The position numbers were made by a program, and so were the translations under genes. A stretch of DNA of 42,458 nt. It comes from an uncultured Bacilli bacterium (lineage in GTDB: Bacteria; Bacillota_I; Bacilli_A; ML615J-28; CAG-313). Location of the stretch: NCBI GenBank assembly GCA_947591495.1, contig CANQDG010000014.1, positions 1 to 42,458 of the forward strand, in the 5' to 3' direction. The first letter of the stretch is position 1; every line of letters starts with the position of its first letter. The notes below the pieces were generated by a model, which did not search any database, was not told where the DNA came from, and saw only the letters and a program-made list of their open reading frames with translations. Below, piece after piece: positions 1 to 42,458 of this stretch.

Positions 1-1
1 A

Positions 2-40
2 AAAATTAAAAGAATAGGTGATTTAATAGCCTATTCCTTT
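2..40. terminator. Hairpin, probable terminator at window edge
   Basis: Inverted repeat GAATAGG (12-18) / CCTATTC (30-36) with an 11-base loop. The minus-strand 3' side is a T-rich tract (bases 1-11) and the plus-strand side is also T-rich. It could end a gene entering from the left on the plus strand or transcription from the right. Weak because the window ends here. Confidence 0.4.
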
Positions 41-82
41 ATATTTTGATATTGTTTAGGACTTTGCGATTGCCCTATGATA

Positions 83-122
83 AAAAACCCTATATAGAAT
101 ATTTTAACTTCTATATAGGGTT
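83..122. terminator. Bidirectional rho-independent terminator
   Basis: A long stem CCCTATATAGAA/TTCTATATAGGG with a short AT loop is flanked by A6 on the left and T4 on the right, so it reads as a terminator on both strands. On the minus strand it sits just after the 50-codon gene ending at 126 and closes the MATE-trmL-small ORF unit. Confidence 0.75.
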
Positions 123-125
123 TTG

Positions 126-278
126 TTACTCATCAGGATTACTTAAATATTCTATCTTTACTTCTTCTTCAGATATTGCTTCATCATCTAGTTTAGATCG
201 AAACATTTCAGGATGACGATAAAAATATTCATCATTTTCAATGACAGCATATTTAGGCTTTGTAATTTTTTTATTCAT
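126..278 (-). CDS. Hypothetical small acidic protein, 50 aa
   Basis: Fifty codons, opening MNKKITKPKY and ending in an acidic tail with LSNPDE at the C-terminus. A good ribosome site (GAGGAAG, 8 bases before ATG) and a stop directly before a strong terminator argue that it is real. It follows trmL on the same strand with a 48-base gap, so it is probably the last gene of the MATE-trmL transcript. No signal peptide, membrane segment or cysteine motif is visible, and I do not recognise a family. It is most likely a soluble cytoplasmic protein of unknown role. Confidence 0.55.
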   Translation of the reverse strand: MNKKITKPKYAVIENDEYFYRHPEMFRSKLDDEAISEEEVKIEYLSNPDE

Positions 279-326
279 AAATTCACTTCCTCAATTTTAG
301 GTTGTGCATTATTTTTGTTTTTATTT

Positions 327-845
327 CTATTTTAAAAGCCAATCTTTACCTTTTAAAGTTTCAGGTTCAAATTTTGATAAATTGTTATAATCTTGTTGTC
401 TTAAAGCCTCAAAAATAACAACCGCTGCTACATTACTAATATTTAATGATCGGATTTTATCATTAATTGGTAATCTAATGCAATCATCAAGATGTTCTTT
501 TAAAATACTTTTAGGAATACCCGTTGATTCTTTACCAATAATAAAATAATAGGTTTCATTAGGATCATCTAGTTTTAATTCATGAGGTGTATGTAAACCA
601 TATCTTGTTAAAAAATACATTTTGCCATGATTGTGTTGCAAAAAATCTTCCCAATTTTCATAAACTTTAAAGTGAACATTAGGTAAGTAATTAACAGCTG
701 CTCTTTTTAAACTTGCTTCATCAACTTTAAAGCCTAAAGGTTTAATTAAATGTAAAAAGGTATCGGTTCCTGCACATGTTCGCATAATATTACCGGTATT
801 TTGAGGTATTTCTGGTTCATATAAAACTATATTATTTTTTGCCAT
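327..845 (-). CDS. trmL: tRNA (cytidine/uridine-34-2'-O)-methyltransferase TrmL
   Basis: SPOUT-class RNA methyltransferase that methylates the 2'-OH of the wobble base of some tRNAs, with S-adenosylmethionine as donor. The 172-residue length is typical for TrmL (YibK/CspR family). Family motifs are visible: IVLYEPEIPQNTGNIMRT at the N-terminus (residues 6-23), IGKESTGIP near 103-111, and the C-terminal knot segment LPINDKIRSLNISNVAAVV that binds the cofactor. The ATG at 845 has AGGAAG upstream. It follows the MATE gene by 12 bases, so the two are very likely co-transcribed. Confidence 0.93.
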   Translation of the reverse strand: MAKNNIVLYEPEIPQNTGNIMRTCAGTDTFLHLIKPLGFKVDEASLKRAAVNYLPNVHFKVYENWEDFLQHNHGKMYFLTRYGLHTPHELKLDDPNETYYFIIGKESTGIPKSILKEHLDDCIRLPINDKIRSLNISNVAAVVIFEALRQQDYNNLSKFEPETLKGKDWLLK

Positions 846-857
846 TTTATTTACTTC

Positions 858-2261
858 CTATTCTAATATTTTTTTACTATTTTGAGTAATTCGTGGTTTA
901 AAATCAACAAATACATACAACGCTGTCGCAAAAATAATGGTTGCAAAATTACTAATAATCATCGCATACCAAATACTCGCTGCTTGTAATTTTATAACTT
1001 TCATTAAAAACCAAATTAAAGGTAATCTAAATAACCAAAGTCGAGCCGTAGCTACTAATAAACTTAGATCTGTTCGTCCTGTTCCTTGAAATGTACTAAG
1101 CCAAATTTGAAAGATGCCCATTAATGGTAAGGCCATTAATAAAAAATATAAATAATAAACACCCATGTCAAAGGCTTTAGCATTTTCAGTATTTTTGATA
1201 AAAATACTAACTAAAGGTTTTCTTAAAAACATTAATATGCTAGCCCCAACGATTGTAATAACTAGCACCATTATCATTGAATACCACAAACCTTGCTTAG
1301 CTCTTTTAATTTGCGAAGCACCAATATTTTGCCCAATAAAGGTGGTAAGCACACTACCAATTGACATTGCGGGGAACAATAATAAAGCATTAATCCGATT
1401 CCCAACACCAATTGCATTAATGATATAGCCGTCAAAGCCTGCTACTAGACTATTAATTAACAAAAAGCCTAATGATGTAAAAGCTTGTGATATAGCAGCT
1501 GGCACACCAACGATAAAAAGTTTTTTCATATTTGAAAAATTAGGTCTCAAATCAACGGCTGATAAAGCTAATACATTATGATGTTTGTTAGCCATAATAA
1601 TTAAACAAAAGGGAATAATCATAATATTAGCTAAAACCGTTGCTAAAGCCGCTCCTTTTAAATCCATTAACAAAACTTTAATAAAAAAACTTGTTAAAAT
1701 AATATTTAAAACAATCGCAATTGCATTTAAAACAACTGGTGTAAACGTATCACCTAATGATTGACGACTTGCTTGAAAAGCATAAAAAATAAAAAGTCCT
1801 ATTAGTTCAAAAGAACGATACCGAACATAAGACAACGAATAACTAAATAGATCAGATGTTGGGTTTATTTTCATTGCCTTAAGAATTAAAGAAGCACCCA
1901 AAAATAATAAAATATTAAAAATTATTCCAATAGTGATGGAAATTAATAATAATTGTCCACTAACTTTTCGAGCTTTATCAATTGCCTTTGATCCAATATA
2001 TTGACTCATAATAGCGGTTCCAGCAATCATTAATCCTATTGCTAAAGCTTGACAAATTTGCATAATTGGACCAGTTATCGTAATAGCCGAAACTTGGGCT
2101 TCAACCATTGTTGCTTTATCAGTAAGATTACTAATGAAGTACATATCAACAATATCATGCAAAGATTTTAAAATGTTACTTATCATTATTGGTAATGATA
2201 ACAAAATAATTCCTTTGATAATTTTTTGATCTTTTAAAATTAAATAACTTTTTTTATTCAT
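858..2261 (-). CDS. MATE family multidrug/toxin exporter
   Basis: 467-residue polytopic membrane protein with about twelve hydrophobic segments and the MATE architecture (two six-helix halves). It opens with a short cytoplasmic head, then GIILLSLPIMISNILKSLHDIVDMYFI, written here as GIILLSLPIMISNI and KSLHDIVDMYF, which matches the family's first helix and the P..I......DM.F pattern. The second half begins near residue 245 (FIVGVPAAISQAFTSLG). MATE proteins export cationic drugs or metabolites using Na+ or H+ gradients; the substrate cannot be read from sequence. The start at 2261 has no Shine-Dalgarno sequence and lies only about ten bases after a TATACT -10 element, so the mRNA may be nearly leaderless. 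It is divergent from rarA. Confidence 0.9.
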   Translation of the reverse strand: MNKKSYLILKDQKIIKGIILLSLPIMISNILKSLHDIVDMYFISNLTDKATMVEAQVSAITITGPIMQICQALAIGLMIAGTAIMSQYIGSKAIDKARKVSGQLLLISITIGIIFNILLFLGASLILKAMKINPTSDLFSYSLSYVRYRSFELIGLFIFYAFQASRQSLGDTFTPVVLNAIAIVLNIILTSFFIKVLLMDLKGAALATVLANIMIIPFCLIIMANKHHNVLALSAVDLRPNFSNMKKLFIVGVPAAISQAFTSLGFLLINSLVAGFDGYIINAIGVGNRINALLLFPAMSIGSVLTTFIGQNIGASQIKRAKQGLWYSMIMVLVITIVGASILMFLRKPLVSIFIKNTENAKAFDMGVYYLYFLLMALPLMGIFQIWLSTFQGTGRTDLSLLVATARLWLFRLPLIWFLMKVIKLQAASIWYAMIISNFATIIFATALYVFVDFKPRITQNSKKILE

Positions 2262-2271
2262 TATATATATT

Positions 2272-2277
2272 AGTATA
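2272..2277 (-). promoter_or_regulatory. Possible -10 element for the MATE-trmL unit
   Basis: TATACT on the minus strand, 10 bases before the MATE ATG, with only a weak -35 (TTATTA-like) about 16-17 bases upstream. If used, the transcript would start within a few bases of the start codon. Confidence 0.35.
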
Positions 2278-2330
2278 ACATTTTTTTACGATTTAATAAA
2301 GTAATTTATCTTCTTTTTTTGGTTAATTAT

Positions 2331-2350
2331 GGTAAAATAAAAACGAGGTG
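2331..2350 (+). promoter_or_regulatory. Extended -10 promoter and ribosome site of rarA
   Basis: TGGTAAAAT (extended -10 TGn plus TAAAAT at 2333-2338) lies just upstream of GAGGTG (2345-2350) and the ATG at 2356. There is no good -35, as is usual for extended -10 promoters. The leader would be very short. Confidence 0.45.
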
Positions 2351-2355
2351 ATACT

Positions 2356-3606
2356 ATGAAGCCACTTGCTTATTTGATGAGACCTAAAAGTTTTGCTGAT
2401 ATAGTTGGTCAAGACCATTTAGTCGGAAAAAGCGGCATTATTACACGAATGATTGAAACTAAACATCTTTTTTCTTTTATTCTATATGGTAATCCTGGTT
2501 GTGGTAAAACAACTATTGCCCTAGCAACCTCAGAAATTGCCCAAATTAAAGCTTTCAAGTTTAATGCTTCGACCGATAATAAAGATAACTTAAAACAGAT
2601 CATTAATGAAGCGCAATTTTTAGATGAAGCAATTATTATTGTGGATGAAATTCATCGAATGAAAAAAGATATTCAAGATTATTTATTGCCCTTTGTTGAA
2701 GATGGAACTTTAATCTTAATTGGATTAACAACTGTTAGTCCTTATCATTCGGTTAATCCTGCTATTAGAAGTCGCTGTCATATTTATAAATTAAATGATT
2801 TAACTTTAAAAGACATGGCACAAGTTTTAGAAAGAGCTCAAAGTTTTATTGATAAACCTTTAACAATCGATGAAGATGCTAAAAATTACCTTATTTCTTC
2901 AGCCAATTTTGAAATTCGCACCTTAATAAATAATTTTGAAACAATCGCATTAACTTCTTCTGATTCCCATATAACACTTACCGAAGCCCAAAAATATATT
3001 CAAAAACCTAATGTATCAATCGATGCTAATGGTGATAGTTATTATGATACTTTAAGTGGTTTACAAAAATCAATTAGAGGCAGTGATGTTGATGCTTCTT
3101 TACATTATTTGGCTAAACTTCTTGTTGCTGATGATTTTGAAAGTCTTGCAAGACGCTTGCTTGCGATTGCATATGAAGATATTGGACTTGCTAATCCTAC
3201 CATTGGCCCTCGGGTAAAAGCGGCCGTTGATGCAGCACGCGAACTTGGTAATCCTGAGGCAAGACTTCCTTTAAGTGTTATTGTTATTGAAATGGCTCTT
3301 TCACCTAAATCTAATTCAGCCTATCTTGCAATCGATGAGGCTTTAGCTGATCTTAATAGTGGTAAAAGTGGTAACTTACCACTTCACTTAAAGAATACTT
3401 ATTCTTTTGATCCTTCGCAAAAAAAATATTTATATCCTCATGATTATCCGAATGCTTGGGTATACCAACAATATTTACCTGATGCTTTAAAAAATCGTAA
3501 ATATTATCATCCTAAAAATAATTCAAAAATTGAACGTGGTTTAAAAGAACGTTATGAAGAAATTGAACGTTTAAAAGAAAATGCCCAAAATAAAATTAGT
3601 AATTAA
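2356..3606 (+). CDS. rarA: Replication-associated recombination protein A (RarA/MgsA AAA+ ATPase)
   Basis: AAA+ ATPase of the RarA/MgsA/WRNIP1 family, which acts at stalled or damaged replication forks and is related to clamp-loader subunits. The 416-residue length is normal. It opens with PLAYLMRPKSFADIVGQDHL, the standard family N-terminus; Walker A is YGNPGCGKTT (residues 44-53) and Walker B is IIVDEIHRM (about 94-102). An arginine-finger region follows (NPAIRSRCHIYKL) and the C-terminal MgsA tetramerisation half starts around 190. The start is set by GAGGTGAT 6 bases upstream of the ATG. It is the only plus-strand gene in the first 22 kb. Confidence 0.95.
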   Translation: MKPLAYLMRPKSFADIVGQDHLVGKSGIITRMIETKHLFSFILYGNPGCGKTTIALATSEIAQIKAFKFNASTDNKDNLKQIINEAQFLDEAIIIVDEIHRMKKDIQDYLLPFVEDGTLILIGLTTVSPYHSVNPAIRSRCHIYKLNDLTLKDMAQVLERAQSFIDKPLTIDEDAKNYLISSANFEIRTLINNFETIALTSSDSHITLTEAQKYIQKPNVSIDANGDSYYDTLSGLQKSIRGSDVDASLHYLAKLLVADDFESLARRLLAIAYEDIGLANPTIGPRVKAAVDAARELGNPEARLPLSVIVIEMALSPKSNSAYLAIDEALADLNSGKSGNLPLHLKNTYSFDPSQKKYLYPHDYPNAWVYQQYLPDALKNRKYYHPKNNSKIERGLKERYEEIERLKENAQNKISN

Positions 3607-3637
3607 GGCCTATCTTAGTATAGACCTTAATTTTTTA
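3601..3637. terminator. Terminator between convergent rarA and the ftsK-like gene
   Basis: TTAAGG/CCTTAA outer stem continued by an inner CTAT/ATAG pairing, followed by T6 on the plus strand. It overlaps the stop codons of both converging genes and can serve both strands. Confidence 0.7.
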
Positions 3638-5264
3638 TACTATTTTTTTCGCTTTCACTCATTAATAAAAGTGTCATTCGTAGAATAATTGTTTTATATA
3701 AAAGATAACCCTCATTTGCAACATTTAATAAATTGAATCTTTGATAATTAATAAATTTCTTTGAACATTCCGTTTCATGATCAAGAAAAAGTTTGTATTG
3801 AAATAAATTAGCTAAATTAACATTTTTAATATTGCCATCATAACACGTATAAATAAAAAAATACCCATAATTATTAGTAACTTCTAGAATATACATTAGT
3901 TTTTCAAGTGATTTTTCATCCGTAATAACTTTTTCAATGCCATTAATAATAATTAATTCATAATTCATTTTTTTAGCATTTTTCAAATTATATTCTTCAA
4001 TATTAGAAATTTTTAATTCATTGAATTTTCGACTTTTTTCATCAATTAAAGTTAAGATATGATTTATTTCATCAAAATTATTGCTTGTTTGAAGATTACT
4101 TAAATTAAGTAAATCAATATAATAGTATTTAATTTTGGACTTATAATGCATAAGAGAAATGATTATCGAATCTAAATAAGTTGTTACATTATTTTTATTT
4201 TGACCAAAAATAAATAAACGATTGCTAGTATCATCAAGTTTTAATAATTCATTGCGATCATCAACACCAAAAACAATCTCATTATCATCTAATTTTTCTA
4301 TTTCACTTATTCTTAGAGCTACATTATTTAAACTATTTACCTCGACTAATAATTCTTGGGCTTTTTCATCTTTTTTTAGTTGAAAATGATGTAAATAATT
4401 TTGTAAATTCATTTCAAAAACTTGATAATTAAAAGGGTAATAAGTATTTATAAAATAAACTGTAATGTTACGACAAATAATATAAGTTATATCATTATAA
4501 AACACATTCATCCCATTTAAAACTTTTTTTATTGTTTCACCATTCCTTTTTGCAAAATCTATTTCTTTTTGGTAATATTCATCACTATTAACTTTTGATA
4601 TTTTAAATTTAACTTTACTTCTAATATATGATGCGTCATATTCATCAATTTTACTTTTTATTTTATTAGTTGCTCGGTGTAATAATTTATAAATTTTGTT
4701 AAAAAAGTTGATTATCATTTTGATAAAATCTTTAATTGTTTTCCTGCTTATGAAAACAATGCCCAAAAAAACTAGTAAAATACTTAATAAAACAACTCCA
4801 ACTTCTGATAATAAATAATAACTAAGATAAAAAATACAAGCACCAATAAAACCCCCGCCTACAATTGATTCAGGATTATTATTTTTGAAACTATTAAAAT
4901 AAAGTTTAATAGTAAATACTAGATGATTGCCGCTATAGTTTTTAATATATTTATGCATACTAAAATGTGATAATAAAATAAGCGCTAAAATTAAAATAAA
5001 GATTCCTAAATATCTAATATTGATTATTTTTAAACGTTTATGAACAATGATACAACGAATGGCGTAAAAAATAATTAAACCAAAAATTAAAAAATACCAA
5101 TCTCCAAATAAAAATTTAACAATAAGCATTAAATATTGACCGATAAGGCCTAATTTAGCAATTGCAAACATTGATAAAACTAATAAAACAATTCCTAAAA
5201 TTTCATAATGGAAGACTCTTTCATTTTCTTTGGAAGCTAAATTGCGATTTTTTTCTTTTGCCAT
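3627..5264 (-). CDS. Degenerate FtsK/SpoIIIE-family membrane protein (motor motifs lost)
   Basis: 545-residue protein with the plan of an FtsK/SpoIIIE DNA translocase: an N-terminal block of about four membrane helices (residues ~23-170), a linker, then a RecA-like motor. The motor is collinear with the family: 'RLFIFGQNKNN..TYLDSIIISL' occupies the Walker A strand and helix, 'YYYIDLLNLSNL' the mmmIDPKmvEL position, 'SNIEEYN' the RNIEgYN position, and 'YELIIINGIEKV' the Walker B strand. The Gly-Lys-Ser/Thr of Walker A and the Asp-Glu of Walker B are absent, and the DNA-reading gamma domain is missing. It should not hydrolyse ATP. Retention of the membrane half suggests a divisome scaffold role (inference). 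The ATG at 5264 is preferred over 5270 because AGGTGA is correctly spaced from it. A true translocase may be encoded elsewhere. Confidence 0.72.
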   Translation of the reverse strand: MAKEKNRNLASKENERVFHYEILGIVLLVLSMFAIAKLGLIGQYLMLIVKFLFGDWYFLIFGLIIFYAIRCIIVHKRLKIINIRYLGIFILILALILLSHFSMHKYIKNYSGNHLVFTIKLYFNSFKNNNPESIVGGGFIGACIFYLSYYLLSEVGVVLLSILLVFLGIVFISRKTIKDFIKMIINFFNKIYKLLHRATNKIKSKIDEYDASYIRSKVKFKISKVNSDEYYQKEIDFAKRNGETIKKVLNGMNVFYNDITYIICRNITVYFINTYYPFNYQVFEMNLQNYLHHFQLKKDEKAQELLVEVNSLNNVALRISEIEKLDDNEIVFGVDDRNELLKLDDTSNRLFIFGQNKNNVTTYLDSIIISLMHYKSKIKYYYIDLLNLSNLQTSNNFDEINHILTLIDEKSRKFNELKISNIEEYNLKNAKKMNYELIIINGIEKVITDEKSLEKLMYILEVTNNYGYFFIYTCYDGNIKNVNLANLFQYKLFLDHETECSKKFINYQRFNLLNVANEGYLLYKTIILRMTLLLMSESEKNSIKN

Positions 5265-5320
5265 AACCATTCACCTACATTATCTATTATTTAATCATAA
5301 AGTAAGCGCTCATTTTGTAG

Positions 5321-5377
5321 AAAAAGAAAACACTCTCGAAAATTCTAGAGTGTCCTAGAAAATTCTAGAGTGTCTTA
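5321..5377 (-). terminator. rpmG terminator with a tandem 20-bp duplication
   Basis: On the minus strand ACACTCT...AGAGTGT followed by TTTTCTTTTT (5321-5353) is a good terminator. Its 20-base half (GAAAATTCTAGAGTGTCcTA, 5338-5357) is directly repeated at 5358-5377 with one difference, giving a second partial hairpin next to the rpmG stop. Confidence 0.7.
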
Positions 5378-5533
5378 CTATTTCTTAACTTTTTCTTTGT
5401 GTACAGTTGTTTTCCGACAACGTGGGCAATATTTTTTTTGTTCTAAACGATCTGGTGTATTTCGTTTATTTTTTTCTGTTAAATAATTTTCTTCACCACA
5501 TTCGGTACACTTTAAAATAAAATTAATACGCAT
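5378..5533 (-). CDS. rpmG: 50S ribosomal protein L33
   Basis: 51-residue protein that opens [20 protein letters not shown] and continues with a K/R-rich stretch. It has two CxxC pairs (C9/C12 and C36/C39), so it is the zinc-binding (C+) form of L33. It sits at the exit-site side of the large ribosomal subunit. GGAGG lies 8 bases before the ATG, and an excellent promoter lies upstream. It is monocistronic, ending in its own terminator ahead of the ftsK-like gene. Confidence 0.95.
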
Positions 5534-5560
5534 TAGCAGTACCTCCTATAAATCGTATTA

Positions 5561-5589
5561 ATTATACACCAAATTGATTTATTTATCAA
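5561..5589 (-). promoter_or_regulatory. Sigma-A promoter of rpmG
   Basis: Minus strand: TTGATA (5584-5589), 17-base spacer, TATAAT (5561-5566), about 25 bases before the GGAGG-ATG of rpmG. Confidence 0.8.
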
Positions 5590-5613
5590 GAAATTAGAAC
5601 TACAAAATACCTT

Positions 5614-6783
5614 TTATTTTGCTAGCTCTAAAATTGCTAGAAAATCTTGTTCAGTTATTTTCTTTACTCCAACAATTGATTGTTGATCATTCTTAGTCGC
5701 AAAACGGGCTATTTCAGCAAAATCGTTTGGATAAATTTTAACATCACTTAATCTTGTTGGCATTTTTAACCATTTGAAAAAGTTTTCTAAATAATTAATT
5801 GCAAATTCGGTAGCTTCTTCTTTGGTTGAAAAATTCTTTTCTAAGACAATTTTAGTAAACTTTGCCCATTTATCATAAAACAATTCTTTTGTATATTTAG
5901 CCCAAGCAGGAAATAAAATGGCAAGCCCTGCGCCATGAGCAATTTCATCATATAAACCACTAATAACATGTTCCATTTTATGAACTGTAAAATACATCTT
6001 AGAACCAAGTCCTGTTAGACCATTATGAGAAAAACTACTAGCAATCATTAAAGTTGCTCGTGCATTATAGTCACAAGGATTTTCCATAACTCTTTTACCA
6101 GCATTAAGAACAGCTCTTAATAATGCTAATCCCATTTCATCAGTAAAAATTAAATCATCGACATCAGATAAATAGCGTTCTAAGGTATGCATCATAATAT
6201 CAACAATTCCACAAGCGGTTTGATATGGTGAAACACTAAAGGTAAGTTCGGGATTCATAATCGCAAATATTGGTCTAATTAAGTCGCTATTAAAACCATT
6301 TTTAAGATGACTTTGATCATTACTAATAACACAAGAATTACTAAGTTCACTACCAGCAGCACTAATAGTTAAAATAACACCAATTGGTAAAGCACTAGTT
6401 GGTTCTTTTTCATGAAGTGAAAAAAGCCAAGGATCAAAATCAACTTTTGCTCCACAAGCAATCGCTTTAGCAGAATCAATAACTGAACCGCCACCAACCG
6501 CTAAAATGAAATCAATTTGTTCACGTTTAACTATTTTTACCCCCTCACGAACCAAATCAATTTTAGGATTAGGTACAACACCCCCTAATTCAACAAAATC
6601 AATCGCATTTTCAGTCAAACTATTGATAATTTTATCATATAAACCTATTTTAAAAATAGCTGATTTACCATAATGTAATAATATTTTACGATATCCTTTA
6701 TCTTTAATGATTTTCCCAATATTATTTTCTTGGCCTTTACCAAAAATAATTTTGGTTGGTGAAACAAATTCAAAATTAATCAT
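5614..6783 (-). CDS. Iron-containing alcohol dehydrogenase (NAD(P)H-dependent butanol dehydrogenase type)
   Basis: 389-residue group III (Fe-dependent) alcohol dehydrogenase of the BdhA/YugJ type, which reduces aldehydes to alcohols in fermentation. It has the family opening FVSPTKIIFGKGQEN, the nucleotide-binding GGGSVIDSAKAIA (residues 97-109) and the metal-ligand regions GIVDIMMHTLERYLS and HKMEHVISGLYDEIAHGAGLA, the latter written as HKMEHVISG and DEIAHGAGLA, holding the expected Asp and His residues. The ATG overlaps the end of the formate-channel gene by 8 bases, with AGAGG upstream, so it is translationally coupled. Together they suggest mixed-acid/ethanol fermentation. Confidence 0.92.
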   Translation of the reverse strand: MINFEFVSPTKIIFGKGQENNIGKIIKDKGYRKILLHYGKSAIFKIGLYDKIINSLTENAIDFVELGGVVPNPKIDLVREGVKIVKREQIDFILAVGGGSVIDSAKAIACGAKVDFDPWLFSLHEKEPTSALPIGVILTISAAGSELSNSCVISNDQSHLKNGFNSDLIRPIFAIMNPELTFSVSPYQTACGIVDIMMHTLERYLSDVDDLIFTDEMGLALLRAVLNAGKRVMENPCDYNARATLMIASSFSHNGLTGLGSKMYFTVHKMEHVISGLYDEIAHGAGLAILFPAWAKYTKELFYDKWAKFTKIVLEKNFSTKEEATEFAINYLENFFKWLKMPTRLSDVKIYPNDFAEIARFATKNDQQSIVGVKKITEQDFLAILELAK

Positions 6784-7426
6784 GGAACAACCTCTTAAGA
6801 AGGGGAATAATTAATCCACCAATGCTATTACCAACAATAATAATTAAAATATCACCAAAAACAAAAGCCTCAAATCTTCTAGCAATAGTAAAATAAAACA
6901 TATCCGCAATGCAGTGCTCAAAGCCACAAATAATAAATCCAGCAATACATAAAATTAAAACTAAATATTTACCTAAAGCATTATCTAATTTTTGAAAAGC
7001 CTCAACCGCAAAATAAATCAACATGCCACAAAAAATGGCTAAAATGAGTAATTTATACCATTCATATGATAATTTGGTATCGACCATCTTACTAACAAAT
7101 GTTGGAACCTCAAAAATACTTTCTAGAATAAGTCCCATAATTAAGGCTCCAATATAATTACCAACTAAGCCTAATATAAGTTGCAACATATAGTTAGGAC
7201 CCTTTTTTAAAAAGCATTGGTCAGCTAAATAACAAATTTTACCCGTATATAAAAAGAAATTAAAATTACAAATTAAAATTAAACCAATCGGAAATAAAAA
7301 AGCAGGAAGAATTAATGAACCAGTTGCTTCACGGGTTTTAATATATAACCATCCACCAAGTGAAATAGCAACACCTGCTAAAATACCTTTTAATAAATAA
7401 TTTAAAATAAACTGTCCTTCTTTCAT
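6776..7426 (-). CDS. Formate/nitrite transporter (FNT) family channel
   Basis: 216-residue integral membrane protein with six predicted helices. The FNT signature is visible in TM5, CGFEHCIADMFYF (about 167-179), with the central histidine that gates these pentameric channels; the N-terminal GILAGVAISLGGW also matches. FNT channels move formate, nitrite, lactate or hydrosulfide. It is somewhat shorter than typical members (about 250-280) because its termini are trimmed. It lies between a cyclophilin and an alcohol dehydrogenase with no real gaps, so a fermentation end-product role (formate or a similar acid) is the likely one. Confidence 0.82.
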   Translation of the reverse strand: MKEGQFILNYLLKGILAGVAISLGGWLYIKTREATGSLILPAFLFPIGLILICNFNFFLYTGKICYLADQCFLKKGPNYMLQLILGLVGNYIGALIMGLILESIFEVPTFVSKMVDTKLSYEWYKLLILAIFCGMLIYFAVEAFQKLDNALGKYLVLILCIAGFIICGFEHCIADMFYFTIARRFEAFVFGDILIIIVGNSIGGLIIPLLKRLFHD

Positions 7427-7428
7427 TA

Positions 7429-7971
7429 TTAATCCTCAAACTTTTGATCACTTATTAAAACTTGGCTAATGGAAATTGCTTCAAGCGGAAAATCATTAAA
7501 GCCATATCCTAAAGAGACTGTTTTAACATTACTAATTTGTAAAATTATTTGATTACTTTTTTCATCAGTTGTTTTACCAAAGGCCGCATAATTACCATCT
7601 AGCCATGGGCAAGTGGCACTACATAAGAAAAACTGCGAGGTTGCCGAATCAGGATTAGTAGTACGTGCCATAGAAATAACCCCTAATTCATGTTTTAAAT
7701 CATTTTTTAACCAACCATTGCTAGCAAATTCGCCCTTAATAGCGCTTGTTTCTGATAATTCATTAAGATTATTATCATCATCAATGTAATAACCACCTGT
7801 TTGAATCATAAAGTCTTTGATAACGCGATGGAAAATCGTTTTTTCATAATGATGTGCCTTTGCTAGTTTAACAAAGTTTTCAACACTTATTGGTGCTTTT
7901 TCTTGATATAATTCTAAATTAATCTTGTCATTATTGGAAAGAATTATTTGTGCATAAATTTTATCATTCAT
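7429..7971 (-). CDS. Cyclophilin-type peptidyl-prolyl cis-trans isomerase
   Basis: 180-residue cytoplasmic cyclophilin that speeds proline isomerisation during folding. Core motifs: VENFVKLAKAHHYEKTIFHRVI (in part: VENFVKLA, FHRVIKDFMIQTGG), GVISMARTTNPDSATSQFF and PWLDGNYAAFGKTTD. The catalytic Arg of FHRVI and the MIQTGG loop are present. There is no signal sequence. It is the first gene of the cyclophilin-FNT-ADH unit, with AAAGGGA before the ATG. Confidence 0.92.
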   Translation of the reverse strand: MNDKIYAQIILSNNDKINLELYQEKAPISVENFVKLAKAHHYEKTIFHRVIKDFMIQTGGYYIDDDNNLNELSETSAIKGEFASNGWLKNDLKHELGVISMARTTNPDSATSQFFLCSATCPWLDGNYAAFGKTTDEKSNQIILQISNVKTVSLGYGFNDFPLEAISISQVLISDQKFED

Positions 7972-8041
7972 AATATTATCCCTTTTCTTTAAGTATCATT
8001 TTTAATATTACCATTTTATCAAAAAATGAATTAAATGTAAA

Positions 8042-8077
8042 TAAAAAAGAAAATAATCGTTTTATTTCATTATTTTC
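8042..8077 (-). terminator. recO terminator
   Basis: Minus strand GAAAATAAT (8069-8077 complement) pairs with ATTATTTTC (8049-8057 complement), followed by TTTTTTATTT. It lies directly after the recO stop and closes the phoH-to-recO gene run. Confidence 0.75.
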
Positions 8078-8085
8078 TCTCATTA

Positions 8086-8823
8086 TTAAACTATTTTTTT
8101 GATAACTTTTTTAGCTTTGCTGGAAAAATCTATATATTTTTCATAATATCGATCAATAAATGATGACAAGTTAACTTTACTATCAGATATTATTTGTAAA
8201 AATTTTTCATCTACTTTTTCTAATTTGATTAAATATAAATATTTAAAAATTTTAGTTTCATCCACATTTAACAAATAATTATGATTACTTAAGCAGTTAG
8301 CACAACACACGCCTCCAGCATCAAGTGATAACATTAAGTCACCAGAACGCTTTTGACATTTGGTACAATGATTTAAATTAGGGGCAATTCCTAATAAATA
8401 AAGTAATTTGATTTCAAAAAGATTGAGAACAACTTGTGAATAATCATACATTTCTAATATTTCTAAAATTTTTTTGACAAATTCATAGAACAATTCATGA
8501 TTATCAATATGATTACTAAAGGCTAAAACTTTTTCGATAATAACACTAGCAACTAAAGTTTTTTCATATTCAGACTTTATTTTGGTAAAATTATTGATTA
8601 TATAACCTTCTGTAAAGGTAGAAAGCGTATTGCTATTAGTCATCATAAAATCAACTTCTTGTGGAACAAGCGTATATTTTTTAGTTCCACTATTCATTTT
8701 ATTAGTTCCTCTTAACAATAAATTTACAAGTCCAGTAGGTAAAAGAATGGTAATAATTTTGGCATTATCTTTGTAATCTTTAGTTGTTAGAATAATCCCT
8801 CGGTTTTTTATAATCTGTTTCAT
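8086..8823 (-). CDS. recO: DNA repair protein RecO
   Basis: 245-residue RecO, the RecF-pathway mediator that anneals single strands and helps load RecA with RecR. It opens MKQIIKNRGIILTTKDYKDN, the typical OB-fold start (RGIVL...Y.E), and carries the Cys4 zinc site (C-x2-C near 165-168, HCTKCQ, and CxxC near 183-186, VCCANC). The start at 8823 is chosen over 8847 because the first eight residues of the longer frame are basic and unlike the family, and GAGGAAG lies 5 bases before the 8823 ATG. It overlaps yqzL by 44 bases. Confidence 0.9.
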   Translation of the reverse strand: MKQIIKNRGIILTTKDYKDNAKIITILLPTGLVNLLLRGTNKMNSGTKKYTLVPQEVDFMMTNSNTLSTFTEGYIINNFTKIKSEYEKTLVASVIIEKVLAFSNHIDNHELFYEFVKKILEILEMYDYSQVVLNLFEIKLLYLLGIAPNLNHCTKCQKRSGDLMLSLDAGGVCCANCLSNHNYLLNVDETKIFKYLYLIKLEKVDEKFLQIISDSKVNLSSFIDRYYEKYIDFSSKAKKVIKKIV

Positions 8824-8932
8824 AAGCTTCCTCTTTCTTTTTGGCAAACTTATAATTTAAATAGTCTTCTATTCGACCAGTTGTGGAAAATTTGTCCCAA
8901 TATTGTTGGACTTTACTTTTTGGCAATTTCAT
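8780..8932 (-). CDS. yqzL: YqzL-like small protein, overlapping recO
   Basis: Up to 50 residues, containing QQYWDKFSTTGRIEDYLNYK, which matches the W-x-x-FS-x-TG-x-I-x-x-YL-x-YK pattern of B. subtilis YqzL. That gene also sits between era and recO, so sequence and context agree. AAGGAG is only 2 bases from the ATG at 8932 but 8 bases from an in-frame TTG at 8926, so the real start may be the TTG (48 residues). The function of the family is unknown. The 3' end runs 44 bases into recO in another frame, which suggests coupled translation. Confidence 0.7.
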   Translation of the reverse strand: MKLPKSKVQQYWDKFSTTGRIEDYLNYKFAKKKEEAYETDYKKPRDYSNN

Positions 8933-8996
8933 CACTCCTTAAATTTAGGATGAATAAAATATGCTTATTTTATACTTTGGTAAAAATTGAAATTTT

Positions 8997-9902
8997 TTAC
9001 ATATCATCGTTTATATAGCCATATTCTTTTAGTTGATATTTTTTATTACGCCAATCTTTTTCAACTTTAACAAATAATTCTAAATAAATAGTTACTCCTA
9101 ATAATTTTTGGATATCCTTGCGTGCATCAATACCAATTTTTTTAATCATTGTGCCATCTTTACCAATAATAATCTTTTTTTGTGATGGTCTTTCGACAAC
9201 AATCGTTGCAAAAATTTCAACTTTGTTAGAGGCTTCTTTAAAGCGTTCAATTAAAATTGCCACACTATGAGGAACTTCTTGTTCTGTATGTAAAAGAATT
9301 TTTTCTCTTATTATTTCGGCTACAATAAAACGTTCAGGTTGAACTAACAATTGGTCTTCTGGATAATACATTGGACCATTTGGTAATAAGGCAACAATTG
9401 TTTCTAAAAGTTTATCAATATTAAAATTATGAGTAGCACTAATACTTAAACCATTAATAAAATTTCCTGCACTTCGGTATTGTTCCATCTTTTTAACCAA
9501 AGTTTCTTGATCATGAATTAAATCAACTTTATTAGCTACTAAAAGAGCAGGTATTTTAAGTTTATCAATGGCTTTAAGGAGTTCGCTATCAAGTTCATCA
9601 AATGGTTTGGTAAGATCAACTAATAATAAAGCCACATCTGCACCCTTTAAAGATGATAAGGCCGCATCATTCATAAAGTTACCTAATTCGGTACTAGCTT
9701 TATGAAATCCTGGTGTATCAATAAAAACGATTTGTTCATTGTCAGTTGTGTAAATTCCTTGAATTTGATTTCTTGTTGTTTGGGCTTTGGGCGTTACAAT
9801 GGCAACTTTTTCTTTTAAGATTTGATTTAGTAAAGTGCTTTTACCAACATTTGGGCGACCAATAATACTAACAAAGCCCGATTTAAATTCTTTAGTTGGC
9901 AT
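8997..9902 (-). CDS. era: GTPase Era
   Basis: 301-residue essential GTPase that binds the 3' end of 16S rRNA and aids 30S maturation. G1 is GRPNVGKST (16-24), G2 is in the TTRNQIQGI region, G3 is DTPGF, G4 is NKVD, and the C-terminal KH domain contains IIIGKDGTMIKKIG. The ATG overlaps the 3' end of cdd by 11 bases and has GAGAGGG upstream. The gene order cdd-era-yqzL-recO matches Bacillus. Confidence 0.96.
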   Translation of the reverse strand: MPTKEFKSGFVSIIGRPNVGKSTLLNQILKEKVAIVTPKAQTTRNQIQGIYTTDNEQIVFIDTPGFHKASTELGNFMNDAALSSLKGADVALLLVDLTKPFDELDSELLKAIDKLKIPALLVANKVDLIHDQETLVKKMEQYRSAGNFINGLSISATHNFNIDKLLETIVALLPNGPMYYPEDQLLVQPERFIVAEIIREKILLHTEQEVPHSVAILIERFKEASNKVEIFATIVVERPSQKKIIIGKDGTMIKKIGIDARKDIQKLLGVTIYLELFVKVEKDWRNKKYQLKEYGYINDDM

Positions 9903-10299
9903 TTAATTCCCTCTCATCAAATAAATTTGGAAGTAATTCACTTACCTTTATAACTTTATATTCTTTATTAAGTTTAAATAAAGTAATTGTGGCATCTTTT
10001 TCCATTAATTCACAAATTACTTGACGACAAGCTCCACAAGGATATAAATAATTTTGGCTTTTACCAATTAAAACAAGTTCAGCAATATCATTTTTACGAT
10101 ATCCATTAGAATATGTCGCAAATAGTGCACTTCTTTCGGCACAGTTGGTTAATCCATATGAAGCATTTTCGATATTACTTCCTAAATAATATTGACCATT
10201 TTTTAAAATAACTAAGGCACCTACTTGAAATAAAGAATATTTAGCATAAGCATTTTGATATGCCTTTAATACTAATTCATATTTTTCCTCAATTTTCAT
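9892..10299 (-). CDS. cdd: Cytidine deaminase
   Basis: 135-residue homotetrameric zinc enzyme that converts cytidine and deoxycytidine to uridine forms for pyrimidine salvage. It shows the substrate motif NIENASYGLTNCAERSA (Cys and catalytic Glu) and the second zinc motif PCGACRQV. Length and spacing are those of the small bacterial tetrameric class. It lies between ybeY and era in the conserved order and overlaps era. Confidence 0.95.
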   Translation of the reverse strand: MKIEEKYELVLKAYQNAYAKYSLFQVGALVILKNGQYYLGSNIENASYGLTNCAERSALFATYSNGYRKNDIAELVLIGKSQNYLYPCGACRQVICELMEKDATITLFKLNKEYKVIKVSELLPNLFDERELNAN

Positions 10300-10308
10300 T
10301 TTATTCTC

Positions 10309-10755
10309 CTATCTATTTATTTGTAACTCGTTCAAAATTTCATTTTGCAAATTATTCATAATAAGTTCGTCTTCTTTTTCAAGATGATCATAACCTAGTA
10401 AATGTAAAATACCATGAGTCATTAGAAAAGCACATTCGCGGTAAGGAGAGTGGCCATAACTTTGAGCTTGTTCAAAAACTTTTTCCTTACAAATAAAAAT
10501 ATCGCCTAGCTCATATGGTAAATCACCATCTTCATCATCACCATAAGCAAAAGAAATAACATCGGTTGGTCGATCAATTTTACGATATTCTTTATTAATT
10601 TCATGAATTTTTTCTAAATCTACAAAAATGTAACTAATAATATGTTTAGTTTTAATTTTTAATTTTTGTGTTGTTTTTTTTAAAATTCTTTTGGCAAGTT
10701 TGTTAACGTCGAAATCAAATTCTTCAATTGAACCTATTATGTTATATTTTATCAT
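10309..10755 (-). CDS. ybeY: Endoribonuclease YbeY
   Basis: 148-residue zinc-dependent RNase needed for 16S rRNA 3'-end processing and ribosome quality control. The metal motif [11 protein letters not shown] (HxxxHxxxxxH) is near the C-terminus and [10 protein letters not shown] is the conserved core segment. I use the ATG at 10755 (MIKYNIIGS) because GAGGAAAAAT precedes it; the longer frame to 10791 lies inside phoH and has no ribosome site. It overlaps the 3' end of phoH by 14 bases. Confidence 0.93.
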
Positions 10756-11737
10756 ATTTTTCCTCGTATTTAGCAATGATTTTGGCCACAATTGGATGAC
10801 GCATTACATCATATTTAGTAAAGTTAATATGTTTAATTCCTGGTATATCTTTTAAAATCATTGTAGCCTCTTGTAAACCACTCGCAAAATGATTTGGTAA
10901 ATCAATTTGGGTAACATCACCAGTAATAACCATTTTTGATCTGAACCCCAGTCTTGTAACAAACATTTTCATTTGATTGCTAGTCGTATTTTGCGCCTCA
11001 TCTAAAATTATAAAAGCATTATCAAGTGTTCTTCCGCGCATATAAGCAAGGGGGGCAATTTCGATAACATTTTTTTCAATATATTTATCAACATTTTCTT
11101 TACCTAAAAATTCATATAATGCATCATAAATAGGAATTAAATACGGATCAACTTTATCTTTTAAGTCACCTGGTAAGAAACCTAATTTTTCCCCTGCTTC
11201 AACCGCTGGTCTTGTAATAATAATTTTTTTAATCTGATTTTTTTTCAAAAGGTTTACCGCATAAGCAACCGCTAAATAGGTTTTACCAGTTCCGGCACTA
11301 CCAGTTACAAAAATAATATTAGCTTCTTCTAAAGCATCTAGATATTTTTTTTGTCCAAGTGTTTTGGCAATAATTTTTTTACCTTCAAAAGTATTTAACA
11401 CAAGTTTCTTATTTTGATAAAAATCTAAGATTTCTTCTGCGGTTAAATCATTATTTTCACTATTAACAAATAACATAATGATATGAATAATATCACGTTC
11501 TTCAATTTGTTGACCACGACATAGTAATTCTTTAATGACATTTAAAATATACTTAATCTTGATAAATAAACTTTCATTAGTTTTGTTGATTGCTTGATCA
11601 ATAGTGATAGCACCACTAATATGATTAAGTTTAACATTAAGTTCGGTGGCAATAAGATCTAGTTTTTGATTATTAGGTCCTAAAAAATTCTTTTCTAAAT
11701 CTAAATTTTCAAATTCTAAAATAGTTTCAAAAGCCAT
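10742..11737 (-). CDS. phoH: PhoH-like ATPase (PhoL)
   Basis: 331-residue PhoH/PhoL-type P-loop ATPase, usually encoded just before ybeY and linked with it in RNA metabolism. Walker A is [11 protein letters not shown] (about 145-155) and the Walker B-like segment is [12 protein letters not shown]. The [15 protein letters not shown] and GRTLDNAFI segments are hallmarks of the family. AAGGTGATTAA precedes the ATG, and an extended -10 promoter lies upstream. It is the first gene of the phoH-ybeY-cdd-era-yqzL-recO run. Confidence 0.94.
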
Positions 11738-11760
11738 TTAATCACCTTGCTTTCCTTTAT

Positions 11761-11770
11761 ATTATACCAA
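11761..11770 (-). promoter_or_regulatory. Extended -10 promoter of the phoH-ybeY-cdd-era-yqzL-recO run
   Basis: Minus strand TTGGTATAAT (TGn plus TATAAT, complement of 11761-11766), with a weak TTTATA -35 at 17 bases. It lies about 20 bases before the phoH ribosome site. Confidence 0.6.
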
Positions 11771-11841
11771 ATTTTATTAAAAATATAAAGCAATTAACAA
11801 AATTTGCAACTAAGATGGTTTTATAAAAGCACTTAAGGTAA

Positions 11842-11873
11842 TAAAAAAAGTTAATGAAGTAATTTTTTAACTT
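11842..11873 (-). terminator. Terminator after the unknown 220-aa gene
   Basis: Minus strand AAGTTAA...TTAACTT followed by TTTTTATT. The 5' arm overlaps the stop codon of the gene ending at 11867. Confidence 0.65.
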
Positions 11874-12529
11874 GTTAGAGGATCTACCATTAACTTTTTT
11901 AGTTGATCTAAATAGTTTTCACAACTATATGATAAATGAAATTTACATAAATTATCAATCGATTCAATATGACTATTTAAAAAATCATATAAATAGACAA
12001 ATGTTAACTCACTAGCAAGGTCATAATTTAATCCTTCATTATTGAATAGATAAATATGATTATTTTTAACAATAACAATTGCAATTAAATGTTTTTTTTG
12101 CTTATATGATAAAATAGCCCCATAATATACTTTAGTATCTTCTTCTTTAATCGATAATAAATAATTATATAAATTTAATGATATTAAAAAGGCATAATTA
12201 GTTAGATATTCCATATGAAAATTTTGATTAAAATGAATAATCATAAATTCTTTTTTATAAATAATCTTACTTGCAATTTCTCCTTTTAATAAAAGGCGAA
12301 AAATTTCAAAAACAAAGCTTAATTTTTTATAATTTATACTAGCCACTTGAATAATTCCGGTTGTATCTTTAAAAAAAGTTATTTGTTTATTGCAAATAAC
12401 CTTTTTTACAAAAAAATCCCATTTAAAAGGGTATTGCTTGGAATATATACTTACAATCTGAAAAAATTTTTGATCAATTGTTGACTGATTAATCAAATTC
12501 AAAGAATAAGCTTGGCTAGTAAAAAACAT
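11867..12529 (-). CDS. Hypothetical protein, 220 aa, behind RNase J
   Basis: I do not recognise a family. The protein is rich in aromatic and large aliphatic residues (Phe, Tyr, Ile, Leu, Asn, Lys), with no clear signal peptide, no long enough hydrophobic run for a confident membrane helix, and no nucleotide or metal motif. The central part (about 130-165) reads like beta strands (YYGAILSY, HLIAIVIVKNNHIYLFN). It lies 45 bases after RNase J on the same strand. Its ribosome site (GAGGTGAT) sits inside a hairpin arm, suggesting controlled translation or a terminator overlapping it. It ends in its own terminator. Confidence 0.6.
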   Translation of the reverse strand: MFFTSQAYSLNLINQSTIDQKFFQIVSIYSKQYPFKWDFFVKKVICNKQITFFKDTTGIIQVASINYKKLSFVFEIFRLLLKGEIASKIIYKKEFMIIHFNQNFHMEYLTNYAFLISLNLYNYLLSIKEEDTKVYYGAILSYKQKKHLIAIVIVKNNHIYLFNNEGLNYDLASELTFVYLYDFLNSHIESIDNLCKFHLSYSCENYLDQLKKLMVDPLTS

Positions 12530-12563
12530 AAAATCACCTCAATCATAAATATGAGATGATTTT
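12530..12563 (-). promoter_or_regulatory. Hairpin covering the ribosome site of the 220-aa gene
   Basis: Minus strand AAAATCATCTCA (complement of 12552-12563), 10-base loop, TGAGGTGATTTT (complement of 12530-12541). All 12 positions pair in RNA, one as G-U. The 3' arm contains the Shine-Dalgarno GAGGTGAT and abuts the ATG at 12529. It may be the rnjA terminator, an RNA switch on translation, or both. Confidence 0.55.
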
Positions 12564-12574
12564 ATATTTTAGAA

Positions 12575-14248
12575 CTATTTTGATACATCAACTAATGTGC
12601 AAATAATAACTGGACGGTGTTTAGTTAATTTTAACATTAATTTTAAAGTTTCTTCTTCAATAGCTGTTTTAATCTTTTCTAGATCGAAAGATTTCTTGAC
12701 TAAACCATTTTCAACAATTTTACGGGCTATTTGCGAAATCTTTAAGTTTAATTCATCACTTGGAAGATTGTATGATAAGCCTTTTGTTACAACATTGGGG
12801 ATTGAAACAACTTTACGAAGACGAATATCATAATTTATCGTTAAAATCAAAACACCTTCTTCGGATAATGTTTCACGTTTTTTGATAACTTCTTCATTAA
12901 CATTACCAAGTAGTGATCCATCAACAAAAATATCACCGGTTGCAATTAAAGAACGATTCGTAATAATACCATTTTCAAATTCAACTATTTCACCATTATC
13001 TAATAATAAAATATCATCATCTTGATAACCAGCATCTTTAGCAACTAAATATTGTTCATACATATGGCGATATTCACCTTTAATAGGAACAATAAATGTC
13101 GGTTTTAACATTGCATATAAGAGTTTTAAATCTTCTTTATCGGCATGTGAACTACGTAAAATTGTTTTATCAAAGATTTCAATATCTACATCATAACGAT
13201 ATAACGTATTTAATGAATCTATTGCATTTTTTTCCGTACCAGGTAGTGGAGGACTCATAACAATAACTTTATCAGTTGGAACAAATTTGACATAATGATC
13301 CTCACCAAGTGCCATTTTCACTAAATGATTATATGGCTCATTTCTAACCCCTGTTACAATAATTACTAAATCATTATCTAAACGTTGAAATTTGGCATCT
13401 TCAAATGGTTCTAAATTAATTAATCGTTCTTTCGGAATGCTTAAATAATTAGAATCAATTGCAATATCAATGATTTTTTTAGCATTACGTCCAATAATCG
13501 CAATTTTTCTCCCTTTTGCAACCGACATATTGATAATTTTTTGAATTCTACTTAAATCGGATGAATAAGTTGAAACAATGATTCTTCCTTGCGAGTTAAC
13601 TAAAATATTTTTATAACTATGTTCTAGTAATGAATCATTTTTAATGCGATTAATGGTGCCGGCACCGATACTTTCAGCTAAAACTGCTAATACATGACCT
13701 TTACCAAGATCAGTAATTTTATCAAAGGAAGTTTGATATTTTCCATAATTAGTCGGACCAAAAATAAAATCCGTACAATAAACAATTGAACCATCAGAAG
13801 TATTAATTGAAATAGCTACTGATTCGGGAATACTATGGGTTGTATTAAAGAAAGAAACGTTAACATTGCCAAATTTAAGAATTTTATTTTCATTGATGCG
13901 AAATAATTTATAGTTTTTAAAATCCATTTTATTATTTAAGAGTAAATTTTCAATCAAGCAAATTGTAAAATGGGTACCATAAATTCGTGTTGGGATTTGC
14001 TTTAACAAATATGGTAAAGCATTAATATGATCTTCGTGACCATGGGAAATAAAAACGCCTTCGATTCGTTCTTTATTTTTAACCAAATATGATATATCGG
14101 CAATAACGGCATCAACACCATACATATCAATATCAGGGTATTTAATGCCTGCATCAAGAATGAAAATATGATTATCGACTTCAACAACATACATATTTTT
14201 GCCATTTTCACCAAGGCCACCCAGTGCAAAAATTTTTATATTTGCCAT
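12575..14248 (-). CDS. rnjA: Ribonuclease J
   Basis: 557-residue metallo-beta-lactamase/beta-CASP ribonuclease with 5'-3' exo- and endonuclease activity, central to mRNA decay and rRNA processing in Firmicutes. It opens ANIKIFALGGLGENGKNMYV and carries the metal motif SHGHEDHINALPYL (about 73-86), TTHSIPES and the beta-CASP segment SSHADKEDL. Length matches RNase J1. The ATG at 14248 is used because AGGA lies 8 bases before it; the 14257 ATG is too close to the same site. It has its own strong promoter. Confidence 0.94.
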   Translation of the reverse strand: MANIKIFALGGLGENGKNMYVVEVDNHIFILDAGIKYPDIDMYGVDAVIADISYLVKNKERIEGVFISHGHEDHINALPYLLKQIPTRIYGTHFTICLIENLLLNNKMDFKNYKLFRINENKILKFGNVNVSFFNTTHSIPESVAISINTSDGSIVYCTDFIFGPTNYGKYQTSFDKITDLGKGHVLAVLAESIGAGTINRIKNDSLLEHSYKNILVNSQGRIIVSTYSSDLSRIQKIINMSVAKGRKIAIIGRNAKKIIDIAIDSNYLSIPKERLINLEPFEDAKFQRLDNDLVIIVTGVRNEPYNHLVKMALGEDHYVKFVPTDKVIVMSPPLPGTEKNAIDSLNTLYRYDVDIEIFDKTILRSSHADKEDLKLLYAMLKPTFIVPIKGEYRHMYEQYLVAKDAGYQDDDILLLDNGEIVEFENGIITNRSLIATGDIFVDGSLLGNVNEEVIKKRETLSEEGVLILTINYDIRLRKVVSIPNVVTKGLSYNLPSDELNLKISQIARKIVENGLVKKSFDLEKIKTAIEEETLKLMLKLTKHRPVIICTLVDVSK

Positions 14249-14270
14249 AATATCCATCCTTTCTTAGCAT

Positions 14271-14299
14271 ATTATACTAAATAAAGGGGCTTTTTGCAA
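14271..14299 (-). promoter_or_regulatory. Sigma-A promoter of rnjA
   Basis: Minus strand TTGCAA (14294-14299), exact 17-base spacer, TATAAT (14271-14276), then AAAGGA and the rnjA ATG. It separates RNase J from the upstream spoVAF. Confidence 0.8.
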
Positions 14300-14318
14300 G
14301 GATTTCGTATAGTTATAA

Positions 14319-15695
14319 TTATTTAGTTTTTTTATTTTTGTAAGGCTTGCGAAAAAGTTGTTGGAGCATTGCTTTAAAATTAAAAGGGATTAACGGATAT
14401 AAATAAGGGCGACCAAAACTTTTCAAAAGGGCTAAATAAATGATTAAACCTAAAATACTTGCTATAAATCCATAAATACCAAAACAAAAAACGCAAATGA
14501 TGACAACTAATTTGGCAATTTTATTGGCTAAGCTCAGTTCATAACTAGGTGTTATATACGAACCGATTGCGGAAATAGCACCCAATAAAACCACTTGTTC
14601 TGATAAAATATTCATATTGATCGCCATTTCACCTATAATAACCCCCGCAATAATTCCCATTGAAGTTGATAGAGCATTAGGAGTATGAATTGATGCCATT
14701 CTAATAAATTCAATTCCTAATTCCATCAAAATTAATTGAATAAAAATAGCACCATGATTATTATCTACTTCAAAAATTTTTCCAAAATAACTAAAATGAA
14801 ATTTTTCATATTGAAGCAACATAAACCATAATGGAACAACTAAAAAAGAAACAACGATTCCAATAAAACGAATGAAACGTAAATAAGAACCTGAAATTAA
14901 GGTTTGACGAAATTCTTCCGCATGTTGCATATGATCAAATAAAGATACCGGTCCTAACATTGCGCTAGGTGATGTATCTACCATAATTCCAAACATTCCT
15001 TGATATAAATGGGCCGCAAATGTATCAGGCCTTTCGGTATATTTAACTAAAGGATAAGGCGTATAACTATTATTAATGACTAATTCTTCTAAAGCTTTGT
15101 CACTCATCGTTAATTCATCAACTTTAATATTTTCTAACCTTTTGATTGCTTTATTTAAATATTTATGATTGACATAATCTTCTATATAAACAAGGGCTAC
15201 GATAGTTTTACTGATAGTGCCAATTGTATATTTAATTATTTTTAAATTTCCTGTCTTAATTCTTCTTCTAATTAAACCAATATTAGTAGCGATATTTTCG
15301 GTAAAGCCATCCCTACTACCTCTTACTACTTTTTCACTATCTGGTTCTTCAATTCCTCTAGTAGGATAATTTTTTACTTCACTAACAATTGCTTGACATT
15401 CATCATCCATCAAAATAGCTAAGTTCCCATTTAAAATAGCCTCATAAATTGTTTGATAATCATCTTCAACCGTTGTGCTTTCATTTAATAATATTTTAGC
15501 AAGTTCACAAGAGCCCTTATTTTGGGTAAAATGATCTAAAGTATAAATTATATCAATAATGCCTTCACTTTTGGTTAAGAAATTAAGAAAAATCACCCAA
15601 AAATGATGCGTTTCATTTTCAACTTCACGAAATGTGACATCAAAAGATTCTTGATAAGCTAAATCTTTTTTAAGTCGTTCAACAATTAAATTCAT
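14319..15695 (-). CDS. spoVAF: SpoVAF, GerA-family spore membrane protein
   Basis: 458-residue GerA/SpoVAF protein: a soluble N-terminal half with ESTTVEDDYQ-type segments and EEPDSEKVVRGSRDGFTEN (residues ~117-135), followed by several membrane helices from about 270. The EPDSE..VRG.RDGF.E motif is the hallmark of GerA A-subunits and SpoVAF. In Bacillus SpoVAF sits in the spore inner membrane and helps germination. It is the last gene of the spoVAC-D-E-F run (2-base gap after spoVAE). There is no partner gerB/gerC nearby, consistent with SpoVAF rather than a GerA receptor. Confidence 0.9.
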   Translation of the reverse strand: MNLIVERLKKDLAYQESFDVTFREVENETHHFWVIFLNFLTKSEGIIDIIYTLDHFTQNKGSCELAKILLNESTTVEDDYQTIYEAILNGNLAILMDDECQAIVSEVKNYPTRGIEEPDSEKVVRGSRDGFTENIATNIGLIRRRIKTGNLKIIKYTIGTISKTIVALVYIEDYVNHKYLNKAIKRLENIKVDELTMSDKALEELVINNSYTPYPLVKYTERPDTFAAHLYQGMFGIMVDTSPSAMLGPVSLFDHMQHAEEFRQTLISGSYLRFIRFIGIVVSFLVVPLWFMLLQYEKFHFSYFGKIFEVDNNHGAIFIQLILMELGIEFIRMASIHTPNALSTSMGIIAGVIIGEMAINMNILSEQVVLLGAISAIGSYITPSYELSLANKIAKLVVIICVFCFGIYGFIASILGLIIYLALLKSFGRPYLYPLIPFNFKAMLQQLFRKPYKNKKTK

Positions 15696-15696
15696 T

Positions 15697-16047
15697 TTAA
15701 CCTCTTGGTTTACATACTAGCGCTATTAAAAAGGAAAAAAAGATCGCTGCCGCAATTCCACTTGATGTTAAATCAAAAATACCCGTAAATATTCCTAAAT
15801 AGTTACTATTAACAGCTGCATCAACCGCCGCATGAGTTAAAGAATGACCAAAACTAGAAATTGGCAATAATGCGCCTGCTCCAGCAAAATCAACTAATTT
15901 ATCATATAAGTGAAATGCTTCAAAAATGGATCCTAATACAACAAAAATAACAACAATATGAGCAGGTAATAATTTAAAACAATCTAAAATTAATTGAGCA
16001 ATCAAACAAATTAAACCACCTATTAAAAAAGCATTTAAAAAAATCAT
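15697..16047 (-). CDS. spoVAE: SpoVAE (SpoVAEb), DPA channel component
   Basis: 116-residue membrane protein with about four helices, homologous to SpoVAC. It contains FAGAGALLPISSFGHSLTHAA, whose core (GAGALLPISSFGHSL) is the family signature. It is part of the SpoVA complex that moves Ca2+-dipicolinic acid across the spore inner membrane. The start ATG overlaps the spoVAD TGA, and AAAGGAG lies just before it, inside the end of spoVAD. Confidence 0.92.
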   Translation of the reverse strand: MIFLNAFLIGGLICLIAQLILDCFKLLPAHIVVIFVVLGSIFEAFHLYDKLVDFAGAGALLPISSFGHSLTHAAVDAAVNSNYLGIFTGIFDLTSSGIAAAIFFSFLIALVCKPRG

Positions 16048-17054
16048 ACATTACTCCTTTCAAAAACAATAGCATGAGCAATAGCAGGAATCGTTTCGTT
16101 TTGAGCAACCATAATGGGGTTCATTAAAGCACCGGTTGCAATTAGCAAAACTTTTTGATAAATTCCTTTACGCATAGCATCAATTACATAACTAAAACCT
16201 ACTAAAGTAATGCATCCACATCCACTTCCCCCCGCAAAAACTTTTTGACTTTTCGTATCATAAAGCATTAAACCCGCATCATTGTAATTATTTCCTAGAG
16301 GACAGTCAAATTCAGCCATAATACCTTTTAAGACATCGGCGCCATACATTGATAAATCTCCCGTTAAGATTAAATCATATTCAGAAGGTTTTATTTTAAA
16401 GTCTTCTAAATGTTGTCTTAACGTAGAAGCTGCAGCCGGTGCCATTGTTCTACCCATATCTTGCGTATCAGAAAGTTCGGGATCAACAACTGAACCAATT
16501 GTCATTTTTGTAATTTTAATTGTTGAGGCAGAACGTGAAACAATAGCCGATCCTGCTCCGGTTGCGGTAGAAGTCATTGAATTAGGTTTTTGTCCGCCAT
16601 ATTCTGTTGGATAACGAAATTGTCTTTCACTTGTCGAATTATGACTTGAAGTAACCGTTAAAATATTTTCTCCAAAGCCTGCATCAATATAACTTGCGGC
16701 AATAATCAACGATTCAACACAAGTTGAACAGGCCCCATACACCCCTAAATAAGGCACATGATAATCTCGCATTGCATAATTAGTAACTGCTAATTGATTG
16801 TTAAGATCTCCCCCAATGATTAAATTAATATTGTCAATCTCCAACCCACTTTTGACTAATGCTGTATCAATTGCATTTTGTTGCATTTTTATTTCAGCTT
16901 GTTCCCAGTTTTCCGCATTGCAATGATTATCACTATAACTATAATCAAAATATTGTCCTAGTGGTCCTTTTTTTTCTTTTGGTCCTGATATAGTTGAGGC
17001 AGCTCTTAAATAAACATTTTTAAATTCTGCACTATTTTTACCGACATATTTCAT
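16044..17054 (-). CDS. spoVAD: SpoVAD, DPA-binding stage V sporulation protein
   Basis: 336-residue thiolase-fold protein that binds dipicolinic acid on the outer face of the spore inner membrane. Family features: YVGVKNSAEFKNVYLRAAST-type opening (here YVGKNSAEFKNVYLRAAST), GVYGACSTCVESL at the thiolase-like site, TSSHNSTSERQFRYPTEYG and GDLSMYGADV. Length matches B. subtilis SpoVAD (338). It starts 4 bases after spoVAC. It ends in TGA. Confidence 0.95.
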   Translation of the reverse strand: MKYVGKNSAEFKNVYLRAASTISGPKEKKGPLGQYFDYSYSDNHCNAENWEQAEIKMQQNAIDTALVKSGLEIDNINLIIGGDLNNQLAVTNYAMRDYHVPYLGVYGACSTCVESLIIAASYIDAGFGENILTVTSSHNSTSERQFRYPTEYGGQKPNSMTSTATGAGSAIVSRSASTIKITKMTIGSVVDPELSDTQDMGRTMAPAAASTLRQHLEDFKIKPSEYDLILTGDLSMYGADVLKGIMAEFDCPLGNNYNDAGLMLYDTKSQKVFAGGSGCGCITLVGFSYVIDAMRKGIYQKVLLIATGALMNPIMVAQNETIPAIAHAIVFERSNV

Positions 17055-17058
17055 TTTA

Positions 17059-17493
17059 TCACCTAAATAAATAAATTATTGTACCAGTAATAAAAGCACT
17101 AACAACCCCAGCCACAATCACAGCTCCAGCTAATTTAAACATATTTGTCATAATGCCTAGAATGATTCCTTCACTTTTACTTTCTAAAGCTGATGATGCC
17201 ATCGAATTAGAAAAACCCGTAATTGGAATAATCGTACCAGCTCCTGAAAATTGACCAATCTTATCAAAGATACCAAGACCAGTTAAAATCGCTGTTACTC
17301 CCACAATAACAATATACATTAAACTAGTTGAAGCAGTTTTTTCAAGATGTAACAAATCTTTAAAAAGCCAAAGAATGGTTTGAGCTATTAAACATATTAA
17401 GCCACCTACAACAAAAGCTTTGATGGCATTTAAAAATATTGGTCTTTTTATTTTTTTCTCGTTTAAGACTTTTTTATAAATTTCTTTTTCCAT
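17059..17493 (-). CDS. spoVAC: SpoVAC, mechanosensitive DPA channel
   Basis: 144-residue membrane protein with four or five helices. FSGAGTIIPITGFSNSMAS is the SpoVAC/SpoVAE signature. The short basic N-terminus (residues 1-22) precedes the first helix. In Bacillus SpoVAC opens under membrane tension to release Ca-DPA. It is the first gene of the spoVA block here; spoVAA and spoVAB are absent, as in clostridia. It is separated from the upstream sigma remnant by a terminator and has a promoter of its own, so the spoVA genes are transcribed independently. Confidence 0.93.
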   Translation of the reverse strand: MEKEIYKKVLNEKKIKRPIFLNAIKAFVVGGLICLIAQTILWLFKDLLHLEKTASTSLMYIVIVGVTAILTGLGIFDKIGQFSGAGTIIPITGFSNSMASSALESKSEGIILGIMTNMFKLAGAVIVAGVVSAFITGTIIYLFR

Positions 17494-17516
17494 AATTATC
17501 TATCCTTTCAAAAATA

Positions 17517-17545
17517 TTATTAGTATTTTTTTCCAATATATACAA
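17517..17545 (-). promoter_or_regulatory. Candidate promoter of the spoVA genes
   Basis: Minus strand TTGTAT (17540-17545), 17-base spacer, TAATAA (17517-17522), just after the terminator. The same stretch holds GTATA followed about 14 bases later by an ACTAATA-like box, a loose fit to forespore sigma-F/G promoters. Which polymerase reads it cannot be told by eye. Confidence 0.4.
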
Positions 17546-17569
17546 AAAAAGTGAAATTTTCATTTCACT
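17543..17569 (-). terminator. Terminator between the sigF remnant and spoVAC
   Basis: Minus strand GTGAAA (complement of 17563-17568), 6-base loop, TTTCAC, then T7. It starts 3 bases after the TGA of the truncated sigma gene. Confidence 0.8.
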
Positions 17570-17571
17570 CA

Positions 17572-17868
17572 TCATTTTTTAACTATTTTTAAATGCTCTT
17601 CCTTTTCACTTATCGATATTTTATCAATTGTTAAACTTTTAAGTTTATTTTTCATATCTACAATAATAAATTTAACCGCGAATTTTGCAAAACTCTTATT
17701 AAGTTTCATATCAAATTGTCTAATAGCTTTATAAAGTCCTTTAAACCCTACATTGATTAATTCATCATACACCTTAGCATCTTGAGTAAATCGCCTGGCT
17801 AAAATATAGATTAAATCCACATTTTCATTAAGAATATATTCATAACAATTAAAATTGTATCTATTCAC
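17572..17868 (-). CDS. sigF: Truncated sigma-F-like protein, region 2 only
   Basis: 98 residues in the exact place of sigF after spoIIAB. Residues 12-75 align with sigma region 2: NENVDLIYILARRF, DELINVGFKGLYKAIRQFD (the D-L-x-x-x-G-x-x-GL-x-x-A-x-x-x-FD core) and FAKFAVKFIIVDMKNKL. Sporulation sigma factors are about 230-260 residues, and here regions 3 and 4 are missing. Neither remains in other frames downstream; a terminator follows the stop at once. The start is GTG at 17868 inside the spoIIAB stop, without a clear ribosome site, so it depends on coupled translation. It keeps core-polymerase binding and part of the -10 reading surface at most. It may be a decayed gene or a repurposed fragment. 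Confidence 0.75.
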   Translation of the reverse strand: MNRYNFNCYEYILNENVDLIYILARRFTQDAKVYDELINVGFKGLYKAIRQFDMKLNKSFAKFAVKFIIVDMKNKLKSLTIDKISISEKEEHLKIVKK

Positions 17869-18283
17869 TGTATTTTTTCACCATTAAGACTCTTGTACCT
17901 TCATTGACTTTTGATTCAACATCTAGCCTATCTGTAAAAACATCCATAATGGTAAAGCCAAGACCAGCTCTTTCTTCTTCTACCTTAGTTGAAAAGAGAG
18001 GTTCTTTAGCTTTTTCGACATCTTCAATTCCAATTCCATTATCGATTACTTCAATGTAAATATTTACAGCATCATAGGATAAATTCATTTGGACAAATTT
18101 GTTTTCATTTGATAAACAGCCATGAACAATTGCATTAGTAACAGCTTCCGAGATTACCGTCTTAACCTCATTGATGAAATTAAGTTGTAAATCAAGACCC
18201 ATTAAAAAACCTACACCAATGGTTCTTGCCAACATAACATTTTCAATTTTAGCTAAAAAACTTGTTTTTATTTCATTATACAT
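17861..18283 (-). CDS. spoIIAB: SpoIIAB, anti-sigma-F factor and serine kinase
   Basis: 140-residue GHKL (Bergerat) kinase that binds sigma-F and phosphorylates SpoIIAA. The N box is SEAVTNAIVHG (E46, T49 and N50 as in B. subtilis), G1 is DNGIGI, and G2 is GLGFTIM. Arg20, which contacts sigma-F in the Bacillus structures, is also conserved. I use the ATG at 18283 because GGAGGT is 6 bases upstream; the ORF extension to 18337 overlaps spoIIAA. The stop of spoIIAA and this start share one base. The gene appears fully functional although its sigma target is truncated. Confidence 0.95.
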   Translation of the reverse strand: MYNEIKTSFLAKIENVMLARTIGVGFLMGLDLQLNFINEVKTVISEAVTNAIVHGCLSNENKFVQMNLSYDAVNIYIEVIDNGIGIEDVEKAKEPLFSTKVEEERAGLGFTIMDVFTDRLDVESKVNEGTRVLMVKKYSE

Positions 18284-18633
18284 TATGCCACCTCCAACAT
18301 TTTTTCTGCTTCTTTTTCCGTTGAAGCAACACCACATATTTTTTTTAAGCCTGATAAATTAAAAATTCTTTCAATTAAACGATTCATTGAACAAACAATA
18401 ATTTTACCATTTTTACGTTTTAACTCCGAATACCTACCTATGATAAAACCTACACCACTACTATCCATAAAATTAAGATTTTCAAAATTAAATATTAAAT
18501 ATTTAATTTCATATTTATCAATGACCTCACTAATTCTAATTTTCAGTTTTTCAGTTACTGCTTGATCTAATTCACCTTTTAGCCGCACAAATAACATATT
18601 TTTTCTAATTGACATCTGGATATTTACCGCCAT
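18283..18633 (-). CDS. spoIIAA: SpoIIAA, anti-anti-sigma factor
   Basis: 116-residue STAS-domain protein. The phosphorylation motif MDSSGVGFIIGRY carries Ser58 in the same position as B. subtilis SpoIIAA. Unphosphorylated SpoIIAA frees sigma-F from SpoIIAB. A strong GAGGGGGT ribosome site and a sigma-A-like promoter lie upstream. It is the first gene of the spoIIA unit. Confidence 0.95.
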   Translation of the reverse strand: MAVNIQMSIRKNMLFVRLKGELDQAVTEKLKIRISEVIDKYEIKYLIFNFENLNFMDSSGVGFIIGRYSELKRKNGKIIVCSMNRLIERIFNLSGLKKICGVASTEKEAEKMLEVA

Positions 18634-18651
18634 GTTTACACCCCCTCTTAG

Positions 18652-18680
18652 ATTTTAGCATAAGATGCTTTTTTTCGCAA
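18652..18680 (-). promoter_or_regulatory. Promoter of the spoIIA unit
   Basis: Minus strand TTGCGA (18675-18680), 17-base spacer, TAAAAT (18652-18657), 19 bases before the spoIIAA ATG. It resembles a sigma-A promoter; no clear sigma-H promoter is seen, though the B. subtilis spoIIA operon uses sigma-H. Confidence 0.65.
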
Positions 18681-18711
18681 AAGTTAAAAATAACAAAATA
18701 CATAATTCCTA

Positions 18712-18750
18712 AAATATAACAAAATTAGATTGTCTAAATATGTTATATTT
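18712..18750. repeat. 39-bp inverted repeat upstream of spoIIAA
   Basis: Near-perfect palindrome: 18-bp arms (AAATATAACA..TTAGA / TCTAA..TGTTATATTT) with two mismatches around a 3-base centre TTG. The plus strand continues with a T-run, so it could be a terminator there. On the spoIIA strand it sits upstream of the -35 and could be an operator. Confidence 0.6.
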
Positions 18751-18768
18751 TTTTTAAAAAAGTCCATA

Positions 18769-18798
18769 AAAAAAAGAATTAGGCTAATTCTTTTTTTA
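18769..18798. terminator. dacF terminator
   Basis: AAAGAATTA-GGC-TAATTCTTT with A-run on the left and T7 on the right; works on both strands. It ends dacF before the spoIIA promoter, so dacF and spoIIA are separate units. Confidence 0.8.
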
Positions 18799-18812
18799 TT
18801 TGACGCATTTTT

Positions 18813-19973
18813 TTATAAAATATTTTCAAAAATACTTCCTAAAAGTTCAAGGAAATTACTTTTTTTAAGTTTTTCTTTTAATTCTAAATCAAATGATTTA
18901 TAAAGCTTACTATCAATATAAACATATATTTTACCGATTATTTTTTCATCATTGTTGCTTAATTTATCTTTATCAATTTCAACTTGATATGTTACTATGC
19001 CACCAGTCGCTTTTTTCTTAATCATTCTTGCAATATCTTGAGATAAAACTATATTATAAACCGAAGGATTCATAAGCATATCCTCTTCGGTTTTAACAAT
19101 TGAACCCTTAGGACTTATAATTTGCTTTTCAAAGTTAGCAAAAACATAATTCATCAAATTAACCGTATCGGTATTTCTTCCTTCAATGGTTGGGGCACCC
19201 ATTACCGCTGTAATGATGCGCATGCCATTAGCTTTTTTGGTTGCCACAAGACAGTAACCGGCTTGATTAGTCCATCCTGTTTTTAAGCCATCTATTCCAC
19301 TACCATTTTTGATTAATTTATTCGTATTAACAAGCCAAAAAGGTTTATTTGTATCTTTCCGTAAATAGTCTTCATATGTCGAAGTAAGGGGAATAATTTC
19401 ATCTTCATAATTTAATAATAATTCTCTTGCAATAATTCCTAAATCATGGGCACTACTTACATGCGAATCATTATGTAAACCAGTAGCATTCACATAATGG
19501 GTTTGGTTCATATTTAAGCGCCTTGCTTCTTCGTTCATTTTATTAACAAATTGTTCTTCACTACCTGCAATTCCTTCTGCCAGCACAACGGCCGCATCGT
19601 TCGCTGAAGCAATTATAACGGCTTTCAATAAGTCATCAACTGTCATTTGTTCATCAGGTGCTAAAAAAATTTGACTTCCGCCCATTGATGAGGCATATTC
19701 GGAGGTAGTTAATAGTTGATCATGTTTTAAAGTTCCATCATTTAAAGCATCCATTACAAGTTTAATTGTCATTACTTTAGTTGTACTAGCAGGGAAATGC
19801 GTTTCTTCACTATGATAATCGTATAAAATATCACCCGTATCTACTTCAAGGGCAATCGCCGAATCAACATTTTTTATTAAGTTATCTTCCGCCTTAATTT
19901 TATTAATACTTAATAAAGAAATAATTATACCAAAAAAACCACATATTAATAATAGTTTACCTATTCTTTTCAT
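18813..19973 (-). CDS. dacF: D-alanyl-D-alanine carboxypeptidase (DacF-type)
   Basis: 386-residue class C low-molecular-weight penicillin-binding protein that trims the terminal D-Ala from peptidoglycan. An N-terminal signal segment (residues 3-27) is followed by the active-site motifs STTK (PASTTKVMT, about 63), SAN (IIASANDAAVVLAEG, about 117) and KTG (GIDGLKTGWTNQAG, about 231), then the C-terminal beta domain and an amphipathic end that can tether it to the membrane. In Bacillus dacF also lies directly upstream of spoIIAA, so the order is conserved. GGTGAT precedes the ATG. Confidence 0.92.
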   Translation of the reverse strand: MKRIGKLLLICGFFGIIISLLSINKIKAEDNLIKNVDSAIALEVDTGDILYDYHSEETHFPASTTKVMTIKLVMDALNDGTLKHDQLLTTSEYASSMGGSQIFLAPDEQMTVDDLLKAVIIASANDAAVVLAEGIAGSEEQFVNKMNEEARRLNMNQTHYVNATGLHNDSHVSSAHDLGIIARELLLNYEDEIIPLTSTYEDYLRKDTNKPFWLVNTNKLIKNGSGIDGLKTGWTNQAGYCLVATKKANGMRIITAVMGAPTIEGRNTDTVNLMNYVFANFEKQIISPKGSIVKTEEDMLMNPSVYNIVLSQDIARMIKKKATGGIVTYQVEIDKDKLSNNDEKIIGKIYVYIDSKLYKSFDLELKEKLKKSNFLELLGSIFENIL

Positions 19974-20016
19974 TATATCACCACTTCAATATATGAATTT
20001 TTGGTAAAAATATAAC

Positions 20017-20043
20017 AATAACCCTACATTTAGTAGAGTTATT
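20017..20043 (-). terminator. Terminator after the lipid kinase gene
   Basis: AATAACCCTAC/GTAGAGTTATT stem (one mismatch) overlapping the stop codon of the gene ending at 20039, followed on the minus strand by TGTTATATTTTT. The T-tract is moderate. Confidence 0.5.
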
Positions 20044-20956
20044 TATTAGAAGGTATAATAAAATTAATTTTGCTTGCTAAAAGTTCTAGCTTAAATTCTT
20101 TTGCTATTTTGGTTTCACCATCAAAGCAACCTACAACATCTTGATTACTAACAAGCCGAATTTGTTGTCCTTGTTTATATAATAAAATTTTATTAAATTT
20201 AGGAAGACTAAGGTGTAGACCTTGTTTGTAATATTTAACTAACCGAATAAATTTAAAAAGCGAAATTTTTTTAACAACTAACACATCAAATAGGCCATCT
20301 TCAACACTTGCAAGAGGTGCACATTGATAGCCACCACCATAAAATTTAGCATTAGCTACATTTGCTAATAACATTTTACCATGATAGAAAAGTTCATTAT
20401 CAACATATAAGTCTATCATTTGCGCTTTTTTAAGTGATAAAGCATTTTTTAAAAGAGCGATATTATAAGCTTTGGAAATTTTTTTAATTTTTTTTCTTAA
20501 TTTCATTTGATCATTATTAACTTTAGCATCAAATCCAAAGTTAACAACATTTAAAGCATATTCATTATTTACTTTAATAACATCAATTGGGGTGGCCGTT
20601 CCTTCTAATTGTTTTTCAATCGAAGTAAAATCATAATCACTAAAAGTTTTAAGAAAATCATTACATGAACCAATCGGGATAATCCCAAAATGAACTTTAG
20701 GATAGTCGATAATACCATTTAATACTTCAAAACATGTGCCATCACCGCCACAAGCAAAAAGATTAATATTCTCATCTTGATTTTCTGCACCAATTTTTTT
20801 TGCAATATTTGTGGCATCAGCTGGTTTACTAGTTGTCAATAAATAGAATTGATTAGTTTGTTTAATTTTTTCATCTAGTAATTCAATAGCCTCTTCAATA
20901 TACTTTTGACCATTTTCCTTACCGGAAATCGGATTAATTATAAAATAATTTTTCAT
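20039..20956 (-). CDS. Diacylglycerol kinase/lipid kinase family protein (DagK/YegS type)
   Basis: 305-residue member of the DAG-kinase catalytic family. It starts YFIINPISGKENGQKYIEEA, a typical NP.SG start, and has the ATP-binding FACGGDGTCFEVLNGI (about 87-102) and GSCNDFLKTF motifs. DagK recycles diacylglycerol to phosphatidic acid for phospholipid and teichoic-acid metabolism; YegS/BmrU relatives act on related lipids, so exact substrate is open. It follows an aldo/keto reductase by 19 bases. Confidence 0.88.
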   Translation of the reverse strand: MKNYFIINPISGKENGQKYIEEAIELLDEKIKQTNQFYLLTTSKPADATNIAKKIGAENQDENINLFACGGDGTCFEVLNGIIDYPKVHFGIIPIGSCNDFLKTFSDYDFTSIEKQLEGTATPIDVIKVNNEYALNVVNFGFDAKVNNDQMKLRKKIKKISKAYNIALLKNALSLKKAQMIDLYVDNELFYHGKMLLANVANAKFYGGGYQCAPLASVEDGLFDVLVVKKISLFKFIRLVKYYKQGLHLSLPKFNKILLYKQGQQIRLVSNQDVVGCFDGETKIAKEFKLELLASKINFIIPSNK

Positions 20957-20975
20957 ATCTTTTTTCCGTTAATTA

Positions 20976-22100
20976 TTAATTTAATTTTTCTAATTCTGCT
21001 TGAATCTGGGCAAAATTTTGCCGAATTTCGATGTGTTGGGGACAAGCCTTTTCACATTTTCCACATTTAATACAATTGTTGATAAATGTTTCATCCGTAA
21101 GTTGTTGCTTTACTCTTTTCAAATATGTATCCTTTTGATCATAAATACCAAATTCATTCCAATTTGCAAAAATACGTGGAATATTAACGCCTTTAGGACA
21201 CGGCATACAATATCGACATCCAGTGCAACCATTTTTAATTCGTAAATTTAATTGTTTAACAACTTCTTCAATGGCTTTTTGTTCAGTTTTATCAAGCGGA
21301 TGATAATTATTAAAAGTGTTTAAATTATCTTTAACTTGATCAAGAGATGACATCCCACTTAAAATAACCTTAACGTTATCAAATTGAGCAACATATCTTA
21401 AGGCGTATGAAGCATCAGTTGTTGATAAAGTTTTTGGTAAAACTTGACTAATTTCGGCAGGTAATTTGGCTAACAAGCCACCTTTAACAGGTTCCATAAC
21501 AATCATCGGAATACCTAAAGAAGCAGCTAACTTGTACCCTTTAAGGCCTGCTTGAATTTGCGTATCCATATAATTAAATTGAATTTGACAAAAATCCCAA
21601 TTATGATAAGTTAAGATTTTTTCAAATGTTTCATATGAGTCATGAAAAGAAAAACCTAGATATTTAATTTTACCTTCTTTTTTAAGTCTTTCACAAATTT
21701 CAATAATCCCTAATCGCTTGACGAGTTCAAAACGCTCATCACTCATTGCGTGTAGTAAATAAAAATCAATGTAATCGGTATTTAATCTTTTTAATTGGTC
21801 ATTAAAAATGGTAACTACATCTTCTTTTGTTTGAACTTGCCAAAGCGGAAGTTTTGTTGCTAAATAATATGAAGAGCGTGGATATTTTGCTAGAGCCCTA
21901 CCTAACAAAGGTTCTGATTCTCCATTATGATAAGGATAGGCCGTATCAATATAATTAACTCCTGCTTTTATGGCATAATCAATCATTTCAGTAGCCTCTA
22001 CTTCATTAATTGTTCCATCTGCTTTAGTTGGGAAACGCATGCAGCCAAAGCCTAGTAATGATGTTTTTATATTCAGTTTTGCAAATTCACGATATATCAT
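20976..22100 (-). CDS. Aldo/keto reductase with C-terminal 2x[4Fe-4S] ferredoxin domain
   Basis: 374-residue fusion. Residues 1-270 are an aldo/keto reductase barrel (GFGCMRFP, DTAYPYHNGESEPLLGRAL, YLATKLP, DFYLLHAM). Residues about 280-365 form a ferredoxin-like part with CTGCRYCMPCPKGVNIPRIF and CIKCGKCEKACPQH, each giving ligands for a [4Fe-4S] cluster. This class is common in anaerobes; physiological substrates are mostly unknown. The start is unusual: the best ribosome site (AAAGGAG, 22134-22140) is separated from the ATG by a perfect 7-bp hairpin, with a second AAGGA in its loop. Confidence 0.9.
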   Translation of the reverse strand: MIYREFAKLNIKTSLLGFGCMRFPTKADGTINEVEATEMIDYAIKAGVNYIDTAYPYHNGESEPLLGRALAKYPRSSYYLATKLPLWQVQTKEDVVTIFNDQLKRLNTDYIDFYLLHAMSDERFELVKRLGIIEICERLKKEGKIKYLGFSFHDSYETFEKILTYHNWDFCQIQFNYMDTQIQAGLKGYKLAASLGIPMIVMEPVKGGLLAKLPAEISQVLPKTLSTTDASYALRYVAQFDNVKVILSGMSSLDQVKDNLNTFNNYHPLDKTEQKAIEEVVKQLNLRIKNGCTGCRYCMPCPKGVNIPRIFANWNEFGIYDQKDTYLKRVKQQLTDETFINNCIKCGKCEKACPQHIEIRQNFAQIQAELEKLN

Positions 22101-22111
22101 AATTTTTTCAA

Positions 22112-22129
22112 GTAGATATCCTTATCTAC
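22112..22129 (-). promoter_or_regulatory. Hairpin in the aldo/keto reductase leader
   Basis: GTAGATA/TATCTAC with a 4-base loop, between AAAGGAG (22134-22140) and the start codon at 22100. The loop holds AAGGA on the mRNA strand. It may bridge the ribosome site to the start, or regulate it. Confidence 0.4.
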
Positions 22130-22161
22130 CTTTCTCCTTTCATTTTATATAAACTTAAGTT

Positions 22162-22232
22162 ATATATTAAGGCTTTTATTCATTATTTATGATTTATAAC
22201 CATACCATTTTAAATACCAAAGCCTTATATAT
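22162..22232. repeat. Inverted repeat in the divergent aldo/keto reductase-asnA region
   Basis: ATATATTAAGGCTTT (22162-22176) and AAAGCCTTATATAT (22219-22232) pair apart from one extra T, around a 42-base AT-rich middle. It could be two operator half-sites or an RNA stem. No function can be assigned, and no T-box motif was seen in this intergenic region. Confidence 0.4.
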
Positions 22233-22290
22233 TTCATTATAGCATATTAAAAAAAACAATGCACCAATTTAACATATTTTGTAAAAATTA

Positions 22291-22319
22291 TGATATAATA
22301 TTTAAAAATACGAGGTGAT
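22291..22319 (+). promoter_or_regulatory. Extended -10 promoter and ribosome site of asnA
   Basis: TGATATAAT (TGn at 22291, TATAAT at 22294-22299), then GAGGTGAT (22312-22319) and the ATG at 22326. No strong -35 is visible. Confidence 0.6.
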
Positions 22320-22325
22320 TATTTT

Positions 22326-23312
22326 ATGAAATATCAAACAAAACTTGATTTACTAGAAACTGAAATTGCTATAAAGTTTATAAAAGATAACTTTGAACGC
22401 GATTTTAGTGAAGCAATGAATTTAACAAGAGTATCGGCTCCTTTGATGGTCTATCCTGAAACTGGATTAAATGATAACTTAAACGGAGTTGAAAGACCAG
22501 TAAATTTTGATGCTCTTCATTTAAATAAACCGATTGAAGTCGTTCAATCACTTGCAAAATGGAAACGAATGGCGCTTGCTAAATATGGTTTTAAAGAAGG
22601 TGCCGGATTATATACAGATATGAATGCGATTAGACGTGATGAAGAAATGGATAATCTTCATTCCATTTATGTTGATCAATGGGATTGGGAAAAAATAATT
22701 AATCAAAATGATCGTAATTTGGCTTTTTTACAAAAAACGGTGCAAAAAATTTATAGCGTTATTAAATTATTAAGTTATAAGGTTGCTAATCGTTATCCTA
22801 TATTAGAAACGGTTTTACCAAATGATATTTTCTTTATTTCAAGTACAGAACTAGAAGAAATCTATCCTAATCTTGATCGCAAAAAACGTGAAGATGAAAT
22901 AGCCAAAAAACATAAAGCCGTTTTTATTTATCAAATTGGTTGGGATTTAAAAGATGGCAAACCTCATGATGGCAGAGCCGCTGACTATGATGATTGGCTT
23001 TTAAATGGTGATATTATTTTATGGTATGATGTTCTCGGTCATGCTTTTGAAATTTCTTCAATGGGAATTAGAGTTGATGATAAATCCCTTGTTGAACAAT
23101 TAAAAAAACGTGGTGAAGAATTTAAATTATCTAATCCTTATGTACAAGATATTCTTAATCATAAATTACCTTTAACCATTGGTGGTGGTATCGGTCAATC
23201 GCGTCTTTGTATGTATTTTTTAAAGAAAAAACATATTGGCGAAGTTCAATCATCACTTTGGGATGATGAATATCTTTCAGCTTTAGCAAAAGAAAATATT
23301 CATCTTTTATAA
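22326..23312 (+). CDS. asnA: Aspartate-ammonia ligase (asparagine synthetase A)
   Basis: 328-residue AsnA, a class II aminoacyl-tRNA-synthetase-like enzyme making asparagine from aspartate, ammonia and ATP. Typical segments: LTRVSAPLMVYPETGLND, NGVERPVNFD, AVVQSLAKWKR-type (here VVQSLAKWKRMAL), GLYTDMNAIRRDE, HSIYVDQWDWEK, and the C-terminal GGGIGQSRLCMYFL. Length matches the E. coli enzyme (330). It is followed after 6 bases by the CDF gene, so the two are co-transcribed. Confidence 0.95.
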   Translation: MKYQTKLDLLETEIAIKFIKDNFERDFSEAMNLTRVSAPLMVYPETGLNDNLNGVERPVNFDALHLNKPIEVVQSLAKWKRMALAKYGFKEGAGLYTDMNAIRRDEEMDNLHSIYVDQWDWEKIINQNDRNLAFLQKTVQKIYSVIKLLSYKVANRYPILETVLPNDIFFISSTELEEIYPNLDRKKREDEIAKKHKAVFIYQIGWDLKDGKPHDGRAADYDDWLLNGDIILWYDVLGHAFEISSMGIRVDDKSLVEQLKKRGEEFKLSNPYVQDILNHKLPLTIGGGIGQSRLCMYFLKKKHIGEVQSSLWDDEYLSALAKENIHLL

Positions 23313-23318
23313 AATAAT

Positions 23319-24512
23319 ATGAATAATTTATTAATTAAACTTTTTATTAAAGACCATTCTAATTTAAAAAATCCTAAAGTAAGAGCCAAATACGGTACTT
23401 TAGCAGGAATTCTTGGTATTATTAGTAATTTATTATTAAGTATAACCAAAATTGTCCTTGGTTTATTAACCTTTAGTATGGCTATTTTAGCTGATGGCTT
23501 TAATAATTTAACTGATGTTTTTTCATCAATTATTACAACGATTGGCTTTAAAATATCAAGCACACCTGCTGATGAAAAACACCCGTTTGGTCATGAAAGA
23601 GTGGAATACATTACAGGTCTGATTCTTTCTTTTTTGATTTTACTTATGGGTTTTAGTATCACCAAAGAAACTATTATCAAATTGATTAATGCTTCTTCTA
23701 ATTCAATCGTTACTGACTTAACTATTTTAATTATGGTAATTTCCATTCTAATTAAATTATGGCAAGCATCATTTTATAAAAAAACCGCTAAATTAATAGA
23801 TTCTAAAACTTTAATAGCATCTTACAAAGATAGTTTAAATGATGCTTTATCTTCACTTGCTATTATCGTTGGTTTAATCGTTATTAAAATAACCTCTTTT
23901 ATCATTATTGATAATATTATTAGTTTATTAGTTAGTTTATTTATCATTATTTCTGGTTTAAAAATGGCAATTGAAACAGCTAATTTATTGATAGGTACCA
24001 AACCATCTCAACAAGAAATCGATGAAATAATTAAGGCAGTTCTTGAATATGATAATGTTCTTGGTGCTCATGATCTTATCATTCATCATTATGGTAAATG
24101 TACTACTTTTGCAAGTATTCATGTGGAAATGGCTAGTACAATAAACATTGTTAATGCGCATAATATAATTGATAACATTGAAAGAGATTTAGCAAAACGT
24201 TTTGCTATTAAAATGACCATTCATCTTGATCCTGTTGAAATAGATAATCCCCGTGTTAACGAATTAAAAACTCAAATTACCAAAATTATTCATGATATTG
24301 ATAATACCCTTTCAATTCATGATTTTAGAGTCATTTTTGGCGATGATTTTACTAAAATTTTATTTGATGTCGTAATGACTAAAAAAATTAATTGTACAAC
24401 TAACGAATTAGATGAATTATTAACTAGTGAAATAAAAAAAATCGATGAAAAATATCTTCCCATCATTAATATTGATCAAGTATATAATTGTAAAACCGAT
24501 GACAAAAACTGA
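23319..24512 (+). CDS. Cation diffusion facilitator family metal exporter
   Basis: 397-residue CDF transporter: six helices between about 25 and 225, then a long cytoplasmic dimerisation domain (about 230-397, roughly twice the usual size). Metal site A residues are in ILADGFNNLTD (TM2) and KDSLNDALS (TM5). The TM2 residue that is His in Zn exporters is Asn here, and TM5 has Asp-x3-Asp, giving an N-D/D-D set. Manganese exporters of the MntE type are reported to lack the Zn-type His in this site, so Mn2+ is a better guess than Zn2+ (inference). The gene ends in TGA inside a terminator. Confidence 0.88.
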   Translation: MNNLLIKLFIKDHSNLKNPKVRAKYGTLAGILGIISNLLLSITKIVLGLLTFSMAILADGFNNLTDVFSSIITTIGFKISSTPADEKHPFGHERVEYITGLILSFLILLMGFSITKETIIKLINASSNSIVTDLTILIMVISILIKLWQASFYKKTAKLIDSKTLIASYKDSLNDALSSLAIIVGLIVIKITSFIIIDNIISLLVSLFIIISGLKMAIETANLLIGTKPSQQEIDEIIKAVLEYDNVLGAHDLIIHHYGKCTTFASIHVEMASTINIVNAHNIIDNIERDLAKRFAIKMTIHLDPVEIDNPRVNELKTQITKIIHDIDNTLSIHDFRVIFGDDFTKILFDVVMTKKINCTTNELDELLTSEIKKIDEKYLPIINIDQVYNCKTDDKN

Positions 24513-24545
24513 AAAGTTCAAAAATAATGGACTTTTCAGTTTTTT
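24504..24545. terminator. Terminator between convergent CDF and pullulanase genes
   Basis: AAAAACTGAAAAGT / ACTTTTCAGTTTTT with a 13-base loop; the arm overlaps the TGA of the CDF gene. Strong on the plus strand and usable on the minus strand. Confidence 0.85.
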
Positions 24546-24554
24546 ATTTAGAAA

Positions 24555-26594
24555 TTATTTCTTAAAAAGATATACGCCTGGCTTATTTATTTCAAATCTT
24601 TGAACATTTTGCAAGGTCAATCTTTTTCCATCATAAATTAAATAAGTATTTGGCGCAAAATATTTGGTATGACTTAAATAATCATTCGAAATAATCATTT
24701 GATAAATTTCATAATTTGAGGTCGTAATTCGAACAACCGGTAATTCGAAAGAATCATCAAGTTTAAAACACTGATCTATCGCCTGTTTTTCGGATAGTTT
24801 AAAGCTTGAAATACTTTGCCGAATTTTTAATAAATCTTTGAGACTTTCGGTTAGATTTGGGACATTTTGCCAATTAATACCATTAATTTCATCATCTAAA
24901 TTATATGAATTATGATATAGTTTTTTGGTTCTTAATAATTCTTGACCTGCATGAATAAAACAAATGCCACATGATAAAACAGTTATTCCTAAAGCAAGGC
25001 GCACTAAATCAATAAGCTTTTCTTCTGAAAATTGGGGATGTTTAATTTTTAATAAATCATATAAAGTATGATTGTCATGACATTCAACATAATTAATCGA
25101 CTGTAAAGCATTTTGAAATTCACCCGCTTGATAAGTATATCCTTTTATTAATTTTAAAACTAGTTTTTTATCGAACTTCTTTTGGTCTAAGTATCCTAAT
25201 TGATATTCATTACCTCGCCAAAGATTGCGAAAATAATCATTAAAAAAAGCAATATTAGTTAATAGGTAAGCATTGCTCATATTGGCTCTTTGTTTTTCCG
25301 GTAATGCTACATCCATTTCCCATCCTTCACCATAAATCATCGCTAAAGGATTATTTTTCATAACTTCTTTGGTTAATTGCTTCATTGTTTCAATATCAAT
25401 TAATCCCATTAAATCGAATCTAAAGCCATCAACTTTATAAAAGGTTTGTAAAAATAAAACCGAATCAATAATTAATTTTCTAATCATTAAGTGATCAGTC
25501 TTTAAATCATTGCCACACCATGAAGAATTAGTTAAAAAATCCTTTTCATCAGTTCGAAAAGTATAACCGGGAACTAAACGTTCAAATGGAAACCACATTC
25601 GATCGTAAACATGATTGTAAACTACATCTAAATTAACCCCCATTTTGAGTTTGTGAATTGTATCAATTAATTTTTTTAATTCATTAATTTTACAATAAGG
25701 ATCTTGAGCATCAGAGGCCAAAAAGCCAGATGGGACAAAATATTCCATCGGATTATAACCCCAGTTATATTGAAAATTCGCATCATTTGAATCCTTAATA
25801 TTTTCATCAACTCCACCAAAGCTCATAACTGGAAGTAATTGGATATGCGTAATGTTTAAATCTTTAAGATAACCAAGACCAATCTTTAAGTCTTTTGTAT
25901 CTTCAAATGCTTTAAAAGTTCCTTTGTTAGTTAAATTAGTTTTTGATGTAGCATCGCGAATATTTATTTCATAAATAATAGCTTGATTTGCTTTAAAGTT
26001 TGGTTTAGTAAAATATGTTTCGGTCATTTGATAAGTTTTATTTAAATCAATAACATAATTTTCTTTACTATTTGCTAAACTACTTTTGGCATAAGGATCT
26101 AACGTATCAATAAATTCTTCATTAATCCGAAAATTATAATGATATTTTGCACCTTCTAAATCTTTAGAAATAGTAATTTGCCAAACGCCTTGATCTTGAT
26201 AAACAAGAGGATAAAATTTATTATCAATAACAAGACGAACTTCTTTTGCAACGGGACTCCAAATTCTAAACTTGGTAGCTTCTTTGGTGTATTGATAGCC
26301 TAGCCAATCATTAAAATAATATTTTTCCTCAAAAAGTGGTGATCTTGTAATTTTACCAAGTGATAAATGTTCTTCACCAATATTAGTTACGATTGTAATA
26401 TCTTTATGTGGTTCTAAAAGTTTAGGGCTTTTCAAATATAAATGTTCTTCATTATTAATATGATAATAATTTTGGCAAAAAAGAGAAATTAACTCATCGT
26501 CTATTTTAGCATAAATGGCTTTTTGATCAATTGCTTTAATGATAGGTGCAATTATTTTAATATCATAAAAGTCTTCAAGATATGCTTTAAACAT
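24555..26594 (-). CDS. pulA: Type I pullulanase
   Basis: 679-residue glycoside hydrolase family 13 debranching enzyme that cleaves alpha-1,6 links in pullulan, glycogen or starch dextrins. Order: a short N-terminal domain (1-90), a CBM48-like domain (about 95-185, with GYQYTKEATKFRIWSPVA), and the catalytic barrel. The type I signature YNWGYNP is at 276-282. Catalytic residues are D394 (DGFRFDL), E423 (YGEGW) and D507 (ECHDNH). No signal peptide is present, so it acts in the cytoplasm on glycogen or imported maltodextrins. GGAGGAA lies before the ATG. It follows the LytTR-linked membrane genes by 17 bases, perhaps in one transcript. Confidence 0.95.
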   Translation of the reverse strand: MFKAYLEDFYDIKIIAPIIKAIDQKAIYAKIDDELISLFCQNYYHINNEEHLYLKSPKLLEPHKDITIVTNIGEEHLSLGKITRSPLFEEKYYFNDWLGYQYTKEATKFRIWSPVAKEVRLVIDNKFYPLVYQDQGVWQITISKDLEGAKYHYNFRINEEFIDTLDPYAKSSLANSKENYVIDLNKTYQMTETYFTKPNFKANQAIIYEINIRDATSKTNLTNKGTFKAFEDTKDLKIGLGYLKDLNITHIQLLPVMSFGGVDENIKDSNDANFQYNWGYNPMEYFVPSGFLASDAQDPYCKINELKKLIDTIHKLKMGVNLDVVYNHVYDRMWFPFERLVPGYTFRTDEKDFLTNSSWCGNDLKTDHLMIRKLIIDSVLFLQTFYKVDGFRFDLMGLIDIETMKQLTKEVMKNNPLAMIYGEGWEMDVALPEKQRANMSNAYLLTNIAFFNDYFRNLWRGNEYQLGYLDQKKFDKKLVLKLIKGYTYQAGEFQNALQSINYVECHDNHTLYDLLKIKHPQFSEEKLIDLVRLALGITVLSCGICFIHAGQELLRTKKLYHNSYNLDDEINGINWQNVPNLTESLKDLLKIRQSISSFKLSEKQAIDQCFKLDDSFELPVVRITTSNYEIYQMIISNDYLSHTKYFAPNTYLIYDGKRLTLQNVQRFEINKPGVYLFKK

Positions 26595-26611
26595 GAGTTA
26601 ATTCCTCCTCG

Positions 26612-27172
26612 TTAATTAATATTATCTAAATAACTTTTTTTATTATTTTCAATAATTATAAAAGTTCCAATCGCAATACAAAAAGTCGTTATAATAGCAA
26701 GAAAAATAGCATTACCCCACGAAATTTCTTCTTCTAAATATTTACCTTCAGCAATATAGAAAATATAATGTTCTTCGGAAGTATTAGCTAAATTATTAGA
26801 ATAGGCAATATCAATTTTCATCGTTCCAATTTGCCAATTTTGGACTGTGAAATTTAAATTATAGTGATACATATTATTATTTTTGAGATTAGATTCTGGT
26901 TTAATATTAGTAACTTCCTCTTCTTGATTAGGAACTGTAATGAAAATATGATTAATAAAAATTTCTTCCTTCGTATCCCAAGATAAAATAATATTTATTT
27001 TTAAATCACCATCTTGGCGAATTTTTTCAATTTCATAATCAAAGTTTTCAAATTCTACGCTCTCATTTGCTAAAACAACATTATGATTAGTATCCATTAT
27101 TACATAGTTTATTCCCATAAACATTAATAATATTATGACCAATATTATGATTTTTTTACTTATTTTTTTCAT
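26612..27172 (-). CDS. Hypothetical two-pass membrane protein with an outside domain, 186 aa
   Basis: I do not recognise a family. A hydrophobic N-terminal segment (residues 7-26) acts as signal anchor; residues 27-150 are polar with alternating hydrophobic stretches (LKINIILSWD, IFINHIFITVPN, MKIDIAYSNN) that look like an all-beta outside domain; a second helix spans about 153-174, leaving a short basic tail inside. Its ATG overlaps the stop of the DUF3021-like gene, so the two are coupled and it probably belongs to the LytTR regulatory unit. It could be a sensor or an effector of that system. Confidence 0.6.
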   Translation of the reverse strand: MKKISKKIIILVIILLMFMGINYVIMDTNHNVVLANESVEFENFDYEIEKIRQDGDLKINIILSWDTKEEIFINHIFITVPNQEEEVTNIKPESNLKNNNMYHYNLNFTVQNWQIGTMKIDIAYSNNLANTSEEHYIFYIAEGKYLEEEISWGNAIFLAIITTFCIAIGTFIIIENNKKSYLDNIN

Positions 27173-27618
27173 TAGTGGTCACGCTCCTTGAAATTTTTCA
27201 AGTTTTCATTAAGTGACTTGTTTACTTTTCGTAGCTTAATAATTAAGAATAAAATTAAGAAAACAAGACCTACTATGATAAAAATAATAGTTGAAATAAA
27301 CAATTTATAATTATGACCTATATCGTAAATGTATAAAACATAATATCCTACTAATACAACAATTAAAGATAAAAGAAAATAAATAATAATAGCTTGTAAA
27401 ACAATTGATATATTATTTAATTTAAAAACAATACTAAATAAAATACTAGCAACAGCCGATACAATAAAGAAAATGAGTAAATCTTTTCCCGATAAGACAC
27501 TTCGATTAATAAATTCTAATAGTCCCGCAAAAATAATTGTGATAAGAGCGAAAATTGATATTAAAATTATTAAATAATTAGCAATAAATTTTAAGATATT
27601 AAATTTTTTATTTGACAT
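27172..27618 (-). CDS. DUF3021-like four-helix membrane protein paired with LytTR regulator
   Basis: 148 residues with four membrane helices (about 11-33, 45-64, 70-95, 103-127) and a basic C-terminal tail. IVLQAIIIYFLLSLIVVLVGY resembles the LQ..IHF......GY core of DUF3021 (quoted part: VLQAIIIYFLLSLIVVLVGY). DUF3021 genes sit beside LytTR regulators in Firmicutes; in streptococcal HdrRM/BrsRM-type systems the membrane protein restrains the regulator. The AGGAGGAAG ribosome site and the 10-base gap after the LytTR gene support an operon. Assignment to DUF3021 is by pattern, not by search. Confidence 0.6.
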   Translation of the reverse strand: MSNKKFNILKFIANYLIILISIFALITIIFAGLLEFINRSVLSGKDLLIFFIVSAVASILFSIVFKLNNISIVLQAIIIYFLLSLIVVLVGYYVLYIYDIGHNYKLFISTIIFIIVGLVFLILFLIIKLRKVNKSLNENLKNFKERDH

Positions 27619-27628
27619 TTTCTTCCTC

Positions 27629-28066
27629 CTATCCGTTTAATTTTTGTTTGAAAGCATGCGCATATGCTCTTGTAATAATCATTTTTTCCTTATTAATCAA
27701 AACCGCACTAATTCTACCATTAACAAGTGTACTTACTTTTTCAATTTTATTGATATTTAAAATAACCGTTCTTGCAACTTGAATGAAGGAAGTTTTTCTT
27801 AAAAGATCGGCTAATTCTTGAAGTTTATAACTTACTTCATAAACTTTGTGTTCGTCGTATGCAAAGACTTTATTATCAACAGCTTCAAAATAATAGATAT
27901 CGTCTAAATATAAGACATATGATTCGCCATTATCTTTACCATTAATCGTAATATAACTTGTTCTTATATAATTACCGATTCGGTTAATTCGGTCGTCAAC
28001 TTCACGACACCTAATTATAATTTCGGTTTCTTCTAAATTTGGTATCTCATCAATTTGAAGTTTCAT
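27629..28066 (-). CDS. LytTR-domain transcriptional regulator
   Basis: 145 residues, of which about 45-143 are a LytTR DNA-binding domain: DDIYYFEAVDNKVFAYDEHKVYEV, quoted in part as YYFEAVDNKVFAY, then TSFIQVARTVILNINKIEKV and NKEKMIITRAYAHAFK. The N-terminus (EETEIIIRCREVDDRI) is typical of stand-alone LytTR regulators rather than response regulators; no receiver domain is present. Expected role: DNA-binding activator held back by the adjacent membrane protein. GAGGTAATTT precedes the ATG. Confidence 0.88.
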   Translation of the reverse strand: MKLQIDEIPNLEETEIIIRCREVDDRINRIGNYIRTSYITINGKDNGESYVLYLDDIYYFEAVDNKVFAYDEHKVYEVSYKLQELADLLRKTSFIQVARTVILNINKIEKVSTLVNGRISAVLINKEKMIITRAYAHAFKQKLNG

Positions 28067-28085
28067 AAATTACCTCTTATTTTAT

Positions 28086-28442
28086 TTATTCTCCGTTAAA
28101 ATAATATGCACTTCTTGCGTAAAGTTTAATATTTTCGGCTGGCATCGTTTGTTTAACAAATTTAATTTCACAATCAGGATCTACATACCAACTATTATTT
28201 TCATTATATTCATATAGCTTGATTGTTTGTCCTTTTTTATAATTTACTTTATTTACTAAATTACCATCAAAATAATATTTAATTTGATATCGGCGAAAGA
28301 ATAAAATATATAAAACTAATACTGCCCAAGGTAAGATTCCTAATGTAATAAGTATTACTGAAAAAATTTCCCAATTCTCACCTAAATAATCTGCAGGAAC
28401 TTGCGATTCTTCTAATAATATGCTTATAGCTTTAATTAGCAT
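28086..28442 (-). CDS. Single-helix membrane protein with one InlB-type repeat
   Basis: 118 residues. One membrane helix (about 27-49) is followed by a 65-residue C-terminal part reading IKYYFDGNLVNKVNYKKG, then WYVDPDCEIKF and TMPAENIKLYARS. This fits one copy of the InlB B-repeat (flg_new/Listeria-Bacteroides repeat), whose copies usually end GWY.D....F...MP...ITLYA. Usually such repeats are outside the cell in arrays; a single one on a helix is unusual. RRYQIK right after the helix suggests the repeat may face the cytoplasm by the positive-inside rule. It overlaps the TPR-like gene upstream by 11 bases. Confidence 0.55.
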   Translation of the reverse strand: MLIKAISILLEESQVPADYLGENWEIFSVILITLGILPWAVLVLYILFFRRYQIKYYFDGNLVNKVNYKKGQTIKLYEYNENNSWYVDPDCEIKFVKQTMPAENIKLYARSAYYFNGE

Positions 28443-29154
28443 TTTTTTTCTCCTTTAATATATAAATTCGATTTTGCCATTTTCGATGAAAAATTTTACA
28501 CAATTTATGATTAGTTAAATTTAATAATTTATAATATACATCAAATAAATCATTCATAATTGTTTCATCTAAAAGTTGATAATAAATCTTTTCTAACTTT
28601 TTGGCGACAAGTTGATAATAATAATATGCTTTAATTGGATGATTTAATTTTTGATTAGCATCGCCTAAAAAAAGTTCGGCTAAAATAATAAATTTCAAAT
28701 CTTCATGAGTTTTCGTTTTTTTATATAGTAACTTAGCATAACCTTTCATTTTAGTTGCCAATAATAATTGATGTTTATAATCCGTATTATCATTCATTAA
28801 ATAAATGGTTTTGATAATCCACTCTAATAAATAACGATAATCATCTAAACTAGAATACTGATTGCATGCATCACTTAAAACACCAACAATTTTTTGATAC
28901 CATTTTTGAACAATATCTAAATAATTGCCCCGATTTTTATAGAAAGTACTTATTTTTACATAAGATTCAATTAGTTTAATTTTATCTTTACTACTCGCGG
29001 TTTGCCGATAAATGTTTTCAGCAATTCGGCATGCTTTTAACAAAGTTTTTTCTGCCTCATTAAATTTACCACGATCTTCTAAATCTTTTCCTTTTTCTAA
29101 CAAGGTATTAAGATTTTTTCTTTTTTCTTCATTAGTTAGTTTGCGATTATTCAT
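28432..29154 (-). CDS. TPR-like helical protein, 240 aa
   Basis: All-helical soluble protein with degenerate tetratricopeptide features. The clearest repeat is NTLLEKGKDLEDRGKFNEAEKTLLKACRIAE, quoted in part as LEDRGKFNEAEKTLLKA, early on; later helices carry similar A/G-L-Y spacing (IKAYYYYQLVAKKLEKIYY). No catalytic motif. I use the ATG at 29154 because the -10 box lies at 29186-29191, leaving any upstream start outside the mRNA. It starts the transcript that continues into the InlB-repeat, LytTR and membrane genes, so it may be part of the same sensing system. Confidence 0.6.
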   Translation of the reverse strand: MNNRKLTNEEKRKNLNTLLEKGKDLEDRGKFNEAEKTLLKACRIAENIYRQTASSKDKIKLIESYVKISTFYKNRGNYLDIVQKWYQKIVGVLSDACNQYSSLDDYRYLLEWIIKTIYLMNDNTDYKHQLLLATKMKGYAKLLYKKTKTHEDLKFIILAELFLGDANQKLNHPIKAYYYYQLVAKKLEKIYYQLLDETIMNDLFDVYYKLLNLTNHKLCKIFHRKWQNRIYILKEKKNAN

Positions 29155-29185
29155 ATGACAACTTTTGCTACTACCTTTCAGTTTT

Positions 29186-29214
29186 ATTATACCATTAATA
29201 ACTTTTTTTTTCAA
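29186..29214 (-). promoter_or_regulatory. Sigma-A promoter for the TPR-LytTR unit
   Basis: Minus strand TTGAAA (29209-29214), 17-base spacer, TATAAT (29186-29191). It fixes the 5' boundary of the TPR-like gene. Confidence 0.75.
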
Positions 29215-29233
29215 TTTATTTATTTTATCCTAA

Positions 29234-29256
29234 TAAAAAAGGCCCAAAGGCCTAAT
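29234..29256 (-). terminator. Terminator of the COG0523/DUF2225/DUF523 operon
   Basis: AGGCC-loop-GGCCT with T6 on the minus strand (A6 at 29235-29240), right after the DUF523 stop at 29258. Confidence 0.8.
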
Positions 29257-29257
29257 T

Positions 29258-29698
29258 TTACAACTTTTGTGAATAATTATTTTCATTTAAAATCACAATG
29301 CCATTTTTATATAATAAATCTGCAGTAATACCATTTCCTTTAATCGCTTTTTTTGTAAAACTGCCATCATAAATAAGTCCAAAACCACATGATGGACTTT
29401 TACTCTTTAAAATAGCATATTGACAATTATTTTTTTTAGCAAGTTCTAAACAAAGATTAGCTCCTTTTAAATAAGCTTCCGTTACATCAATCTGATTTTG
29501 ATTAATAACTTTCTTTCCTCTAATTTCAGCTGGAACACGGGGAGTAGAAAGACCTCCCATAACCTCTGGACAAAAAGGAATTAAGTGATATTTTTTGCTT
29601 AAAAGCGTTAGTTCAGGTTTAAAATTATTACCACCATTATATTTGCAATTATTACCTAATAAACAACTACTAACAATAATGTTATTCATCATCATCAA
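29258..29698 (-). CDS. DUF523 family protein (TudS-like)
   Basis: 146 residues matching DUF523: VSSCLLGNNCKYNGGNN at the N-terminus, PFCPEVMGGLSTPRVPAEI, then ILKSKSPSCGFGLIYDGSF. The three conserved cysteines (SCLLG, FCPE, SPSCG) are those of the [4Fe-4S] enzyme TudS, a thiouracil desulfidase that is the characterised member of the family. So an iron-sulfur desulfidase role is plausible, but the substrate here is unknown. The start overlaps the DUF2225 gene by 17 bases; ATG codons are repeated at the start, and which is used is unclear. Confidence 0.85.
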   Translation of the reverse strand: MMMMNNIIVSSCLLGNNCKYNGGNNFKPELTLLSKKYHLIPFCPEVMGGLSTPRVPAEIRGKKVINQNQIDVTEAYLKGANLCLELAKKNNCQYAILKSKSPSCGFGLIYDGSFTKKAIKGNGITADLLYKNGIVILNENNYSQKL

Positions 29699-30356
29699 CT
29701 CTTTCTAAGGTATAATCATAATTACCAGGAATTGTATGATCTAAATCATCATGTTCTTGACATAGTTTTATTTGATATAATAATATGTTTTTTTTATATT
29801 TTGGTAAACCTAAATTATTTAAACGATATTCAGCTTCTTCTTTGGCTTCATCAAACATTCTAATCCTGCGATATAAATCAACGATAATTAATGAAACATT
29901 TTCATCTTCTTCCGTCTTTAAAGATAATTCTAAAAACTTAATAGCTTTACTGCGCATTTTCATAGCTATTTGAGGCTTTTTAGCATCATCAGCCATCCAA
30001 GCAGAGCGAAGATAAGTTATACCAGCTTTTTTTACATCACTATTTTCTAATAAATATCCCAATAGCATGAACTTTTTTATCGCAAAATTAAGTTCATCAT
30101 CATGCAAAATTTCTTGATATTTTGCGCTTTCCATGATACTTTTAGTCGAACTTGTTATGGGTTGATTCATGTCATAACTGACATAACCACAAACAGGACA
30201 TTTTTCAACTAATAAATGCATCATATTGCGCATCATTCCTGGTGGTCTTGTGTCTAAATCACGCATTCCAAAAGAATTATTTTCTAATAATTTTTGATAA
30301 TTATGTTCATTTTGACAAACTGGGCATTTTTTCTTAACGTTATTAATAAATTTCAT
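29682..30356 (-). CDS. DUF2225 family protein
   Basis: 224 residues. Two CPxCG-type pairs (KKCPVCQNEH near 10-18 and EKCPVCGYVSYD near 51-62) form a probable zinc ribbon, separated by SFGMRDLDTRPPGMMRNMM. The remaining 150 residues are helical and TPR-like (YLRSAWMADDAKKP, RIRMFDEAKEEAEYRL). This is the usual DUF2225 layout; no biochemical role is known. It follows the COG0523-DUF1980 gene by 3 bases with AAGGTAGAG before the ATG, so it belongs to the metal operon. Confidence 0.85.
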   Translation of the reverse strand: MKFINNVKKKCPVCQNEHNYQKLLENNSFGMRDLDTRPPGMMRNMMHLLVEKCPVCGYVSYDMNQPITSSTKSIMESAKYQEILHDDELNFAIKKFMLLGYLLENSDVKKAGITYLRSAWMADDAKKPQIAMKMRSKAIKFLELSLKTEEDENVSLIIVDLYRRIRMFDEAKEEAEYRLNNLGLPKYKKNILLYQIKLCQEHDDLDHTIPGNYDYTLERVDDDE

Positions 30357-30359
30357 ACT

Positions 30360-31295
30360 CTACCTTAAATCAAGAATTGGATTTTTAAGAGGTGCAATAA
30401 GCTTAATTGATTTGGGATATAGCACACCTTCTTCTTCTTGATATTCTTCGGAGTATTCAAATTCTAGCGTTGCTACAATATGAATCCAACATTTATTTTT
30501 GAGTTTTACCCCTAAAGTATCTTTACATAAATGACCATATAATTGAACATCTGATGCACAACAAGTCATCGCATATCTTCCAGCAAAAAAAGTGCCTTTT
30601 GGTAATTTTTTCGAAAGCGTTACAAGAGCATCAAATTCAACCACTTTACCACGATATCTTTCAGGATTGTCAAAAGTATCAATATACCATCTACCATAAT
30701 CATCTGGTTCAATTTTAATAATATCTTGATTAATATCATATGGAAGTGGTTCTTCAAAAGCTTTTTTGGTAGTTCCATCTTCATCCATAACGACAAATTG
30801 TGCCGAACTATTCATTAATTTCATGCCTGTTTGATATGGTGCAAGTTTTTCAAGATCTTGACAACGATTAAAAACAACCAAGTCAGAAAATTCAATCATA
30901 TCTTTAAATTTTTGACGCATATTATTGAAATAGATTTCAAAAGTTGACATATCAATAAATGTTATGACTTGAGCTAAACGATATCCTTCGGGAAAATACA
31001 ATTCCTTTAAATTCCACATACAGTTAAATTCTAATATTACTCGATCAGGTAAAAACCTTGTTGCAAGTTCACTTAAATATTCAGGAGTTAAATCATCTTG
31101 TTTATCAATTTTAACAACCGCAGTATTATGTAATTGCGCAATTTCCGAACTTAATTCGATTTCACCTTCTTCGCACTCAATAACAAGTGTTCTTCCCCGT
31201 TTATCAAAACCATCTTTTTCGATAGCATCTAAAATAAACGTCGTTTTACCTGCATCAAGGAAACCATTAACGACAAAAATAGGAATTTCCATCAT
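30360..31295 (-). CDS. COG0523 (CobW-like) GTPase fused to a YcgQ/DUF1980-like domain
   Basis: 311 residues. Residues 1-190 form a G3E GTPase core: Walker A GFLDAGKTT (11-19) and a switch/Mg segment near IDMSTFE. The G4 motif is altered (FNRCQ for NKxD), and the CxCC metal motif of classical COG0523 proteins is absent (EFNCMWNL stands at the equivalent place). Residues about 190-311 resemble the C-terminal TIGR03943/YcgQ (DUF1980) domain: YRGKVVEFDALV, FFAGRYAMTCCASDVQ and KCWIHIVATLEF. YcgQ-type proteins are linked to zinc stress in bacilli. So this is probably a metal-related GTPase in tandem with the His-rich one upstream. The fusion is assigned by pattern. Confidence 0.75.
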   Translation of the reverse strand: MMEIPIFVVNGFLDAGKTTFILDAIEKDGFDKRGRTLVIECEEGEIELSSEIAQLHNTAVVKIDKQDDLTPEYLSELATRFLPDRVILEFNCMWNLKELYFPEGYRLAQVITFIDMSTFEIYFNNMRQKFKDMIEFSDLVVFNRCQDLEKLAPYQTGMKLMNSSAQFVVMDEDGTTKKAFEEPLPYDINQDIIKIEPDDYGRWYIDTFDNPERYRGKVVEFDALVTLSKKLPKGTFFAGRYAMTCCASDVQLYGHLCKDTLGVKLKNKCWIHIVATLEFEYSEEYQEEEGVLYPKSIKLIAPLKNPILDLR

Positions 31296-31352
31296 ATTAT
31301 CTATTTCTAAAATATAATATTATAAATTATATTTTTTTCCTTTCATAATATT

Positions 31353-32468
31353 TTATTTTTTTAAAATTAATTTTTCTAAATTTTCTTGATTAAGTTTTGA
31401 GCCAATAACAACAAATCGTCCCATAAAATCGCTATTTCCTTCGTTTATTTGATAGTCCCCCGCAACATAATCAAAATAATACCAATTTTCATTATCACTT
31501 GCGCTTAATAATCCTTTAGCACGAAGGACAACACCATATAATGTTTCATTATTTAAGGCCTTTAATATTTCTTCTAACTCATTATAAGTATATGATTTGG
31601 TTGTTTCAAAACCATAAGATGTAAATACTTCATCAGCATCATGTCCATGATGGTGATGGTGACAACATTCGTGTTCATCATCGTCATCGTCGTCATGGTG
31701 ATGGTGACAACATTCGTGTTCATCCTCGTCATCGTCATGGTGATGGTGACAACATTCGTGTTCATCCTCGTCATCGTCATGGTGATGGTGGCAACATTCG
31801 TGTTCATCGTCATCGTCGTCATGGTGATGGTGATGAGCATTTTTTAAACGTTCTTCTAATTCTTTGGTAATTGATGAATGTTTTTCTAACAATTCAAAAA
31901 GTTTTTTCCCTTCAACCGTTGGTAAATTAACAAAAAGAATATTGGCATTTGGATTTTTTTCTTTTAATAATTGCAAAACTTCTTCTTTCTTTTCATCCGT
32001 TAATTTTTCTGTCTTACTAACAATAATGGTATTAGCATCTTCAACTTGATTATTAAAAAATTCACCAAAATTTTTCATATAAATTTTACACTTGCTACCA
32101 TCTACAACGGTTGTAACAATATTTAATTTAATATCCAAATCTAATTTTAATACGGCTGAGACAATATCTGATAATTTTCCAACTCCAGATGGTTCAATAA
32201 TAATTCGTTCAGGATTAAAACGTTCAATTACTTCTGACATTGATTTGGTAAAATCACCAACTAATGAACAACAAATACATCCAGAATTTATTTCTTTGAT
32301 ATTAACACCTGATTCTTTTAGAAAAGTTCCATCAATTCCAATTTCTCCAAATTCATTTTCAATTAAAACCAATTTTTCATGATTAAAGCCATTTTCTAAT
32401 AATTTTTTAATTAATGTGGTTTTACCTGCTCCTAAAAAACCTGAAATAATATCAATTTTTATACTCAT
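31353..32468 (-). CDS. COG0523 GTPase (zinc-metallochaperone type) with His/Asp/Cys repeat
   Basis: 371 residues. Walker A is GFLGAGKTT (10-18), the metal-binding CICC motif is at 64-67, and IIIEPSGVGKLSDI is the switch II region; G4 is SKTE. Residues 212-276 are an extremely charged insertion built of four units of the kind DDDEHECC-HHHH (14-15 residues each), giving about 25 His and eight Cys. The C-terminal CobW domain (about 285-371) follows. COG0523 proteins move Zn2+ or other metals to client enzymes, and His-rich linkers store or sense metal. First gene of the operon, with GGAAG before the ATG and a palindrome over the promoter. Confidence 0.9.
   Translation of the reverse strand: MSIKIDIISGFLGAGKTTLIKKLLENGFNHEKLVLIENEFGEIGIDGTFLKESGVNIKEINSGCICCSLVGDFTKSMSEVIERFNPERIIIEPSGVGKLSDIVSAVLKLDLDIKLNIVTTVVDGSKCKIYMKNFGEFFNNQVEDANTIIVSKTEKLTDEKKEEVLQLLKEKNPNANILFVNLPTVEGKKLFELLEKHSSITKELEERLKNAHHHHHDDDDDEHECCHHHHDDDEDEHECCHHHHDDDEDEHECCHHHHDDDDDDEHECCHHHHHGHDADEVFTSYGFETTKSYTYNELEEILKALNNETLYGVVLRAKGLLSASDNENWYYFDYVAGDYQINEGNSDFMGRFVVIGSKLNQENLEKLILKK
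31650..31835. repeat. Tandem 42/45-bp repeat inside the COG0523 gene
   Basis: Units start at 31650 (45 bp), 31695, 31737 and 31779 (42 bp each), with a partial unit from 31821. Units 2 and 3 are identical. In frame they encode the HHHH-(D/E)-HECC repeats. The stretch is much richer in G+C than its surroundings, and slippage is expected. Confidence 0.9.
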
Positions 32469-32500
32469 ATTTCTTACTTCCTTTTTTTTCTTTTTTTATC

Positions 32501-32509
32501 ATTATAGCA
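32501..32509 (-). promoter_or_regulatory. Extended -10 promoter of the metal operon
   Basis: Minus strand TGCTATAAT (TGn plus TATAAT, 32501-32506 being the -10), about 30 bases before the COG0523 ATG. No -35 of consensus type; that position is occupied by a palindrome. Confidence 0.6.
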
Positions 32510-32517
32510 CAAATTGA

Positions 32518-32537
32518 TTAATTATTGTTATAATTAA
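32518..32537. promoter_or_regulatory. Palindromic operator candidate over the metal-operon -35 region
   Basis: TTAATTAT-TGTT-ATAATTAA: perfect 8-bp arms with a 4-base centre. It covers the -35 position relative to the TATAAT at 32501-32506. Size and position fit a dimeric repressor, possibly a metal regulator, but it is not a standard 7-1-7 Fur/Zur/PerR box. Confidence 0.5.
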
Positions 32538-32562
32538 CTTGCAAAAATTTAAAAATAAAAAA

Positions 32563-32599
32563 AGCTCATAACTGAGCTTTTGCTCATAACTGAGCTTTT
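32563..32599 (-). terminator. mscS terminator made of two identical tandem hairpins
   Basis: GCTCATAACTGAGCTTTT occurs twice head to tail (32564-32581 and 32582-32599). Each copy is a GCTCA/TGAGC hairpin, and the minus strand has T7 after the second. It closes mscS. Confidence 0.8.
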
Positions 32600-32612
32600 T
32601 TAAATAAATTAT

Positions 32613-33419
32613 TTATTTAGTATGAACATCAATTTGTGGATATGGAATAGTAATTTGATTTTTATCAAAGGCTTCATGAACATCTCTAATTAAATCATAA
32701 TAAACAGTCCAATAATTTTCAGTATTACACCATACTTTTACCACAATATCAACAGAACTGCTTGATTGAGCATTTTCACCAACAAAAGTTGTAGGAAGGC
32801 TTAAAATTAATTTATTATTACGACAAACCTCTTCCACAATTCCAATTGCCTTTTTTACATTATCTTCATAAGAAATGGAAAAGATTAAATCAACACGGCG
32901 AATATTCTTTTTTGAAAAATTTGTAATTACACCATTAGCTAAAGTACCATTAGGAATCATAATTACTTTATTATCTGGTGTTATGATATGAGTGTAAAAT
33001 AATTTTATTTCTTCAACACTGCCGCCAACGCCTTGAGCTTCAATATAATCACCTAATTGAAAAGGTCTTGTCAGTACTAAAACGATTCCACCTGCTAAAT
33101 TAGAAAGTGAACCTTGGATGGCTAATCCAATAGCAACACCAGCTGATGCAATCAATGCCGCAAACCCTGCCATATCAATACCTACAATGCTGGCATAGAT
33201 AATGATTAGACCTATTCGTACACCCCATAATATAAGGTTAAAAACAACAATTGTAACCAAACGATCTGTTTTTCGTTTTAATGCTCTTTTTTTAAGCTTT
33301 TTGATAATTAAGGAAAAAAGCCACCAAAAGAAAATAAATAATAATGTTGTTACAAGTATTCTAATGAAATTATTATTCCAAGCATTAATAATAAAATTTT
33401 TTATCGTAGTCCAAGTCAT
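32613..33419 (-). CDS. mscS: Small-conductance mechanosensitive channel (MscS family)
   Basis: 268 residues. Three membrane helices: about 17-39, 60-82 and the pore helix TM3 (AGFAALIASAGVAIGLAIQGSLSNLAGG, quoted in part as GVAIGLAIQGSLSNLAGG). The beta domain after TM3 begins RPFQLGDYIEAQG, followed by the VEEIKLFYTHIITPDN and IPNGTLANGVITNFS motifs. The channel releases solutes on hypo-osmotic shock. A strong promoter and GGAG ribosome site lie upstream. Confidence 0.93.
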   Translation of the reverse strand: MTWTTIKNFIINAWNNNFIRILVTTLLFIFFWWLFSLIIKKLKKRALKRKTDRLVTIVVFNLILWGVRIGLIIIYASIVGIDMAGFAALIASAGVAIGLAIQGSLSNLAGGIVLVLTRPFQLGDYIEAQGVGGSVEEIKLFYTHIITPDNKVIMIPNGTLANGVITNFSKKNIRRVDLIFSISYEDNVKKAIGIVEEVCRNNKLILSLPTTFVGENAQSSSSVDIVVKVWCNTENYWTVYYDLIRDVHEAFDKNQITIPYPQIDVHTK

Positions 33420-33455
33420 TTTTTTCTCCTATAACTTAATTTAATACTATTGTAA

Positions 33456-33484
33456 ATTATACTACTATTTTTTCTATAAAGCAA
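33456..33484 (-). promoter_or_regulatory. Sigma-A promoter of mscS
   Basis: Minus strand TTGCTT (33479-33484), 17-base spacer, TATAAT (33456-33461). Confidence 0.75.
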
Positions 33485-33493
33485 TTAAAAAAC

Positions 33494-34159
33494 TTACAAT
33501 TGCCAATCAATTGGTTCTTTGCCATTTTCTTTTAATATTTTGTTAATGAGTGAAAAATGATGACAGCCAAAAAAACCATTATATGCAGATAGGGGACTTG
33601 GATGGGAAGCTGTTAAAATAATATGTCTAGGATTAGTAATAAGTTGCCTCTTTTGTTTAGCATCATTACCCCATAAAACAAAGATAATCGGATCTTCTCG
33701 CATATTTAATAGTTCAATAACCCTGCTAGTAAAAACTTCCCATCCTTTGTTTTTGTGACTATTTGCGAAATGCTCCCGAACCGTCAAGACAGTGTTTAAT
33801 AATAAAACACCTTGCTTAGCCCATTTAGTTAAATTTCCACTTTCTGGATAGTTTAAATGTAAATCATCACACAATTCTTTAAAGATATTCTTTAAAGAGG
33901 GCGGAAATTCAACATTATCTAAAACCGAAAAACATAATCCATGAGCTTGTCCAATTTCATGATATGGATCCTGACCTAAAATTACAACTTTAACATCATT
34001 ATAATCGGTATATTTTAAAGCATTAAAAATATCATACATTGAAGGAAAAATGCGATATTGTTGATATTCTTTTTTAAGAAATGCCCGTAATTTTAAATAA
34101 TATTCTTTATTAAATTCATCTTTTAATAAATCATCCCAACTATTCCCAATATTAACCAT
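33494..34159 (-). CDS. ung: Uracil-DNA glycosylase (family 1)
   Basis: Family-1 UDG that removes uracil from DNA in base-excision repair. The water-activating motif is GQDPYHE (residues ~62-68), the substrate Asn is in VLLLNTVLTVREH, and the uracil/DNA-binding HPSPLSA is near residue 187. I use the ATG at 34159 with AGGA 7 bases upstream; the frame can be extended two codons to a TTG at 34165. About 222 residues, normal. It follows the antiporter gene by 16 bases. Confidence 0.96.
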   Translation of the reverse strand: MVNIGNSWDDLLKDEFNKEYYLKLRAFLKKEYQQYRIFPSMYDIFNALKYTDYNDVKVVILGQDPYHEIGQAHGLCFSVLDNVEFPPSLKNIFKELCDDLHLNYPESGNLTKWAKQGVLLLNTVLTVREHFANSHKNKGWEVFTSRVIELLNMREDPIIFVLWGNDAKQKRQLITNPRHIILTASHPSPLSAYNGFFGCHHFSLINKILKENGKEPIDWQL

Positions 34160-34175
34160 TTTCAAATCCTACCTT

Positions 34176-35171
34176 TTAGTGTATTACAGATGTTAATACA
34201 ACATATCCAATATATGCTACTAATAATATAATTCCTTGTACGCGGGAAAATTTTTTTGTAATTAGGGTTGGTATTAATGCGATAAGCGTTACGATTAAAC
34301 AAGCGGGCAAATCAATTCTTGCAACATTATCTAACATTGGTAATTTACCGCCATAGATTAATGAACAAATTGGTAAAATTAAAGTTAAATCAATAATATT
34401 AGCACCAATAATATTACCAGCTGAAAGCGATGCTTGTTTTTTGACAATTGAAGTAATGGTTGTAACTAACTCTGGAAGAGATGTTCCAATTGCAATAATA
34501 GTTACCGAGATAATTCTTGTTGGCACTCCACAAAGAATAGCTAATTCTTGCCCATTATCTTTTAAGAGTTCAGCTCCTACAACAATACCTATGGCACCTA
34601 TAATAAATTTAACAATATTTATAAAAATACTTTTACCTGATTTATCCATTTTAACTGGCTGGTTTTCTACAACATCTTTTTCTTTTTTGGTATTTTTAAC
34701 TGCTACAATAATATTTTCAGTCATTGCTATAATAAATATTAATAAAAGAATAATACTTGACACAGTTTCAACACCATTAAAAGCTAATCCAAAAACAGCA
34801 ATTGTTAGTGCTGCTGCAATTAATAAAACTGATTTTAAGGCATATTCTTTACGATTAATAACGCTAGGTATACAAATTAAAGCGATTGCTAAAATAAGGC
34901 CCGTGTTGGCAGTAACGCTACCTACCGCATTACCAATTGCCATATCAACTAGTTCTTGACTACCTGGAGTTCTTGCGGAAACGGCAGCGAAAACTGATAC
35001 TAATAATTCTGGTAAGGTTGTCGCAAGGCTAACAATAGTTGCACCAACAATCAATTTAGGAATACCTGATATTTCAGCGAACCAACTTGCCGCATCAACA
35101 AACCAATCGCCACATTTAATAATAATAACTAGGCCTAAAATTAATAAAACTATACACAAAAAAACGTTCAT
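34176..35171 (-). CDS. Calcium/sodium antiporter (CaCA family, YrbG type)
   Basis: 331 residues with ten membrane helices in two inverted halves. Each half carries the alpha-repeat: GATIVSLATTLPELLVSVFA (about 43-62) and AIGTSLPELVTTITS (about 233-247), with the ion-binding Glu in (T/S)LPEL and GN-V/I-GS/ANI motifs (AIGNAVGSVTANTGL, GNIIGANIIDLTLIL). Members exchange Ca2+ or other cations for Na+/H+/K+; the ion pair is not readable. It is upstream of ung in one operon. Confidence 0.9.
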   Translation of the reverse strand: MNVFLCIVLLILGLVIIIKCGDWFVDAASWFAEISGIPKLIVGATIVSLATTLPELLVSVFAAVSARTPGSQELVDMAIGNAVGSVTANTGLILAIALICIPSVINRKEYALKSVLLIAAALTIAVFGLAFNGVETVSSIILLLIFIIAMTENIIVAVKNTKKEKDVVENQPVKMDKSGKSIFINIVKFIIGAIGIVVGAELLKDNGQELAILCGVPTRIISVTIIAIGTSLPELVTTITSIVKKQASLSAGNIIGANIIDLTLILPICSLIYGGKLPMLDNVARIDLPACLIVTLIALIPTLITKKFSRVQGIILLVAYIGYVVLTSVIH

Positions 35172-35239
35172 TTTGTACCTCTAATTTTTTAGATTACTTC
35201 ATTTATTTTATATTGGTGATTAATACATTATATATTAAT

Positions 35240-35258
35240 TTAAGTTAAAAATACTTAA
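35240..35258. promoter_or_regulatory. Inverted repeat at the antiporter promoter
   Basis: TTAAGT...ACTTAA at 35240-35245 and 35253-35258, upstream of a minus-strand TATAAT at 35227-35232. It covers the expected -35 area and could be an operator or a weak hairpin. Confidence 0.3.
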
Positions 35259-35300
35259 CTACTAAATTTCAACATTTTAAACCAAACTTGATTATCCATT

Positions 35301-36161
35301 TTATTTACGATAATCATTTCTAATAAATGGTTCTTCAATTAATTGATGATATTTTTGGGGATGACGATAACAATTACCATGAACTTCACGTTTTCGATAA
35401 TTTCTCATCATTTCAATATCAAAACTAGCAAGGCAAATCTCTTCATTTTCGGATCCTTCACAAATTAAAGTATCTCTTGAAGTTGGTAAATTTGGTAAAT
35501 AGACTACTCCATCAAAAGCACTTGAATGACCATTACAATCAGGATGACCTTTTGGGTAATTACACGTTGCAATTCCTAACATATTTTCAAAGGCTCGAGC
35601 ACGTAATTGCGAAAGGCGATTTATTTCCATTGGACAAGCATTGGGAACTAAAATTAATTCAGCCCCTTTTAGCATTAAAAGGCGAGCACTTTCTGGAAAT
35701 TCACGATCATAACAAATCATAGCCCCACATTTTACAACTCCCTTTGGTGTATCTAAATCTGTAACATAAAAATCATCACCGGCGGTCAATACTTTTTCAT
35801 CACCAAAATCACAAGTATGAACTTTAGCATATGTCAATTTTAACTTACCAAAACAGTCAATTAAGGCTAAACTATTTCGTAAAGCGTTATGATCTTTTTC
35901 TAAAAAAGTAATACAAATAGCAATATTCAAAGTTTTAGCTTGTTTTTGAAATTCTTTGATGAATTGTGAATCTAGTGTAATTGCCTCCTTAACTAATTGT
36001 TCAAAATTACTTTTAATATAATAACCATTATTCCACATTTCAGGAAATAAGACAATATCGGCTCCCATTTTTTTAGCTTTTTCAACATAAGCAAGCCCTT
36101 TTTGCAAATTTTCTTTTTGTGATATGGTTGGTAAAATTTGTAATAAAGCAACATTAATCAT
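35301..36161 (-). CDS. Nitrilase-superfamily carbon-nitrogen hydrolase
   Basis: 286 residues of the C-N hydrolase fold. The catalytic triad is visible as E41 (FPEMW), K113 (YAKVHTCDFG) and C150 (GAMICYDREFPESARLL). FPESAR and NACPMEINRLSQLRARAFEN are typical of the amidase branches (N-carbamoylputrescine amidase or omega-amidase-like) rather than true nitrilases, but the substrate cannot be set. AAGGGTG before the ATG. It marks the right end of the dense core region. Confidence 0.87.
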   Translation of the reverse strand: MINVALLQILPTISQKENLQKGLAYVEKAKKMGADIVLFPEMWNNGYYIKSNFEQLVKEAITLDSQFIKEFQKQAKTLNIAICITFLEKDHNALRNSLALIDCFGKLKLTYAKVHTCDFGDEKVLTAGDDFYVTDLDTPKGVVKCGAMICYDREFPESARLLMLKGAELILVPNACPMEINRLSQLRARAFENMLGIATCNYPKGHPDCNGHSSAFDGVVYLPNLPTSRDTLICEGSENEEICLASFDIEMMRNYRKREVHGNCYRHPQKYHQLIEEPFIRNDYRK

Positions 36162-36313
36162 TCTTTCACCCTTATTTAGTTTAATAATTTAAATATTAAA
36201 AGTGTTATTAGTTTAGTCTTTATATAATTTATACTTAATATTATATTACAAGATTGCTAAAAATTTTATATTTTTGCAATTTTTCATCTTTATTAAAGCG
36301 GTTATATAAACTT

Positions 36314-36332
36314 GTTGGGGGTCAATCCCAAC
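36314..36332. terminator. Weak hairpin, possible terminator
   Basis: GTTGGG/CCCAAC, 7-base loop, followed on the plus strand by TTTATTTAT. GC-rich for this region; role uncertain. Confidence 0.3.
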
Positions 36333-36503
36333 TTTATTTATAAGCCTTTTTATACTAATGAATGCTTTATTATCTTAAAAAGATATCATAACTTTTATCT
36401 TATAGCTAAATATAATAGCTTAATTGAATAATTTTATTAATTAAAAGATGAATTTAAGACATTACATTTAATAAATTTAATAATATAGATTAATTTTGCT
36501 AAA

Positions 36504-36535
36504 TAAGAGGTCATTTCCTAAGAAATGACCTCTTA
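36504..36535. terminator. Perfect 14-bp hairpin, probable terminator
   Basis: TAAGAGGTCATTTC (36504-36517) / GAAATGACCTCTTA (36522-36535) with loop CTAA. T-tracts on both sides are short, so it may be a stabilising hairpin or a terminator on either strand for transcripts from the subtilase side. Confidence 0.55.
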
Positions 36536-36540
36536 TTGGT

Positions 36541-36642
36541 CCAAAAAAAGTTATAGGTCTTTTTACTAAACCCCACAACTAATTTATAGAGTCCTTATTT
36601 TTAATAAAAAGAGTTGGCTCTGATGAAGTCCAAAGACCTATA
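36541..36642 (-). ncRNA. Candidate structured RNA
   Basis: Perfect 11-bp arms TATAGGTCTTT (36552-36562) and AAAGACCTATA (36632-36642) enclose 69 bases. On the minus strand the closing stem is followed by ACTTTTTTTGG, the form of a terminator. Inside, CCAACT and AGTTGTGG can pair, and an alternative CTGATG/CATCAG stem (36620-36625 with 36645-36650) competes with the outer stem. No promoter of good quality is seen, so this is a candidate only. Confidence 0.35.
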
Positions 36643-37011
36643 CCCATCAGTACACCAACCCAATGATCAATCTCATCATATATTATTTTTCACAAAACTT
36701 TAAAAATATGTCTAGTTGGTACGAAAAGGCTACATTCATTAATAGGCTATGTACTTTTACTTAAGTCAAAATTATATTTTTATAAAATACCATTATTGAA
36801 GTGAACCTAAATAGTTAAAATCTATAATGCGTTTTTATGATTTGTTTCACATCATAAACTATTAAAAATATTAATATTAATATAAACATATTTTTCAAAA
36901 ATCACTTCTAAATTGATAATTTATTTTTATTTCTATAAAAATGTATCAAACTATCTTGAGTGACTCAAATCCAATTGACAATAGTATTATAAATTTACAT
37001 ATATCTATTAT

Positions 37012-40000
37012 TTAATTTACGTATACTGTAATATGAATTTTAACTCTTGGATTTAATTTATACGTACCAATAACTTCGAATGTCATACCTTGTGTATTTG
37101 GTTCTGCACAAATATTTCCCCAAAGATCAATATTTAATAAAGATGGTCCAGACCAATTATAATATTGTATCATATCAATTGGTACATTTAAAGTGCTTAA
37201 ATTGATTTGCTCAATTTTTTCAGCTTCAATGGTCATAGTCAAATAATAATCAAGTGGATTTGTTTCATATGTTTTTGTATCATGAAGAATTGTAAATGTT
37301 TTTCTATACACTACACTTGGATCTTCTTTTAATACCGCATAAATTGTCACTTCAGTATCTACATTTACCGATTGTGCAATAACCGTTCCATAAGAAGTTA
37401 CTATTGCTACACTTTCATCACTAGAATACCAATCATATTGTAGTCTTGACATCGGATCACTCAATCTATCTTCTACCATTAAATACAAGCATCTTGTGAA
37501 TCCTTCTGTTATAGTGTTTCCTAAAAATGCTCCATTATTTAATGTTACTTCACTTCCAATTGTGAAGCCCGCATTTCCTGTAGGATCTGCTACAAGTGTT
37601 CCATCAATATTTAAATCAGTATTTACTTTCCTTATTAACGCAAATTGAATACTTACATTGTTAATGTTATCTGAATATCCAATATAATATGTTCCTGGAT
37701 TTAAAATAGCTGTAAATACTGGCCATCTATTTGTACTAGTAATACTAGCAGTATATTCTAAATTTAAATAATAATGATTAATACCTGAGTCATATCCTGG
37801 GTCACGATATTTTTCAAAAATATATACTGGTATGTCTACATCAATTGTTCCTCTTGTTATAATGTCTAGTTCTATTTTTGAACGATGGCTTATTGTTACT
37901 TCCTTAAAATAACTATTATTCATTTTATTTGTAAATAATTCATCTAAGCATGTTGTAGCAAGGCTATTTTGGTAATTCAAATCCTGAGTCTCTACCTTTT
38001 CTATTGTTAAACTTATTGATGTATATGATAAATTCGGAAGAGTAATTTCTATATAGTAATAATAATTTTCTGGAAAAAATACAAACAATTCATTTTCATC
38101 ATTACATGTTATTGCTTGTTTATTTATTTCAGTTGTCCCATAACTATTAAGTAATGTTGTTCTATTTTGATCTGTATATATTCTTATTGCTCCTACTGGA
38201 TAAGTTGCATCACTACCTGCATTTAATGATAATCTATAGAATCCATCACCTTGATTTTTTAAATACTTATAGTTACAATGATATACATTTTCGCTATTTA
38301 AGTGCATACTATTTTTAATATCATTATTTCCACTACTTAATAGGATATCCGTACTTGTCCATGTTAAAGAAATACCTATTTCAAACATTCCTGATGTATT
38401 CACATTATTAAATTCAAAAGATACATAGTATGTTCCAAATCCTAAAAATTGAGTTAATGTATTACTAACCCTATTTATCACATTCATATTTGAATCATAA
38501 ATTATTATATTAACTGGATTTGATGAAATTACATTAATTTTATATGATTTAGAACAATTCACATTTAATCTATATAGTTTATTAGTTGCTTTATCTAAAT
38601 TTAAGGAATAACTTAAGCTACTTTCACAATCAATATCAAATTTAGTGTATTCTTCAGATGGTACTATCTTATTTCGATAGCTTGTCCAATACTCTTTATT
38701 CTTATACTCTGCTATTCTATTGGTTGGAACAGTTATTTCTAAATTACTATTACATCCTGTAAAGGCATTTTCACCTAAATTGGTAATACCTGTTATTGCT
38801 CTATTTACAATAACTGAAGTTAATGACGAACAATTGCTAAATGCCTCATTATCAATATATTCTACACTTGATGGTAAAACGATGCTTTTTAAACTGCCAC
38901 AGCCTTTAAAAGCAGCTGTGCCTATTGCAAATAAATTATTTGATAATGTTACATTTTGTAAATATGAGCAATTCTCAAATGCACTAGAATCTATATGTTC
39001 AACGCTATTTGGTATTACTATACTTGGTAAACTTCCACAATCCTTAAAAACGGAATTACCTATACTAGTTATTTTATCCGGAAGAGTTACACTTTGCAAA
39101 TATGAACAATTCTCAAATGCGTTTGAATCTATATATCTTACACTATTTGGTATTTCTATTGAAGGCAAACTTCCACAATCTTTAAATGCTGATGAACCTA
39201 TTGCTACTAAGCTAGATGGTAAGGTTACCGATTGTAAATATGAGCAATTCTCAAAAGCACTTGAATCAATGTTCTTAACAGTATTTGGTATAACAACTTT
39301 TTGTAAATTTCTGCAGTTTCTAAAAGCATTTTCACCAATAGCTTTGATTGTAATGCCATTAATTATATTTGGAATATAAATGTCACCCTTAATATCAAAC
39401 CATGCACCAATTATTTTTTCTCCAGAATTGTCAACTTTATAAGCAATACGTTTTATAGAATTTTCAATGTTTAATTTTAAGACATCAGTTTGTTTATTGC
39501 CTTCGCAACCTGGTGTAGGAACCATTATCGTAATACTATCAGCGCCATTAATAAGTGCTTCTTTCAATTCTAATGCCGATAAACTACTATTTGCTGATAA
39601 TAATAATGCAGCCGCTCCTGTCACAAATGGTGTAGCCATCGATGTGCCACTTTTTTCGTCATATTTATTATTAGGTACTGTACTTAATATATCAGTTCCA
39701 GGAGCATATATATCTACTGACTTGGAGCCATAGTTAGAGGCGCTTTTGCCAAAAAGTCCCCATAAGTTTAAAAATCCATCCCAATCAGATCTTCTATTTT
39801 TGGAATCAATTGCACCTACTGATATTATATTATCGCATTCATATGAAGCAGGATACGTTGGTTCACTATCAATATCTTTACCATTATTTCCTGCCGCACA
39901 AACTACCAAACCTTTATATGATTCAATAGCTTTTCTTAAAGCTGATGATCCATCGCTAGAACCTATACTACAATTTAAAATCGGAATATCAATACTATTT

Positions 40001-40881
40001 GCATAATTAATAGCATTTACTATCCATTCTTTTTTACCATCTCCATTTGAATCTAAAACCCTTAAAGAAATAAGTTTTACATTCCAACATATACCTGAGA
40101 TTCCAATACCATTATTTCCTGCTGCACCAATAATTCCTGCTACATGCGTACCATGTCCTTTTGGATCACTAGGATTTATAATTTTCTTTCCATCTACTGA
40201 ACCATCCGTAAAATCTCTATGCAAAGTTGTATCTTCATTGTGTATTTCATCTTTATAAATGCAATCTTTAAGATCTTCATGAGTTGAATCGATACCTGTA
40301 TCTAAAACTCCTACTAAAACTTGACTAGCATTTTGAGAAATATTCCATGCGTTATATGCTTTCGTATTGGTAAGGCCCCATTGTTCAGATATTTTTCCAT
40401 CATTTGGAGTATTGCACACGTCAATTGTTGTATTTGGTTCTGCCGAAAGTATTTCATTTCTTTTTTCTAATTCTTTAATTGACTTTAACACATTTTCTTT
40501 AGATTTTTCTTTTAATTCTAAGCTTAGTATTCTATTAAATTTTTCTAAGTTTATTAAAGACTTATTTTCATCAAATTCTTTATTTTTAATTTTATTAACA
40601 ATACTTTGAGTTAAATCAGTTACTGACTGACAATCAATTTCAGGAAAATCATCTGGTGTATAGTCCTTGTATTTATTAGTTTCTTCTTTTGATAATACTA
40701 CAATTATTTTATCATAATTAAAATTATCATCTAAAGTTCCTTGATAATATATTTTTTCTTCAGTTATTGTTTCATCATTAATGTTATCATTAGCATAAAC
40801 ATTTATAGGAAATATCAATAATGTATACAAAAAGAATAACACTAGTATTAAAAATAAATAAATTTTTTTGTTTTTCTTCAT
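37012..40881 (-). CDS. Secreted subtilisin-like protease with BspA-type leucine-rich repeats
   Basis: 1,289 residues. Signal peptide 1-30 (cleavage after VYA). Inhibitor-I9-like prodomain about 50-155, with FNYDKIIVVL and ENVLKSIKELEKRNEILSAE. S8 peptidase domain about 170-450, catalytic D194 (VLDTGID), H243 (GHGTHVAG), N332 (AAGNNG), S414 (SGTSMATP). Residues about 500-740 are LRR_5/BspA repeats (AFxxCxxLxxIxIP); from 740 come beta-rich domains, possibly PPC-like, and a BIg2-like segment (DWYSSDESVAIVTSYGTVIA). No LPXTG, so probably released or bound non-covalently. AAAGGTGAT precedes the ATG. Likely degrades host or dietary protein, with the LRR part binding a target (inference). Confidence 0.9.
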   Translation of the reverse strand: MKKNKKIYLFLILVLFFLYTLLIFPINVYANDNINDETITEEKIYYQGTLDDNFNYDKIIVVLSKEETNKYKDYTPDDFPEIDCQSVTDLTQSIVNKIKNKEFDENKSLINLEKFNRILSLELKEKSKENVLKSIKELEKRNEILSAEPNTTIDVCNTPNDGKISEQWGLTNTKAYNAWNISQNASQVLVGVLDTGIDSTHEDLKDCIYKDEIHNEDTTLHRDFTDGSVDGKKIINPSDPKGHGTHVAGIIGAAGNNGIGISGICWNVKLISLRVLDSNGDGKKEWIVNAINYANSIDIPILNCSIGSSDGSSALRKAIESYKGLVVCAAGNNGKDIDSEPTYPASYECDNIISVGAIDSKNRRSDWDGFLNLWGLFGKSASNYGSKSVDIYAPGTDILSTVPNNKYDEKSGTSMATPFVTGAAALLLSANSSLSALELKEALINGADSITIMVPTPGCEGNKQTDVLKLNIENSIKRIAYKVDNSGEKIIGAWFDIKGDIYIPNIINGITIKAIGENAFRNCRNLQKVVIPNTVKNIDSSAFENCSYLQSVTLPSSLVAIGSSAFKDCGSLPSIEIPNSVRYIDSNAFENCSYLQSVTLPDKITSIGNSVFKDCGSLPSIVIPNSVEHIDSSAFENCSYLQNVTLSNNLFAIGTAAFKGCGSLKSIVLPSSVEYIDNEAFSNCSSLTSVIVNRAITGITNLGENAFTGCNSNLEITVPTNRIAEYKNKEYWTSYRNKIVPSEEYTKFDIDCESSLSYSLNLDKATNKLYRLNVNCSKSYKINVISSNPVNIIIYDSNMNVINRVSNTLTQFLGFGTYYVSFEFNNVNTSGMFEIGISLTWTSTDILLSSGNNDIKNSMHLNSENVYHCNYKYLKNQGDGFYRLSLNAGSDATYPVGAIRIYTDQNRTTLLNSYGTTEINKQAITCNDENELFVFFPENYYYYIEITLPNLSYTSISLTIEKVETQDLNYQNSLATTCLDELFTNKMNNSYFKEVTISHRSKIELDIITRGTIDVDIPVYIFEKYRDPGYDSGINHYYLNLEYTASITSTNRWPVFTAILNPGTYYIGYSDNINNVSIQFALIRKVNTDLNIDGTLVADPTGNAGFTIGSEVTLNNGAFLGNTITEGFTRCLYLMVEDRLSDPMSRLQYDWYSSDESVAIVTSYGTVIAQSVNVDTEVTIYAVLKEDPSVVYRKTFTILHDTKTYETNPLDYYLTMTIEAEKIEQINLSTLNVPIDMIQYYNWSGPSLLNIDLWGNICAEPNTQGMTFEVIGTYKLNPRVKIHITVYVN
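38878..39291. repeat. Three 138-bp tandem units (46-aa super-repeat) in the LRR region
   Basis: Residues 531-576, 577-622 and 623-668 of the subtilase form three nearly identical 46-residue units, each a pair of 23-residue LRRs (IPNSVxxIDSxAFENCSYLQ then VTLxxxxxxIGxxxFKDCGSL). A fourth, more diverged unit begins at residue 669. Confidence 0.85.
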
Positions 40882-40894
40882 ATAATAATCACCT

Positions 40895-41242
40895 TTACTC
40901 TAACGCAAAAAATAATGGATCTTTTTTTACATCTTTTACGAATTCAAGTTTTTCAAAATGTTTTATTGCTTTTTTTATTTCTTTTTGTCCAGCTTTTTGC
41001 AAATATATAAACATTATGCCATAACTTTCATCATTATCATTATCATCATACCAACCATAATAACGAAAACTTTTCAGATTATCATATTTAAAATCAGTCA
41101 TTGTAAATTCCTGATTTTCAAATTTATCTTTATATTCTAATTTTATATATAATTCTAAACTATCATCAGAATATTCTTTTTTGCATCCAGTTAAACACAT
41201 TATAAACATTATGCTAGCTAAAACTATAAATATTTTTTTCAT
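40895..41242 (-). CDS. Small lipoprotein beside the subtilase, with propeptide-like C-terminus
   Basis: 115 residues. Lipoprotein signal peptide with lipobox LTGC (Cys20). The mature part is polar and acidic, and ends in a beta-alpha-beta pattern: YGIMFIYLQKAG, then KEIKKAIKHFEKLEFVKDVKKDP. That resembles the C-terminal half of subtilase I9 propeptides (compare ENVLKSIKELEKRNEILSAEP in the neighbouring protease). It starts with GGAGG and ends 13 bases before the protease ATG. It may be a membrane-held inhibitor, chaperone or self-protection factor for the protease. The family itself is not recognised; the resemblance is by eye. Confidence 0.65.
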   Translation of the reverse strand: MKKIFIVLASIMFIMCLTGCKKEYSDDSLELYIKLEYKDKFENQEFTMTDFKYDNLKSFRYYGWYDDNDNDESYGIMFIYLQKAGQKEIKKAIKHFEKLEFVKDVKKDPLFFALE

Positions 41243-41262
41243 ATTTTTTTATCCTCCAACTA

Positions 41263-41659
41263 TTATTTTTTTACATCACTTAAAATCGATATTTGATTAC
41301 AGTAGTTCTTTCCAGTATAAAATATAATGAAAGATTTTATTTCATAATTACTTGTACTATCTATTTTAAGCGATACTTCTTTAGTTATAATCTCACCTTT
41401 TTTAAAAGTTAATTTCTTTTTAGGACCTGTCTTTGAATTTATAACAAATAGGTGCTCTTCTCCTTCATTAAATGGTCTTACACATATCATATCTTCTAAA
41501 GAATTATAATCAGTATGATTCATTTGCATTTGTATAAATTGTAGTACAGTCTATAGGAATAATCGAAGCAGCATGGACATCACTTATATTGACAACGAAT
41601 AAACTCAAACCTAATGTTAATATTAACATTATTAATATTTTTCTAAATATCTTTTACAT
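41263..41659 (-). pseudogene. Disrupted small secreted-protein gene (nonsense plus frameshift)
   Basis: Read from ATG at 41659 the second codon is TAA; after it the frame encodes KIFRKILIMLILTLGLSLF and ends ...SDVHA, an ideal signal peptide if TAA was once AAA. That frame stops at 41510 after TNANESY. The next frame (+1) then gives the body to 41263, containing YNSLEDMICVRPFNEGEEH and a Lys-rich end. The body ORF (88 codons from an ATG at 41529) has no signal peptide or ribosome site of its own. Two lesions imply a dead gene, or a frameshift at least; sequencing error cannot be excluded. It heads the lipoprotein-subtilase operon. Confidence 0.7.
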
Positions 41660-41676
41660 AAACTACTTTTGTTCTT

Positions 41677-41704
41677 TCTATAAATCATTCGTTTATAAGT
41701 ACAA
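41677..41704 (-). promoter_or_regulatory. Candidate promoter of the subtilase operon
   Basis: Minus strand TTGTAC (41699-41704), 16-base spacer, TATAGA (41677-41682), just upstream of the pseudogene start at 41659. Moderate match. Confidence 0.4.
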
Positions 41705-41874
41705 AGTAATAACCACTTTTGGGCTAAAAAGAAATTAGGATAATCATCTTAATCCAAAAGTAAACTTTTCATTACAGCATAATTTTAATTCATAGCATTA
41801 CTCATCTTATGATTAAGTGAATCTTTTATGATATACAATTCTAATTATCAAAACAGCCATTATATCGCCTAATA

Positions 41875-42185
41875 CTAGTCTTTCTTTATTTCCACCTCAC
41901 TAGTATTATTACTAGATACATATATTCTAAACTCAGTAATAAAAGTTTCAAATTGACATTTGATTTTTAATGAATAATCGATTAAAATTGATAATCCTCA
42001 CTTTTATCATTTAATAAACCAAACTGAATTATTAATTGACCTACTAATTCTTATACTGTATTAAAGCATTTCCATTATATTTATATATTCCTTCTTGAAA
42101 TTCAAACTACTCTTGTTTGTAACAAGAAGAAAGAAATATAATAAAGAGTATCACCCCAAATAAAAGAAACAATAAAACAAAAAAC
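41875..42185 (-). pseudogene. Possible remnant of a lipoprotein gene
   Basis: One minus frame gives GVILFIIFLSSCYKQE (hydrophobic run plus LSSC lipobox, Cys codon at 42122-42124), a TAG at 42107, then FEFQEGIYKYNGNALIQY to a stop at 42044. After several stops another frame is open from 41997 to 41875 with a hydrophilic end (SSNNTSEVEIKKD). There is no proper start codon. In AT-rich DNA such runs can arise by chance. Confidence 0.3.
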
Positions 42186-42325
42186 TCTCCTATGTTAAAC
42201 AAGAGAGTTACTGAAGTTATATTTTTTGCCCCATCTAAAGTAATAGATTATAACTGCATACCATCATAAAAGCAAAAACAATTCTTCTAAACTACTCTAT
42301 TGTATATTTACTTTTATCATCTACC
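42183..42325 (-). ncRNA. Orphan transcription unit, candidate small RNA or leader
   Basis: Transcription from the promoter at 42332-42360 would start near 42325 and meet a hairpin AACTCTC/GAGAGTT (42183-42189 with 42203-42209) followed by TTTTTT on the minus strand. The roughly 140-base product has no ORF longer than 10 codons. TTTTTGC and GCAAAAA can also pair inside it. It may be a small RNA, or the attenuated leader of the decayed gene downstream. Confidence 0.4.
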
Positions 42326-42331
42326 TATATT

Positions 42332-42360
42332 ATTATAAAACATTTCAATAAAACATGCAA
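42332..42360 (-). promoter_or_regulatory. Strong sigma-A promoter without a gene
   Basis: Minus strand TTGCAT (42355-42360), exact 17-base spacer, TATAAT (42332-42337). No coding sequence follows within 140 bases. Confidence 0.7.
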
Positions 42361-42458
42361 CTGTTTTATTAATATTTTCTGATTATTCTGATTATCTTAT
42401 GATATATTCAAAGAAGTTATCTTTTAAATTTTACAAAATATTACTCTATTAAAATCTT

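Follow-up and report, generated by a model that had tools for sequence, protein, structure and literature searches.

The gene that occupies the sigF position in an uncultured Bacilli bacterium encodes a 98-residue protein that descends from SigF and is probably no longer a sigma factor. The gene lies in a 42,458-nucleotide stretch of contig CANQDG010000014.1, hereafter the window. Only sigma region 2 is left, and this truncation, shared by three species of one genus, is real and clade-specific, not an assembly error. We put it at a little under an even chance that SigG is the only forespore sigma under SpoIIE-SpoIIAA-SpoIIAB in these species, with the SigF remnant being a repurposed sigma-2 fold and probably not a sigma.

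The remnant sits in the expected place for SigF, as the third gene of spoIIA, between spoIIAB and spoVA. All genes of the region are on the minus strand. The order begins with a D-alanyl-D-alanine carboxypeptidase ORF (18813..19973) in the DacF position upstream of spoIIA, its family assigned by eye from the sequence. There follow spoIIAA (18283..18633), encoding an anti-anti-sigma factor with a STAS domain (TIGR02886, 114.4 bits, just below the cut-off of 114.75), spoIIAB (17861..18280), encoding the anti-sigma-F kinase (TIGR01925, 155 bits, over cut-off), and the remnant itself (17572..17868), which starts at a GTG codon and overlaps the stop end of spoIIAB by 8 bp. Downstream are spoVAC (17059..17493; PF03862; TIGR02838, 161 bits vs a cut-off of 164), spoVAD (16044..17054; PF07451), spoVAE (15697..16047; TIGR02839, over cut-off), and a gene for a GerA/SpoVAF-type spore germination protein (14319..15695; PF03323).

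Profile matches and structure prediction both place the remnant within sigma region 2. The only Pfam domain in the 98 residues is Sigma70_r2 (PF04542; residues 14-77, 31.4 bits vs a cut-off of 24). The SigF equivalog model TIGR02885 reaches 45 bits, below its cut-off of 321, with positions 12-101 of its 231 aligned. The best NCBIfam matches are the SigB, SigF, and SigG models, of which only the first 90-100 positions are aligned, and the best PDB sequence match is 1L0O chain C, the sigma-F of the SpoIIAB complex. A single-sequence AlphaFold model has three helices (mean pLDDT 73.7, moderate confidence), and Foldseek ranks sigma-2 domains highest against it, at weak E-values (8.6e-3 at best). 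Neither Pfam nor NCBIfam gave a match to regions 3 and 4 in the remnant, and only 78 bp are left before the start of spoVAC. The stop codon (TGA, 17572-17574) is followed 2 bases on by the hairpin of an intrinsic terminator (17543..17569, minus strand; hairpin 17550-17569, stem AGTGAAAT-GAAA-ATTTCACT, plus a T run). Since this terminator comes at once after the stop and is followed by a separate spoVA promoter, regions 3 and 4 could not fit in between. A first-pass annotation of the same DNA had described a 98-codon gene with region 2 alone, regions 3 and 4 deleted, and a terminator just after the stop; all of this is borne out.

The truncation is common to three of the five species of the genus. 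The window's genome is a draft of 1.51 Mb in 48 contigs with 95% completeness, and all relatives are draft MAGs. Besides the window's own 98-residue protein, we found region-2-only SigF in G003 (79 aa) and G004 (101 aa). In each of the three, the short gene lies between the same neighbors, spoIIAB and spoVAC, on one contig. An AGTGAAA/TTTCACT terminator is similar in all three and different in G001. The derived residues FAKFA and GF[KR]GL are also common to the three proteins. In a tree of SpoIIAA, SpoIIAB, and SpoVAC, the three species group together with modest support (UFboot 74). The simplest reading is that a single truncation event lies behind all three.

Beyond these species, the SigF proteins covered here are longer. 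The two remaining species of the genus, G001 and G002, have SigF proteins of 169 and 174 aa, respectively, made up of region 2, a short linker, and an HTH region 4, with little of region 3. These two proteins (loci L050 and L051, ORFs at 1910) occupy the SigF slot and resemble ECF sigmas in layout. All three regions are present in the other SigF proteins examined from the family and order, whose lengths are about 187-222 aa. Among the stronger matches listed from a region-2 profile search of 395 Bacilli genomes, there was no other open frame shorter than 170 aa. Across ~70 named Firmicutes loci, the shortest ORF in the SigF position is 186 aa, bar one frame running off its contig. The first-pass annotation had held that a full-length sigF at this locus in close relatives would speak against its reading; the opposite is seen, as the relatives have the truncation too. 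This clade is unexpected, because in 2012 sigF was listed among the genes that every spore-forming bacillus and clostridium examined had in common (PMC3533761). A literature search on truncated or lost sigF gave a single match, which concerned Streptomyces SigB homologues.

The SigF remnant is, by its sequence and predicted model, a folded domain with an altered sigma surface, not a shortened working sigma. We compared the three short SigF proteins with 16 longer SigF proteins of the order and class. The packing residues G41, G44, L45, A48, A64, and I68 are present in all three short proteins. By contrast, D33, D36, S61-T62-Y63 (replaced by A-K-F), G70, E71, and E75 are lost in all three, and Q39 is retained in only one. 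From sigma-70 anatomy, we take D36 and Q39 to align with the RNA polymerase contacts of region 2.2, S61-T62-Y63 to correspond to the melting region 2.3, and G70-E75 to lie in the -10-reading helix 2.4. Thus, the conserved polymerase-contact, melting, and -10-reading residues that mark region 2 of a SigF are mostly missing. A kept fold with degenerate core and promoter contacts is instead what a sigma mimic is expected to have, and the remnant has this pattern at the level of its sequence and a moderate-confidence model.

The SigF remnant is under purifying selection, although this selection is weak. It has stayed free of stops over 78 codons in three species, with length differences at the termini only, while amino acid identity among the species has fallen to 40-48%. 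In neutral drift simulated from each sequence to a distance of 0.45, 79 codons stay stop-free in only 0.7-1.9% of runs per lineage. A three-taxon codon likelihood analysis of codons 12-78 rejected omega=1 (LRT 33.6, p=7e-9, branch cap 1.0), and the rejection held across increasing branch caps (p=0.003, 7e-9, and 8e-13). Capped fits were used because dS is saturated and a free-branch fit gave unreal branch lengths. For the same reason, the omega estimate of 0.2-0.6 is rough, pairwise dN/dS was set aside, and we relied on the likelihood-ratio test only. The first-pass annotation had also asked whether region 2 drifts neutrally, with random stops in relatives. Instead, we find open frames and a departure from neutrality; the gene shows neither the neutral evolution nor the stops and frameshifts in relatives of a pseudogene.

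The strongest rival to our reading is that the SigF remnant is a non-functional relic in slow decay, since it evolves fast. Its dN is about 0.4-0.55 vs 0.1 for the neighboring genes, or ~4-5 times higher. SigF would have become dispensable, with sporulation weakened or being lost, and the frame would be open by chance, through its overlap with spoIIAB, or because the truncation is recent. The loss of functional surface residues agrees with such decay, as does the repeated loss of sporulation in reduced Bacilli orders (PMC10868615). Decay accounts poorly, however, for three stop-free frames that differ only at their ends, for the rejection of omega=1, and for structural residues selectively kept alongside FAKFA and GF[KR]GL. 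It is also at odds with a remaining sporulation set that is intact. We therefore regard a relic as unlikely, while a serious contender.

The gene inventory of the short-SigF species suggests that spore formation has not been lost. Spo0A is above cut-off in all five species of the genus. Open genes are present for SpoIIE-like ORFs of 745-750 aa, SpoIIR, SpoIIGA-SigE-SigG, SigK, a sigma in the SigH position, a GerE-type regulator, and spoVA, and all other sigmas in the genome are intact, longer ORFs. SpoIIE and SpoIIR fall below curated cut-offs across the family, including in species with a full SigF. An ongoing loss of sporulation at the first step, which the first-pass annotation had proposed as one option, fits poorly with an intact set of cascade ORFs and with a truncation common to three diverged species, which is not decay in one. 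Reduced Bacilli orders of this kind have been described as either sporulating with a thin gene set or transitional (Field et al., PMC10868615), so actual spore formation in these species is putative.

Early forespore promoters in the short-SigF species keep their -35 boxes. In the window, the spoVA promoter has a -35-like element GTATA (17539..17543, minus strand) and, 17 bp away, a -10-like element AATAATA (17515..17521, minus strand). Upstream of spoVA, the three short-SigF species have GTATA-N17-AATANTA, while G001 has GCATA-N17-CATACTA. Upstream of spoIIR, we found GTATA-N17/18-[CA]ANAATA or CATATTA in eight genomes, including the three short-SigF species, and upstream of sigG, [AG]CATA-N18-CATANTT in 5/5 species of the genus. 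At all three promoters, the short-SigF species thus retain the -35 box and a spacing of 17-18 bp, in patterns that were chosen after viewing the sequences and that arise in shuffles with a probability of 0.1-6% per match. A retained -35 box implies the need for a sigma with region 4. We also observed that the first base of the -10 in the spoIIR and spoVA promoters is A in the three short-SigF species (AATANTA, AACAATA) and C in relatives (CATANTA, CANAATA). This substitution is possibly a shift in forespore promoter specificity.

A sigma split into two subunits could explain why the -35 boxes are kept. Under this alternative, the SigF remnant would supply region 2 and a separate protein regions 3 and 4, as RsoA (region 2) and SigO do in B. 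subtilis (PMC8103513). Such an arrangement is improbable here, given that the -10-reading residues of the remnant are lost and that we found no orphan region-4 or SigF-type region 3/4 protein in the three species. Neither PF04545 nor a SigF C-terminal profile detected an orphan partner in five draft genomes, where a fast-diverging partner could escape such profiles. The region-4 candidates were all SigE, SigG, SigK, ECF, YlxM-like, or other HTH proteins. The only small HTH candidate, of 69-78 aa, was rejected, as it is LuxR/GerE-type and present in all five species, including those whose SigF has region 4.

A minimal one-domain sigma, reading the -10 alone like a cut-down T4 gp55, fits the residue losses least of the alternatives. 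This option, also raised in the first-pass annotation, has in its favor that region 2 is the domain that binds RNA polymerase and the -10 and that its fold is predicted to be intact. Against it stand the changes at the polymerase contact (D36, and Q39 in part), in melting (STY to AKF), and in -10 reading (G70, E71, E75), together with the -35 elements retained at the spoIIR, sigG, and spoVA promoters. We consider it very improbable. Finally, a normal sigF cut short in assembly or binning can be dismissed as an explanation: the relatives are all draft MAGs, but the assemblies of three species agree on the gene and its terminator and place both on a single contig with spoIIAB and spoVAC on either side.

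The SpoIIAA/SpoIIAB switch is strongly conserved in the species with short SigF. Counting along the translations bears out that SpoIIAA keeps Ser58 and that SpoIIAB keeps Arg20, Glu46, Thr49, and Asn50, as the first-pass annotation had reported. Among the three species, identity is 83-87% for SpoIIAB and 78-84% for SpoIIAA. The earlier proposal that the switch is still under selection for another target gains from this conservation, and another target is the simplest reading of it. Arg20 is invariant in 15/15 aligned SpoIIAB sequences. Because this residue may also serve in binding SpoIIAA, and be conserved for that reason, it does not point to SigG specifically. SpoIIAB is not wholly static and has the genus-specific changes F18L and Y56C. 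Position 56 is Cys in four aligned sequences of the genus (and in G002) and Tyr in 11/11 other SpoIIAB proteins. At a separate locus (L240; G000:C4:36000-50000), RsbW/HATPase-type ORFs (6845-7261 and 8301-8834) lie within a cluster of NADH-dehydrogenase/hydrogenase-type subunits and a PHP-like protein. Similar pairs occur in several relatives, some of which have no SpoIIAB match above cut-off.

SigG is the natural candidate to read the early forespore promoters, since it is full length and its gene, which follows spoIIGA-sigE, has a forespore-type promoter of its own. Sigma-G is a further target of SpoIIAB inhibition in B. subtilis, where SpoIIAB has the leading role in the mother cell, and a sigG E156K mutant is refractory (PMC3174212, PMC4383634). 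We found that the residue equivalent to E156 is D, and thus acidic, in SigG from all five species of the genus. This position was placed with a presumed B. subtilis SigG sequence, which agrees with the papers' numbering of N45, F91, and Y94. The acid, which is also present in relatives with a full SigF, would permit a takeover by SigG but does not show it. N45 of B. subtilis SigG has been described as a residue that CsfB binding requires and that does not vary among SigG orthologues. At this position, SigG of the order has E, H, Y, L, or I and never N. Gin/CsfB absence was dropped as support for SigG release, because PF10764 failed to match the B. subtilis control.

The family seems to lack the SpoIIIA channel, which acts in late activation and separates the SigF and SigG phases, delaying SigG in Bacillus. 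Of its 15 genomes searched, the 10 of good quality gave no SpoIIIAE match (B. subtilis control positive), and one poor genome gave a 17-bit partial match. Together, the conserved SpoIIAB, the acid at the SigG E156 site, and the apparent absence of SpoIIIA make a single-forespore-sigma program possible, but unproven.

We propose that region 3 of SigF was lost or reduced in the genus and that the clade formed by the window's species and the two grouped with it lost region 4 as well. SpoIIAB is said to grip sigma-F by region 3. The early forespore promoters would most likely be read by full-length SigG of spoIIGA-sigE-sigG, and the SpoIIE-SpoIIAA-SpoIIAB switch would most likely hold and release SigG in place of SigF. 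The remnant, with its sigma-2 core and translational overlap with spoIIAB apparently kept under weak selection, might bind SpoIIAB or RNA polymerase as a sigma mimic or modulator. That both halves hold, with SigF turned into a one-domain sigma-2 mimic overlapping its anti-sigma gene and its paralogue SigG the sole forespore sigma under SpoIIE-SpoIIAA-SpoIIAB, is a doubtful, if possible, combination. Neither a SigG takeover nor a repurposed sigma-2 domain was among the readings of the first-pass annotation.

If the proposal is true, a single forespore sigma under SpoIIE-SpoIIAA-SpoIIAB control is enough for endospore formation. With SigF dismantled but the switch and the cascade kept, such a clade would offer a natural test of the reason for having two forespore sigmas and of what SpoIIAB grips. 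The close relatives form a series, from regions 2-3-4 to 2-4 to 2, that is testable in vitro.

The SigF remnant resembles several known systems without matching any. It shares with sigma-F (SpoIIAC/SigF, TIGR02885) its slot between spoIIAB and spoVA, its descent, and 1L0O chain C as best PDB match; however, it is without regions 3 and 4, has mostly lost the polymerase, melting, and -10 surface, and scores 45 bits, under the cut-off of 321. Like RsoA of the B. subtilis RsoA/SigO pair, it is a small protein with a single sigma region 2, but it lies in spoIIA, with no SigO-like gene adjoining and no region-4 partner found. Control of sigma-G by SpoIIAB in B. subtilis involves two proteins that these species also have, SpoIIAB and a full-length SigG whose E156 site is acidic; in B. 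subtilis, however, the main target of SpoIIAB is a full-length SigF, and none is left here. With the sigma-like domain of alphaproteobacterial PhyR, the remnant shares a sigma-like fold whose core and promoter contacts are degenerate, beside an anti-sigma system (PMC8103513). In PhyR, however, the module is ECF-like, has two domains, and is fused to a receiver, and SpoIIAB binding by the remnant is putative. By analogy with PhyR, a repurposed sigma mimic would fit both the residue pattern of the remnant and its overlap with spoIIAB.
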